50,556 bases of DNA from Oscillospiraceae bacterium (GTDB taxonomy: Bacteria > Bacillota > Clostridia > Oscillospirales > Oscillospiraceae): assembly GCA_017887695.1 (NCBI GenBank), contig JAGHHM010000001.1, positions 1 to 50,556 of the forward strand, read 5' to 3'. Position numbers and translations under genes: made by a program. Under the pieces are notes generated by a model. The model saw nothing but the letters and a program-made list of their open reading frames with translations. It was not told where the DNA came from and searched no databases. Positions 1 to 50,556 of this stretch are shown here, piece by piece. Each line of letters begins with the position of its first letter. Position 1 is the stretch's first letter.

Positions 1-88
1 GCTCCGCCTTTCTTGCCACAACGGGAGCCTCGATCTCCATCATGGTGACCGTTGGGTTCAATACTCTTTTTTTAACAATCCGATACAT
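1..88 (-). CDS. Partial CDS (N-terminus only): sulfide/dihydroorotate dehydrogenase-like FAD/NAD-binding protein (ferredoxin-NADP reductase / NfnB-like)
   Basis: Reverse complement reads ATG at 88 giving MYRIVKKRVLNPTVTMMEIEAPVVARKAE..., typical N-terminus of this family; truncated by the window edge. Confidence 0.65.
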   Translation of the reverse strand, partial: MYRIVKKRVLNPTVTMMEIEAPVVARKAE

Positions 89-184
89 AGTGTTTCCTCT
101 TTCCACTTAGATTCGGTTCTTTGTTTTTTGTATGCTCCTGCACATACGTCAATAGTCTAACATAGTCTTTCGCCCGCGTCAATT

Positions 185-883
185 TTAATTCCCGAATTTA
201 TCTGGAATTCCCTGCCGGACCCAGTTTTCCTCCGCCACAGGCTCCAGCAGCGTCAGCTGCCGGCCCTCCATAGCGATGAGACCATCCTGCCGCATTTTCT
301 TCAGCTCCCGCATCATGGCACTGCGGTCCGTACTGATGTAGTCCGCCAAAGTACCCAGGGTAAAGGGCAATGTGACTGTCTGGCTGCCGCTTTCCAGACA
401 CAGGATCTGGAAATAGCAGCGCAGCTTATCCCGGATGGAGCGCTGGCTGAGAACCTCCACCCGGCGGCTGAGCCGCCGGGCCTGCTCTGCCACCAGATGA
501 AAAAGATTTTCCACCAGGCGGCTATGGTGGCGGCAGGCCTTTTCGCAGCGCTTCATAATATGGGGATAATCCATGAACAGCACCTCGCACTCTCCGGTGG
601 CAATGACCTCCAGGCCATCCCCCAGAGCAGCGGTAAACGCCAGCAGCTCTCCAAACACGCCGCCGGTTTCCAGACGCTCCAAAATGGTCCGGGTACCTTC
701 GCTGTCAAAGCGAACCAGTTCCGCTGTTCCCCGGATCATAATCCCCACATCCTGGCTGCCGCCATATACCCGAATGGTTTCTCCCGGCCGGAACACCGCC
801 TGTCGCATCCGGAAGCATGTGATCATGGCCTCTACTTCGCTGTTGGCAATATCCTGGAAAATGGCAAAGCGCGCATAATCCAT
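185..883 (-). CDS. Crp/Fnr family transcriptional regulator
   Basis: cNMP-binding-like N-terminus (GETIRVYGGSQDVGIMIRGTAELVRFDSEGTRTILERLETGGVFGEL) and C-terminal HTH (TLGTLADYISTDRSAMMRELKKMRQDGLI). Start placed at MDYARFAIF rather than the upstream in-frame ATG. Confidence 0.85.
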   Translation of the reverse strand: MDYARFAIFQDIANSEVEAMITCFRMRQAVFRPGETIRVYGGSQDVGIMIRGTAELVRFDSEGTRTILERLETGGVFGELLAFTAALGDGLEVIATGECEVLFMDYPHIMKRCEKACRHHSRLVENLFHLVAEQARRLSRRVEVLSQRSIRDKLRCYFQILCLESGSQTVTLPFTLGTLADYISTDRSAMMRELKKMRQDGLIAMEGRQLTLLEPVAEENWVRQGIPDKFGN

Positions 884-1076
884 GGCCTCTCCCCTTTCAT
901 CCACACATCGCGCCGCCGGAGACATCTCCGGCGGCGCTTCTGCATCATTCTGCTATTATTGTACCCCTTCCGCCCTATTTGTCAACGCTTTTCCCCTATT
1001 TCTCCCGGTCTGGCATGCCGCTGCCGGGAAAATAAAAAGCCAACATACTCCCATAAACAACACGAAGGATGAAAAT

Positions 1077-1112
1077 TGCCGCCCGCCGCATGAAAGCGGC
1101 GGACGGCACAAC
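1077..1112 (-). terminator. Intrinsic terminator downstream of clpB
   Basis: GC-rich inverted repeat GCCGCCCGCCGC-ATGAAA-GCGGCGGACGGC followed by TTTT on the minus strand. Confidence 0.6.
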
Positions 1113-1143
1113 AAAAACACAGTACAAATCCGGCAGCTATCCC

Positions 1144-3738
1144 TTAGCCTTGCACCGTAAAGGTCAGCTTCTCGCCGTCGCTGCCTACGGTAACACTCTG
1201 GCCATCGGATACCTCTCCCCGGATCAGCATGGCCGCCAGTTCCGTTTCCACATACTTCTGGAGATACCGCTTTACGGGCCGGGCACCGTAGGCGGGAGTG
1301 TAGCTGGCGTGGGCGATAAACCGCTTGGCCTCGTCGGTGAGAGTGACGGTAATCTCCCGATCCGCAAGGCGCTGGGCAATGGAGCCCATGGCGATGTCGA
1401 TGATGCCGGTGATCTGGCCCTCCGTCAGGGGGGAGAATACCACAATATCATCCACACGGTTAATAAACTCAGGACGGAAGTACTTATTGAGCTCCTGACG
1501 GACCTGTTCCTTCACGTTGGGGTCAATGGAACCGTCAGAGTGGATATTCTCCGTCAAGTAGGCGGAGCCAATATTGCTGGTCATGATAATGATGGTATTC
1601 TTGAAGTCCACCGTCCGGCCCTGGTTGTCGGTCAAACGACCATCATCCAGCAGCTGGAGCAGGATGTTGAACACATCCGGGTGGGCCTTCTCGATCTCAT
1701 CAAACAGCACCACGCTGTACGGCTTACGGCGCACCGCCTCGGTGAGCTGGCCGCCCTCATCGTAACCCACATATCCCGGAGGCGCGCCTACCAGACGAGA
1801 GACGGCGTGCTTCTCCATATATTCGGACATATCAATCCGGATGATATTGCGCTCATCGTCAAAGAGGGCCTGGGCCAGGGTCTTGGCCAGCTCCGTCTTG
1901 CCCACGCCGGTGGGTCCCAGGAAGATAAAGGAGCCGATAGGCCGGTTCTCATCCTTCAGGCCCGCCCGGCCACGGAGGATGGCCTCGCTGACAGCGGTAA
2001 CAGCCTCATCCTGACCGATGACCCGCTGGTGGAGAATTTCCGGCAGCCGCAGCAGCTTTTCCTTCTCGCTTTCCATCAGCTTGCTCACCGGGATGCCAGT
2101 CCACTTGGCCACCACCTCGGCGATCTCCTCCTCAGTGACCTCCTCTTTGAGCAGGTGGTCGTCCTTACCGGCTTCTACCCGTTGACGTTCCTCCTCCAAC
2201 TGCTTCTCCAGGGCGGGAAGGGTGCCGAACTTCAGCTGGGCCATCTTCTCCAGATCGTAGCTGCGCTCTGCCTCCTCCATCTGGTGCTTGGTGTCCTCGA
2301 TCTGCTGCTTGATGCGCTTAAGACCGGCGATAGACTGCTTCTCCGTCTCCCACTGGGCCCGCATGGCGTCATTCTTGGCTTTCAGCTCTGCCAGCTCCTG
2401 GTCAATATGGGCCATACGGTTCTTGGAGCCATTGTCCTCCTCCTTGCCCAGGGCCTGCTTTTCGATCTCCAGCTGCATGATCTTGCGGCTGATCTCATCC
2501 AGCTCCGAGGGCATGGAGTCGATTTCCATACGGATCTTGGCCGCCGCCTCATCCATCAGGTCGATGGCCTTGTCGGGGAGGAAACGGTCGGTAATATACC
2601 GGTCAGACAGGGTAGCGCAGGCGATGAGGGCTCCATCGGTGATCCGGACACCGTGATGGATCTCAAAGCGCTCCTTCAGGCCACGGAGAATGGAAATGGT
2701 ATCCTCCACCGTGGGCTGGTCAATGAGGACCTTCTGGAACCGGCGCTCCAGAGCGGCGTCCTTCTCAATATATTTGCGGTACTCGTCCAGGGTGGTGGCG
2801 CCGATGCAGTGGAGCTCGCCCCGGGCCAGCTTGGGCTTGAGGAGGTTGCCCGCGTCCATACTGCCCTCAGTGCGGCCGGCGCCTACAATGTTATGGAGCT
2901 CATCGATAAAGAGGAGGATCCGGCCCTCGCTCTTCTCGATTTCATTGAGAACGGCCTTCAGCCGCTCCTCAAACTCCCCCCGGTATTTAGCCCCGGCGAT
3001 GAGGGAGCCCATATCCAGAGCGAAAATGGTCTTGTCCTTCAGGCCCTCCGGCACATCGCCGTTAAGAATCCTCTGGGCCAGTCCCTCCACCACGGCGGTT
3101 TTGCCCACGCCGGGCTCACCGATGAGCACCGGGTTATTCTTGGTCTTACGGCTAAGGATCTGGATGGTATGACGGATCTCCGCGTCACGACCAATGACCG
3201 GGTCCAGCTTCCCCTGACGGGCCATTTCCACCAGGTCCCGGCCATACTTGCTCAGGGCCTCGTAGTTCTCTTCCGGGTTCTGGCTGGTGACCCGCTGACT
3301 GCCCCGCACCTTGGTCAGGGCCTGGAGCAGCTTTTCCCGGTCAATGCCGTACTGGCGGAAGATCCGGGCGCTGGGGGTACCGTTCTCGTCCACCAGGGCC
3401 AGATACAGGTGCTCCACGGACACATATTCATCCTTGAATTGCTGGGCGTTCTTTTCAGCAGCCATCAGCAGCTGGCTGAAGCGGCGGCTGGCATAGAGCT
3501 GGTCGCTGCTGCCGGATACCTTGGGCAGCTTGTCAATTTCCTGCTGGACCTGGCGGATAAGAGTATCCACATCCAGGCCCATATAGGTCAGGAGCCTTGG
3601 CACAAGGCCGTCCTGCTGGCGCAGCAGGGCCAGATGGAGGTGCTCCCCCTCCAGCTGCTGCTGGCCATTCTCGATGGCGATATTCTGGCAGTCCGCCACA
3701 GCGGCCTGGGCGTTCTGGGTATATTTGTCAAAGTTCAT
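1144..3738 (-). CDS. clpB: ATP-dependent chaperone ClpB
   Basis: 864 aa; two Walker A motifs ([34 protein letters not shown]), ClpB middle domain, [15 protein letters not shown]-terminus. Confidence 0.98.
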
Positions 3739-3842
3739 AGTCTCTGCCTCCTTCGTCGGCGGGGCGCGGCTTTCGCCGCAACCTGTCTTTTTCTTTTCGC
3801 TGGTTATTGTACACCTGTTCTACCCGGATGTAAAGAGGAGAA

Positions 3843-3869
3843 TTAGCACTCTCGTGTCTAGAGTGCTAA
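3843..3869. promoter_or_regulatory. CIRCE element (HrcA operator) upstream of clpB
   Basis: Exact TTAGCACTC-N9-GAGTGCTAA at 3843-3869, about 105 bp upstream of the clpB start. Confidence 0.95.
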
Positions 3870-4078
3870 TTTTTTGTGAACGAATTGTGAATTTTTTCTT
3901 CCGGGCAAATAGACGGGCCTGAGAAGCCGTCCCGCTGCCATTCTGGTCGAAATAAACATTGAATGAATGGTAAATTTATGGTATTTTCAGAGCAGAATAA
4001 TACCCAACAGCACCGGAAAAAGCCAGGCACCTATCCACATTCCGCCGGCATTCCTGTGAACATAAAAGGAGGAAGCAT

Positions 4079-5956
4079 ATGCTACTGGAGGAATACCGCA
4101 AGGCCCTCCGCCAGGGGCTCAAGGAGGTCAAGGCTGCCGCCGCCGCCGGAAAGGAAACCGGACTTCTGGTCCTTCCCGACAGCATGGAAGCCAAGGCAGT
4201 ACGCCGGGAATCCCTTGGCGTGGTGGAGATCCCCATGGAGCTGATCGACGGTACCTACAACGCCATGCGCCGGGACGATTTTTCCCCCGGCTTCTATCCG
4301 GTGGTCCAGGAGGAAAGTGAGTTTGCCAACAAGTGGGAGATGCTCTGCAAGGCCCACCTGGATGAAGGGATCCGGGATCCCATCAAGGCAGTGGAATACC
4401 TCCACCATTTTTATGTGATCGAAGGCCACAAGCGGGTCAGCGTCCTCAAGCACTTTGGGGCCATTTCCGTCCCCGGCACCGTTACCCGCCTCTACCCGCC
4501 CCACTCCGATGACCCGGAAGTAGTGGCATACTATGAGTTCCTGAATTTTTATCAGATGACCGGCCTGAGCTTTCTGGTTTTCCGGCGGCCCGGGGAATAC
4601 CAGGAGCTGCTGGAAGCCGTGGGCATGCCCGGCCGTGACCCCTGGAGCGCTGAGGACGTCTACCGCTTCCGCTCCTTCTATTACATGTTCCGGGACGCCT
4701 ATCTCCGTCGGAACATGGATCCCAGCTATGTTGCCCAGGCCTTCCTGGTCTATATCCAGATTTTCGGCTACCGGGCTTCCCGGGAAAAGATGACATCCCA
4801 GATCCTCAAGGACCTGCCCAAGATCCGCCAGGAGATTCTCAACCGGTTGGAAAACGCCGGCACCACCGTGCTCCTGGAGGACACCGTCAGGCGGCCCATC
4901 ATCTCCCCCATGGTCACCATGCCCGCCGGAGGCAAGCTGTGCGTGGCCTTCCTCCACGGCAGCTCCTCCTCCACTTCCCGGTGGGAGTACGGCCACGAAT
5001 ATGGCCGGTACAGCCTGGAAAACAATATGGCTGGACAAATCCGCACCCTGTCCTTTGAAAATGTAGATACAGACGAAAAAGCAGAGGAAGCCTTTGAAAA
5101 CGCGGTCAACGAGGGAGCGGGTGTGATCTTCACCACCACCCCCAAGCTGCTTCTGCCCAGCGTCAAGCAGGCGGTACTCCACCCTGACGTAAAAATTCTT
5201 AACTGCTCCCTCAACACCACCTATCCTTCTGTACGCACCTACTATCCCCGGCTCTATGAAGCCACCTTCATCAAGGGCGCCATCGCCGCTACCCTCACCA
5301 CCGACAACCGCATCGGTTTTGTCGCGGACTATCCCACCTTCGGCAATATCGCCGGCATCAATGCCTTTGCCCAGGGCGCCCGGATGGTCAATGCCAATGC
5401 CACCATCTACCTCACCTGGGATACGCTGCGGGAAGGCGGCGGGCTGGAGGAGCTCCATGAGATGGGCATCCTGTATATCGACCGCCGAGGCCGCCTGGCC
5501 GCCCACTCCGGCCGGAACCTGGACGGCGCCCACAACCTGGCCCTGGCCCAGATCCGTTGGGGCAAGTTCTATCTGAGCATCGTGCGCCGAGTTTTGGAAG
5601 GCAGCTGGAAACAGGAGCTGCGGGGCAACAGCGCCATCAACTACTGGTGGGGCATGAACCAGGGGGTGGTGGACGTGCTCTGCTCCCGGAGCCTGCCCAT
5701 CGGTACCCGCCGGCTGGTAAGCGTGCTGCGCACCGCCCTCCAGGCCGGACGGTTGGACCCCTTTTACGGTATGCTCATGGATCCTCAGAGCCAGGATGAC
5801 TATGAGGACAGCGCTCCCCCTCCGGCAGAACAGATCCTTTCCATGAACTGGCTCTCCCCCTACGTCCAGGGACGGATCCCTGCTTTTGAGGAGCTGACGG
5901 AGTCTGCTCAGGAGCTGGTAAAGCTCCAGGGGGTGGAAAGGCGGACCACGACATGA
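4079..5956 (+). CDS. ParB/Srx-like N-terminal region fused to a BMP (PnrA/Med-like) substrate-binding domain; cytoplasmic BMP-family protein
   Basis: N-terminus contains IPMELIDGTYNAMRRDDFSPGFYPVV...YVIEGHKRVSVLKHFGA (ParB-like); C-terminal half is BMP-like (CVAFLHGSSSSTSRWEYGHEYGR...NRIGFVADYPTFGNIAGINAFAQGARMVN). No signal peptide or lipobox. Confidence 0.7.
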   Translation: MLLEEYRKALRQGLKEVKAAAAAGKETGLLVLPDSMEAKAVRRESLGVVEIPMELIDGTYNAMRRDDFSPGFYPVVQEESEFANKWEMLCKAHLDEGIRDPIKAVEYLHHFYVIEGHKRVSVLKHFGAISVPGTVTRLYPPHSDDPEVVAYYEFLNFYQMTGLSFLVFRRPGEYQELLEAVGMPGRDPWSAEDVYRFRSFYYMFRDAYLRRNMDPSYVAQAFLVYIQIFGYRASREKMTSQILKDLPKIRQEILNRLENAGTTVLLEDTVRRPIISPMVTMPAGGKLCVAFLHGSSSSTSRWEYGHEYGRYSLENNMAGQIRTLSFENVDTDEKAEEAFENAVNEGAGVIFTTTPKLLLPSVKQAVLHPDVKILNCSLNTTYPSVRTYYPRLYEATFIKGAIAATLTTDNRIGFVADYPTFGNIAGINAFAQGARMVNANATIYLTWDTLREGGGLEELHEMGILYIDRRGRLAAHSGRNLDGAHNLALAQIRWGKFYLSIVRRVLEGSWKQELRGNSAINYWWGMNQGVVDVLCSRSLPIGTRRLVSVLRTALQAGRLDPFYGMLMDPQSQDDYEDSAPPPAEQILSMNWLSPYVQGRIPAFEELTESAQELVKLQGVERRTTT

Positions 5957-6543
5957 GAATTCTCGCCTTATCTGACCACGAGTCCCCTTATCTGTGGGAC
6001 TATTTCACCCGGGACAAGCTGGACGGCATCGACCTGATTCTCTCCTGCGGAGACCTTAAGCCGGAGTATCTGTCTTTTATCGCCACCTTTGCCCACTGCC
6101 CGGTGCTGTACGTTCATGGCAACCATGACGACCGGTATGAGAAGAATCCGCCTCTTGGCTGCATCTGCATCGACGGGGATCTCTATGAGCACGAGGGGCT
6201 GCGGATCCTGGGGCTGGGCGGCTCCATGCGCTACAAGGACGGCGTCAACCAGTATACTGAGCGGCAGATGGCCTGGCGGGCCCTGAAGCTCACGCCCCGG
6301 CTGTATTTTAAAAAGGGGTTTGATATCCTTTTGACCCATGCCCCCGGGGAGGACATGGTGGATTGCCATGATCTGGCCCACCTGGGTTTTTCCACCTTCA
6401 ACCGTTTGCTGGACAAATATCATCCCGCTTTGTTCCTTCACGGCCACACCCACCTTTCCTATGGCCGGAGCATTCAGCGGGAAAGCCGTTACGGCGACAC
6501 CCGTGTGGTCAACGCCTACGAGCGGTACATTATTGACCTGTAA
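5953..6543 (+). CDS. Metallophosphoesterase
   Basis: Motifs ILSCGDL, YVHGNHDDRYE, LLTHAPG and LFLHGHTHLSYGR; ATGA overlap with the upstream gene. Confidence 0.93.
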   Translation: MRILALSDHESPYLWDYFTRDKLDGIDLILSCGDLKPEYLSFIATFAHCPVLYVHGNHDDRYEKNPPLGCICIDGDLYEHEGLRILGLGGSMRYKDGVNQYTERQMAWRALKLTPRLYFKKGFDILLTHAPGEDMVDCHDLAHLGFSTFNRLLDKYHPALFLHGHTHLSYGRSIQRESRYGDTRVVNAYERYIIDL

Positions 6544-6602
6544 GAGCAACTGCTCTCCCCAGGACGGGAGGCCCGGATACATTGCGTGAAGGAGGAGATA
6601 TC

Positions 6603-8069
6603 ATGCTGATGGATTGGCAATTTCAGAAGGACAAACGAGAGGCCCGGGACTGCCGGGAACGGTTAAAGGCCCGGCGGACCGATCTGGCCGCCCTGCAGCA
6701 GCCTCTCAAGGAAGCCAAGCTGCCGGTGATTGTACTGGTAGAAGGCTGGGGCGCCGCCGGCAAGGGCAGCGTGATCCACTCCCTGATCCGGGAGCTGGAT
6801 CCCCGGTTCTTCAAAGTACGCAGTGTCGGGATGCCCACGGCAGAGGAACAGCGCTGGCCTTTCCTCAAGCGACACTTTGAGACGATTCCTGAAGAGGGAA
6901 AGATCCTGTTCCTGGATTCCGGGTGGATGGATGAAACTGTCCGGGAACGGATGCGGCGGGACCTGTCTGATCAGGAATATCAGCGCCGTCTGGAAAGCAT
7001 CCGGGTATTTGAACGCCAGCTGGCCGCAGGGGGCTACCTCCTGGTAAAGCTCTTCCTCCATATCAGCCAGGAAACCCAGGAACAGCGGCTGGAAAAGCTG
7101 GCTGAGGACAAGGACACAGCCTGGCGGGTGGGAGAAAACGACCGCAAGCAAAACAAGAACTATGACAAGGCACTGGAGGCCTTTGAGGAATATCTCACTG
7201 CTACCGACTTCCCCTGGGCGCCCTGGAAGATCATCGACGGCACTGACGCTGTCTGCTCCCAGCTGGATGCGGCAGACTGGCTCTATGCCCAGATTTCCGA
7301 CGCTCTCCAGCGCCGTCCCCGTCCGGAGCAGCCCCGCCGGGCCTGGCCGCTGGTTCCCATCCCGCTTCTTAAGGATGTGGCCCTGGACAAGACCATGGAG
7401 GAAGAGGACTACGATAAAGCCCTCAAGCGCTGCCGCAAAAAGCTGGCAAAGCTCCACAACGAGCTTTACCGCCGGCAGGTACCGGTGGTTATCGTTTACG
7501 AGGGCTGGGATGCCGCCGGCAAGGGCGGCAATATCAAGCGTCTTTCCTCTGCCCTGGATCCCCGGGGCTGCGAGGTGCTGCCCATTGCCAGTCCCACTCC
7601 CGACGAGCTGCACCGCCAGTATCTCTGGCGGTTCTGGACCCGTCTGCCCAAAACCGGTCACATTGCCATCTTTGACCGCAGCTGGTACGGCCGCGTGATG
7701 GTGGAACGGCTGGAAGGCTTCTGTACCGAGGATGACTGGAAGCGGGCCTACGACGAGATTAACGAATTTGAACGGGAACTGACCGACGCGGGCACAGTGG
7801 TGGTGAAGTTCTGGGTCCAGATTGACAAGGATACCCAGCTGGCACGATTCCAGGACAGGCAGAACACACCGGAAAAGCGCTGGAAAATCACCGACGAGGA
7901 CTGGCGCAACCGGGAGAAATGGGATGCCTATGAGGTAGCCATCAACGAAATGCTTCAGAAAACCAACACCCGCAACGCCCCCTGGCATATTCTTGAATCT
8001 GTGGACAAGCGCTACGCCCGGATCAAAGCTATGAGCATTGTGATAGAGGCTCTGGAGGCCGCGCTGTAA
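6603..8069 (+). CDS. pap: Polyphosphate:AMP phosphotransferase (duplicated PPK2 domain)
   Basis: Two PPK2 domains with EGWGAAGKGS and EGWDAAGKGGNIKRL P-loops; FDRSWYGRVMVERLEGF; ATG at 6603 with GGAGG upstream. Confidence 0.9.
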   Translation: MLMDWQFQKDKREARDCRERLKARRTDLAALQQPLKEAKLPVIVLVEGWGAAGKGSVIHSLIRELDPRFFKVRSVGMPTAEEQRWPFLKRHFETIPEEGKILFLDSGWMDETVRERMRRDLSDQEYQRRLESIRVFERQLAAGGYLLVKLFLHISQETQEQRLEKLAEDKDTAWRVGENDRKQNKNYDKALEAFEEYLTATDFPWAPWKIIDGTDAVCSQLDAADWLYAQISDALQRRPRPEQPRRAWPLVPIPLLKDVALDKTMEEEDYDKALKRCRKKLAKLHNELYRRQVPVVIVYEGWDAAGKGGNIKRLSSALDPRGCEVLPIASPTPDELHRQYLWRFWTRLPKTGHIAIFDRSWYGRVMVERLEGFCTEDDWKRAYDEINEFERELTDAGTVVVKFWVQIDKDTQLARFQDRQNTPEKRWKITDEDWRNREKWDAYEVAINEMLQKTNTRNAPWHILESVDKRYARIKAMSIVIEALEAAL

Positions 8070-8116
8070 TTGTCAGACCGGGCAGGAGCAACAAACCTCC
8101 CTGTTAATAACAAATA

Positions 8117-8156
8117 AACAGGCCGGCAGCCTCATCGGCTGCCGGCCTGTCCTTTT
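8117..8156 (+). terminator. Intrinsic terminator after pap
   Basis: ACAGGCCGGCAGCC-TCATC-GGCTGCCGGCCTGT followed by a T-rich tract. Confidence 0.8.
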
Positions 8157-8270
8157 GTAGGTGCAATCAGATCAGCCCCTGCCTTTTCCTCACTTTTGTA
8201 CCCCCTTTGTCAAAGGCGGCATCTGGCGCATATTGTGTAAAGAGAATTTATAAGAGCGGGAGGAAAACCC

Positions 8271-9344
8271 ATGACAAATGCCACACGCTTTTTCCTGGGA
8301 GCCAACAGCGGCCAGGGCTTCCAGAGCCTGTTTCCCCAATTCTGCGATCCGCAGCGGCACTATGATCTGCTGGTACTTAAGGGCGGTCCCGGTGCGGGAA
8401 AATCCACCCTGATGGCCCGGATCGGCGAGGCCATGGAGGAGGCCGGAGAGGACGTAGAGTATCTGCACTGTTCCGGGGATCCATCCTCCTTGGACGGCAT
8501 CCACATTCCCCGGATCCGCACCGCCATCGTGGATGGCACCGCCCCCCATGTGGTGGAGCCCCGGTATCCTGCCGCCGTGGAGCGGTATGTGGATATGGGC
8601 GTCTGCTATGACGTCGCCGCCGCCAAGGCGGCCAGAGCAGAGATTATCCGCCACTCCACTGACTGCTCCGCCGCCTACCAGCGGGCTTTCCGGGCCCTGG
8701 GGGCCGCCCGGCAGATGGCGGACAGCGCGGCCCTTCTGGCAGCAGAGGGCATGGATCGGGATAAACTGCGCCGCAGGGGCGAAGGGATCATCAGCCGTGA
8801 AATCCGGGGTCATGGGGCTGGAAAGCCGGATGAGTACCGCTTTTTAGGAAGTGCCACCTGCCAGGGGCCTGTATGGCGCTTTGACAGTGTAGAAGCCCTG
8901 TGCCCCCGCATCTACCAGCTCCAGGACAGCTATGACCTGGCCGTCCCTCTGCTGGAACAGCTCCATGATGCCGCCCGGGCGCGAGGATTTTATGCGATTC
9001 TCTGTCCTGACCCGGAGCATCCTGCCCGGCTTCAGCACCTGCTGCTGCCGGAACTGGGGCTGGCCTTTCTCACCTCCCGGGAAGGGATGCGCTACCAGGG
9101 CAGCGCCTACCGCCGCATTCGCGTTGACGCCATGGTTCCCGCCGCCCACTACCGGCAGTACCGCTCACGGCTGCGTTTTACCGCCCGGATGGCAGCTGCT
9201 TTACGGCAGGAAGCCCAGGAAGCACTGGCTGAGGCCAAGACGTTTCATGACGCACTGGAGGCTGTCTATCAGCCCCATGTGAATTTTGCCCGGGCTGATG
9301 AAATCACTGCCCGGGAGCTGGAACGGATTCGCAGCTATCTCTGA
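8271..9344 (+). CDS. P-loop ATPase/NTPase family protein (PRK06851-like)
   Basis: TRFFLGANSGQGFQSLF...LVLKGGPGAGKSTLMARIG; Walker A present. Confidence 0.75.
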   Translation: MTNATRFFLGANSGQGFQSLFPQFCDPQRHYDLLVLKGGPGAGKSTLMARIGEAMEEAGEDVEYLHCSGDPSSLDGIHIPRIRTAIVDGTAPHVVEPRYPAAVERYVDMGVCYDVAAAKAARAEIIRHSTDCSAAYQRAFRALGAARQMADSAALLAAEGMDRDKLRRRGEGIISREIRGHGAGKPDEYRFLGSATCQGPVWRFDSVEALCPRIYQLQDSYDLAVPLLEQLHDAARARGFYAILCPDPEHPARLQHLLLPELGLAFLTSREGMRYQGSAYRRIRVDAMVPAAHYRQYRSRLRFTARMAAALRQEAQEALAEAKTFHDALEAVYQPHVNFARADEITARELERIRSYL

Positions 9345-9381
9345 CTTACCACAGCTTACCGGCAAGCTTGCCTCAAACAGC

Positions 9382-9432
9382 AAATCCGCGCCCTCTCTGC
9401 CCGCAGGCAGCGAGGGCGCGGATCTTTTAGGT
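9382..9432 (+). terminator. Intrinsic terminator between convergent genes
   Basis: ATCCGCGCCCTC...GAGGGCGCGGAT followed by CTTTT. Confidence 0.7.
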
Positions 9433-9469
9433 CAACACTGGAGCAGCAGCCTTGCCTGAAACTTCCCAG

Positions 9470-9838
9470 CTACCGGCCAGGCACATCGCCCACCGCCGCC
9501 ACATCCACGCCGGTGCCCAGAATATCCCGGCATACCACATCCCCAGCGGCTACCGGGGCAGAAACCCTTACCGCCCGCAAGGCTCTGGCACAGAACAGTA
9601 CCAGCTCCTTTGGCACCTCCCCGACGGTTTTTACCGGTACCACAGGCGCCATGCCGCCGGTTACACGAACCGTGGTGGTCAGCACACGGGTGGGGGCCGT
9701 TACCTCCCGGCGGGCATACGCATCTCCCCGGCGGCAGGTGTTGCCCGTTACTGCCGTTACAGCACCCTCTTCCAAGGAAACCGTCAGCCGGCAGCCCATA
9801 GGGCAGCCGATACAGGTCAACACTCTTGTCTCACTCAT
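9470..9838 (-). CDS. DUF1667 domain-containing protein
   Basis: MSETRVLTCIGCPMGCRLTVSLEEGAVTAVTGNTCRRGDAYARREVTAPTRVLTTTVRV; ATGA overlap with the adjacent flavoprotein. Confidence 0.88.
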   Translation of the reverse strand: MSETRVLTCIGCPMGCRLTVSLEEGAVTAVTGNTCRRGDAYARREVTAPTRVLTTTVRVTGGMAPVVPVKTVGEVPKELVLFCARALRAVRVSAPVAAGDVVCRDILGTGVDVAAVGDVPGR

Positions 9839-11097
9839 GGCGCCACCTCCAGTGAAATGGTAATTTCCCGCAGCTGCGGCCGCTCCAGCAGCTCCTTCCG
9901 GCTCAGACGGATCTCCTCCATCTCTCCCGGGATCAGGATCAGCTTTTTCCGCCGCTGAAGAATCTCTTCGCCGGCAGACACCACTACTGCCGCGCCCCGG
10001 TACTCATTGTCTACCCGGAAACGCACGGTCAGATCCTCCTCCATCCGCAGAGGATCCACCTGAGCGGGCACTGTGTAGCGCACCCCCCGGCCCGCCGTCA
10101 GGCGGACAGGCTCTCCCCGCTCCCCGCCGCCGGACAGGTACCGGGCGGCCCGGCGGCCCGCCTGAGCCGCCTCCTGGGAGACGAAATCCACCAGATCATG
10201 GACATGGAGCACATTGCCGCAGGCAAAGATTCCCGGTACGCTGGTTTCCAGACTCTCATCCACCACCGGCCCGTTGGTCACCGGCGAGAGGGCCACTCCG
10301 GCCCCACGGCTGAGCTCATTCTCCGGAATCAGGCCGCAGGAGAGAAGCAGCGTGTCGCAGTCATAATGCTCCTCTGTACCGGGGATGGGACGGCGGTTCT
10401 CATCCACCTGGGCCAGCGTCACCCCCGTGAGCCGTTCCCGGCCCTGAATATCCACCACGGTGTGGCTGAGCTTGAGAGGAATGCCGAAATCATCCAAGCA
10501 CTGGACGATATTGCGTTTGAGGCCGCCGGAGTAGGGCATCAGCTCCGCCACTACCTGGACATGGGCCCCCTCCAGGGTCATCCGCCGGGCCATGATGAGG
10601 CCAATATCCCCGCTGCCCAGGATCACGACCTCCCGGCCGGGCATGAGCCCCTCCTTATTTACCAGGCGCTGGGCGGTGCCGGCGGTATAGACTCCGGCGG
10701 GCCGGAAGCCGGGAATGTTCAGAGCCCCCCGGGGCCGCTCCCGGCAGCCCATGGCCAAAATCACCGCTCCGGCCTGGATCTGGAACAGCCCCTGCTGGGT
10801 GTTCACTGCCGTAACCATCCGCTCCGGCGAGACCTCCAGCACCATGGTGTCCAGCAGGCAGGAAATCCCCAGCTCCTCCACCCGCTGGATATACCGCCGG
10901 GCGTACTCCGGTCCGGTGAGCTCCTCCTGGAAGGTGTGGAGGCCAAAGCCGCTGTGGATGCACTGGTTGAGAATACCGCCCAGTTCACGGTCCCGCTCCA
11001 GAAGCAGGATATCCTCCACTCCCGCCTCCCGGGCGGCAATGGCCGCGGCCAAGCCTGCGGGCCCGCCGCCGATGATCACCAGATCACACCGCTCCAT
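9835..11097 (-). CDS. NAD(P)/FAD-dependent oxidoreductase (GlpB/GlpA-associated-like)
   Basis: MERCDLVIIGGGPAGLAAAIAAREAGVEDILLLERD dinucleotide fold; second GxGxxG at VVILGSGDIG. Confidence 0.88.
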   Translation of the reverse strand: MERCDLVIIGGGPAGLAAAIAAREAGVEDILLLERDRELGGILNQCIHSGFGLHTFQEELTGPEYARRYIQRVEELGISCLLDTMVLEVSPERMVTAVNTQQGLFQIQAGAVILAMGCRERPRGALNIPGFRPAGVYTAGTAQRLVNKEGLMPGREVVILGSGDIGLIMARRMTLEGAHVQVVAELMPYSGGLKRNIVQCLDDFGIPLKLSHTVVDIQGRERLTGVTLAQVDENRRPIPGTEEHYDCDTLLLSCGLIPENELSRGAGVALSPVTNGPVVDESLETSVPGIFACGNVLHVHDLVDFVSQEAAQAGRRAARYLSGGGERGEPVRLTAGRGVRYTVPAQVDPLRMEEDLTVRFRVDNEYRGAAVVVSAGEEILQRRKKLILIPGEMEEIRLSRKELLERPQLREITISLEVAP

Positions 11098-12553
11098 AGC
11101 TGTCCTCCTCTCCAAACCCTTCCTTATTCTCTCCCACAATCAATCGGGAGCCGCCGCCGGACTTGGTGATCTCTTCCATAGGCAGATCCAGCTCCTGGGC
11201 CAGAATTTCCATCACCCGAGGAGCACAGAAGCCTCCCTGACAGCGTCCCATGCCCGCCCGAACCCGCCGCTTGACGCCATCCAGACTTCTGGCCCCCAAG
11301 GGACGATGAATGGCATCCAAAATTTCTCCCTCGGAGATCCCTTCGCAGCGGCAGATAATCCGGCCATAGGCTGGATTTTCCTCAATCAGCGCCCGCCGCT
11401 CTTCAAAGGGCAGCTCCGCCGGATTCACGATTCCCCGCCGGGTGGCTTTATAGGATGCTTTCCGACGCAGCAACAGTTTGTCCCGCACCATCTCCGCAAC
11501 CATTCTCCCAATCGCCGGCGAGCTGGAAAGGCCGGGCGACTCGATCCCTGCGCAATCAAAAAACCCCGGCGCCCCTTCCGCCTCTCCGATAACAAACTCG
11601 TGGCCGTCCTCGTGGGCCCGAAGGCCGGCAAAGGAAGTGATGACCTGGCGCAGCGGCGCGTCCTTTACAATATTGGCCGCCTTTCGCATCACCTGCTCCA
11701 GGCCCTCGGCGGTGGTATTTACCCCGTCCCGGTCGTCAATATCGATGGCAGTGGGGCCCACAATGGTATTGCCGTGGACCGTGGGAGCCACCAGGACACC
11801 CTTGCCGTACTTGCCGGGAAGCTGAAACAGAGTGTGGTGGGCATAACCGCCGGTGGTCTTGTCCAGAAGGTAGTAGTCTCCCCGTCGGGGCGTAATGTGG
11901 AGCTTATGGGTACTGACCATATTGTGAAGGACGTCGGCATACACACCGGCGGCATTGATCACCGTCCGGGCCTCCACATCTCCCTGGTTCGTGTGGACCG
12001 TCCACCCCTCACGGGTGTGGGTAAAGCCGGTAACCGTGGTGTCAAACCGGAACTCCACCCCGTTCTCCGCCGCATTCTCCGCGAAAGCAATATTCATGCC
12101 GAAAGGACACACGATCCCCCCAGTGGCAGCCTCCATCCCCGCCACCACATCCTCCCGGACGTGGGGCTCCATGGCGAGGATCTCCTCCCGGGTGACCATC
12201 CGCAGGGCGGACACTCCGTTGCGACGTCCCCGTTCATAGAGTTCCTGGAGCAGGGGCAGGTCCTCCTCGTGCATGCACAGCACCAGGGAACCGTTGTTCC
12301 GGTAGAGAAAGTCCAGATCCCTGGCCAGCTGGGGGATCATATAGCTGCCCTCCACATCCAGCCGGGCCATCAGCGTCCCGGGCCGGGCGTCATAGCCTGC
12401 GTGGACAATGGCACTGTTGGCCTTGGAGGTACCGCAGCATACATCCTCACAGCGCTCCAGTACGCACACCCGCGCCTCATATTTTGCCAGCTCCCTGGCA
12501 ATGGCGGCCCCGGACACCCCGGCGCCGATAATTACCGCATCGTATCCCGTCAT
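11084..12553 (-). CDS. NAD(P)/FAD-dependent oxidoreductase, anaerobic glycerol-3-phosphate dehydrogenase (GlpA)-like, with BFD-like [2Fe-2S] domain
   Basis: MTGYDAVIIGAGVSGAAIARELAKYEARVCVLERCEDVCCGTSKANSAIVHAGYDA; Cys motif IICRCEGISEGEILDAIHRPLGARSLDGVKRRVRAGMGRCQGGFC. Confidence 0.88.
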   Translation of the reverse strand: MTGYDAVIIGAGVSGAAIARELAKYEARVCVLERCEDVCCGTSKANSAIVHAGYDARPGTLMARLDVEGSYMIPQLARDLDFLYRNNGSLVLCMHEEDLPLLQELYERGRRNGVSALRMVTREEILAMEPHVREDVVAGMEAATGGIVCPFGMNIAFAENAAENGVEFRFDTTVTGFTHTREGWTVHTNQGDVEARTVINAAGVYADVLHNMVSTHKLHITPRRGDYYLLDKTTGGYAHHTLFQLPGKYGKGVLVAPTVHGNTIVGPTAIDIDDRDGVNTTAEGLEQVMRKAANIVKDAPLRQVITSFAGLRAHEDGHEFVIGEAEGAPGFFDCAGIESPGLSSSPAIGRMVAEMVRDKLLLRRKASYKATRRGIVNPAELPFEERRALIEENPAYGRIICRCEGISEGEILDAIHRPLGARSLDGVKRRVRAGMGRCQGGFCAPRVMEILAQELDLPMEEITKSGGGSRLIVGENKEGFGEEDSYGAV

Positions 12554-12574
12554 AATCTCCCTCCGTTCCCGCAA

Positions 12575-12640
12575 AATAAAAAAGAGCAAGGCAACCAAAG
12601 GCCCTAAGGACCTTGTCTGCTCTCGCTCTCATCTCTCGCG
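12575..12640 (-). promoter_or_regulatory. Leader terminator-like hairpin upstream of the glpA-like operon (candidate antitermination/attenuation site)
   Basis: Minus strand: AGAGCAGACAAGG...CCTTGCTCTTTTTT hairpin (12583-12623 plus U-run) in the 5' leader about 25-70 nt before the start codon. Confidence 0.55.
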
Positions 12641-12853
12641 AATTCTATATTTTATTTTATTCTATCATTGGCCATACCTCCTGTCAAGAGTAGTTCCAAA
12701 CTGGGGCCAAGTGGTTGTATTTTCCCAAAATTTAACATAAAAACTATTTTAAACTTAACACAGCAGGCATATTATGATATAATGGTTGCATGGCGCTGTG
12801 GCGTCATAATTTGTATGATTATGTAGGATTGATCCTGCATGGGAGGGATTACT

Positions 12854-14998
12854 GTGGCAAAAAGTCCGGATAAAGCCGCTGGTCAATACAGCTATACCCA
12901 GAGCCGGGAGCTCAGCTGGCTGCGCTTCAACCGCCGGGTGCTGGAGGAGGCTGGGGACAATACCGTCCCCCTTCTGGAGCGCCTGAAATTTATCTCCATT
13001 TTTACCAGCAACCTGGACGAGTTTTTTATGGTCCGGGTGGGGAGCCTGTTTGACCTGTCCCTGGTCTCCCCCAATGAAATCGACAACAAGACCGGCCTTA
13101 CCCCCGCAGGGCAGCTGGATCAGATTTACAGCGTAATCCCTGGCCTCATCGAAATCAAAAACCACCTGTATACAGAGGTGTCCAGCCTCCTGCGGCAGAA
13201 GGGGATCTGGGACCTCTCCCCGGAGGATCTCACCCCCGAGGAAAAAAAGTACATGACCCAGTACTATAAGGTAAAGATCCTGCCGGTACTGTCCCCCCAG
13301 ATCGTGGACAGCCGTCATCCATTTCCGCATCTGGTCAGCAAGGGCCTGTATATCGCCGCCCTGCTCCGCAGTAAAAAAGGCAATCCCTCCCTGGGCTTTA
13401 TCCCTGTGCCCGCCACCCTGCCCGCCTTTCTGACCTTCCCCGGAACGCCGGGGCGATTCATCCGTATGGAAACTGTCATCCATCAGTGGGCGGAAACCCT
13501 TTTCGGCGGCTACCGGGTGGAGGATTCCTGCGTGCTTTGCGTCACCCGCAATGCCGATATCAGCTTCGACGAAGAAAAATTTGAGGATAACGACGACGAT
13601 TTCCGCAGCCGCATGAGCAAGCTGCTGAAAAAGCGGGCCAATCTGGCGGTAGTACGCCTGGAGCTGAGCCGCAAGATCAACAGCGATTTCCTCAAGCTTC
13701 TGAAAACCCGCATCCAGGTGGAGGATCATCAGATCTATATCGACCACACTCCCCTGGATATGAAGTATGTCTATGACTTCATCCGCACCCTCCCCGCAGA
13801 GATCGCCGACCCGCTCTCCTTCGTCCCCTACCAGCCCCGCTGGCCCGAAGATCTGGATGAGAAGCGCAGCATGATCGAGCAGATCCAACGCCGCGACAAG
13901 CTGCTGTTCTTCCCCTTCGACAAGGTGGACCCCTTCCTGCGGCTCCTCAGCGAGGCTGCCGACCGCCCCGATGTCCTCTCCATCCGCATTACCATCTATC
14001 GTCTGGCCTCCTCCTCCAAAATTGCCCACATTCTCTGCCGGGCGGCGGAGAACGGCAAGGAGGTTACGGTGCTCATGGAGCTGCGGGCCCGGTTTGACGA
14101 AGCCAACAACATCTCCTGGTCCAAGCTGCTGGAGGATTCCGGCTGCCGGGTAATCTACGGCCTGGAGGGCTATAAGTGCCACAGCAAGCTCTGCCTCATT
14201 ACCCTGCGCAAGGGCGACAAGCTCAGCTATATCACCCAGATCGGCACCGGCAACTACAACGAAAAAACCAACACCATGTACACCGACCTGAGCCTGATGA
14301 CTGCCAACGAAGCCATTGGCCTGGACGGCACCGTGTTCTTCCAGAACATGCTGGTGGGGAACCTTACCGGCAGCTATGACCATCTGCTGGTGGCTCCTGC
14401 CGGCATCAAGGCCAAGCTTCTGGAGCTCATCGACCAGGAAATTGCCAAGGGCCCTGACGGCTACATCTGTATCAAGGCCAACTCCATGACCGAGCGTGAG
14501 GTCATGGACAAGCTGGCGGAAGCCTCCCGCTCCGGCGTACAGATCCAGATGATCCTCCGGGGCATCTGCTGCCTGCGGCCCGGCATCCCCGCCCAGACAG
14601 AAAACATCCACGTCACCAGCATCGTGGGCCGCTATCTGGAGCATGGCCGGATCTACTGCTTTGGCCGGGGCAAGGACGCCAAGCTGTTTATCTCCTCTGC
14701 CGACCTGATGACCCGCAACCTCAACCGCCGGGTGGAGATTGCCTGCCCCATTTATGACCAGGAAGTAAAGGATCAGCTGCTGTGGATCCTCCACACCCAG
14801 CTGGAGGACAACGTCAAGGCCAGCTCTCTGCTGCCTGACGGCTCCTATGCCCGGAAGATCAACAGCCTTACCCCCTGCGCCAGCCAGGAGGTATTTATGG
14901 AGCAGTCCATTCACAAGGCTTCCGCCTGTCAGGATGAGCCGGAACAGCACCGCTCCTGGTGGAACAGCCTTTTTGGCCTGTTCCGTAAAAAGCAATAA
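12854..14998 (+). CDS. ppk1: Polyphosphate kinase 1
   Basis: SRELSWLRFNRRVLEEAGDNTVPLLERLKFISIFTSNLDEFFMVRVG, YKCHSKLCLI, GTGNYNEKTNTMYTDLSLMTAN. GTG start at 12854 preceded by GGGAGGGA preferred; in-frame ATG at 12839 also possible. Confidence 0.97.
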   Translation: MAKSPDKAAGQYSYTQSRELSWLRFNRRVLEEAGDNTVPLLERLKFISIFTSNLDEFFMVRVGSLFDLSLVSPNEIDNKTGLTPAGQLDQIYSVIPGLIEIKNHLYTEVSSLLRQKGIWDLSPEDLTPEEKKYMTQYYKVKILPVLSPQIVDSRHPFPHLVSKGLYIAALLRSKKGNPSLGFIPVPATLPAFLTFPGTPGRFIRMETVIHQWAETLFGGYRVEDSCVLCVTRNADISFDEEKFEDNDDDFRSRMSKLLKKRANLAVVRLELSRKINSDFLKLLKTRIQVEDHQIYIDHTPLDMKYVYDFIRTLPAEIADPLSFVPYQPRWPEDLDEKRSMIEQIQRRDKLLFFPFDKVDPFLRLLSEAADRPDVLSIRITIYRLASSSKIAHILCRAAENGKEVTVLMELRARFDEANNISWSKLLEDSGCRVIYGLEGYKCHSKLCLITLRKGDKLSYITQIGTGNYNEKTNTMYTDLSLMTANEAIGLDGTVFFQNMLVGNLTGSYDHLLVAPAGIKAKLLELIDQEIAKGPDGYICIKANSMTEREVMDKLAEASRSGVQIQMILRGICCLRPGIPAQTENIHVTSIVGRYLEHGRIYCFGRGKDAKLFISSADLMTRNLNRRVEIACPIYDQEVKDQLLWILHTQLEDNVKASSLLPDGSYARKINSLTPCASQEVFMEQSIHKASACQDEPEQHRSWWNSLFGLFRKKQ

Positions 14999-15017
14999 AA
15001 TAAACCCCTTAAAAATA

Positions 15018-15050
15018 TCCGCGCTGCCTCATTGGCAGCGCGGACATTTT
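15018..15050 (+). terminator. Intrinsic terminator after ppk1
   Basis: TCCGCGCTGCC-TCATT-GGCAGCGCGGA followed by CATTTT. Confidence 0.75.
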
Positions 15051-15072
15051 GCATTCCGATATTTTTACTTGG

Positions 15073-15684
15073 TTACACCCGATCCTTTTTGCTCATGGCA
15101 CGGCGCAGGCCGATCTCCTGTCCGGTAAGCAGCCGCTGGATATTCACAAAATGCTTGGCAAAGATCACCAGAGAGGCTACGCACACCGCCGCCACCACCA
15201 GCCAGCCCGCTTTTGCAAAAAGCCCAAGATAAGCAGGAAAAGAAGCGATGGTGGTAAACGTGCCGATCACGATATAATCCGTCACCAAAGTGATTACCAG
15301 CACCACCGCCACAATGACCAGGAAAAAACGCCAGTCCAGAGCCAAGGTCAGCCCCAGGAAGGGAGCAAACCCCTTTCCTCCCCGAAAACGGAGGTAAAAG
15401 GGGAAAATATGGCCTGCCACAGCGGCGGCCCCAGCCACAGCGGCAGCGGCAGGCAGCTGGGGAAACAGCACGGCGGCCAGCAAAGCGGCAGTGCAGGCCT
15501 TAGCCATATCACATACCCCCACCATAACGCCGCTTTTGGCGCCCATAGTAATAAAAGCGTTGCTGGCTCCGGCGTTGTTGGAGCCGGTGGTACGGATATC
15601 AAAGCCTCTGCGGCGGGCCAGGAAAAATGCCGGACTCAGGCACCCCAGAGCATACCCCAAAAGGGCCGCCAGCACATACATCAT
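15073..15684 (-). CDS. plsY: Glycerol-3-phosphate acyltransferase PlsY
   Basis: MMYVLAALLGYALGCLSPAFFLARRRGFDIRTTGSNNAGASNAF...HIFPFYLRFRGGKGFAPFLG. Confidence 0.93.
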   Translation of the reverse strand: MMYVLAALLGYALGCLSPAFFLARRRGFDIRTTGSNNAGASNAFITMGAKSGVMVGVCDMAKACTAALLAAVLFPQLPAAAAVAGAAAVAGHIFPFYLRFRGGKGFAPFLGLTLALDWRFFLVIVAVVLVITLVTDYIVIGTFTTIASFPAYLGLFAKAGWLVVAAVCVASLVIFAKHFVNIQRLLTGQEIGLRRAMSKKDRV

Positions 15685-16241
15685 ATTGACCCCTCCTTAT
15701 CCCGCCGGATCTGCTTACTGTACCGCTCCTCCTCAGAGAATACGCAGCCGCAGTATTTCTGCATATACAGTCCCAGCTCCCGGGCCTTGGCCTGACCCTC
15801 ACGAAACCCTGGCCGGAAATCCCGGTACAAAAACGCCACGCCGTAGCGCGCTGCCATCTCCTCCGCCGTGGCCCGCAGCCGCTCATGGTCCTGGTAGGGA
15901 CTTACCAGCAGGGTGGTGGAAAAATGGGTAAAGCCATGCTCGGCGGCATACCGGGCCGTCTCCTCCAGCCGGCAGGCATAGCAGTAGCCGCAGCGGTGGT
16001 CCAGGTCCTCCGCCACCGCCTTCACAAAGGTCCGCAGGCCGTAGTCCTCCCGCACCAGCAGCTTCATTCCAATGGATGCGGCATACTCCTTCAGGGTATC
16101 CCGCCGGGCTTTGTACTCCTGGTAGGGATGGATATTGGGGTTGTACCAGAAGCTCACCGGCTCGATCCCCTCGGACCGCAGGCTGTCCACACAATAAATG
16201 CTGCAAGGGGCGCAGCAGGTATGCAGCAAAAGGCTATCCAT
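15681..16241 (-). CDS. queH: Epoxyqueuosine reductase QueH
   Basis: LLLHTCCAPCSIYCVDSLR, FWYNPNIHPYQEYKARRDTL, HRCGYCYACRLEETA, KYCGCVFSEEERY motifs. Confidence 0.93.
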   Translation of the reverse strand: MDSLLLHTCCAPCSIYCVDSLRSEGIEPVSFWYNPNIHPYQEYKARRDTLKEYAASIGMKLLVREDYGLRTFVKAVAEDLDHRCGYCYACRLEETARYAAEHGFTHFSTTLLVSPYQDHERLRATAEEMAARYGVAFLYRDFRPGFREGQAKARELGLYMQKYCGCVFSEEERYSKQIRRDKEGSI

Positions 16242-16417
16242 AGCAGGCCCTCCTCTCCTCCAGACGGTCACCGCCGCCTGACTCGCCGCTATGATACCAC
16301 ACCCCCCGCCTAATGTAAAGCGATCCCTGAGAGACAGAGCAAGTCTCTTCCTTTTCTCATAAAATAGCCGGCATTTGTTGACAAATTCCGGGGAGAACGG
16401 TACAATATCCTGTGCTG

Positions 16418-16625
16418 AATAGGCTGCAAGTGCCCTAAGGGATCCTTTTGTCCCGGCGGGAGAATAGGGAACCGGGTGGAAATCCCGGACGGTACCGCCG
16501 CTGTAAGCGCCGCGGCCCCTCCCATTGGCGAAAGCCAGCCACCGGGGAAGCCGGGAAGGCAGGGAGACGGCATGGAGGGAACTCCCTCCACCGGCGTAAG
16601 TCAGAAGACCTGCTTGCCAGCCGCG
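16418..16625 (+). ncRNA. Cobalamin riboswitch
   Basis: GGGAACCGGGTGGAAATCCCGGACGGTACCGCCGCTGTAA, GAAAGCCAGCCACCGGGGAAGCCGGG (B12 box) and GTAAGTCAGAAGACCTGC, directly upstream of the cobalamin operon. Boundaries approximate. Confidence 0.95.
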
Positions 16626-16710
16626 CCCTCCCTGCGGGAAACAGGGACGAGGGCGCTTTTGTTGCGGAAAAACGGCCGCGGCAGCGTTGCTGCCGCGGCT
16701 TTTACTTTTT
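16623..16710 (+). terminator. Riboswitch expression platform: two consecutive terminator-like hairpins
   Basis: GCGCCCTCCCTG...CAGGGACGAGGGCGC-TTTTGTT, then GCCGCGGCAGC-GTT-GCTGCCGCGGC-TTTTACTTTTT. Confidence 0.7.
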
Positions 16711-16735
16711 ATTTATAGGAGAAAGGAGGGGCCCC

Positions 16736-18097
16736 ATGGCATCCTACATTGCCCCCCGGGTGCTGCTGGCCGGCACCAACAGCGGCTGCGGAAAAACTAC
16801 CCTCACCTGCGCCATTCTTCAGGCTCTGGTGGACCGGGGCCTGGCCGTCAGCTCCTGCAAATGCGGCCCGGACTATATTGACCCCATGTTCCACAGCCGG
16901 ATCATCGGCACCAAAAGCACCAACCTGGACCCCTTCTTCTTTTCCCGGGACACCCTCTGCTCCCTGCTGGAAAAAAACGCCCGGGGCCGGCGTCTCTCCG
17001 TCATTGAGGGCGTCATGGGCTATTATGACGGTATCGGCATCACCGATCCCCGGGCCAGCACCTATGAGGTGGCCAAGGCCACGGACAGCCCCGCGGTGCT
17101 GGTAGTCGGCGTGGGCGGCGCATCCCTCTCCGTACTGGCGGTAATCCAGGGCTTTCTCACCCTCTACCCTGACAACAACATCCGGGGCGTTATCCTCAAC
17201 CGGTGCAGCCCCATGCTCTACCCCGCTCTGGCGGAGGAGATCCGCCGCCGGTTCGGCCCCACAGTGACGCCTCTGGGCTACCTGCCTCCCATGCCGGAAT
17301 GCACCCTGGAGAGCCGCCATCTGGGGTTGGTCACCGCGGCCGAGGTAACAGACCTGCGGGAGAAGCTCTCCCTCCTCAGCCGCCAGGCGGAGGAAACCAT
17401 TGACCTCGACGGCCTTCTCCGCCTGGCGGACCAGGCCGCCCCTCTCGCCTTTACCCCGCCCCGTCCCCTTCCTTGCCGGGAGCCAGTGCGAATCGCCGTG
17501 GCCCGGGACACCGCCTTTTGCTTCTATTACGAGGACAGTTTGGACGTGCTGCGGAATATGGGCGCGGAGCTGGTGGACTTCAGCCCCCTCTCCGATCACA
17601 GTCTCCCTGAAAATATTCAGGGTCTGTACCTGGGCGGCGGCTATCCCGAGCTGCGGGCCCGGGAGCTGTCGGAAAACACCGCCATGCGTCAAAGCATCCG
17701 CGCCGCCCTGGAGGGCGGGCTCCCCTGCATTGCCGAGTGCGGCGGCTTCATGTACCTCACCGAGCACATTGCCGGCTTCCCCATGGTGGGCTTTCTTCCC
17801 GGAGGCTGTGAGGACAAAGGCCGTTTGGTCCGCTTCGGCTATGTGAATCTCACCGCCCGGCGAGACAACCTCCTCTGCCGGGCAGGGGAAACCATCCGGG
17901 GCCATGAGTTCCACCGCTGGGATGCTGATGATCCCGGTGACGGCTTTACCGCCCGCCGGGAGTCCGGCCGCAGCTGGGACTGCGCTGTGGTGAGTCCCAC
18001 CCTCTACGCCGGGTTCCCCCACTTTCACTTCTGTGCCAATCCCTCTTTTGCAGAGAATTTTTACAGCGCCTGCCTTGCAAAAAAGGCCCTCCGCTGA
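16736..18097 (+). CDS. cbiA: Cobyrinate a,c-diamide synthase
   Basis: VLLAGTNSGCGKTTLTCAILQAL...KCGPDYIDPMFHSRI; GATase region YLGGGYPEL...AECGGFMYLTEHI. ATG at 16736 with GGAGGGG RBS. Confidence 0.95.
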   Translation: MASYIAPRVLLAGTNSGCGKTTLTCAILQALVDRGLAVSSCKCGPDYIDPMFHSRIIGTKSTNLDPFFFSRDTLCSLLEKNARGRRLSVIEGVMGYYDGIGITDPRASTYEVAKATDSPAVLVVGVGGASLSVLAVIQGFLTLYPDNNIRGVILNRCSPMLYPALAEEIRRRFGPTVTPLGYLPPMPECTLESRHLGLVTAAEVTDLREKLSLLSRQAEETIDLDGLLRLADQAAPLAFTPPRPLPCREPVRIAVARDTAFCFYYEDSLDVLRNMGAELVDFSPLSDHSLPENIQGLYLGGGYPELRARELSENTAMRQSIRAALEGGLPCIAECGGFMYLTEHIAGFPMVGFLPGGCEDKGRLVRFGYVNLTARRDNLLCRAGETIRGHEFHRWDADDPGDGFTARRESGRSWDCAVVSPTLYAGFPHFHFCANPSFAENFYSACLAKKALR

Positions 18098-18184
18098 TAG
18101 GCCCATACAGTTCCACGGCGCGCTTTGTGCAAAAATGCCCGGATGCGCTGATCCCCCCTACTTTCTCCATAAGGAGTCCTGCTC

Positions 18185-19150
18185 ATGAAATGGTCCCTGC
18201 TGGCCCTGGTAATCGGCTTTGTCATTGATTTCTTTGTGGGAGATCCCCACGGTTTCCCCCACCCTATTATCCTGATCGGTAAGCTCATCTCCGCTCTGGA
18301 GAAGGGCCTGCGCCGTCTTTTTCCCGCCACGCCCCGGGGCGAGCGGTGGGCCGGCGGTATCCTCTGGTGCATTACCGCCGGACTGGCCGCCGCTGTCCCT
18401 GCCGGCACTCTCTTTCTCTGCGGCCTGGTAAGCCCCTGGCTGCGCCTGGCTGTGGAGAGCATTATGTGCTGGCAGATTCTGGCCGCCCGGGCCCTGGAAA
18501 AGGAGAGCATGCTGGTCTACAAGGCCCTGGAGAGCGGCGACATTATTGCCTCCCGGAAGGCCGTATCCATGATCGTGGGCCGGGATACCGCCGCTCTGGA
18601 CGACGCCGCCGTCACCCGGGCCGCTGTGGAAACGGTGGCGGAAAACACCTCCGACGGCGTGGTGGCCCCCCTGCTGTTCCTGGCCATTGGCGGCGCGCCT
18701 CTGGGCTTTTTCTACAAGGCGGTGAACACCATGGACTCCATGCTGGGCTACACCGAGCCGCCCTTCAAGAATATCGGCCTCATCCCTGCCAAGGCCGACG
18801 ATGTGTTGAACTTTCTCCCCGCCCGGCTCTCCGCCCTGCTGATGCTGGCGGCGGGAGCCCTGCTGGGGATGGACGTCAAAAACGGCTGGCGGATCTACCG
18901 CCGGGACCGCCGCCGCCACGCCAGCCCCAACTCCGCCCAGACCGAGGCCATGTGCGCCGGGCTTCTGGGTCTGCGGTTAGCTGGAGACGCCTGGTACCAT
19001 GGCGTGCTCCACCGCAAGCCCTTTATCGGCGATCCGGTCAGAGAAATCCGGCACGACGACATTCCCCGTACCTGCCGGCTCATGTACCTGACCGCCCTTC
19101 TGGCCCTGTTGCTGTGCGGCGGTGTCAAGCTGGCCCTGATCCTTTTATAA
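18185..19150 (+). CDS. cbiB: Adenosylcobinamide-phosphate synthase CbiB
   Basis: FVIDFFVGDPHGFPHPIILIGKLI; VGRDTAALDDAAVTRAAVETVAENTSDGVVAPLLF. Confidence 0.96.
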   Translation: MKWSLLALVIGFVIDFFVGDPHGFPHPIILIGKLISALEKGLRRLFPATPRGERWAGGILWCITAGLAAAVPAGTLFLCGLVSPWLRLAVESIMCWQILAARALEKESMLVYKALESGDIIASRKAVSMIVGRDTAALDDAAVTRAAVETVAENTSDGVVAPLLFLAIGGAPLGFFYKAVNTMDSMLGYTEPPFKNIGLIPAKADDVLNFLPARLSALLMLAAGALLGMDVKNGWRIYRRDRRRHASPNSAQTEAMCAGLLGLRLAGDAWYHGVLHRKPFIGDPVREIRHDDIPRTCRLMYLTALLALLLCGGVKLALILL

Positions 19151-19165
19151 AGGAGATACCCTCTC

Positions 19166-20224
19166 ATGCTCTACCAGACAGAAAATCCCCACGGCGGCGA
19201 CCTCTACGGCCGCGCCGTTTCCCTGGACTTCTCCGCCAACACCAACCCCTTGGGCACCCCACCCGCTGTGATGGGGGCGGTGGTGGATGCCGCCCGGCTC
19301 CTCAACCAGTACCCGGACCCCTACTGCCGGGAGCTGGTGGCGGCCCTGGCCGCCTTTGAGGGCGTTCCGGAATCCTACATCCTCTGCGGCTGCGGGGCGG
19401 CGGAGCTGATCTTTTCCTTCTGCGCGGCGGTCAAACCCTGCCGGGCCCTGGAGCTGGCCCCCACCTTCTCTGAATACGCCACCGCCCTGGAGGCCATGGG
19501 CTGCGGCGTGGACCGCTATCCCCTGTCTGAAGCCAACGGCTTTGTCCTGACAGAGGCGTTCCTCCCCTTCCTGGATAAAGGCCCCTGGGACGCGGCGTTC
19601 CTCTGCAACCCCAACAACCCCACCGGCCAGACCATCCCTCCGGCCCTACTGGAGGAAATCCTGGCCCTGTGCCACCGGAAGGGAATCCGCCTGTTTGTGG
19701 ACGAGTGCTTCCTGGACCTCACCGACGGCGGCAGGGATCTGTCTCTGAAGGGCCGTCTGGCGGACCACCCGGAGCTGTTTCTCCTCAAAGCCTTTACCAA
19801 GAGCTACGGCATGGCGGGCCTGCGCCTGGGTTACTGCCTCAGCGGCGACAGTGATCTGCTCCGGGCCATGGGCCGCACCGTCCAGCCCTGGAACGTATCC
19901 CTCCCCGCTCAGGCCGCCGGAGTGGCAGCTCTGGGGGAGACGGCGTTTCTGGAGCGGACAAGGGCAGTGATTCATGAAGAGCGGGCCTGGCTGCGGCGGG
20001 AGCTGGAGGCGCTGGGCCTCTGGGTATGCCCCTCCCAGGCTAACTACCTGCTGATACGGGGCCGGGAGGATCTCTGGGAAAAGCTGCTGGTGCGTGGAAT
20101 CCTGGCCAGAAGCTGCGCCAACTACCACGGCCTTGGCCCCCAGTGGCTGCGGCTGGCCGTGAAACGGCACGAAGAAAACAGGGCGCTGATCGCCGCCCTG
20201 ACGGATATTGGCAAGGAGGGCTGA
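19166..20224 (+). CDS. cobD: Threonine-phosphate decarboxylase (class I/II aminotransferase fold)
   Basis: HGGDLYGRAVSLDFSANTNPLGTPPAV...LCNPNNPTGQTIP...LLKAFTKSYGMAGLRLGY, within the cobalamin operon. Confidence 0.9.
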   Translation: MLYQTENPHGGDLYGRAVSLDFSANTNPLGTPPAVMGAVVDAARLLNQYPDPYCRELVAALAAFEGVPESYILCGCGAAELIFSFCAAVKPCRALELAPTFSEYATALEAMGCGVDRYPLSEANGFVLTEAFLPFLDKGPWDAAFLCNPNNPTGQTIPPALLEEILALCHRKGIRLFVDECFLDLTDGGRDLSLKGRLADHPELFLLKAFTKSYGMAGLRLGYCLSGDSDLLRAMGRTVQPWNVSLPAQAAGVAALGETAFLERTRAVIHEERAWLRRELEALGLWVCPSQANYLLIRGREDLWEKLLVRGILARSCANYHGLGPQWLRLAVKRHEENRALIAALTDIGKEG

Positions 20225-20225
20225 T

Positions 20226-21686
20226 ATGGCAAAGAACATTATGATCCAGGGCACCATGTCCAACGCCGGCAAGAGCCTGCTGGCGGCAGGCCTGTGCCGG
20301 GTACTGCGGCAGGAAGGGCTACGGGTAGCCCCCTTCAAGAGCCAGAATATGGCCCTCAACTCCTTCATCACCGCCGCCGGCGGAGAGATGGGCCGGGCTC
20401 AGGTGGTCCAGGCAGAGGCAGCGGGTATTGCCCCGGACGTGCGGATGAACCCTATCCTCCTCAAGCCCACCACCGACCGGGGCAGCCAGGTGATCGTAGG
20501 GGGCCGGGCCCTGGGCAATATGGACGCCGCAGCCTACTACCGCCGGAAAAAAGAGTTTATTCCTGCTGTGCTGGAGGCCTATGAGAGCCTGGCCGCGGAA
20601 TACGACGTCATTGTCATCGAGGGGGCAGGCAGCCCCGCCGAGATCAACCTTAAGGCCGATGACATTGTGAACATGGGCCTTGCCAAGCTGGTGGACGCCC
20701 CCGTTCTTCTGGCGGGGGATATTGACCGGGGCGGTGTGTTCGCCCAGCTCTACGGCACGGTGGCCCTGCTGGAGCCGGAGGAGCGGCAGCGGATCAAGGG
20801 TCTCATCATCAACAAGTTCCGGGGAGATCCGGCTATTTTGCGGCCGGGCCTCGGGGATCTGGAGCGGCTGTGCGGCATACCGGTGGCGGGGGTGATCCCC
20901 TATCTCCACGTGGATATCGACGACGAGGACAGCCTCACCGAGCGATTCTCCCGGCAGGAGGGCCGCCGGGACATCGACCTTGGGGTGATCCGCCTGCCCA
21001 AGATCTCCAACTTTACGGATTTCGGCCCCTTTGAGCGCTACAACAACGTCTCACTACGGTATGTGGGAAGCCTGCGGGAACTGGGGAACCCGGATATGAT
21101 TCTCCTGCCCGGCACCAAGAGCACCATTGCCGACCTCCTTTGGCTCCGCCAGAGCGGCCTGGAGGCCGCTATCCAGAAGGCTGCCGCCGCCGGAACGCCG
21201 GTATTCGGCATCTGCGGCGGCTACCAGATGCTGGGCCGCAGCGTGTCCGACCCGGAGGGGGCGGAGGCGGAAAAGGGCACTCAGGTGGCCGGCATGGGCC
21301 TCCTCCCGGTGGACACCGTGTTCCGGGGAGAAAAGCGGCAGACCCAGGTCAGCGGAACGCTGAACCCGGTGGAAGGTCTCCTTTCCCCTCTCTCCGGCAT
21401 GGCCTACCAGGGCTATGAAATCCACATGGGCCGCAGCGGCGACGCCCCCGCCATCCTGGGAAAGGGCTGCGTCTACGGCACCTACATCCACGGCATCTTC
21501 GACGCTCCCGGGATAGCAGAAGCCCTGCTGGGGGCCCTGTGCCGGAAAAAGGGGCTGTCTCCCGAAACCCTCGCCGCCTTCGATCCCGCCGCCTACAAGG
21601 AGCGACAGTACGATCTGCTGGCCCAGGCGGTACGGGACAACCTGGACATGGAGCTGGTCCATCGGATTTTGGACCGGACAGTGTAA
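20226..21686 (+). CDS. cbiP: Cobyric acid synthase
   Basis: MAKNIMIQGTMSNAGKSLLAAGLCRVLRQEGLRVAPFKSQNMALNSFIT; FGICGGYQMLG; YGTYIHGIFD. Confidence 0.97.
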   Translation: MAKNIMIQGTMSNAGKSLLAAGLCRVLRQEGLRVAPFKSQNMALNSFITAAGGEMGRAQVVQAEAAGIAPDVRMNPILLKPTTDRGSQVIVGGRALGNMDAAAYYRRKKEFIPAVLEAYESLAAEYDVIVIEGAGSPAEINLKADDIVNMGLAKLVDAPVLLAGDIDRGGVFAQLYGTVALLEPEERQRIKGLIINKFRGDPAILRPGLGDLERLCGIPVAGVIPYLHVDIDDEDSLTERFSRQEGRRDIDLGVIRLPKISNFTDFGPFERYNNVSLRYVGSLRELGNPDMILLPGTKSTIADLLWLRQSGLEAAIQKAAAAGTPVFGICGGYQMLGRSVSDPEGAEAEKGTQVAGMGLLPVDTVFRGEKRQTQVSGTLNPVEGLLSPLSGMAYQGYEIHMGRSGDAPAILGKGCVYGTYIHGIFDAPGIAEALLGALCRKKGLSPETLAAFDPAAYKERQYDLLAQAVRDNLDMELVHRILDRTV

Positions 21687-21721
21687 ATTCTGTTTTGGGG
21701 GAAATTTTCCCACGATCCCTG

Positions 21722-21731
21722 TTTCGACAAA
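21722..21731 (-). promoter_or_regulatory. Spo0A binding site (0A box) upstream of spoIIA
   Basis: TTTCGACAAA, the exact reverse complement of TTTGTCGAAA; 21 bp upstream of a TATAAT hexamer at 21752-21757. Confidence 0.75.
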
Positions 21732-21754
21732 ATGGCGGCCACCCAGGCCGGTAT

Positions 21755-21791
21755 AATGGCTGCAAGCAAATCTGCTTGCAGCCATTTTTTT
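21755..21791 (+). terminator. Intrinsic terminator of the cobalamin operon, overlapping the spoIIA promoter
   Basis: Perfect 14-bp stem AATGGCTGCAAGCA-AATC-TGCTTGCAGCCATT followed by TTTTT. Confidence 0.8.
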
Positions 21792-21812
21792 CTTTCACGA
21801 AGGAGACAAGCC

Positions 21813-22118
21813 ATGGAAATGAAATATAAGGCGGAAAACCGCCAGCTCACCATATCCCTGGCCGGGGAGCTGGATCACCATGCCGCCAGGGGGCTTATGG
21901 AGTCCATTGACCGATGCATTGAGCAGAACCTGCCCATGAAAACCATTCTGGACATGGGCGGCCTTACCTTTATGGACAGCTCCGGCATTGCCGTTGTGCT
22001 CCGGGCCCGGCGGAGGATGGAAGCCCTGGCCGGAAGTCTGGTGGTGGTAAACATCCCCCGTCAGGCCGCCCGGGTACTGGAGACGGCGGGGCTGGGCCGC
22101 TACGTCAATCTCATATAG
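21813..22118 (+). CDS. spoIIAA: Anti-sigma F factor antagonist SpoIIAA
   Basis: MEMKYKAENRQLTISLAGELDHHAA...LDMGGLTFMDSSGIAVVLRARR STAS domain with conserved DSSG; operon context. Confidence 0.95.
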   Translation: MEMKYKAENRQLTISLAGELDHHAARGLMESIDRCIEQNLPMKTILDMGGLTFMDSSGIAVVLRARRRMEALAGSLVVVNIPRQAARVLETAGLGRYVNLI

Positions 22119-22128
22119 GAGGCGCGTC

Positions 22129-22572
22129 ATGACAAAAACCACCAACTACATAATTTTTGAATTCCTCAGCCGCAGCGCCAACGAGGGCTTTGCCCGCAGC
22201 GCCGTGGCCGCTTTTGCCGCCCAGCTGGATCCCACCCTGGAGGAGCTGGGGGACATCAAAACCGCCGTCAGCGAGGCGGTAACCAACGCCATCGTCCACG
22301 CCTACCCAGACACCCTGGGCCGCATCGTGGTCAAGGCCAAGATCCTGGAGGGGAATGTACTGGAGATCTCCGTCCGGGATTGGGGCCGGGGCATCCCCGA
22401 CGTGGAGCAGGCCCGCCAGCCCCTTTACACCACCGGCGGCGAGGAGCGCAGCGGTATGGGCTTTACCATCATGGAGAGCTTTATGGACAAGCTCTCCGTC
22501 CGCTCTGCCGAGGGGAAAGGCACCAAGGTCACCATGCGCCGGCGGATCCTGCCCCGCCCGGCGGGAAAATGA
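22129..22572 (+). CDS. spoIIAB: Anti-sigma F factor SpoIIAB
   Basis: GHKL ATPase: LGDIKTAVSEAVTNAIVHAYP...RDWGRGIPDVEQARQPLYTTGGEERSGMGFTIMESFMD. Confidence 0.96.
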   Translation: MTKTTNYIIFEFLSRSANEGFARSAVAAFAAQLDPTLEELGDIKTAVSEAVTNAIVHAYPDTLGRIVVKAKILEGNVLEISVRDWGRGIPDVEQARQPLYTTGGEERSGMGFTIMESFMDKLSVRSAEGKGTKVTMRRRILPRPAGK

Positions 22573-23276
22573 CCGCCGACACCCTGGATCTCCTGGACCT
22601 GGCCCGCCAGGGGGATCAGGCGGCAGTTTCCCAGGTACTGGAGGAAAACAGCGGCCTCATCTGGGCAGTAGTGCGGCGCTACTACGGCCGGGGAGCCGAG
22701 CCGGAGGACCTTTATCAGCTGGGCTGCCTGGGATTCCTCAAGGCGGTGCAGGGCTTTGACAGGGCCTACGGCACCCAGTTTTCCACCTATGCCGTACCCA
22801 AAATCGCCGGGGAAATCCGCCGCTACCTCCGGGACAACGGGGCCATCAAGGTCAGCCGGGGACTGCGGGAGCAGAGCCTTGCCATTTACGCCGCCCGGGA
22901 GCAGCTGCGCTCCCGGCTGGGGCGGGAACCGGCCCTGTCAGAGCTCAGCGAGGCCACAGGCCTTGCCCCTGAGGAGATCGCCGTGGCGGAGCTGGCCGCC
23001 GCCGCTCCCGACAGTCTCCAGCAGGAGAACGCCGAGGGACTGACCCTGGAGTCCACCCTGGCGGACAGTGCCGCCACCGAGGAGGCCCTGGTGGAGCGCA
23101 TCGCTCTGCGCTCCGCCATCGACGCCCTGCCGGAGCAGGAGCAAAAAACCATACTCCTGCGGTTTTACAAGGGGCTCACCCAGCAGCAGTGCGCCCGAAT
23201 CCTGGGTGTCTCCCAGGTACAGGTATCCCGGCTGGAGAAACGGGCTCTGGACCACCTGCGCCGGGATATGGGGTAG
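22569..23276 (+). CDS. sigF: RNA polymerase sporulation sigma factor SigF
   Basis: Sigma-70 regions 2-4 (EDLYQLGCLGFLKAVQGFDRAYGTQFSTYAVPKIAGEIRRYLRDNG; QQQCARILGVSQVQVSRLEKRAL); ATGA overlap with spoIIAB. Confidence 0.96.
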   Translation: MTADTLDLLDLARQGDQAAVSQVLEENSGLIWAVVRRYYGRGAEPEDLYQLGCLGFLKAVQGFDRAYGTQFSTYAVPKIAGEIRRYLRDNGAIKVSRGLREQSLAIYAAREQLRSRLGREPALSELSEATGLAPEEIAVAELAAAAPDSLQQENAEGLTLESTLADSAATEEALVERIALRSAIDALPEQEQKTILLRFYKGLTQQQCARILGVSQVQVSRLEKRALDHLRRDMG

Positions 23277-23436
23277 GCGGAAAACGCATTGTCCCGGCGG
23301 CTCTTTCATCCGACCTTTTTTCATCCGTTGTTTTTTCGGTGCTCTTTCGGGACACTCTTTTGTGCACTTTCGTCCCCCGTCTGGTCAGCCTGGTGGGCAA
23401 TGCGCTGCGGTGCCTTTCTTTCTATCCGACTATCAA

Positions 23437-23476
23437 AAAAGCCCCCCGCCGTTTTTACGGCAGGGGGCTTTTCTTA
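23437..23476 (+). terminator. Intrinsic terminator (probably bidirectional) between sigF and pepT
   Basis: AAAAGCCCCCCGCCG-TTTTTA-CGGCAGGGGGCTTTT. Confidence 0.75.
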
Positions 23477-23508
23477 TTTTTGCTTTTCCTCAGCAGCTAT
23501 GCCCTCTC

Positions 23509-24735
23509 TCACTCCCGGACATCCGCGTACAGGGCCACGATATTGCGGAGAATGGCTACCACCGCGTCCATGCCCTCCACGCTGATGCACTCATAGGGGC
23601 CGTGGAAGTTGCAGCCGCCAGTGCCCAGGTTGGGGCAGGGCAGGCCCATGAAGGACAGCCGGGCACCGTCAGTGCCGCCCCGGATAGGATTTGTCACCGG
23701 CTCCACTCCCGCCATGCGGGCAGCCTTGTTGGCATTCTCCACCAGGTGCATGCATTCCTTCAGCTGGCTGGACATATTGTAGTAGCTGTCCTTGATGGTC
23801 AGGTGCAGCTGAGCCGTGGGATGGGCCGCCTGGACTTCCGCCGTCACCTTCTCCAGCAGCTCTTTCCGCTTTGCAAAACGATCCTTGTCATGCTCCCGGA
23901 TCAGATAGTACATCCGGGCAGCGGCCACACCGCCTTCGATTTCATGGAGATGGAAAAAGCCCTCATAGCCCTCGGTCCGGGCAGGGATCTCCTCCGGAGG
24001 CAGTTTTCCAGCCAGCTCCATGGCAATCAGCAGCGCATTCTCCATGGTTCCCTTGGCGCTGCCGGGGTGGACGGACACACCGGTGATCTCCACCGTGGCG
24101 GAGGCGGCGTTGAAGTTTTCGTACTCAATAGCACCTTCCCGGTCACCGTCCACAGTATAGGCATACTTCGCACCAAAGGCGGGCACATCGAAGTGATCGG
24201 GGCCCTCACCGATCTCTTCGTCGGGGGTAAAGGCCACGCAGACCTTGCCGTGGGGCTTTCCGGAGGCAATCAAGTCCTCACAGAGGGTCATAATTTCCGC
24301 GATACCCGCCTTGTCATCGGCCCCCAACAGGGTGGAACCGTCGGCAGTAATAACCGTGCGGCCCTTCCAGGCCGTCAGTCCCGGGAAATCCGCCACACGG
24401 ATCACCCGTCCATCCCGGGGCAGGGCAATATCACCGCCGTCATAGTTCTCGTGGATCACCGGTGTCACATGCTCCCCGGAAAAATCCGGGGCGGTGTCCA
24501 TATGGGCCAGGAAACCCAGAGCCGGGGCGGCCTCGCAGCCCGCCGTGGCCGGCAGCACTGCCGTCACCACGCCAAACTCACTGAGGGCTACATCCTGAAG
24601 CCCCAGGGTCTTCAGCTCCTCCACCAGCTGCCGCGCCAGATCCCATTGGCAATCGGTGCTGGGACTCTTCCCCGTCCCTTCAGCAGACTGGGTATATACC
24701 TTCACATAGTTCAGAAGTCTCTCATATGCACGCAT
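23509..24735 (-). CDS. pepT: Peptidase T (tripeptide aminopeptidase)
   Basis: MRAYERLLNYVKVYTQSAEGTGKSPST; FLAHMDTAPDFSGEHV; LLGADDKAGIAEIM; TPDEEIGEG. Confidence 0.97.
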   Translation of the reverse strand: MRAYERLLNYVKVYTQSAEGTGKSPSTDCQWDLARQLVEELKTLGLQDVALSEFGVVTAVLPATAGCEAAPALGFLAHMDTAPDFSGEHVTPVIHENYDGGDIALPRDGRVIRVADFPGLTAWKGRTVITADGSTLLGADDKAGIAEIMTLCEDLIASGKPHGKVCVAFTPDEEIGEGPDHFDVPAFGAKYAYTVDGDREGAIEYENFNAASATVEITGVSVHPGSAKGTMENALLIAMELAGKLPPEEIPARTEGYEGFFHLHEIEGGVAAARMYYLIREHDKDRFAKRKELLEKVTAEVQAAHPTAQLHLTIKDSYYNMSSQLKECMHLVENANKAARMAGVEPVTNPIRGGTDGARLSFMGLPCPNLGTGGCNFHGPYECISVEGMDAVVAILRNIVALYADVRE

Positions 24736-24762
24736 AACTTCGTTCTTCCTTTCCTGTTTCCA

Positions 24763-25281
24763 TCAAAATTCCACACCCAGCCGGGCAGGGACCCCCTGAT
24801 CGAAGGGGTGTTTAATTTTCCGCATCTCCGTGACGTAATCCGCCTGGTCCATCAGGGCCTGGGAGGGATTGCGCCCGGTCATGACCACCTCCAGGGCGTC
24901 GGGCTTCTCCCGCAGCAGTTCCAGCAGCCGCTCCTCTTGAATCATACCGGTGGTGCAGGCGCTCATGGCCTCATCCAACACCAGCAGGTCATACTCCTTG
25001 CTTTTGGCCATGGCATCCTCCAGCAGGCTGGAGTAATAGGCCTTGGCTTCCCGGAGTTCCTCCTCCGAAAGGGTCCAGGAAAAGCCAAAACGCCTGGTCT
25101 GCTCCACCACATCCACAGTGGCAAAGTTCTTCAGGGCCTTTACCTCCGAAGAGTTGCCATCCTTGAAAAACTGGAGCACCAGCACCCGTCTCCCGGCGCC
25201 GGCAGAGCGCAGGGCAAGGCCCATGGCCGCAGTGGTCTTTCCTTTCCCGTCGCCGCAGTAAATATGAATTAATCCCTTCAA
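24763..25281 (-). CDS. cobO: Cob(I)yrinic acid a,c-diamide adenosyltransferase (CobO/BtuR/CobA type)
   Basis: MKGLIHIYCGDGKGKTTAAMGLALRSAGAGRRVLVLQFFK; YDLLVLDEAMSA. Confidence 0.94.
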   Translation of the reverse strand: MKGLIHIYCGDGKGKTTAAMGLALRSAGAGRRVLVLQFFKDGNSSEVKALKNFATVDVVEQTRRFGFSWTLSEEELREAKAYYSSLLEDAMAKSKEYDLLVLDEAMSACTTGMIQEERLLELLREKPDALEVVMTGRNPSQALMDQADYVTEMRKIKHPFDQGVPARLGVEF

Positions 25282-25330
25282 ATCTGTTTCCTCCTGTTAT
25301 CCACAGGCTGCGGAATGTCTTTTCCGCGCC

Positions 25331-26899
25331 TTACATCCAAATAGAGAAGATCCGCAGCACCTTCTCAACCGCTTTCCGAAACCAGGAACGCTTCTTCCAG
25401 ACCTCCAGATCCACTGGCGCGCTGCGGGTAATGATCCGCTCCATATCCTGCCGGATATCGGCAATGGCGGCGGCACCATAGAGCATCACACCGCATTCAT
25501 AGTGGAGCTGGAAGCTGCGGTAATCCATGTTGATGGTGCCCACCATAGCCACCTCCCCATCGGCTACAAAGCTCTTGGCGTGGAGGAAGCCAGGGGTAAA
25601 TTCATAAACTTTCACCCCATGGGCAATCAGCTTTTCATAGTACGACCCTGCCACGATCTGGGTATATTTGTGGTCTGGGATTCCCGGCAGCATCAGCCGC
25701 ACATCCACGCCGCTGTCCGCTGCCAGACACAGTGCCCGCACCACACTGTCCTCTACCGCAAAATAGGGGGTGGTGAGCCAGACATAGTCGTGGGCATTGG
25801 AAATGCACTGAAGGAACACATCCTCCGCCGGATTGTCAGGGTTATTGATGGGGCCATCGGCAAAGGGCTGACACCAGCCGCCGCCGGGCCGGGACTCCAG
25901 GGGATGGTAATAGTCATACTCGTTCTGGACATGGCAGGAGAGCATCTCCCACATGTGGATAAACCGGGCGGTGAGGCCCCAGGCGCCGGGCCCGTCCAGC
26001 AGCACGCCGCTGTCCTTCCACTCCCCAAAACGGCGGATAAAATTGGCATACTCATCCGCCACATTCACCCCGCCGGTATAGGCATACTGCCCGTCAATGC
26101 ACAGGATCTTCCGGTGATCCCGATAATTGAAGTACAGGCGGTTGACATACTGGTGGACCGGGTTGAAGATTTCCACCTCCATCCCGGCCTCCCGCATCCG
26201 CTCAATAGTCTCCCGACGCATCCGGGTGATATTTCCGAAATCGTCAAAAATGATCTTGACCTCCACCCCATGGCTGGCCCGCTCTGTCAGGACCTCCATA
26301 AACCGATCCCAGAGCTTGCCCTCCGCCAGGATGAAGTATTCCAGGAAAATAAAGCGCTCCGCCCGGGCCATCCGGCTCAGGGCATCGGCAAAAAGAGCAT
26401 CTCCGCCGGGAAAGTAGGTCACATCCGTCTCACGGTAGAGCAGAAAATCCCGCTTGGCCAGCATGGCAGCGGTCCGCCGCCAGTTGGGCAGCACCTCTCC
26501 CAGCCGCTCCAGGTTAGCCTCGCTCTGGCGCTTTTCCGCACCCCGGTTGGCCGGAGCCTTTACCGGCAGCAGATTCAGCCGTTTGCTCTGGATATTGCCG
26601 CCCCAGAGAACATACAGGATCAGCCCCGCCACCGGTACCGCTACCACCAGCAGCGTCCAGGCCAGCTTGTAGCTGCCGCTGGAGGAGCTGCTCTGGATAT
26701 TGATGGCCACAAGGATGGCGGCCGCCTCCATAATGATGGTCAGCACAAGGGCGGAATGGGCCTGAAGAAAATAGGACAGCAGCATTACCGCCGCCACATT
26801 CACTACCAGCAGCACCAGCACCAAAGCCAGACGCAGCGTGGCGGAAATCCGCCGCTCTGTGGTTTGCTTGACGGGACGCTTCATAATGGGATGTTTCAC
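25331..26899 (-). CDS. cls: Cardiolipin synthase
   Basis: N-terminal transmembrane segments, two HKD-type motifs (YRDHRKILCIDGQYAYTGGVN; LHAKSFVADGEVAMVGTINMDYRS). Confidence 0.95.
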   Translation of the reverse strand: MKHPIMKRPVKQTTERRISATLRLALVLVLLVVNVAAVMLLSYFLQAHSALVLTIIMEAAAILVAINIQSSSSSGSYKLAWTLLVVAVPVAGLILYVLWGGNIQSKRLNLLPVKAPANRGAEKRQSEANLERLGEVLPNWRRTAAMLAKRDFLLYRETDVTYFPGGDALFADALSRMARAERFIFLEYFILAEGKLWDRFMEVLTERASHGVEVKIIFDDFGNITRMRRETIERMREAGMEVEIFNPVHQYVNRLYFNYRDHRKILCIDGQYAYTGGVNVADEYANFIRRFGEWKDSGVLLDGPGAWGLTARFIHMWEMLSCHVQNEYDYYHPLESRPGGGWCQPFADGPINNPDNPAEDVFLQCISNAHDYVWLTTPYFAVEDSVVRALCLAADSGVDVRLMLPGIPDHKYTQIVAGSYYEKLIAHGVKVYEFTPGFLHAKSFVADGEVAMVGTINMDYRSFQLHYECGVMLYGAAAIADIRQDMERIITRSAPVDLEVWKKRSWFRKAVEKVLRIFSIWM

Positions 26900-26931
26900 T
26901 CGCTACTCCTTTCCCAGGGATAAATCGGGGG

Positions 26932-28380
26932 TCAGTGGTTCTCCTCCAGCAGGGTGTACTTCACATCCCACAGCTTCTGGGAGAGGTCCACATAATAGTT
27001 GTGGGGATTGTCAAAGCGCTTGACCTCTTCCCACAGGGTATCCAGCTGCTGGGCGCAATAGGCGCGGATCTCCTCCAGAGAGGGCGCGTCATATACCAGC
27101 TTTCCTCCCTGGAATACCGGCACCTGCAGCTCCTTGGCCGTAAAATTATAGACCTCTTTCTTCTTCCAGGTAGCATCCGGATCAAAAATCACCAGAGGCT
27201 TACTGTCGTCCACCACCTCGTCGTGGATGGTCAGATAATCGGCAATGGCCTTTCCGGTATCATTGCCATAGAAGCGATAGAGCTTCTTATAATGTGGCGT
27301 GGTGATCTTGGAGACATTTTCGCTGATTTTGATCTTGGGGATAATGGTACCGTCGGACTCCTCCACCGCCACCAGCTTGTATACACCGCCGAATACCGGC
27401 TCACTGCGGGCGGTGATCAGCCGCTCGCCCACGCCGAAGCAGTCCACCTTGGCACCCTGGAGCAGCAGATCCCGGATCAGATTCTCATCCAGAGCGTTGG
27501 AGGCGGAGATGGTGCAGCTCTCCCACCCCGCCGCATCCAGCATCTTCCGGGCCTCCTTGGAAAGATAGGCGATGTCGCCGGAGTCCAGACGAATGCCGCA
27601 CTTGGTGATTCCCCGGGGCCGCAGCACCTCGTTGAATACTCGGATGGCATCAGGCACGCCGCTTTTCAGGGTGTTGTAGGTATCCACCAGCAAAATAGCG
27701 TTGTTGGGGTAAATCTCGCAGTAGGCCTTGAAGGCCTCGTACTGGCTGGGGAACATCTGCACCCAGGAGTGGGCCATGGTACCGGCGGCAGGAACGCCGA
27801 ACACCTGGTCGCTGAGGGCGCAGGCGGTACCGTGGACGCCGCCGATATAGGCAGCTCTCGCCCCCACCACCGCGCCGTCCACGCCCTGGGCCCGGCGGGA
27901 ACCAAACTCCAGCACCGTCCTGCCCTGGGCAGCCCGCACCAGGCGGCTGGCCTTGGTGGCAATCAGGCTCTGGTGGTTGATGCACAGCAGGGCGTAGGTC
28001 TCGATGAGCTGGGCCTGAGGCGCCGGCGCCCTGACCGTAATCAACGGTTCATTGGGAAATACCGGCGTTCCCTCGGGCACTGCCCAGATGTCCCCGGTAA
28101 AGCGGAAGGACCGCAGATAGTCCAGGAAATCCTCCTCAAAAAGGCCCTTTGTCCGCAGGTAGGCAATATCCTCTTCGTCAAAATGCAGATCCTTGATATA
28201 CTCGATCAGCTGCTCCAGGCCGGCAGCGATGGCATAGCCGCCGCCATCGGGAACCCGGCGGAAAAAGACATCAAAATAGGTAATGCGCTCCTGCATTCCC
28301 TGACGAAAATAGCCGTTGGCCATGGTCATCTCGTAGAAGTCGAACAGCATCGACAGATTCAGCTTCTCTTTGCGCTCCAT
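26932..28380 (-). CDS. pncB: Nicotinate phosphoribosyltransferase
   Basis: LNLSMLFDFYEMTMANGYFRQGM; VLEFGSRRAQGVDGA; GTMAHSWVQMFPSQYEAF; IRLDSGDIAYLSKEAR. Confidence 0.96.
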   Translation of the reverse strand: MERKEKLNLSMLFDFYEMTMANGYFRQGMQERITYFDVFFRRVPDGGGYAIAAGLEQLIEYIKDLHFDEEDIAYLRTKGLFEEDFLDYLRSFRFTGDIWAVPEGTPVFPNEPLITVRAPAPQAQLIETYALLCINHQSLIATKASRLVRAAQGRTVLEFGSRRAQGVDGAVVGARAAYIGGVHGTACALSDQVFGVPAAGTMAHSWVQMFPSQYEAFKAYCEIYPNNAILLVDTYNTLKSGVPDAIRVFNEVLRPRGITKCGIRLDSGDIAYLSKEARKMLDAAGWESCTISASNALDENLIRDLLLQGAKVDCFGVGERLITARSEPVFGGVYKLVAVEESDGTIIPKIKISENVSKITTPHYKKLYRFYGNDTGKAIADYLTIHDEVVDDSKPLVIFDPDATWKKKEVYNFTAKELQVPVFQGGKLVYDAPSLEEIRAYCAQQLDTLWEEVKRFDNPHNYYVDLSQKLWDVKYTLLEENH

Positions 28381-28562
28381 TGCTCAATCCTCTGTTTCAT
28401 CATAATGGCCGGGACCGGAAAAGCCTGTCCCAACTCTTTTATAGTATATCTTTTCCCCATCTTTTGCAACGATAGAATTGACAATTCTTTCCCTTTCCCC
28501 TAATATAGAGGGGCCGGCAGACCTGCGCGCCGGCAACTTTTTCCCCATGGGAGGCTTTTGCC

Positions 28563-29396
28563 ATGTCTGTGATTTTAGGTATCGATATCGGCGGCTCCAC
28601 TACCAAGATCGTGGGCCTGCGTTCCGACGGCTCCGCCATTGCCATGCATCGGGTTCAGGCCCAGGATCCCATTACCTCCCTCTATGGCGCCCTGGGCAAT
28701 TTCCTCTTTACCAATGGTCTGGCCTTGGGGGATGTATCCCGGATCGCCCTGACCGGCGTAGGCGCCTCCTATGTGGACGGAAATATCTACGACATCCCTA
28801 CGGAAAAGGTGGAGGAGTTTACCGCCGTGGGTGTAGGCGGCCTGGCTCTCAGCGCTCAGGAGAAGGCCGTGGTGGTCAGCATGGGTACCGGCACCGCCTT
28901 TATCTGGGCGGAAAAAGGCAAGGAGGTCCGCCATCTGTGCGGCTCCGGCGTAGGCGGCGGCACCCTGGCGGGGCTTTGCTCCCGTCTGTGCGGCACCCGG
29001 CAGTACAGCCAGATCATCAAGCTGGCCGGCGAGGGCGATATCAATCACATTGACCTGACCGTAGGCGATATTACCCGCAACAGTCACCCCTCCCTGCCTT
29101 TGGACATCACCGCCGCCAACTTCGGCAATGTATCCGACAGTGCCACCGCCGGGGATTTCGCCGCCGGTGTTGTCAATATGGTTCTCCAGTCCATCGGCAC
29201 CACCGCCGTCATGTCCTGCCGTGCCTGCGGCTGCGATACCGTGGTCCTTACCGGCTTCATGTCCGGTCTTCCCCAGGCAGAGGAGTGCTTTGCCCTCTTT
29301 ACCCGCCTTCATGGCATCCGCTTTATCACGCCGGAGCATGCCGCCTTTGCCACCTCCATCGGCGCAGCCCTGTGTTCTTTCCGGGGCGAGGTATAA
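28563..29396 (+). CDS. coaW: Type II pantothenate kinase
   Basis: MSVILGIDIGGSTTKIVGLRSDG; VVVSMGTGTAFIWAEKGKEVRHLCGSGVGGGTLAGLCSRL. Confidence 0.88.
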   Translation: MSVILGIDIGGSTTKIVGLRSDGSAIAMHRVQAQDPITSLYGALGNFLFTNGLALGDVSRIALTGVGASYVDGNIYDIPTEKVEEFTAVGVGGLALSAQEKAVVVSMGTGTAFIWAEKGKEVRHLCGSGVGGGTLAGLCSRLCGTRQYSQIIKLAGEGDINHIDLTVGDITRNSHPSLPLDITAANFGNVSDSATAGDFAAGVVNMVLQSIGTTAVMSCRACGCDTVVLTGFMSGLPQAEECFALFTRLHGIRFITPEHAAFATSIGAALCSFRGEV

Positions 29397-29456
29397 ACTT
29401 TACTGGCACCTGGAACCCGTCTCACGAAGTCCCTTCCGTCTTTTTTCACCAAGTAT

Positions 29457-29493
29457 CAAGCGCCGCCCCGGATACCGGGGCGGCGCTTTTTAC
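29457..29493. terminator. Intrinsic terminator between coaW and ilvE
   Basis: AGCGCCGCCCCGG-ATA-CCGGGGCGGCGCTTTTT. Confidence 0.8.
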
Positions 29494-29511
29494 TTCAGTT
29501 TCCGCTGTGGA

Positions 29512-30588
29512 TCATGCCTTCCGGGGCACCTTCACCACCCAGCCGTAGGGATCCGGACGGCGGCCCCACTGGATGCCGGTGAGGGTATCGTAAAGATCCT
29601 GGGCACAGGGACCGATCTCCCGGTTGTTCACTGTGTGCTGCTTGTCCCGGTAAGCGAGGCTGCCGATGGGAGAAATGACCGCCGCGGTACCGCAGCCCCA
29701 GGCCTCCTCCATCTCACCGCTCTCCAGGGCGGCCATTACCTCGTCCACACTGATAAGGCGCTCCTCCACCTCGTAGCCCTTGTCCTTCAGCAGCTGGATA
29801 CAAGAGCGGCGGGTAATGCCCGGCAGGACGGAGCCGGTAAGGGCGGGGGTGACAATCTTGCCCGCCATCTTGAACATGACGTTCATGCCGCCCACCTCTT
29901 CGATATACTTCTGGTGGACGCCATCCAGCCACAGCACCTGGTCAAAGCCCCGGCGCTCCGCCTTGGCGGCAGCCCGGTTGGCGGCGGCGTAGTTCCCGCC
30001 GCACTTGGCATAGCCGGTACCACCCCGGACCGCCCGGACGTCGGTGTCCTCAATGAGGATGTTCACCGGCTTGAGACCGCCGGAGAGGTAGCTCCCCACT
30101 GGGGAGAGAATGATCATCATCTTCGCCCGGGAAATAGAATGGAGCCCCAGGTCAATGTCGGTGCAGAACTCTACCGGCCGGATGTACAGGGAGGCGCCGG
30201 GCAGCGTAGGCACCCAGTCCTGATCCATCTCCACCAGCTTCAGCAGGGCTTCCAGCAGAAAGTCCGCATCAAAATCCGGCAGCTGGATGCGCTCGGCGCT
30301 GTCCCGCATCCGCCGCATATTGTCCGCCGGGCGAAACAGCTGCACACTGCCCTCATCGGTGCGGTAGGCTTTGAGGCCTTCAAACACCTCGGCGCCGTAG
30401 TGGAACACAGCGGCACCGGGATGGATCGTGAGATCTGTCAGCGGCACGATCTGTGCATCGTGCCAGCCCTTCTCCCCATCGTAGTCCATGGTGAACATAT
30501 GGTCGGTAAACACGGTGCCAAAGCCCAGCTTCCGGGGGTCCTCCGGCTTAGGCCGGGGATGCTCCGTCTTACAGATCCGAATTTCCAT
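29512..30588 (-). CDS. ilvE: Branched-chain-amino-acid aminotransferase
   Basis: LGFGTVFTDHMFTMDYDGEKGWHDAQIVP...AVFHYGAEVFEGLKAYR; YAKCGGNYAAANRAAAKAERRGFDQVLWLDG. Confidence 0.96.
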   Translation of the reverse strand: MEIRICKTEHPRPKPEDPRKLGFGTVFTDHMFTMDYDGEKGWHDAQIVPLTDLTIHPGAAVFHYGAEVFEGLKAYRTDEGSVQLFRPADNMRRMRDSAERIQLPDFDADFLLEALLKLVEMDQDWVPTLPGASLYIRPVEFCTDIDLGLHSISRAKMMIILSPVGSYLSGGLKPVNILIEDTDVRAVRGGTGYAKCGGNYAAANRAAAKAERRGFDQVLWLDGVHQKYIEEVGGMNVMFKMAGKIVTPALTGSVLPGITRRSCIQLLKDKGYEVEERLISVDEVMAALESGEMEEAWGCGTAAVISPIGSLAYRDKQHTVNNREIGPCAQDLYDTLTGIQWGRRPDPYGWVVKVPRKA

Positions 30589-30723
30589 TACAGGTCACTC
30601 TCCCTCTTCCCGGGCCGCTGACGGCCCTGTTTTTCGCCATTATACCCCTGCTGTTTTCCTCTGGCAAGATAAAATGCCGCCGGAGGAGGAAAAAACTCAC
30701 TCCTTCCGGCGGCAAAATTGTGA

Positions 30724-32505
30724 TCAAACAGCATACTGGCTGGTATAAAGCTGATAGTAAAAGCCTTTTTTCTCCAGCAGCTGATGGTGATTACCCTGTT
30801 CCACAATCTGTCCGTCCCGGACCACCAGGATGTTGTCCGCATCCACAATGGTACTCAGTCGGTGGGCAATCACAAAGCAGGTCCGGTCCCGCATCAGCTT
30901 ATCCATAGCCTTTTGGATCAGGATCTCCGTGCGGGTATCCACATTGGACGTAGCCTCGTCCAAAATCAGAAGCTTCCTGTCAGAGAGCAGTGCCCGTGCA
31001 ATGGTGAGCAGCTGCTTCTGGCCGCCGGAGATGGTAATGTTATCCTCTCCGATGACCGTGTCGTACCCCTTGGGCAGGGTACGGATAAAATGGTCGCAGT
31101 AGGCCTCATCACAGGCCCGCTCGATCTCCTCCCGCGAGGCATCCGGCCGGCCATAGGCCACGTTCTCCGCGATGGTGCCCTGGAACAGCCAGGTATCCTG
31201 AAGCACCATGGCAAACAGCCTGCGGCTGTCCTCCCGGGACACCTGAGAAAGATCCTGCCCGTCCACGCGGATGCATCCGCTGTCCACATCGTAAAAGCGC
31301 ATCAGGAGGTTGACAATGGTGGTTTTGCCTGCACCGGTGGGGCCTACGATAGCCACCTTCTGCCCCGGCTCCACATGGATCGTAAGATCCCGAATCAGAG
31401 GCTTCAGCTTGTCATAGGAGAAGGCCACATCCTCAAAATCCACCCGTCCCTCAATCGTCTCCCCATCCAGGTGACCGGAGATGGGCGGTTCTTCCTCCTG
31501 ATCCAGGATGGCAAACACCCGGCCCGCCGCCGCAGTGGCATGCTGGATATTGCTCATGCCGTTGGCAATTTGCTCCAGAGGTGAGGCGATCTGCCGGGCA
31601 AAAAGAACAATGGTCATGACCGTTCCCACCTCTACCCCCTGGTAGACGATGAGCCAGCCACCCAAAAGGTTGATGAGGATATAAGCCAGGGCGTTGCTGA
31701 AGGCGATCACCGGCTGGACCACGCTGCCCAGGAAGTTGGCCCGGGCCTCCGCCTTCCGCTGAAGCTGGTTGATCTCCTCGTGGCGCTGGTGGTTATACTC
31801 CTCCAGGTTATAGGCCTTGGTGGTGGCATAGTTGGTGTAGCTCTCCTCCACCACGGAGTACAGCCGCCCGCTCTGGCGGTGCATCTCACGGTAATAGCGG
31901 CTGCTTTTTTCCGCCAGCACGCTGCTGAGCCACACGGACAGCGGCATCAGCACAATCACCATCAGTGCCAGGCGCCAGTCCTCCCACAGCATCACTGCCG
32001 CAATGGCAATGATCTGCAAAAAGCCGCTCATCATGGTATCAATAATATCGTGAACGGTACCACCCATCCGGGAAACATCATCGGTCATCCGCTGGAGCAC
32101 CTCGCCCACCGGGGTATCATCTACAAATTTTACCGGCAGACGCTGGATCTTATCAGAAATCTGGATCCGCAGATCACAGGTAAAATGACGGCTCACTACC
32201 TGATTCATCAGCCGCATCTTCAGATAGGCAAAAAGGCTGTGGGTCACATATACTCCCAGCAGGAGCAGCAGCCCCGGGGCCATAGCCGCCGTCAGAGCTG
32301 CGGCACCGCCGGAACGGTCCCCAGCCCAGAAGTCGTAGAGATGCTGCACCAGAATTCCAGTGAGCTTAGGCCCTGCCAGGGAACAGGCAATGACCACCAA
32401 AGCCAGCACACCCGCCAAAGCCAGCCACCATCGAATCGGCTTGGCATAGTACAAGGTACGCCAGATCACGCCCCGTCTTTTCCTTCGTTTTCTTATCCTG
32501 CTCAC
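30724..32505 (-). CDS. ABC transporter ATP-binding protein/permease (exporter half-transporter)
   Basis: TMD plus NBD: VGPTGAGKTTIVNLLMRFYD Walker A; ITISGGQKQLLTIARALLSDRKLLILDEATSNVDTRTE. Confidence 0.95.
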   Translation of the reverse strand: MSRIRKRRKRRGVIWRTLYYAKPIRWWLALAGVLALVVIACSLAGPKLTGILVQHLYDFWAGDRSGGAAALTAAMAPGLLLLLGVYVTHSLFAYLKMRLMNQVVSRHFTCDLRIQISDKIQRLPVKFVDDTPVGEVLQRMTDDVSRMGGTVHDIIDTMMSGFLQIIAIAAVMLWEDWRLALMVIVLMPLSVWLSSVLAEKSSRYYREMHRQSGRLYSVVEESYTNYATTKAYNLEEYNHQRHEEINQLQRKAEARANFLGSVVQPVIAFSNALAYILINLLGGWLIVYQGVEVGTVMTIVLFARQIASPLEQIANGMSNIQHATAAAGRVFAILDQEEEPPISGHLDGETIEGRVDFEDVAFSYDKLKPLIRDLTIHVEPGQKVAIVGPTGAGKTTIVNLLMRFYDVDSGCIRVDGQDLSQVSREDSRRLFAMVLQDTWLFQGTIAENVAYGRPDASREEIERACDEAYCDHFIRTLPKGYDTVIGEDNITISGGQKQLLTIARALLSDRKLLILDEATSNVDTRTEILIQKAMDKLMRDRTCFVIAHRLSTIVDADNILVVRDGQIVEQGNHHQLLEKKGFYYQLYTSQYAV

Positions 32506-34220
32506 TGGCGCTCACCTCCTGTCTGGGAGGCATAGATCTCCCGGTAGATCCGACAGCGCTCCAGCAGCTCCTCGTGCCGTCCGCAGTCCACAATCCGCCC
32601 TTGATCCATCACAAAAATCTTGTCGGAGTCCATAGCGGAGGTCACCCGCTGGGTGATGACAATACGGGTACGGCCCGCCATGGTCGTGTTCAGCTCCTGG
32701 CGCAGCTTCGCCTCCGTGATAAAGTCCAGGGCAGAGAAGCTGTCGTCAAAGAGGAAAATAGGGGCATCCTTCAAAATGGCCCGTGCAATGGACAGCCGCT
32801 GCTTCTGACCGCCGGAAAGGTTCTTTCCCGCCTGGGAAAGCACATGGTCATACTGCCGGTCCAACTTTTCAATAAACTCTCCAATCTGGGCCGCCCTGGC
32901 CGCCGCCCACATCCGCTCCTCGCTGGCACCGGCATCTCCCATGAGGAGGTTTTCCCGGACCGTACCGCTGAAGATGGCAGTTTTTTGCAGCACAGCACTG
33001 ATATTCCGCCGCACGGTGGGGGCTCCCCACTGGCGCAGCTCCTTCCCATCAAAGCGGATAGTCCCTTCTGTGGGAGAGCGAAAGCCCAGCATCAACTGCA
33101 CCAAGGTGCTCTTCCCGCTGCCGGTGCCGCCGATGACAGAAACCTTCTCCCCCGCCCGAATATGGATGTCGATATCAGTGAGAGCGCTCTCGTCGGCATC
33201 CTCATAGCGGAAGGTGACATGGTCGAAATCCACATCTCCCCGGAAACGCACCGCCTGCTCCGGCTCCTGGGCCATACTTTTCGCCCTGGTTACCTGGGCA
33301 ATACGCTCCGCCGCTACCTGAGCGTGAGGATACATGACCATGGCGAACGCCGCCATCACCACACCGTTCATCACCAGAGCAATATACTGAACGATGGCAA
33401 AAATATCTCCGGCACTGGGGCTGCCATAGGCAGCCATCCGGCTGCCTCCCACCCAAAGGATCAGCACAGCGGCGGCGTTGAACACCAGCAGCGCAAGAGG
33501 CTGCACCGCTCCCATACTCACATTTGCCCGGATAATGTTTTCCGCCATTACCCGGGTGGCCTGGGCAATGCGCTGCTGCTCATGGGGTTCTCTGTTGAAC
33601 GCCCGGATTACCCGGATCCCCCACAGCCGCTCCCGCATGATATCGTTTTGCCGGTCTGTATAGTGGTCGGCCTCTTTCCAGAGCGGAGATATTTTCCGTC
33701 CGATGATCACCACCGCCACGAAAACCAGAGGCACAAAGCACAGCAAAATCAGGGACAGCACCATGTCCTTGCTGAAAGCCAGCAGCACACCGCCTACAAA
33801 CAGCACCGGAATGGTGACAATCGTGGCGGAAAGGAGGGCGGCCACCCAGGAGACAGTATCCACATCGTGGGTGGAACGAGTCACCAGAGCGGCAGTTCCC
33901 ATGGCGCCAAACTCCTCAAAGGTCAGACTATTGACCTTTCGAAAAATGTCCCGGCGGATATCGGCACAGAAGGACGCCACTACGGCGGCGCTGATCTTCG
34001 TCCCCACCAGAACCGTTCCCAGGCCACAGGCAGCCACCAGAAGCATCTTTCCGCAGCAGCGGAGGATATAGGGGAAGTCCGCATTGTACACGCCATTATT
34101 GACAATATCGCTCATGATGGTGGGCAGGAGCAAATTGCAAAAGGTGGACAAAGCAATCATTACTGTCGCCAGGGCCACCTTACCCTTATAGGGCAGAAGA
34201 TAACGTAAAATATTCTTCAT
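32502..34220 (-). CDS. ABC transporter ATP-binding protein/permease (partner half-transporter)
   Basis: IGGTGSGKSTLVQLMLGF; NLSGGQKQRLSIARAILKDAPIFLFDDSFSALD; ATGA overlap with the partner gene. Start placed at MKNILRYL. Confidence 0.95.
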   Translation of the reverse strand: MKNILRYLLPYKGKVALATVMIALSTFCNLLLPTIMSDIVNNGVYNADFPYILRCCGKMLLVAACGLGTVLVGTKISAAVVASFCADIRRDIFRKVNSLTFEEFGAMGTAALVTRSTHDVDTVSWVAALLSATIVTIPVLFVGGVLLAFSKDMVLSLILLCFVPLVFVAVVIIGRKISPLWKEADHYTDRQNDIMRERLWGIRVIRAFNREPHEQQRIAQATRVMAENIIRANVSMGAVQPLALLVFNAAAVLILWVGGSRMAAYGSPSAGDIFAIVQYIALVMNGVVMAAFAMVMYPHAQVAAERIAQVTRAKSMAQEPEQAVRFRGDVDFDHVTFRYEDADESALTDIDIHIRAGEKVSVIGGTGSGKSTLVQLMLGFRSPTEGTIRFDGKELRQWGAPTVRRNISAVLQKTAIFSGTVRENLLMGDAGASEERMWAAARAAQIGEFIEKLDRQYDHVLSQAGKNLSGGQKQRLSIARAILKDAPIFLFDDSFSALDFITEAKLRQELNTTMAGRTRIVITQRVTSAMDSDKIFVMDQGRIVDCGRHEELLERCRIYREIYASQTGGERQ

Positions 34221-34498
34221 TGCTTCTCTTCTCACTCAAAACACACAGGTGAACGCATCTGGGTCAAGTCCCCGGGCAACAAAGCAGACGGCAGCATCCC
34301 CCTGCCCTTGCCCCCGTAAAAAGCTAAGACGGCAATTACCGCCGCCACAGCAGTTCAGTTAGTATACCATATCCCCCTTACTTCTTCAAGAGGAGCACCC
34401 TGTTTAAAGCGCCTCCATAATTTTTTCAAAATTTTTCAAAAACCTATTGCATTTTCAAAAACAGTGTGGTATTATAATTGAGCTGTCTGAGAGGACAC

Positions 34499-34575
34499 GC
34501 GCCGTTAGCTCAGCTGGATAGAGCGTCTGGCTACGGACCAGAAGGCCGGGGGTTCGAATCCCTCACGGCGTGCCA
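34499..34575 (+). tRNA. tRNA-Arg (anticodon ACG)
   Basis: 77-nt cloverleaf: acceptor GCGCCGT/ACGGCGT, D arm GCTC-AGCTGGATA-GAGC, anticodon arm TCTGG-CTACGGA-CCAGA, T arm GGGGG-TTCGAAT-CCCTC, encoded CCA. Confidence 0.95.
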
Positions 34576-34618
34576 CCCCGAAACCATTGGGACTCAATGG
34601 TTTCGGGGCTTTTTCTTT
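34576..34618 (+). terminator. Intrinsic terminator immediately after tRNA-Arg
   Basis: Perfect 14-bp inverted repeat CCCCGAAACCATTG-GGACT-CAATGGTTTCGGGG followed by CTTTTTCTTTT. Confidence 0.85.
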
Positions 34619-34660
34619 TCCCTCCCGATGGGCCTTTTTCAAGCGTTTTCTAACACTTTT

Positions 34661-35806
34661 CTAACGCATCAGGCACTGGGTCAGCTTATCTGCCAGCCCT
34701 TTCTTGCGGGTACTGTCCAGATGGCCGTAGATATTGGCTGTGGTCTGGATATCGCTGTGGCCCATCCACTCCTGTACGTCTTTGAGACTGCATCCCTGAT
34801 TCAGCAGTAAGCTTGCGCAGCTGTGGCGCAACTCATGAAAGCGGATAGGTGGTAGATTATTTTTGCGTAGCACTTTGAGAAAATGGTGAGTTACATAGTC
34901 CGGTTCAAAGGGAGTGCCGTCCGGCCACTTGAAAATATAATCATTTTCTTGGTAGTCCCTGCCCAACAAGCGTCGGTTTTCCTCCTCCGCTGTCTTTGCG
35001 GCCAGGAAAATGCTACGGGCATCCGGCGTCAGCGGGAAACTGCGGCGGCTGCTTTGCGTCTTGGTCTTGTCCTTCTCGATACGTGTCATCATTTTACAGA
35101 CAGTATGGCGGATCAACAGGATATCATTTTTAAAGTCTACGCTGTCCCATTTCAATCCAAGCACTTCACTTCGACGCAGACCATACAGTGCAGTAATCTT
35201 GACTAATGGCAGTAGGGGGTCACCCTCCATCACGTCAAACAGATGCTGAATCTGATCAGCGTTGTAAAATGCAGCCTCAAAGCGCTCATGGCGAGGCAGT
35301 TCCACATAGTCACAGGGATTGCTTGTCAAAAGGTTCTCCTTCACCGCCTCTGCCAGCGACTGGCGGATGATATTCCGATGATGGCGCATGGTCTTTGCTG
35401 ATAATCCACCCTTTCCGTCCAGACGGCCGCTCCGGGACTTTTCATCAAAATATGCCTGTAGTGCCTTAACGGTACACCCTTGCAGCGTAAGGCCGTTTGC
35501 GTCAAAGTATGGAAGGACTTGTTTTTCCGCTGTATTGAGATAGCCCAGGTAGGTTACCGCATCCACACGCCGCTCCACGCAGGAAAGCCAGTGCCGTATA
35601 CAGTCAGCCACCAGCATGTCTGGTTGAGGAAGGGATTCTTCCTCCCTCTCCTGCACCAGCTGCTCCCGAAGCATCTGTTCTGCCTTGCGTTTATTTCCCT
35701 TTTCCGGTAAGCCGGTTGAAATCCATCGTTGTTTCCTTTTTCCATTTTCCGTGCTGTTAAGCACCATGTAAAATTTCCCGCTTTTTACTTGCAGACTTCC
35801 TGTCAT
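34661..35806 (-). CDS. int: Tyrosine-type site-specific integrase
   Basis: ITALYGLRRSEVLGLKWDSVDF, FHELRHSCASLLLNQGCSLKDVQEWMGHSDIQTTANIYGHLD (R...HxxR...Y); N-terminal AP2-like DNA-binding region; adjacent to the tRNA 3' end. Confidence 0.95.
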   Translation of the reverse strand: MTGSLQVKSGKFYMVLNSTENGKRKQRWISTGLPEKGNKRKAEQMLREQLVQEREEESLPQPDMLVADCIRHWLSCVERRVDAVTYLGYLNTAEKQVLPYFDANGLTLQGCTVKALQAYFDEKSRSGRLDGKGGLSAKTMRHHRNIIRQSLAEAVKENLLTSNPCDYVELPRHERFEAAFYNADQIQHLFDVMEGDPLLPLVKITALYGLRRSEVLGLKWDSVDFKNDILLIRHTVCKMMTRIEKDKTKTQSSRRSFPLTPDARSIFLAAKTAEEENRRLLGRDYQENDYIFKWPDGTPFEPDYVTHHFLKVLRKNNLPPIRFHELRHSCASLLLNQGCSLKDVQEWMGHSDIQTTANIYGHLDSTRKKGLADKLTQCLMR

Positions 35807-35839
35807 GCCGTTCTCCTTTCTGACAGCAGCCTGCTGTTA

Positions 35840-36031
35840 TCATCGCATAACTGTGTTGCGAGCTGATGTAAGATAGTCCGCTACACATACTTTGGGAATG
35901 AGGATTCGTTTTCCCACCCGGATGCAGCCAATTTGCTTTTCCTTAACCAATCGATAGGCAGAGTTAAGGCCAATCCCCAGAATACATGCCACCTGTTTCA
36001 CCGTCAGCACATCGGGGTAATCCCGCAACAT
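35840..36031 (-). CDS. Excisionase/Xis-like helix-turn-helix protein
   Basis: MLRDYPDVLTVKQVACILGIGLNSAYRLVKEKQIGCIRVGKRILIPKVCVADYL; MerR-type HTH immediately upstream of int. Confidence 0.85.
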   Translation of the reverse strand: MLRDYPDVLTVKQVACILGIGLNSAYRLVKEKQIGCIRVGKRILIPKVCVADYLTSARNTVMR

Positions 36032-36339
36032 ACGGCCACCCCCTTAAGACATAGGGAATTCACCTGTAGTCTGTTGTTTTCCAGTTCATTCAGGGCGTTG
36101 CAGAAATGCCGTGCATATTTCCGGTTCTGCCAACTGTACTTGCGGGTACTGCTCCTTTTAGGGAATAATGTCTTCCGTTCTTCCCGCTGGTGCCACAATA
36201 GTTTTTTTCGGCTTCCAACTGAAAATAAGTCGTGGCTTTCTTTCGATGTCAAAGTATTTGAAATAAACTTTTTTGCTTTGCAAGGGTTCTCTCCATTGCG
36301 AAAAATGCGCTTTCTATTATTGCGCCTCTTCTCATTCAT
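36004..36339 (-). CDS. Small basic hypothetical protein of the integrative element
   Basis: ORF from MNEKRRNNRKR..., overlaps xis; no recognisable family. Confidence 0.35.
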   Translation of the reverse strand: MNEKRRNNRKRIFRNGENPCKAKKFISNTLTSKESHDLFSVGSRKKLLWHQREERKTLFPKRSSTRKYSWQNRKYARHFCNALNELENNRLQVNSLCLKGVAVCCGITPMC

Positions 36340-36537
36340 ATCGATGCTCCTTTCGTTTTCGCATGGAAAAAGCCTCAACACCGATAATTATAATATATCA
36401 TAGTTGAGGCTATTTTTCTATAAAAAACTGCGTATTCAGCCTAATATTTCATTATATTTTGTCGGTTACTGTATTCAAATCAAATTGCCCCTCTCTGCCG
36501 ATCAAGAATTCAACAGGAAGATTTGTCGGATCATTTG

Positions 36538-36755
36538 AACCCGGTGCCTGCAGCGAACAGGTCCACAGATATTCCATCTCTCCGCATTCTGATGCCGAGC
36601 CGGCCGATGCAGTGACGCGTCCAAGCCGGGCGTACCATTATACCCAGCCGAATCTTCGCGTTATGCGGGCGCCACCCGCATATAAGTGCTCATGATCTGT
36701 ACGCCAAACAGATGGATAGCCGCTCCTCGGTCAGGGGATGTACCGGGTTTTTTTA
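36538..36755 (+). ncRNA. Candidate structured noncoding RNA (about 215 nt) with closing stem and terminal U-run
   Basis: AACCCGGT (36538-36545) pairs with ACCGGGTT (36742-36749), followed by TTTTTT; internal hairpins ATGCGGG-CGCCA-CCCGCAT (36663-36681) and ATCTGT-ACGCCAA-ACAGAT (36695-36713); no credible protein in the region. Confidence 0.5.
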
Positions 36756-36843
36756 TGGAATTGTCAAGCTGCTCTGAAGCGGGATGCCTTCGTAATATAA
36801 GTACACAATAAATCCTCGCAATCTAATGCAATAAAAATCATAA

Positions 36844-36878
36844 AAATACGCTGCCCTAAATTTCAGGGCAGCGTATTT
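36844..36878. terminator. 14-bp stem inverted repeat, terminator-like
   Basis: AAATACGCTGCCCT-AAATTTC-AGGGCAGCGTATTT. Confidence 0.6.
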
Positions 36879-36889
36879 CATTGAGTAGG

Positions 36890-37135
36890 GAAACCACCGG
36901 CTCTGCCGGTGGAGGTGCCCCGGGAAAAAGCTTTTGCTTTAAGCGTCGAGCGAAGCGAGCTGCTAACAGCAAGCTATCAGGGATGAAAGGCCACCGTAAG
37001 AACAGCGATTGCCCGTTTACGGGCTGTGGGGCAAGTGATGCGAGCAAAATAAAATCCAGTGCGTCTTGAGACGCATGCCGGTAATAGGCCCTTATAGGAC
37101 CAACTCAAGCCACCGGCTTAGCCGGTGGTTATGAC
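36890..37135. mobile_element. Candidate non-autonomous IS200/IS605-family-like element (hairpin-ended; possible omega/HEARO-like RNA scaffold)
   Basis: Near-identical hairpins at both ends, same orientation: CCACCGGC-TCT-GCCGGTGG (36894-36912) and CCACCGGC-TTA-GCCGGTGG (37110-37128). Intervening about 200 bp has GAGCGAAGCGAGC and GTTTACGGGCTGTGGGGCAAGTGATGCGAGC; no transposase ORF. Confidence 0.5.
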
Positions 37136-37436
37136 TATATTCGCAGCCACATATTTTTCACAAAAATAAAGCTGTCCCTTTTCTCTTTAAATTAAACATA
37201 TAGATAAATGGATGCTATGCCATAATCTTTCTTCATGCAGATCTGTCGCTTCTTTTTTCATCGGGTCATCGATACATTATTGCAAAACATATGTCATGGT
37301 ATTCATCTAAAATTGACCGACATGAGAGGAGGATATGTCAACTTATTTTATAGCGAACAAGCTTGTTACGCATTATTACCTGAGTTTGCAAAGTCCATGA
37401 AGAAATCAAAATACAACAAGAAATCGTGAGGGAAAT

Positions 37437-40400
37437 ATGAAGAAGAGAGATAGAATCACAAGTTTCCTGCTCGTATTTATTCTGACTATTCAACTTATTC
37501 CGGCTCAAGCGCTTGCTTTTTCTACCAATTTTGCCACCTCATTCACTGACTATGGCCCATATGAATTTAGTATTCCCAGTGAAGAAGAAAGCCAGTATCA
37601 AAATTCTACAGATCGCTATTATGACCTCGTTTATACACCTGAAGGTGATCTGAGTACTGATTTCCCAGAAACTGATTCTGGAGATAACACATATAATTCT
37701 GAGCTAAAAGATCCAACATCTCTAGTTCCAACGGAAGCAGATCATCATTTCATAGAAATAGTAAAGGTATATTCCAGTTTTCTGGAGCTGACCCCTTCCG
37801 ATCAAGAATTTTTATGCAGCTACACTGGCATAGCATCTGAAATGCTTGCTACGTTATCAGTGTCAGGTGTATCCATCTCTGACGCATTAGGTTACGCATC
37901 ACTTTCGTTATCTATTGAACTTCCTATAGAAGAAATTATTGCCGTATCACCAACACTGGATGAGATTAATTCTATAGCAATTCAAGCTAAACTCTATAAT
38001 TCTTATTTGGATTCAGAAATTTCGGAGCCAACTGTAGATTTAGAGTTGAAAAAATTCCTGCTTCAGGGCTATTCTTTTGAACAGATTAATAATGCATTTA
38101 CGATTAATCAAAAATACAATATTGCTATCAGTGACTTATTGGAAGGTATCTTGCAGGGCGAATCTATGCCTGTGGGCAACAACATACTGACGGAAAATGA
38201 ATTATCAGAACTGTCTGACTTAGCTCAGGAAGCTGGGATTTCTGAATCTGCAATTATAAATTACACGGATCAGAATCAGGAGCAATATTCTGACATAAAA
38301 TCCACCTTGCAGTCTATCAATACATCTCCCGTTGCTGCTGGTTATGAAAATGAAGCCAGCGACAGCTGGTCTTCACAATCTGACAGCTCAATTGGCTCTG
38401 CAAGTCCTAATGCCACTGATGATGTCGTCGTTACCCCAATGGAAACGCAGTACTTAGGCGCCCCCTATACCTATAGCGCTAGCGACAACGAAAAAGTCTC
38501 TCTAAATACCGGCGCTCTGATTGAAGAAGCGATTGATTACATTCTTCCCGGCATAAATGGTTTGGATCTCGTTATTGGAAGACGATATAATTCTCAGGAA
38601 GCAAATAACGTTACACCAGTCTCCATGTATGGCTCTCTCCCAGTTTACCAATACTATGTCAACTATGGGGCTGAGGCATCTTACTATGTTCCCGGCATTG
38701 CTTCTGGGGCTTGGGATTATTATGATGAGCATTATGTTGCCGGCCCATTTGCCACATTAATGGATGCGCAAAATTTCTGCGCAACACTGCCTTCAGGGCG
38801 GCGTGTAATACCCAATTTTGAAGATGGAGCAGATCTGATATTTGATTACTATGCAAATATCGTCCCTGTTCTCATCGGATACAACTATATTACAACCTCT
38901 GGTACCCAGCCAAACAATTACTTAAAGAGCATGTATGGCCTTGGCAATGGATGGAGCTTCATGTTCTCTTCTATTGAGATGACTGGCAGCAGTCCGCTGC
39001 TACATCTCTCTGACGGCAGAACCTACGAAATTGCCTTCGGATCAACTATTTCTAATTTGAAGGACTATCTTCTGTCTGACCTCCGAATCGTACAAGAACC
39101 TAATGCTTATTTTAATGGACAAGAATATTCTTTATATACCCTTTACTATGCCGATGGTACTCGAGAGTATTTTTCCGGCTTTGGAAAACTGCTTGCTAAA
39201 GCGGACCGCTACAACAATACAATTAAATTCAGCCACAGCATACTTAACGGTTTTCCTTATATCACAATAACTGATACATTGAATAGGGTTACTACAATCT
39301 CTGGTTCTCCCATTCTTAATGGTCATATCATGACAGTAACCCTACCAGATTCCAGAACGATGACTTACACAGTTAATTATCTGGGGAACAGTTGTGATCT
39401 GCTGGGTATTCATACAAACACCAGCAACCAAAATACATACTATTCATACTCTGTCAACACTGCAGGCTTTGATGCAAACAGCAAAGGTATTTCTGCAGCA
39501 TCCTACCAATTTGCTAATTTGACGGCTATCCAACATCCTACCGGAGCACTAACCCAATTCAACTATTCTTCCAAAGTACGTAATCTCGGAGTCAGTGGCG
39601 CAACTCAAGTATTTGTCCTATCTAACCGTTTCGACCGTACAATTACCGATAGTTCTCCGAAAAATGTCACTAATTATTCGTACTTCTCTGATTGTTCCGG
39701 GTACCCCAACTATACGGATGGAAACAACTTACCCACAATATTCACATACAGCACAACGGTAATAAATCCTAGCACGGGTCTTGCCGAAGGAACCACATTT
39801 AACTACAAACACCGTCCTATTGCCATTTCCTACAGTAATATATCATCCAATGCACTTCTACGGCAAACCGTCTATAATTATGATATAGCTACATGGCTGC
39901 CAACATCTTGTTACGATAATTGGTATGGCACAAACCCACAACAGCCACCGTATCAAATTATTACCAGCATGACATACGATCAGTATGGAAATGTGACCGC
40001 TGAATGGTCGCCTTTGGCGGAAGGCTCTACGATTGACACAGAGTACAAAACAACTTATACATACGGTGGTCCATATCAGCTTCTATTATCAAAAACGTAT
40101 AAAACAAATCTCAACACTACCGTAGAAGAGAGGAATACCCTCACTGAAGATGGTCGATCTATTGCGCGTACAGAAGTATATGAAAACAATGTGCTTAAAA
40201 GCCGCACAGACTTTACCTATGATAGTTCTGGTAATGTAACAAGCCAGAGAAATTATAAGGACGGTTTTACCGACTTTTATTTGACTGAGTACACCTACGA
40301 GAGCGGGTATCTATCCTCGGAGTCACGTTATGATGTACTTGATCCTGATGGCGCTGCCGCGCTTCCCACTCCTGGACAGGCAGCTGGAGTAATTCGCCGA

Positions 40401-43400
40401 ACATATACTTATGACCGTATGGGTAGATTGTTCCAGTCAACTGATGCCAACGGCGGAACTACTACATATTACTACGATAACCTGGATAATGTCTCTTTAA
40501 TCCTTAATCCTGACAACACATCCATATCCTATACTCGTGATTACTTCGCAAACACTGTAACTGTCCGTGATGAAGATGGCGCGAATATCAAGTACACGTA
40601 TACACCGTTAGGTCTGGAATATCAGACCATCGATGTGCAGAGTGGAGCTATATTGTCCCAGAACAACTATGACAGTGCATCCCGCCTGATTCAAAAATTT
40701 GACTACACCTATGGATCATCAGCACTGTATTCCTACGATGTTTGGGGAAGGTGCCTTAGCGAAAGTATTGGTACATTAAACGGGGAAATCCTATCTCAAA
40801 AACTGTACAACTACACAGATGCACCCGCAGACCAACTTTACCAGATAAAAACCGAGACAATCCTCGGTGATACTATGGCACCTTCTATCATCACTAACTA
40901 TTACACCAACAAAATTGGCCATCCTGTGAAGACAGGGAAAATGCTCAATGGTACTGAGTATTTTGAAAACTACACCACCGATTATAGGGGTAATGTAGTT
41001 ATCACTCAATCTGCACAGGCAGCAGCTCAAGGCTTAGGTTTTAGTGAAAAGAATGAATATGACTATGCAGGCCGCGTAATAAAAACATACAATGCGGACA
41101 ACCAGAGCACCTCTAATACCTACAATGCTTTGGGGCAGCTTATCCAATCAACAGATTACTCAGGGACCCCAACCATCTATTCTTATGATGCCCTGGGCCG
41201 GATGCTGACACAGACACTCAAGATAGATGCCTCCAATAGTGCGGTAACTAAATACTACTATGATGCAGCAGGAAACATTATCCGTCAACTGACACCTAGC
41301 CAAAGTCTGGGATCTGGTGCAATATGGAATAGGATCGATTACACTTACGATTCGCGAAACAGGCTAGAAACAGCGTCCCTCTACGATGGTAATTCTATTG
41401 CCACCGCTTCTCGCTATACTTATAGTGGCACCGGCAATCCTTTGACCATGACCACAGGGCTCTCCTCCCCCACTGCCTCCGGTGGCAGCACCACAACCTA
41501 TACCTATGATCATTTTGGAAATGTCCTATCGGAAACCGATGCCACTGGTGCAGCCGAAACATATAGCTATAGCATAACTGGATGCCTAATCAGCAAAACC
41601 AATCGAAATGGAATAACAGAACGTTATTCGTACGATGCATTAGGACGCCTAATCGGTTATAACACAGGTGTCGAAATCTTTGCAAACATCTATTCCAAAA
41701 CTGGCGCTCTGATTGGCGAGCTTTCAGGAAAAATCCTCTCCACCACTATTCCCGTTCTGCAGCGTACCGAGTACAGCTATGATTCATGGGGACGTTTGGC
41801 GCAAGTTGTTTATAGTGATTTTGGAGCAGAAGGAACTACTAATGTCACAGCAGCCACTCCTCAAATCTCCTACACCACACAGTATACCCACGATCTGGCC
41901 GGAAATCGTACAAACATGACTGTACAGATGGGAGATGTGCAGGTCCAGAACGTTACCTACACTTACGACACACTCAATCGGCTCTCCACTGTAACCGAGG
42001 ACGGTGCACTCAAAGCTACCTATACATACGATACCAACGGCAACCGGGCCAGCTTGACCTACGCTAACGGTGTTTCTGAGACATATAGCTACAACCTGGC
42101 CAATTGGGTCACCGGCCTCACCAACAAATTAGGGAGCACTACGCTTTCCTCTTATAGTTACACTTATTTCGCCAGTGGAAACCAGAAAACCAAGACTGAT
42201 CATACCGGTAAAACCACCACTTACACCTATGATGGGCTTGGCCGCCTGACTGCTGAAAGTAGCGGAGAGCTCTCCGTATCCTATGTATATGATGCAAACA
42301 GTAACCGTACACAAATGTCGGTAAGTGGTCCTGAGAGCAGCATTATTGCGTACTCCTATGATGCAGCTAACCGGTTGGTCAGCGAAACAACGACCCGTGA
42401 CGATGCCATTGTAAAGTCCATTTCTTATTCCTATGACGACAACGGCAATCTACTGTCCAAGGCAACAACTGGAGCAGACAATATTGTCAACACGGATACT
42501 TTCCAGTATAATACGATTGACCAGTTGATTTCCCACACGTCGGACAGTGTTACCACCTCCTACACCTATAATGCGCAGGGCATCCGAACCAGCAAAACTA
42601 CCGGCGCTCTTACCAGTTACTATGTTCTGGACGAGGAAAATGTGGTAGGCGAGGTCCAAAATGGAGCTGTTACCGCCAGCTATCTGCGGGGCGTCAACCC
42701 GATCCTCATGGATATTGCCGGTTCTGAAAGCTACTATCTCTACAACGCTCATAGCGATGTGGTGCAGCTTACCAGCGCCGCAGGTGCTGTCAGCCGTTCC
42801 TACGACTACGATGCCTTCGGCAATGAACTGGATCCCGACACCGCAGATATCAACCCCTTCCGCTACTGCGGCGAATACCGAGATACTGAATCCGGCGCCT
42901 ACTATCTCCGGGCCAGGTATTATGATCCCAGCATTGGACGCTTTACCCAGGAAGATACGTATTGGAACATCGCCAATATGATCTACGGAACCAGCCCTCA
43001 AAAAATCAACCAGCAAAAGGATTATCTTGGCCTTACAAATTATACCTATGCACCCGAGATATCCGCTATCCTACAAAGTGGTAATCTTTATGTCTATGCT
43101 ATCAATAACCCAGTGTTATACCACGACACCTCCGGTAATATAGTTCAATTTGTTATTTTAGGTACCGCCATATCAGCAGAGTCTATTATTGCCGCCGCAG
43201 GTGCAGCAGCACTGAGTGGTATATTAATTTTTTCCGACTTTCGCGACAAACTAGCCAATCTACTTAAGTATGCATATGATTCTACCGAAGATGCCATAGA
43301 AGACATACTTGCCGCATTTTCTAATATTGCTGCTGCATCACCCACGCCCGACCCTAACGGCAACGATAACGACAGATCATCAGATACCAAAAGCATAAAA

Positions 43401-43598
43401 AAAATCAAAAGTAACAAAGAAGCTAATAAAATCGCCAAACAATTTGGCTATGATAATGCTGAGCAGCTAAAGCAAGATTATGTAAACAGAAGTGGATCTC
43501 ACTTTAACATGTTTTATAATACAAAAACTGGAGAAGTTATCTTGCAGTCAATAGGAAATAGCAAATTAAATATTCCTACAGGTCTGTTTTTATGGTAG
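37437..43598 (+). CDS. Secreted Rhs/YD-repeat polymorphic toxin protein
   Basis: 2053 aa; signal peptide MKKRDRITSFLLVFILTIQLIPAQALAFS; many YD repeats (YTYDxxGRL...); Rhs core (FRYCGEYRDTESGAYYLRARYYDPSIGRFTQEDTYWNIANM...NLYVYAINNPVLYHDTSG); short variable C-terminal domain after the core. Confidence 0.95.
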   Translation: MKKRDRITSFLLVFILTIQLIPAQALAFSTNFATSFTDYGPYEFSIPSEEESQYQNSTDRYYDLVYTPEGDLSTDFPETDSGDNTYNSELKDPTSLVPTEADHHFIEIVKVYSSFLELTPSDQEFLCSYTGIASEMLATLSVSGVSISDALGYASLSLSIELPIEEIIAVSPTLDEINSIAIQAKLYNSYLDSEISEPTVDLELKKFLLQGYSFEQINNAFTINQKYNIAISDLLEGILQGESMPVGNNILTENELSELSDLAQEAGISESAIINYTDQNQEQYSDIKSTLQSINTSPVAAGYENEASDSWSSQSDSSIGSASPNATDDVVVTPMETQYLGAPYTYSASDNEKVSLNTGALIEEAIDYILPGINGLDLVIGRRYNSQEANNVTPVSMYGSLPVYQYYVNYGAEASYYVPGIASGAWDYYDEHYVAGPFATLMDAQNFCATLPSGRRVIPNFEDGADLIFDYYANIVPVLIGYNYITTSGTQPNNYLKSMYGLGNGWSFMFSSIEMTGSSPLLHLSDGRTYEIAFGSTISNLKDYLLSDLRIVQEPNAYFNGQEYSLYTLYYADGTREYFSGFGKLLAKADRYNNTIKFSHSILNGFPYITITDTLNRVTTISGSPILNGHIMTVTLPDSRTMTYTVNYLGNSCDLLGIHTNTSNQNTYYSYSVNTAGFDANSKGISAASYQFANLTAIQHPTGALTQFNYSSKVRNLGVSGATQVFVLSNRFDRTITDSSPKNVTNYSYFSDCSGYPNYTDGNNLPTIFTYSTTVINPSTGLAEGTTFNYKHRPIAISYSNISSNALLRQTVYNYDIATWLPTSCYDNWYGTNPQQPPYQIITSMTYDQYGNVTAEWSPLAEGSTIDTEYKTTYTYGGPYQLLLSKTYKTNLNTTVEERNTLTEDGRSIARTEVYENNVLKSRTDFTYDSSGNVTSQRNYKDGFTDFYLTEYTYESGYLSSESRYDVLDPDGAAALPTPGQAAGVIRRTYTYDRMGRLFQSTDANGGTTTYYYDNLDNVSLILNPDNTSISYTRDYFANTVTVRDEDGANIKYTYTPLGLEYQTIDVQSGAILSQNNYDSASRLIQKFDYTYGSSALYSYDVWGRCLSESIGTLNGEILSQKLYNYTDAPADQLYQIKTETILGDTMAPSIITNYYTNKIGHPVKTGKMLNGTEYFENYTTDYRGNVVITQSAQAAAQGLGFSEKNEYDYAGRVIKTYNADNQSTSNTYNALGQLIQSTDYSGTPTIYSYDALGRMLTQTLKIDASNSAVTKYYYDAAGNIIRQLTPSQSLGSGAIWNRIDYTYDSRNRLETASLYDGNSIATASRYTYSGTGNPLTMTTGLSSPTASGGSTTTYTYDHFGNVLSETDATGAAETYSYSITGCLISKTNRNGITERYSYDALGRLIGYNTGVEIFANIYSKTGALIGELSGKILSTTIPVLQRTEYSYDSWGRLAQVVYSDFGAEGTTNVTAATPQISYTTQYTHDLAGNRTNMTVQMGDVQVQNVTYTYDTLNRLSTVTEDGALKATYTYDTNGNRASLTYANGVSETYSYNLANWVTGLTNKLGSTTLSSYSYTYFASGNQKTKTDHTGKTTTYTYDGLGRLTAESSGELSVSYVYDANSNRTQMSVSGPESSIIAYSYDAANRLVSETTTRDDAIVKSISYSYDDNGNLLSKATTGADNIVNTDTFQYNTIDQLISHTSDSVTTSYTYNAQGIRTSKTTGALTSYYVLDEENVVGEVQNGAVTASYLRGVNPILMDIAGSESYYLYNAHSDVVQLTSAAGAVSRSYDYDAFGNELDPDTADINPFRYCGEYRDTESGAYYLRARYYDPSIGRFTQEDTYWNIANMIYGTSPQKINQQKDYLGLTNYTYAPEISAILQSGNLYVYAINNPVLYHDTSGNIVQFVILGTAISAESIIAAAGAAALSGILIFSDFRDKLANLLKYAYDSTEDAIEDILAAFSNIAAASPTPDPNGNDNDRSSDTKSIKKIKSNKEANKIAKQFGYDNAEQLKQDYVNRSGSHFNMFYNTKTGEVILQSIGNSKLNIPTGLFLW

Positions 43599-44008
43599 GT
43601 GTGGAAATGGAAATAATAAAAACTTGTTTTACCATCAGTGCCCCTGATCTTTCTTTTAGTGATATTACGAATTCTCTTGGAATTTCTCCCACAAATATTC
43701 GAAAGAAAAAAGACTGGCCACAACCATCCATCATTGCTGGTATTGCAGAAGATGCATGGACATTGTCAATGGAAAACGAACAGTTCAGTTGTGTCTCGCA
43801 ATCTATACAAAAACTTTGTCAGCTTCTGTTACCAAAGGCACCTATCGTACGCCGTCTATGTGACCGCTATCACGCCACAACACATATCGAAATTATTATT
43901 CATACCGAGGAAAATTCTTTACCCGAAATGGTTTTGCCTGCAGAACAAATTTCTTTTTTGTCTGAACTTCATGCAGAACTTGGATTTGATATCTATTTTG
44001 ACCTTTAG
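43592..44008 (+). CDS. DUF4279-like protein, putative immunity protein for the Rhs C-terminal toxin
   Basis: MEIIKTCFTISAPDLSFSDITNSLGISPTNIRKKKDWPQPS...EDAWTLS; starts inside the rhs stop region (ATGGTAG). Confidence 0.7.
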   Translation: MVGVEMEIIKTCFTISAPDLSFSDITNSLGISPTNIRKKKDWPQPSIIAGIAEDAWTLSMENEQFSCVSQSIQKLCQLLLPKAPIVRRLCDRYHATTHIEIIIHTEENSLPEMVLPAEQISFLSELHAELGFDIYFDL

Positions 44009-44079
44009 ATTATTTTTTATGATGTGGTAAAGAAGGGCTATCCACTGATCTTGAGACATCTGGCCTATTGTCCAATGGT

Positions 44080-44135
44080 GTTGTCGGCAACAATCCCTAT
44101 CTCGATCTGCTCCCAGGCTGGGATGATCGATTTTC
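44080..44135 (+). pseudogene. Remnant of the 3' end of an immunity gene like those at 44738 and 46226
   Basis: Translates GVVGNNPYLDLLPGWDD, matching ...TDGVVGTNPYLNPPPGLG; followed by the same intergenic hairpin repeat. Confidence 0.6.
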
Positions 44136-44150
44136 TCGTTCTCTGCACAG

Positions 44151-44180
44151 CCGCCGCCGGTTTATCCCGGCGGCGGTTTT
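44151..44180 (+). repeat. Hairpin repeat copy 1
   Basis: CCGCCGCCGG-TTTATC-CCGGCGGCGG-TTTTA; identical hairpins at 45641 and 47135. Confidence 0.9.
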
Positions 44181-44298
44181 ACCTAACTTTAATTTTAGGT
44201 AACATCCAGCTAGGAAAATATTGCACTCTAAAAATCCATTCGGTAAAATGGAGTAAATTGTCTCACCGTGCGCTCAGTAGTAATCACTTTGCGACTTG

Positions 44299-44727
44299 TT
44301 GTCCAAAGCAGATAATATTGCAGATGCTGCTGAGGCGATTGTCGACGGCAGAAGCGCTATTGTCATGAGTTACACGGAGCTCAGAAAAACGGTGAAGAGC
44401 CTTGGGATCAAGGGCATGGAGGTCCATCACCTGATTGAGAAGCGTTTTGCTAAAACTCTTGGTATTGATCCCGATGATATCCCAAGCATTCTCTTGCCTA
44501 AGGGAGATCACCAGACCATTACCAAAGCATTTCGTAAATTAATTGGGTATAGCAACGATATAAATAGCGAAGTAACTACTAAATATGCATCTGTAGAGAA
44601 AATTTGGAGCGTAATTAAGGAGGTGTACAATAAAAACGGAATGGAACAATATATACCCATTATTGAAGAATTTCTGCAGATTAATTCTTCCAAATTTGGA
44701 AATATTAGAATTTGGAAAATAGATTAG
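44299..44727 (+). CDS. Orphan Rhs-type toxin C-terminal domain with HNH/His-Me-finger-like motif (no Rhs core attached)
   Basis: SKADNIADAAEAIVDGRSAIVMSYTELRKTVKSLGIKGMEVHHLIEKRFAKTLGIDPDDIPSILLPKGDHQTITKAFRKLIG...; VHHLIEKRF motif plus GDHQ. No credible RBS or own start (TTG). Confidence 0.6.
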   Translation: MSKADNIADAAEAIVDGRSAIVMSYTELRKTVKSLGIKGMEVHHLIEKRFAKTLGIDPDDIPSILLPKGDHQTITKAFRKLIGYSNDINSEVTTKYASVEKIWSVIKEVYNKNGMEQYIPIIEEFLQINSSKFGNIRIWKID

Positions 44728-44737
44728 AGGTGTAACT

Positions 44738-45616
44738 ATGCGGCGAGCAACCTCCGTAATCGCACTCTCTATGGACGAAGAGAAGTGTCATACGCTATAC
44801 AACACATATAAGCCATATTTTGTACAGGGTATTCATGCCAACAACTACGGGCAAGTTGTTCTTCCCCTCAAGCCAGATTCCTCTATATTAAATGAAGCTA
44901 TTGAAGATGCTCGTAAACTTGATTGTGGCGGAAATTATATGTTGTGCAGTCGAGCTTACTACACAAAAAAAGAACTGGAGGCTGTCCCCTTTTTTCAGTT
45001 AGACGTTGGCTTTCCTCTGGAATTGGAAGGGACAGATCCCTCAGACTATGGGACAAAATACACCGGGGGCTGCCCCGTCTGCGGACTTGGCAAGCAACTG
45101 ACCAGCGACGTGTTCGTAGATCGAAAGTTTATTCGTAAATATAGAATTGGTCAATTGCAGCCCGACTATTTTGTCTCCGAGGAGATCCGCCAGCTCATCG
45201 AAGAAGCCGGCCTCACCGGCGTCTCTTTTGAACGAGAGGTCAGGGACTACAAGGGCCGGGAGCTGCCCCATCGCTTCTATGTTATGAACATCCACCACAT
45301 CCTGCCGCCCCTCAGCCCTTCCACCTGGCTTGAGGATACAAAAAAGCGCCAAATGGTCTCCTCCTGCGGCCACGGCACCATCTACCTACGCTCAGACCTC
45401 CAGTACGAGCGTGAAAAGCTGGAGGGAGCCATGGATTTTAACCTGACTGCAGAAATCCTCAACAATGATCAGATCCCCGCTCTCGTGGTCAGTGCGAAAA
45501 CCAGGAAGGTGTTTCGTGAGCACAAGGTGGGGTGGGCCCGCTATACCCCTGTGCTGCTGACCGACGGCGTTATCGGCACCAATCCCTATCTTGATTCGCC
45601 CCCGGGCCTGGGTTGA
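44738..45616 (+). CDS. Putative immunity protein (double-CxxC type), cassette 1
   Basis: 292 aa; GGCPVCGLGKQ and SSCGHGT motifs; directly downstream of the orphan toxin; paralogue of 46226..47110. Confidence 0.6.
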   Translation: MRRATSVIALSMDEEKCHTLYNTYKPYFVQGIHANNYGQVVLPLKPDSSILNEAIEDARKLDCGGNYMLCSRAYYTKKELEAVPFFQLDVGFPLELEGTDPSDYGTKYTGGCPVCGLGKQLTSDVFVDRKFIRKYRIGQLQPDYFVSEEIRQLIEEAGLTGVSFEREVRDYKGRELPHRFYVMNIHHILPPLSPSTWLEDTKKRQMVSSCGHGTIYLRSDLQYEREKLEGAMDFNLTAEILNNDQIPALVVSAKTRKVFREHKVGWARYTPVLLTDGVIGTNPYLDSPPGLG

Positions 45617-45640
45617 TCCTTTTCCGCGTTCTCTGCACAA

Positions 45641-45670
45641 CCGCCGCCGGTTTATCCCGGCGGCGGTTTT
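45641..45670 (+). repeat. Hairpin repeat copy 2
   Basis: CCGCCGCCGG-TTTATC-CCGGCGGCGG-TTTTA after immunity gene 1. Confidence 0.9.
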
Positions 45671-45785
45671 ACCTAACTTTATTTTTAGGCAACATCCAGC
45701 TAGGAAAATATTGCACTCTAAAAATCCATTCGGTAAAATGGAGTTAATTGTCTCACCGTGCGCTCAGTAGTAATCACTTTGCGAC

Positions 45786-46211
45786 TTGTCCAAAGCAGAT
45801 AATATTGCAGAATGCTGCTGAGGCGATTGTCGATGGCAGAAGCGCCATTGTCATGAGTTACATGGAGCTCAGAAAAACGGTGAAGAGCCTTGGGATCAAG
45901 GGCATGGAGGTCCATCACCTGATTGAGAAGCGTTTTGCTAAAACTCTTGGTATTGATCCCGATGATATCCCAAGCATTCTCTTGCTAAGGGAGATCACCA
46001 GGCCATTACCAAAGCATTTCGGGATAAAATCGGATATATCGGTTAAAAGTACAAATTCTTAACAACATCCACAGCTAGTGCACAAGATATCTGGAATGTT
46101 TTGACAGAAGTTTACAAAGAGCAGGGAATGGAAAAATACATTCCGATACTGCAGAAATTTTTGCAAAATAATTCCAAAAATTACGGAATAACAATCTGGA
46201 AAATTAAGTAG
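45786..46211 (+). pseudogene. Degenerate orphan toxin C-terminal domain, cassette 2
   Basis: Same 5' half as 44299..44727, but with a 1-nt insertion (GCAGAATGCTGC vs GCAGATGCTGC), a 1-nt deletion (CTCTTGCTAAGG vs CTCTTGCCTAAGG) and an in-frame TAA after GYIG; the remainder still reads KYKFLTTSTASAQDIWNVLTEVYKEQGMEKYIPILQKFLQNNSKNYGITIWKIK. Confidence 0.75.
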
Positions 46212-46225
46212 AAAGCAGGGCCCTT

Positions 46226-47110
46226 ATGCTGTGTGCAACATGTATCGTAACCGTTCCACGCTCCTTTACTAAAGAAGAACGGAAACGTCTCTACAACAAG
46301 TTTGAACCTTATTTTGTAAAAGAATTTTCAAGATATGTCACATGGGAGCATGTAATTTGTTTTCCATTTCCACCTGATTCAGATATTCTGCATACAGCAA
46401 TACAAGAGATCTACAATAGGGAGCTGTACTATCATCTCATAAGCAAAACCTATTATACAAAAAAAGAGCTGGAGACTGTTTCTTTTTTCCAGATGGGTGT
46501 AAGGAATCCTTTGGAGCTAGAAGGCGTCGATGCCTCACGCTATAATACTCAATACACAGGAGGCTGCCCAAACTGCGGAAGAGGCAAACATCTGATCGGT
46601 AACTTGTTTATTGACAGAAAGTTTATTCGAAAGTACAGGATTGGAATGCTGGAACCCAACTACTTTGTCTCCGAGGATATCCGCCAGCTCATCGAGGAAG
46701 CCGGCCTCACCGGCGTATCTTTCGAGCAGGAGGTCAGGGACTATAAGGGGCGTGAGCTGCCCCAGCCCTTTTATGTCATGAATATTCACCACACCCTGCC
46801 GCCCCTCAGTCCTTCCACCTGGCTTGAGGATACGAAAAAGCGCCAAATGGTCTCCTCCTGCGGCCACGGCACCATCTATCTGCGCTCAGACCTCCAGTAC
46901 GAGCGTGAAAAGCTGGAGGGAGCCATGGATTTTAACCTGACAGCAGAAATCCTCAACAATGACCAGATCCCCGCTCTCGTGGTCAGTGCGAAAACCAGGA
47001 AGGTGTTTCGTGAGCACAAGGTGGGGTGGGCCCTCTATACCCCTGTATTGCTGACCGACGGCGTTGTCGGCACCAATCCCTATCTTAACCCGCCCCCGGG
47101 CCTGGGTTGA
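46226..47110 (+). CDS. Putative immunity protein (double-CxxC type), cassette 2
   Basis: 294 aa; C-terminal ~170 aa nearly identical to 44738..45616, N-terminal ~115 aa diverged. Confidence 0.6.
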   Translation: MLCATCIVTVPRSFTKEERKRLYNKFEPYFVKEFSRYVTWEHVICFPFPPDSDILHTAIQEIYNRELYYHLISKTYYTKKELETVSFFQMGVRNPLELEGVDASRYNTQYTGGCPNCGRGKHLIGNLFIDRKFIRKYRIGMLEPNYFVSEDIRQLIEEAGLTGVSFEQEVRDYKGRELPQPFYVMNIHHTLPPLSPSTWLEDTKKRQMVSSCGHGTIYLRSDLQYEREKLEGAMDFNLTAEILNNDQIPALVVSAKTRKVFREHKVGWALYTPVLLTDGVVGTNPYLNPPPGLG

Positions 47111-47134
47111 TCCTTTTCCTCGTCCTCTGCACAG

Positions 47135-47164
47135 CCGCCGCCGGTTTATCCCGGCGGCGGTTTA
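47135..47164 (+). repeat. Hairpin repeat copy 3
   Basis: CCGCCGCCGG-TTTATC-CCGGCGGCGG-TTTA after immunity gene 2. Confidence 0.9.
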
Positions 47165-47279
47165 TCTTTGCCACAGTGAATGTACCATTATTGCCCAGTT
47201 TTAAACTAATTGCTGCTTTCCGTTGGTGCCGATGTATTTTATATGCATAGCGTCCATCTTTGCGCTAGCTCTATGCATA

Positions 47280-47312
47280 ATGAGCTGCCCCCCAAATTTT
47301 GAGGACAGCTCA
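47280..47312. terminator. Terminator-like hairpin between convergent units
   Basis: TGAGCTGCCCCCCAAATTTTGAGGACAGCTCA imperfect inverted repeat. Confidence 0.5.
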
Positions 47313-47318
47313 TATTAT

Positions 47319-47519
47319 TTAAATTTCGAACTTACTAATATTTAGAGATATATGTAGCATAATCTCCTGCTTCAAATCCAAATCCACCACCCCATCAACC
47401 ACACTGTACCGATTGATTAATGGCATATACATACAAAGGATCTCCTCTATTGCCTTTTTATCACCGACGATCGCACGGATTAGCAACTCTCGGAACTCAC
47501 TCGCATTCACTATTTTCAC
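47319..47519 (-). CDS. Small helix-turn-helix-type protein of conjugative-transposon class (Tn916 Orf8-like)
   Basis: MKIVNASEFRELLIRAIVGDKKAIEEILCMYMPLINRYSVVDGVVDLDLKQEIMLHISLNISKFEI; overlaps the end of the sigma-like gene. Confidence 0.6.
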   Translation of the reverse strand: MKIVNASEFRELLIRAIVGDKKAIEEILCMYMPLINRYSVVDGVVDLDLKQEIMLHISLNISKFEI

Positions 47520-47913
47520 CTCTTTCCGATAAAAGTTTGCGAAGCTTTTTGACGGCCAAAGATCGCTGATTATAAATGTGCTGAACTGTACAGCCCATTA
47601 ATTCTGCAATCTCCTCTGGATACATCTCCTCCACAAATAAATATATAAGCACTTTTTGACGTGCCATGGGAAGCTGTCTGAAAGCTTCTGCAAGCCTGCT
47701 CTCCTCGAAGGTGAATTCATGCTCTTCATAAGGCGTTGGTCCAGCAATTAACGGGATTTCTATTTCAGATACTATATCCAACGAAATTGTTTTTGGTTCT
47801 CTGCTGAGTTTCCTTAAGTAATTTTGCCGGACATGCTTCATAGTTACCTCCAGGAATCGAGTAAACCGACCTCGCAACTCATCCCGTGGTTCAAATTTAA
47901 TTTCATAATCCAT
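47497..47913 (-). CDS. Sigma-70 region 4-like regulator (Tn916 Orf7-like)
   Basis: AFRQLPMARQKVLIYLFVEEMYPEEIAELMGCTVQHIYNQRSLAVKKLRKLL; start at MDYEIKF better spaced from AGGAGG than the ATG at 47919. Confidence 0.8.
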   Translation of the reverse strand: MDYEIKFEPRDELRGRFTRFLEVTMKHVRQNYLRKLSREPKTISLDIVSEIEIPLIAGPTPYEEHEFTFEESRLAEAFRQLPMARQKVLIYLFVEEMYPEEIAELMGCTVQHIYNQRSLAVKKLRKLLSERGENSECE

Positions 47914-47925
47914 TTTCATGCCTCC

Positions 47926-48087
47926 TGGTCATGCCATCCCAGCAGCCTGGGTGGCATGCCAAGATGGCATGCGTATTGATAATCATTTCGGTTCAGGTGA
48001 GTTAACGCATAAATGCGATGTGCATTGGACTCACCTCCTTTCAATAAGTACAAAAAAAAGCTGTGCCGCAAAGCTTTGCGGCACAGC
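47926..48087 (-). promoter_or_regulatory. Leader region of the sigma-like gene: terminator, leader peptide and alternative hairpins
   Basis: Minus strand order: perfect 28-nt palindrome GCTGTGCCGCAAAGCTTTGCGGCACAGC (48087-48060) plus T8; AAGGAGGTGA RBS; ATGCACATCGCATTTATGCGTTAA (48025-48002); then CATGCCATC / GGCATGCCACCCAG / CTGGGATGGCATGACC segments ending next to the gene's AGGAGG. Confidence 0.6.
48002..48025 (-). CDS. Short leader peptide MHIAFMR
   Basis: ATG CAC ATC GCA TTT ATG CGT TAA with AAGGAGGTGA five nucleotides upstream. Confidence 0.45.
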   Translation of the reverse strand: MHIAFMR

Positions 48088-48253
48088 AACACATAATAAC
48101 GCCAATCAAGACTCCAGAAACATACCGAGTATCTTGAGCAGACGAGAATATTACACAAAAATGGATCCCTGAAAAATCAATATTTCCCCACACCCCAACA
48201 AATAGCTAGATTTATTTATGGGGTATACGTACATCGCTTTCTCCTCTCAATTT

Positions 48254-48269
48254 ATCACATCGATGTGAT
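48254..48269. promoter_or_regulatory. 16-bp perfect palindrome, candidate operator
   Basis: ATCACATCGATGTGAT between parR-like and the sigma-like leader. Confidence 0.45.
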
Positions 48270-48344
48270 TCTTTATGTACTATGTTTGCCCCAACCTTCC
48301 ATCATCAACTATACTTTCATTTGAAGAATCCGCACCTTTCTTTA

Positions 48345-48701
48345 TCATTCAAAAAGATCCAAATTGTTCAGCATTTGCGAAATATCGTCTTCCTGGAGAT
48401 TGTCTGTATCTACAGTATGAGAGCCGGTAACCGAACTGCTATTTCGGCTCAGTTGTTCAGATACTATTTCTCGAATCGTCTGTTCTAACCTCTTGCGACT
48501 CAGAGAGGATTGCTCCTCAACTTTTATGCGAAGGGACTCATCAAGAATCCTAGGATTTCTCTGAATAAACTCGTTGAGCGCCTTCACTACTAAAGCACTT
48601 TTTTTATTGCCAAGTCGCTCTAATAATTCTCCTGCACAAATGCCAGGTTCTGTATCTGCTGAAAATTGGAGGGAAAATCGATAAACATTCCCCTTCTTCA
48701 T
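48345..48701 (-). CDS. ParR/StbB-like partition adaptor protein (putative)
   Basis: MKKGNVYRFSLQFSADTEPGICAGELLERLGNKKSALVVKALNEFIQRNP (RHH-like), immediately downstream of a ParM-like gene. Confidence 0.6.
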   Translation of the reverse strand: MKKGNVYRFSLQFSADTEPGICAGELLERLGNKKSALVVKALNEFIQRNPRILDESLRIKVEEQSSLSRKRLEQTIREIVSEQLSRNSSSVTGSHTVDTDNLQEDDISQMLNNLDLFE

Positions 48702-48712
48702 AACTGTCTCTC

Positions 48713-49636
48713 CTAATTGAGGCCCATACGATTCAACTGTTTGTCTGCAAGCATAGCATATCCTACGGCATTTGCCTTGACGTCTTCCACATAGCTTGCT
48801 TGAGCAATCAAAGGTGATTTTTCGAACAAAGGTCTGAACAATGCGCTTCCGCCTCCGATAAAAATCACTGGATTTGTGCGCAAGTCTACCTGTAGCTCTC
48901 GAAGCTGATCCAGTATCCCCTTCGCATGCATTTGCGCAGCATCACGAATTGTCTTTTTTACATCTTCTGGCAGTATGGTTTCCCTTCCCGATAGCACCGC
49001 ACTGATATGCTCGTCCTCGATCTTCATGTCATGCTGAGCACTGATTTTCCCGATAATATTATTGTTCATGGTGATAACGCCACTCTCCAGGCTTCTGCAA
49101 AATTGAAGATCAGGCTTTCCATTTCTCAGCAGCAGCACGTCTGTTGTAAATCCACCAATATCAACAATAAAAACCCGCAAGGTGTTAATCAGCTTGGTGC
49201 ACTGAGGGATCACTGCTGCATAAGCTTGCGGATATACAAAAATATGTCGAATCTCAATACTCAAGGGACAATTATTATACAAGAAATTGATTTTTTCGTC
49301 ACGACGGAAGTATTGTGCAAAGCGGTCTCTAAGGCGGTAGTGTTCCGGTGGAAGCCCTATTGCCAAATCAATTTTCTCAAGTGAAGCATCCTGCACTGAC
49401 GCCTGCAGCTCCCTGGCAATAGCAAATAGAGACAGAATAAAATACCGATCATCTTGCGTTTTGTCCCGCATGTAAGGAACACGATGTCCAGACAGGGTCC
49501 AATACTTCCCGGCATATTCCAGGACGTCCTCCGCAAGTGGCGGCTTTACCATATGCTCTGATAAGCCAGCGACAAACGAGAAGTGCGGCGTTTTGATGGC
49601 ATAGTTACCATGGTCAATTGCTATTAACATAATCAT
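48713..49636 (-). CDS. ParM/StbA-like actin-family plasmid segregation protein
   Basis: LIAIDHGNYAIKTP phosphate-1 motif; VFIVDIGGFTTDVLLLRNGKPD phosphate-2; VIFIGGGSALFRPLF adenosine motif. Confidence 0.85.
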   Translation of the reverse strand: MIMLIAIDHGNYAIKTPHFSFVAGLSEHMVKPPLAEDVLEYAGKYWTLSGHRVPYMRDKTQDDRYFILSLFAIARELQASVQDASLEKIDLAIGLPPEHYRLRDRFAQYFRRDEKINFLYNNCPLSIEIRHIFVYPQAYAAVIPQCTKLINTLRVFIVDIGGFTTDVLLLRNGKPDLQFCRSLESGVITMNNNIIGKISAQHDMKIEDEHISAVLSGRETILPEDVKKTIRDAAQMHAKGILDQLRELQVDLRTNPVIFIGGGSALFRPLFEKSPLIAQASYVEDVKANAVGYAMLADKQLNRMGLN

Positions 49637-49702
49637 TACCTCCTAGTTGGTTCTATTTTGACTACACGTTTTCAAATGCTCATTTACAACAAAATACGTA
49701 TT

Positions 49703-49738
49703 AAAAAAGAAAAGGCGGATACCCGCCTTTTCTTTTTT
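49703..49738. terminator. Bidirectional intrinsic terminator
   Basis: AAAAAAGAAAAGGCGG-ATAC-CCGCCTTTTCTTTTTT. Confidence 0.85.
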
Positions 49739-50556
49739 AAGGAATCTGGCGATGCAAGCAGTACTGCCACACGTAGTCGTCCAGTCCTTTATACTGTGGG
49801 TCCCAGAGATAGGTCCCGTATTGGAAACCATTGTCTGTTAAATGACGCTTCAGATTCTTATACCCATTTTCAACATGTGGATTTGTCAGGAAGTCCATAT
49901 CAAACGCAGTCATGATCTTCCTCACCCCTTTTTCCCGTAGCTGAACAAGCACACCATCAAGCTGTGACAAGGCGCTCACACCTGCTACTGCGAGCACAGT
50001 CTGGCTTGTCAATTCGTGAACGATGTCCGCTTTCATAGGTCCTTCCGTCAGAATTATCTTCTCACACGGTTTACCCGCGATATGGATCCATGCTTCCGCT
50101 TTACATCCATCATCTTTTCCAATGCTGGATATCCAGCGAAACTTTCTGCGTGTTGCATTGTCTCTCCGGATTTGTAGGCCTTGAATCCTTCCGTCCAGAT
50201 CTCTCACTGGGATCAGTATTCCTCTGCTCTCATGGATGAATGTCCATTGCCCGTCCTTGCGATAGAATCCTGGAACACCAGAAAGATAAAATCCTTCCGC
50301 GAGGAGCTGTTTGGCCAATGTCTTCATTCCAACAATCGGCGTTGTCTTATACCCAAGCGTGATAATCTTTTCTTCGGACAATCCACGCGACACCAGGTTA
50401 GCCCGGTGATCTGACGCGAGCGTCAGCCGACTAAGCATCGCCTCATAAGTCGCATGACGCGAGTCAATGTCTGTCAAAGGACATTCCTGTACATCCGAAA
50501 ATCCAGCGGAGTCGTTCTCTCCACACTTATCTCGTCTAGGCGAACCCAGTCGGGTA
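49737..50556 (-). CDS. 5'-truncated DUF3854/toprim-like protein
   Basis: IHIAGKPCEKIILTEGPMKADIVHELTSQTVLAVAGVSAL...KIMTAFDMDFLTNPHV toprim-like; frame stays open from 50477 to the window edge (TRLGSPRRDKCGENDSAGFSDVQECPLTDIDSR). Confidence 0.75.
   Translation of the reverse strand, partial: TRLGSPRRDKCGENDSAGFSDVQECPLTDIDSRHATYEAMLSRLTLASDHRANLVSRGLSEEKIITLGYKTTPIVGMKTLAKQLLAEGFYLSGVPGFYRKDGQWTFIHESRGILIPVRDLDGRIQGLQIRRDNATRRKFRWISSIGKDDGCKAEAWIHIAGKPCEKIILTEGPMKADIVHELTSQTVLAVAGVSALSQLDGVLVQLREKGVRKIMTAFDMDFLTNPHVENGYKNLKRHLTDNGFQYGTYLWDPQYKGLDDYVWQYCLHRQIP

Follow-up and report, generated by a model that had tools for sequence, protein, structure and literature searches.

A conserved leader predicted to hide the ribosome-binding site of an Orf7-type sigma gene in mobile elements of Clostridia

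The stretch of DNA analyzed here, the window, comprises 50,556 nucleotides of contig JAGHHM010000001.1 from an Oscillospiraceae bacterium. It carries an integrative element, of which the following genes concern us:

34661..35806, minus strand: tyrosine integrase, adjoining a tRNA gene (34499-34572) at the element's edge
47319..47519, minus strand: HTH_16 gene (66 amino acids), the Tn916 Orf8-type partner, overlapping the sigma gene
47497..47913, minus strand: sigma-70-like gene (region 4) of the Tn916 Orf7 type, likely start 47913
48345..48701, minus strand: gene for a 118-amino acid protein, lying after a ParM-like gene; upstream neighbor of the leader

With its overlapping sigma region-4 and HTH_16 genes and its integrase, the element contains a Tn916-type regulatory module, and orf7 and orf8 of Tn916 form the same gene pair in the same order (sigma, HTH, then integrase). 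Compared with the Tn916 copy in pCF10 (L101), the proteins were 26% (sigma/Orf7), 30% (HTH/Orf8), and 27% (integrase) identical; by sequence, the sigma and HTH genes are distant relatives of orf7 and orf8. The sigma gene is more likely to start at ATG 47913 than at ATG 47919, as the latter lies only 1 nt from the AGGAGG and the former is spaced from it by 7 nt; the start at 47913 also agrees with the MDHKVK start of a relative (L061). ParM-like and DUF3854 genes lie upstream of the leader. About 11 kb of cargo separates the sigma/HTH pair from the integrase in the window. Positions 37437-47110 hold a gene for a 2053-amino acid RHS-repeat protein followed by repeated fragments, two of which (44296-44727 and 45748-46062) have a common HNH-like stretch and another two of which (44738-45616 and 46226-47110) are paralogous. 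This array resembles a polymorphic-toxin cassette array carried as cargo.

The stretch before the sigma gene is its 5′ leader, and the sigma gene heads the regulatory operon of the element. Read 5′ to 3′ on the minus strand, the leader consists of a terminator hairpin (T1), an extended Shine-Dalgarno sequence (SD), a mini-ORF, and the segments S1, S2, S3, and S4, the last of which contains the sigma SD:

48060..48087, minus strand: T1, an intrinsic terminator hairpin, perfect palindrome GCTGTGCCGCAAAG/CTTTGCGGCACAGC
48052..48059, minus strand: U8 tract of T1 (T8 in DNA)
48031..48041, minus strand: extended SD of the mini-ORF, AAAGGAGGTGA, an 11-nt match to the 16S rRNA 3′ end
48002..48025, minus strand: mini-ORF MHIAFMR plus stop (ATG CAC ATC GCA TTT ATG CGT TAA)
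48005..48011, minus strand: S0 (TATGCGT), complementary to the 5′ edge of S1 (ACGCATG)
47963..47972, minus strand: S1, GCATGCCATC, the putative anti-sequestor strand
47947..47961, minus strand: S2, TGGCATGCCACCCAG, partner of S1 and, in the window, also of S3
47954..47961, minus strand: core of S2, TGGCATGC
47930..47942, minus strand: S3, CTGGGATGGCATG, able to pair with S1, S2, or S4
47917..47926, minus strand: S4, the sigma SD AGGAGG plus CATG, predicted to be held by S3 in relatives and by S1 in the window fold
47921..47926, minus strand: sigma SD, AGGAGG

A preliminary description of this DNA had noted the palindrome with its T8, the strong ribosome-binding site, the MHIAFMR peptide, S1 to S3, and the AGGAGG, and had placed the leader stop (48002) 29 nt from S1; all of these sequence statements hold. 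A search of the window for the promoter of this transcript identified none. Rfam covariance models gave no match over the leader, either in the window or in its relatives, and in a close-DNA search within the same bacterial family, the sole match was to the T1 palindrome and not to the rest of the leader.

Minus-strand RNA folding, which the preliminary description had suggested as a check, gave more structure than expected by chance, with z = -7.0 for the 198-nt leader (0 of 200 shuffles folded as well) and z = -6.2 for the segment from S1 to the start codon alone. The predicted fold of the window is a single long hairpin in which S1:S4 encloses S2:S3 and buries the sigma SD, for which the unpaired probability is 0.003 and the opening cost is 12.6 kcal/mol (SD to start) or 19.2 kcal/mol (wider span). 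In most other leaders, the default predicted fold is S1:S2 plus S3:S4, and the SD opening cost across 10 leaders ranged from 5.8 to 12.6 kcal/mol. Modeling thus places the sigma SD in a strong predicted hairpin in the default fold, a sequestration to which both the prediction and the covariation described below point. An exact S1/S2/S3 triple (8 bp + 7 bp) arose in 19 of 20,000 shuffles of the segment, and elsewhere in the 50-kb window there are four places with similar triples; the decisive evidence is therefore conservation in relatives and not the window alone.

With a single window protein as the query, few relatives were retrieved, and scans of genome contigs and viral contigs returned nothing. 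Relatives were found once alignments of 6 and 17 rows were used: the six-sequence alignment retrieved 24 loci from GTDB genomes, and others came from searches of Clostridia genomes. No close relatives were found in the plasmid and phage collections. Homologous sigma genes (33-54% identical) of mobile elements from across the Clostridia are preceded by leaders with this arrangement, which was seen upstream of most of the related genes, including those of Blautia, Subdoligranulum, Ruminococcus, and Lachnospiraceae. Group A, with T1, mini-ORF, and S1-S4, comprises the window, L061, L062, L036, L063, L076, L077, L078, L087, L011, L097, L038, and L045, together with L037 and L044, which have no recognizable mini-ORF. 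A hairpin at the T1 position, usually with a U-run, is also present in the group A relatives. Group B (L057, L064, L065, and L072) has no mini-ORF and carries a U-run after the S1:S2 hairpin; this combination, T2, is found in L037, L057, L064, L065, and L072 and is absent from the window. Related genes without this leader were found in L053, L056, and L080-L084. Six further loci (L008-L010, L058, L007, and L039) have a similar layout with another S1 (GGGGCATATG or GGGGTATGTG) and were excluded from the statistics. A covariance model built from 11 leaders recovered L063 (96 bits), L087 (106 bits), and L097 (39.8 bits), none of which was in its training set. Between the window and L061, the region from S1 to the SD is about 95% identical, though the sigma proteins are only 54% identical. 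The model also partially matched L098:1501-1609, where a strong SD and a mini-ORF reading MFL plus stop precede an unrelated gene and S1-S3 are absent; the mini-ORF part may therefore also occur outside these elements.

Covariation, another check that had been suggested, was computed on 16 to 18 leaders. S1:S2 was paired in 93-94% of cells, with changes on both sides at five pairs and a score reached by 0 of 500 shuffles; for S3:S4, the SD sequestor, 90% were paired and three pairs had changed on both sides (again 0/500). S1:S3 was paired in 95-98% of cells and was mostly invariant or changed on one side (3/500 shuffles, scored by percent paired); because this pairing varies little, its covariation is weak. 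When the partner was slid by 1-3 columns as a control, pairing fell to 19-52%. RNAalifold picked S1:S2 and S3:S4 unaided, and L063, which lies outside the covariance model, retains S1:S3 despite a changed loop. As shuffles do not remove sequence relatedness, we give more weight to the slid controls and to the independently found members. At the level of sequence, the comparison shows that, in many relatives whose bases differ, S1 has a choice between S2 and S3, and S3 a choice between S1 and the SD, so that mutually exclusive pairings are conserved by covariation, clearly for S1:S2 and S3:S4 and weakly for S1:S3. That a conserved SD-sequestering leader exists is, as we judge it, very likely. 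This leader is real, conserved, and outside Rfam, and we found no published description of it in the literature searched.

The most unexpected part of the leader is the mini-ORF. Thirteen leaders have kept its strong, extended SD, its AUG, and its early stop, and we take this conservation as sequence support for its being real. The mini-ORF SD is complementary to the 16S rRNA 3′ end over 11-14 nt, compared with 6-9 nt for the sigma SD (10 leaders, G-U allowed). Twelve of the 13 mini-ORFs have 1-3 codons (MF plus stop in six, MD plus stop in two, MFI plus stop in one, and a bare start-stop in three), and the seven-codon mini-ORF of the window is the longest and the sole exception. Under a composition null, which takes no account of relatedness, the tail probability for this shortness is about 3e-8. 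The spacing from SD to start is constant, and the distance from the AUG to S1 is 45-58 nt. Several other reading frames were considered and rejected. The preliminary description had pointed to a second ORF (ATG 47986) translated through S1-S3, which fails as a general leader: it is not conserved, the S1-S3 spacing being of mixed phase among the leaders and the stops differing in frame. We also rejected a conservation of peptide rather than RNA, which had been considered on account of similar peptides (ACxPxC, MPSWHV) across S1-S3, because these lie in different frames and both the S1-S3 phase and the stops are mixed. Long ORFs running through T1 (window 48158 and L062) are likewise not conserved. 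In L036, L076, L077, L078, and L087, the interval between an XRE repressor gene and T1 holds a conserved ORF of six codons, M[FIL]R[RG][YCN][CS] plus stop, which has an SD of its own and lies about 75-100 nt before T1; it may encode a first leader peptide controlling T1.

SD-type 5′ mRNA stabilizers exist in Bacillus, and the extended-SD mini-ORF together with T1 resembles them. The leader could accordingly be read as an mRNA-stability device, in which the downstream transcript is protected by the T1 5′ hairpin together with a ribosome sitting at the extended SD, and the other hairpins are secondary; the SD complementarity far beyond need, the ORF of 1-3 codons, and the hairpin about 13-16 nt upstream in most leaders would fit. 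Such a device leaves the S1/S2/S3/S4 covariation and the S0:S1 complementarity unexplained, and we consider it highly unlikely.

The S0:S1 complementarity involves a segment just 3′ of the mini-ORF AUG (about +11 to +22 from it), which in L011, L062, L036, L077, L078, L061, and L063 is complementary to the 5′ edge of S1 and remains so with differing sequences across lineages. In a swap test over six lineages, 8 of 720 permutations were as good, which is suggestive support for the complementarity. Footprints of Escherichia coli ribosomes at start codons end at +16 to +18 (PMC12121999), so S0 would lie at least partly within the footprint of a ribosome on the mini-ORF. For RNA extending only to the end of S1, S0:S1 was predicted with a probability of 0.60-0.99 in six leaders, which fell to 0.02 or less once a ribosome occupied the mini-ORF. 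Because S0:S1 is predicted on newly made S1 and lost with the ribosome, we favor a kinetic effect, in which the mini-ORF ribosome may act via S0 rather than by covering S1 itself. S0:S1 is not predicted to form in the window; here and in L061, S0 is tied into a hairpin around the mini-ORF.

From these features, we propose that the leader is a default-off translational switch on the master sigma gene of the element, with gating probably by ribosome occupancy of the mini-ORF. In the closed state, S1:S2 and S3:S4 (or, in the window, S1:S4 enclosing S2:S3) would shut the SD, and no sigma factor would be made; in the open state, S1:S3 would form and free the SD. A ribosome parked on the mini-ORF would cover S0 and leave S1 free for S2, closing the switch. 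With the mini-ORF empty, S0 would hold the 5′ edge of S1 and delay S1:S2, S3 would take the rest of S1, and the SD would open. In relatives with T2, whether transcription terminates would depend on the same choice of S1. Once made, the sigma factor would act with its HTH partner to switch on the excision and transfer genes, as proposed for Orf7 of Tn916, and the element would in effect sense how host protein synthesis is faring. The sign may instead be the reverse, with a stalled ribosome opening the SD. We hold this S0/S1-S4 mechanism tentatively, as falling a little short of probable, because masking of the mini-ORF never freed the SD of the window and S0 is tied up in the window and L061.

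At equilibrium, a ribosome mask on the mini-ORF left the window SD closed (opening cost 12.6 versus 12.2-12.4 kcal/mol), and it altered the topology as proposed only in L077 and L011. The preliminary description had read the leader as attenuation by readthrough plus occlusion of the ribosome-binding site: the occlusion (in the predicted fold) and the conserved hairpins stand, and the opening of the SD was not recovered. Nor can the mini-ORF ribosome decide readthrough of T1, which lies upstream of the mini-ORF; readthrough there would need upstream control or processive antitermination. An SD that stays buried with or without a ribosome on the mini-ORF is what would be expected of a constitutive leader, whose hairpins merely keep sigma translation low, whose mini-ORF is nonregulatory, and whose SD opens by chance or by translational coupling. 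A ribosome on S1-S2 cut the opening cost in the window from 19.2 to about 6-9 kcal/mol, and one on the 47986 ORF would lower it too; that ORF, however, lacks conservation. Constitutive occlusion also sits poorly with the fact that S1 keeps both of its partners, down to loop bases that S1:S3 alone requires, and with the preservation of the mini-ORF, its extended SD, and the distance of about 50 nt to S1. We judge it fairly unlikely.

The gated switch that we prefer has likenesses among known systems. Like erm-type attenuators, the leader has mutually exclusive segments, the last of which holds the SD; it differs from them in having no drug-stalling peptide, an ORF that is too short, and S1 as the shared strand (1:2 and 1:3) instead of 2:3. 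Because a halted leader-ORF ribosome did not free the SD in the equilibrium masking, we did not file it as an erm-type attenuator; it may work like a ribosome-linked translational switch. The toiL upstream ORF of E. coli topAI (PMC12121999) likewise combines a short upstream ORF with a hairpin over the downstream ribosome-binding site, and start-codon ribosomes matter for toiL as they would here. However, toiL lies inside the repressive hairpin, which a stalled ribosome opens, whereas the mini-ORF of the window family is located outside the sequestor and often consists of AUG-stop. The tet(M) orf12 attenuator of Tn916 also has a leader ORF and terminators in a Tn916-type element, but it exerts transcriptional control of a resistance gene and differs from the window leader in gene, position, and sequence.

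In Tn916 itself, Porf7 drives transcription of the transfer genes (PMC11658703), Orf7 has been described as up-regulating xis and int (PMC7288454), and the element is partly relieved by translation-inhibiting drugs (PMC9154091). As in the window, a terminator-like hairpin with a T-run lies upstream in the orf7 leader, and the orf7 SD is hidden, here inside a 13-bp hairpin, CTCACTTCCTTTC:GAAAGGGGGTGAG (S3:S4), with S1:S2, S2:S3, and S1:S4 as alternatives. The four mutually exclusive segments around the SD lie at L101:2416-2500, with the ORF MQQIPLSHWD over S1. A Staphylococcus plasmid relative has a 16-bp version of the hairpin with changed bases, and upstream of the sigma gene in L106, the ORF over the first segment is MQQIPLSCRGLV. 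This arrangement is erm-like, and we found no description of it. In contrast to the window leader, the Tn916 leader has the classical wiring (1:2/3:4 versus 2:3) and no extended-SD mini-ORF, and the two have no sequence homology (covariance model 14.8 bits). Hiding of the SD of this sigma gene may be general, with differing wiring, as the Tn916 orf7 SD is hidden too.

These comparisons bear on whether the window leader is a classical antibiotic-sensing translational attenuator, in which a drug-stalled leader ribosome opens the sigma SD in the manner of erm or toiL and ribosome-targeting drugs induce transfer. Tetracycline stalls ribosomes at the toiL start codon (PMC12121999), translation inhibitors induce Tn916 (PMC9154091), and masking the ORF over S1 of the Tn916 orf7 leader reduced the predicted cost of opening the SD from 15.9 to 9.4 kcal/mol. 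For the window family, we regard this as unlikely, and more so than constitutive occlusion, given that a mini-ORF ribosome is not predicted to open the SD and that AUG-stop ORFs contain no codon for sequence-specific stalling.

The Rfam pemK RNA (RF02913) matches Tn916 in pCF10 at L101:3433-3533 (55 bits; gathering threshold 34.8). It also lies between orf8 and xis in L007, L038, L039, L044, L045, L053, L063, L064, L065, L076, L078, L087, L100, L102, L103, L104, and L109; the window itself gave no match. The Tn916 match begins exactly at nt 283 after the orf8 stop, the site of the canT(S3) mutation (ATA to TGC), which abolishes Tn916 processive antitermination in a study that does not mention pemK (PMC11658703). 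Because the match starts at this position, canT probably has the pemK RNA motif as its core, in which case the Rfam pemK family would gain a function.

A wider reading of the gated switch, which we consider possible and rather doubtful, is that in this family of mobile elements, a mini-ORF that is AUG-stop (or has 1-2 codons) and carries an excessively strong SD serves as a codon-independent sensor of ribosome occupancy. Through S0/S1/S2/S3, it would gate translation of the master sigma gene (and, in some elements, its transcription), so that the element gauges how occupied or blocked the ribosomes of its host are and decides whether to leave. In Tn916 and related elements, which are important vehicles of resistance genes among Firmicutes, Orf7-type sigma genes head the excision and transfer operon. 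An RNA switch on such a gene, for which we found no describing paper, would be a control point for horizontal transfer, and if the mini-ORF gates it, transfer would respond to ribosome availability or to drugs acting on initiation. The leader offers a testable bacterial case of regulatory AUG-stop reading frames.
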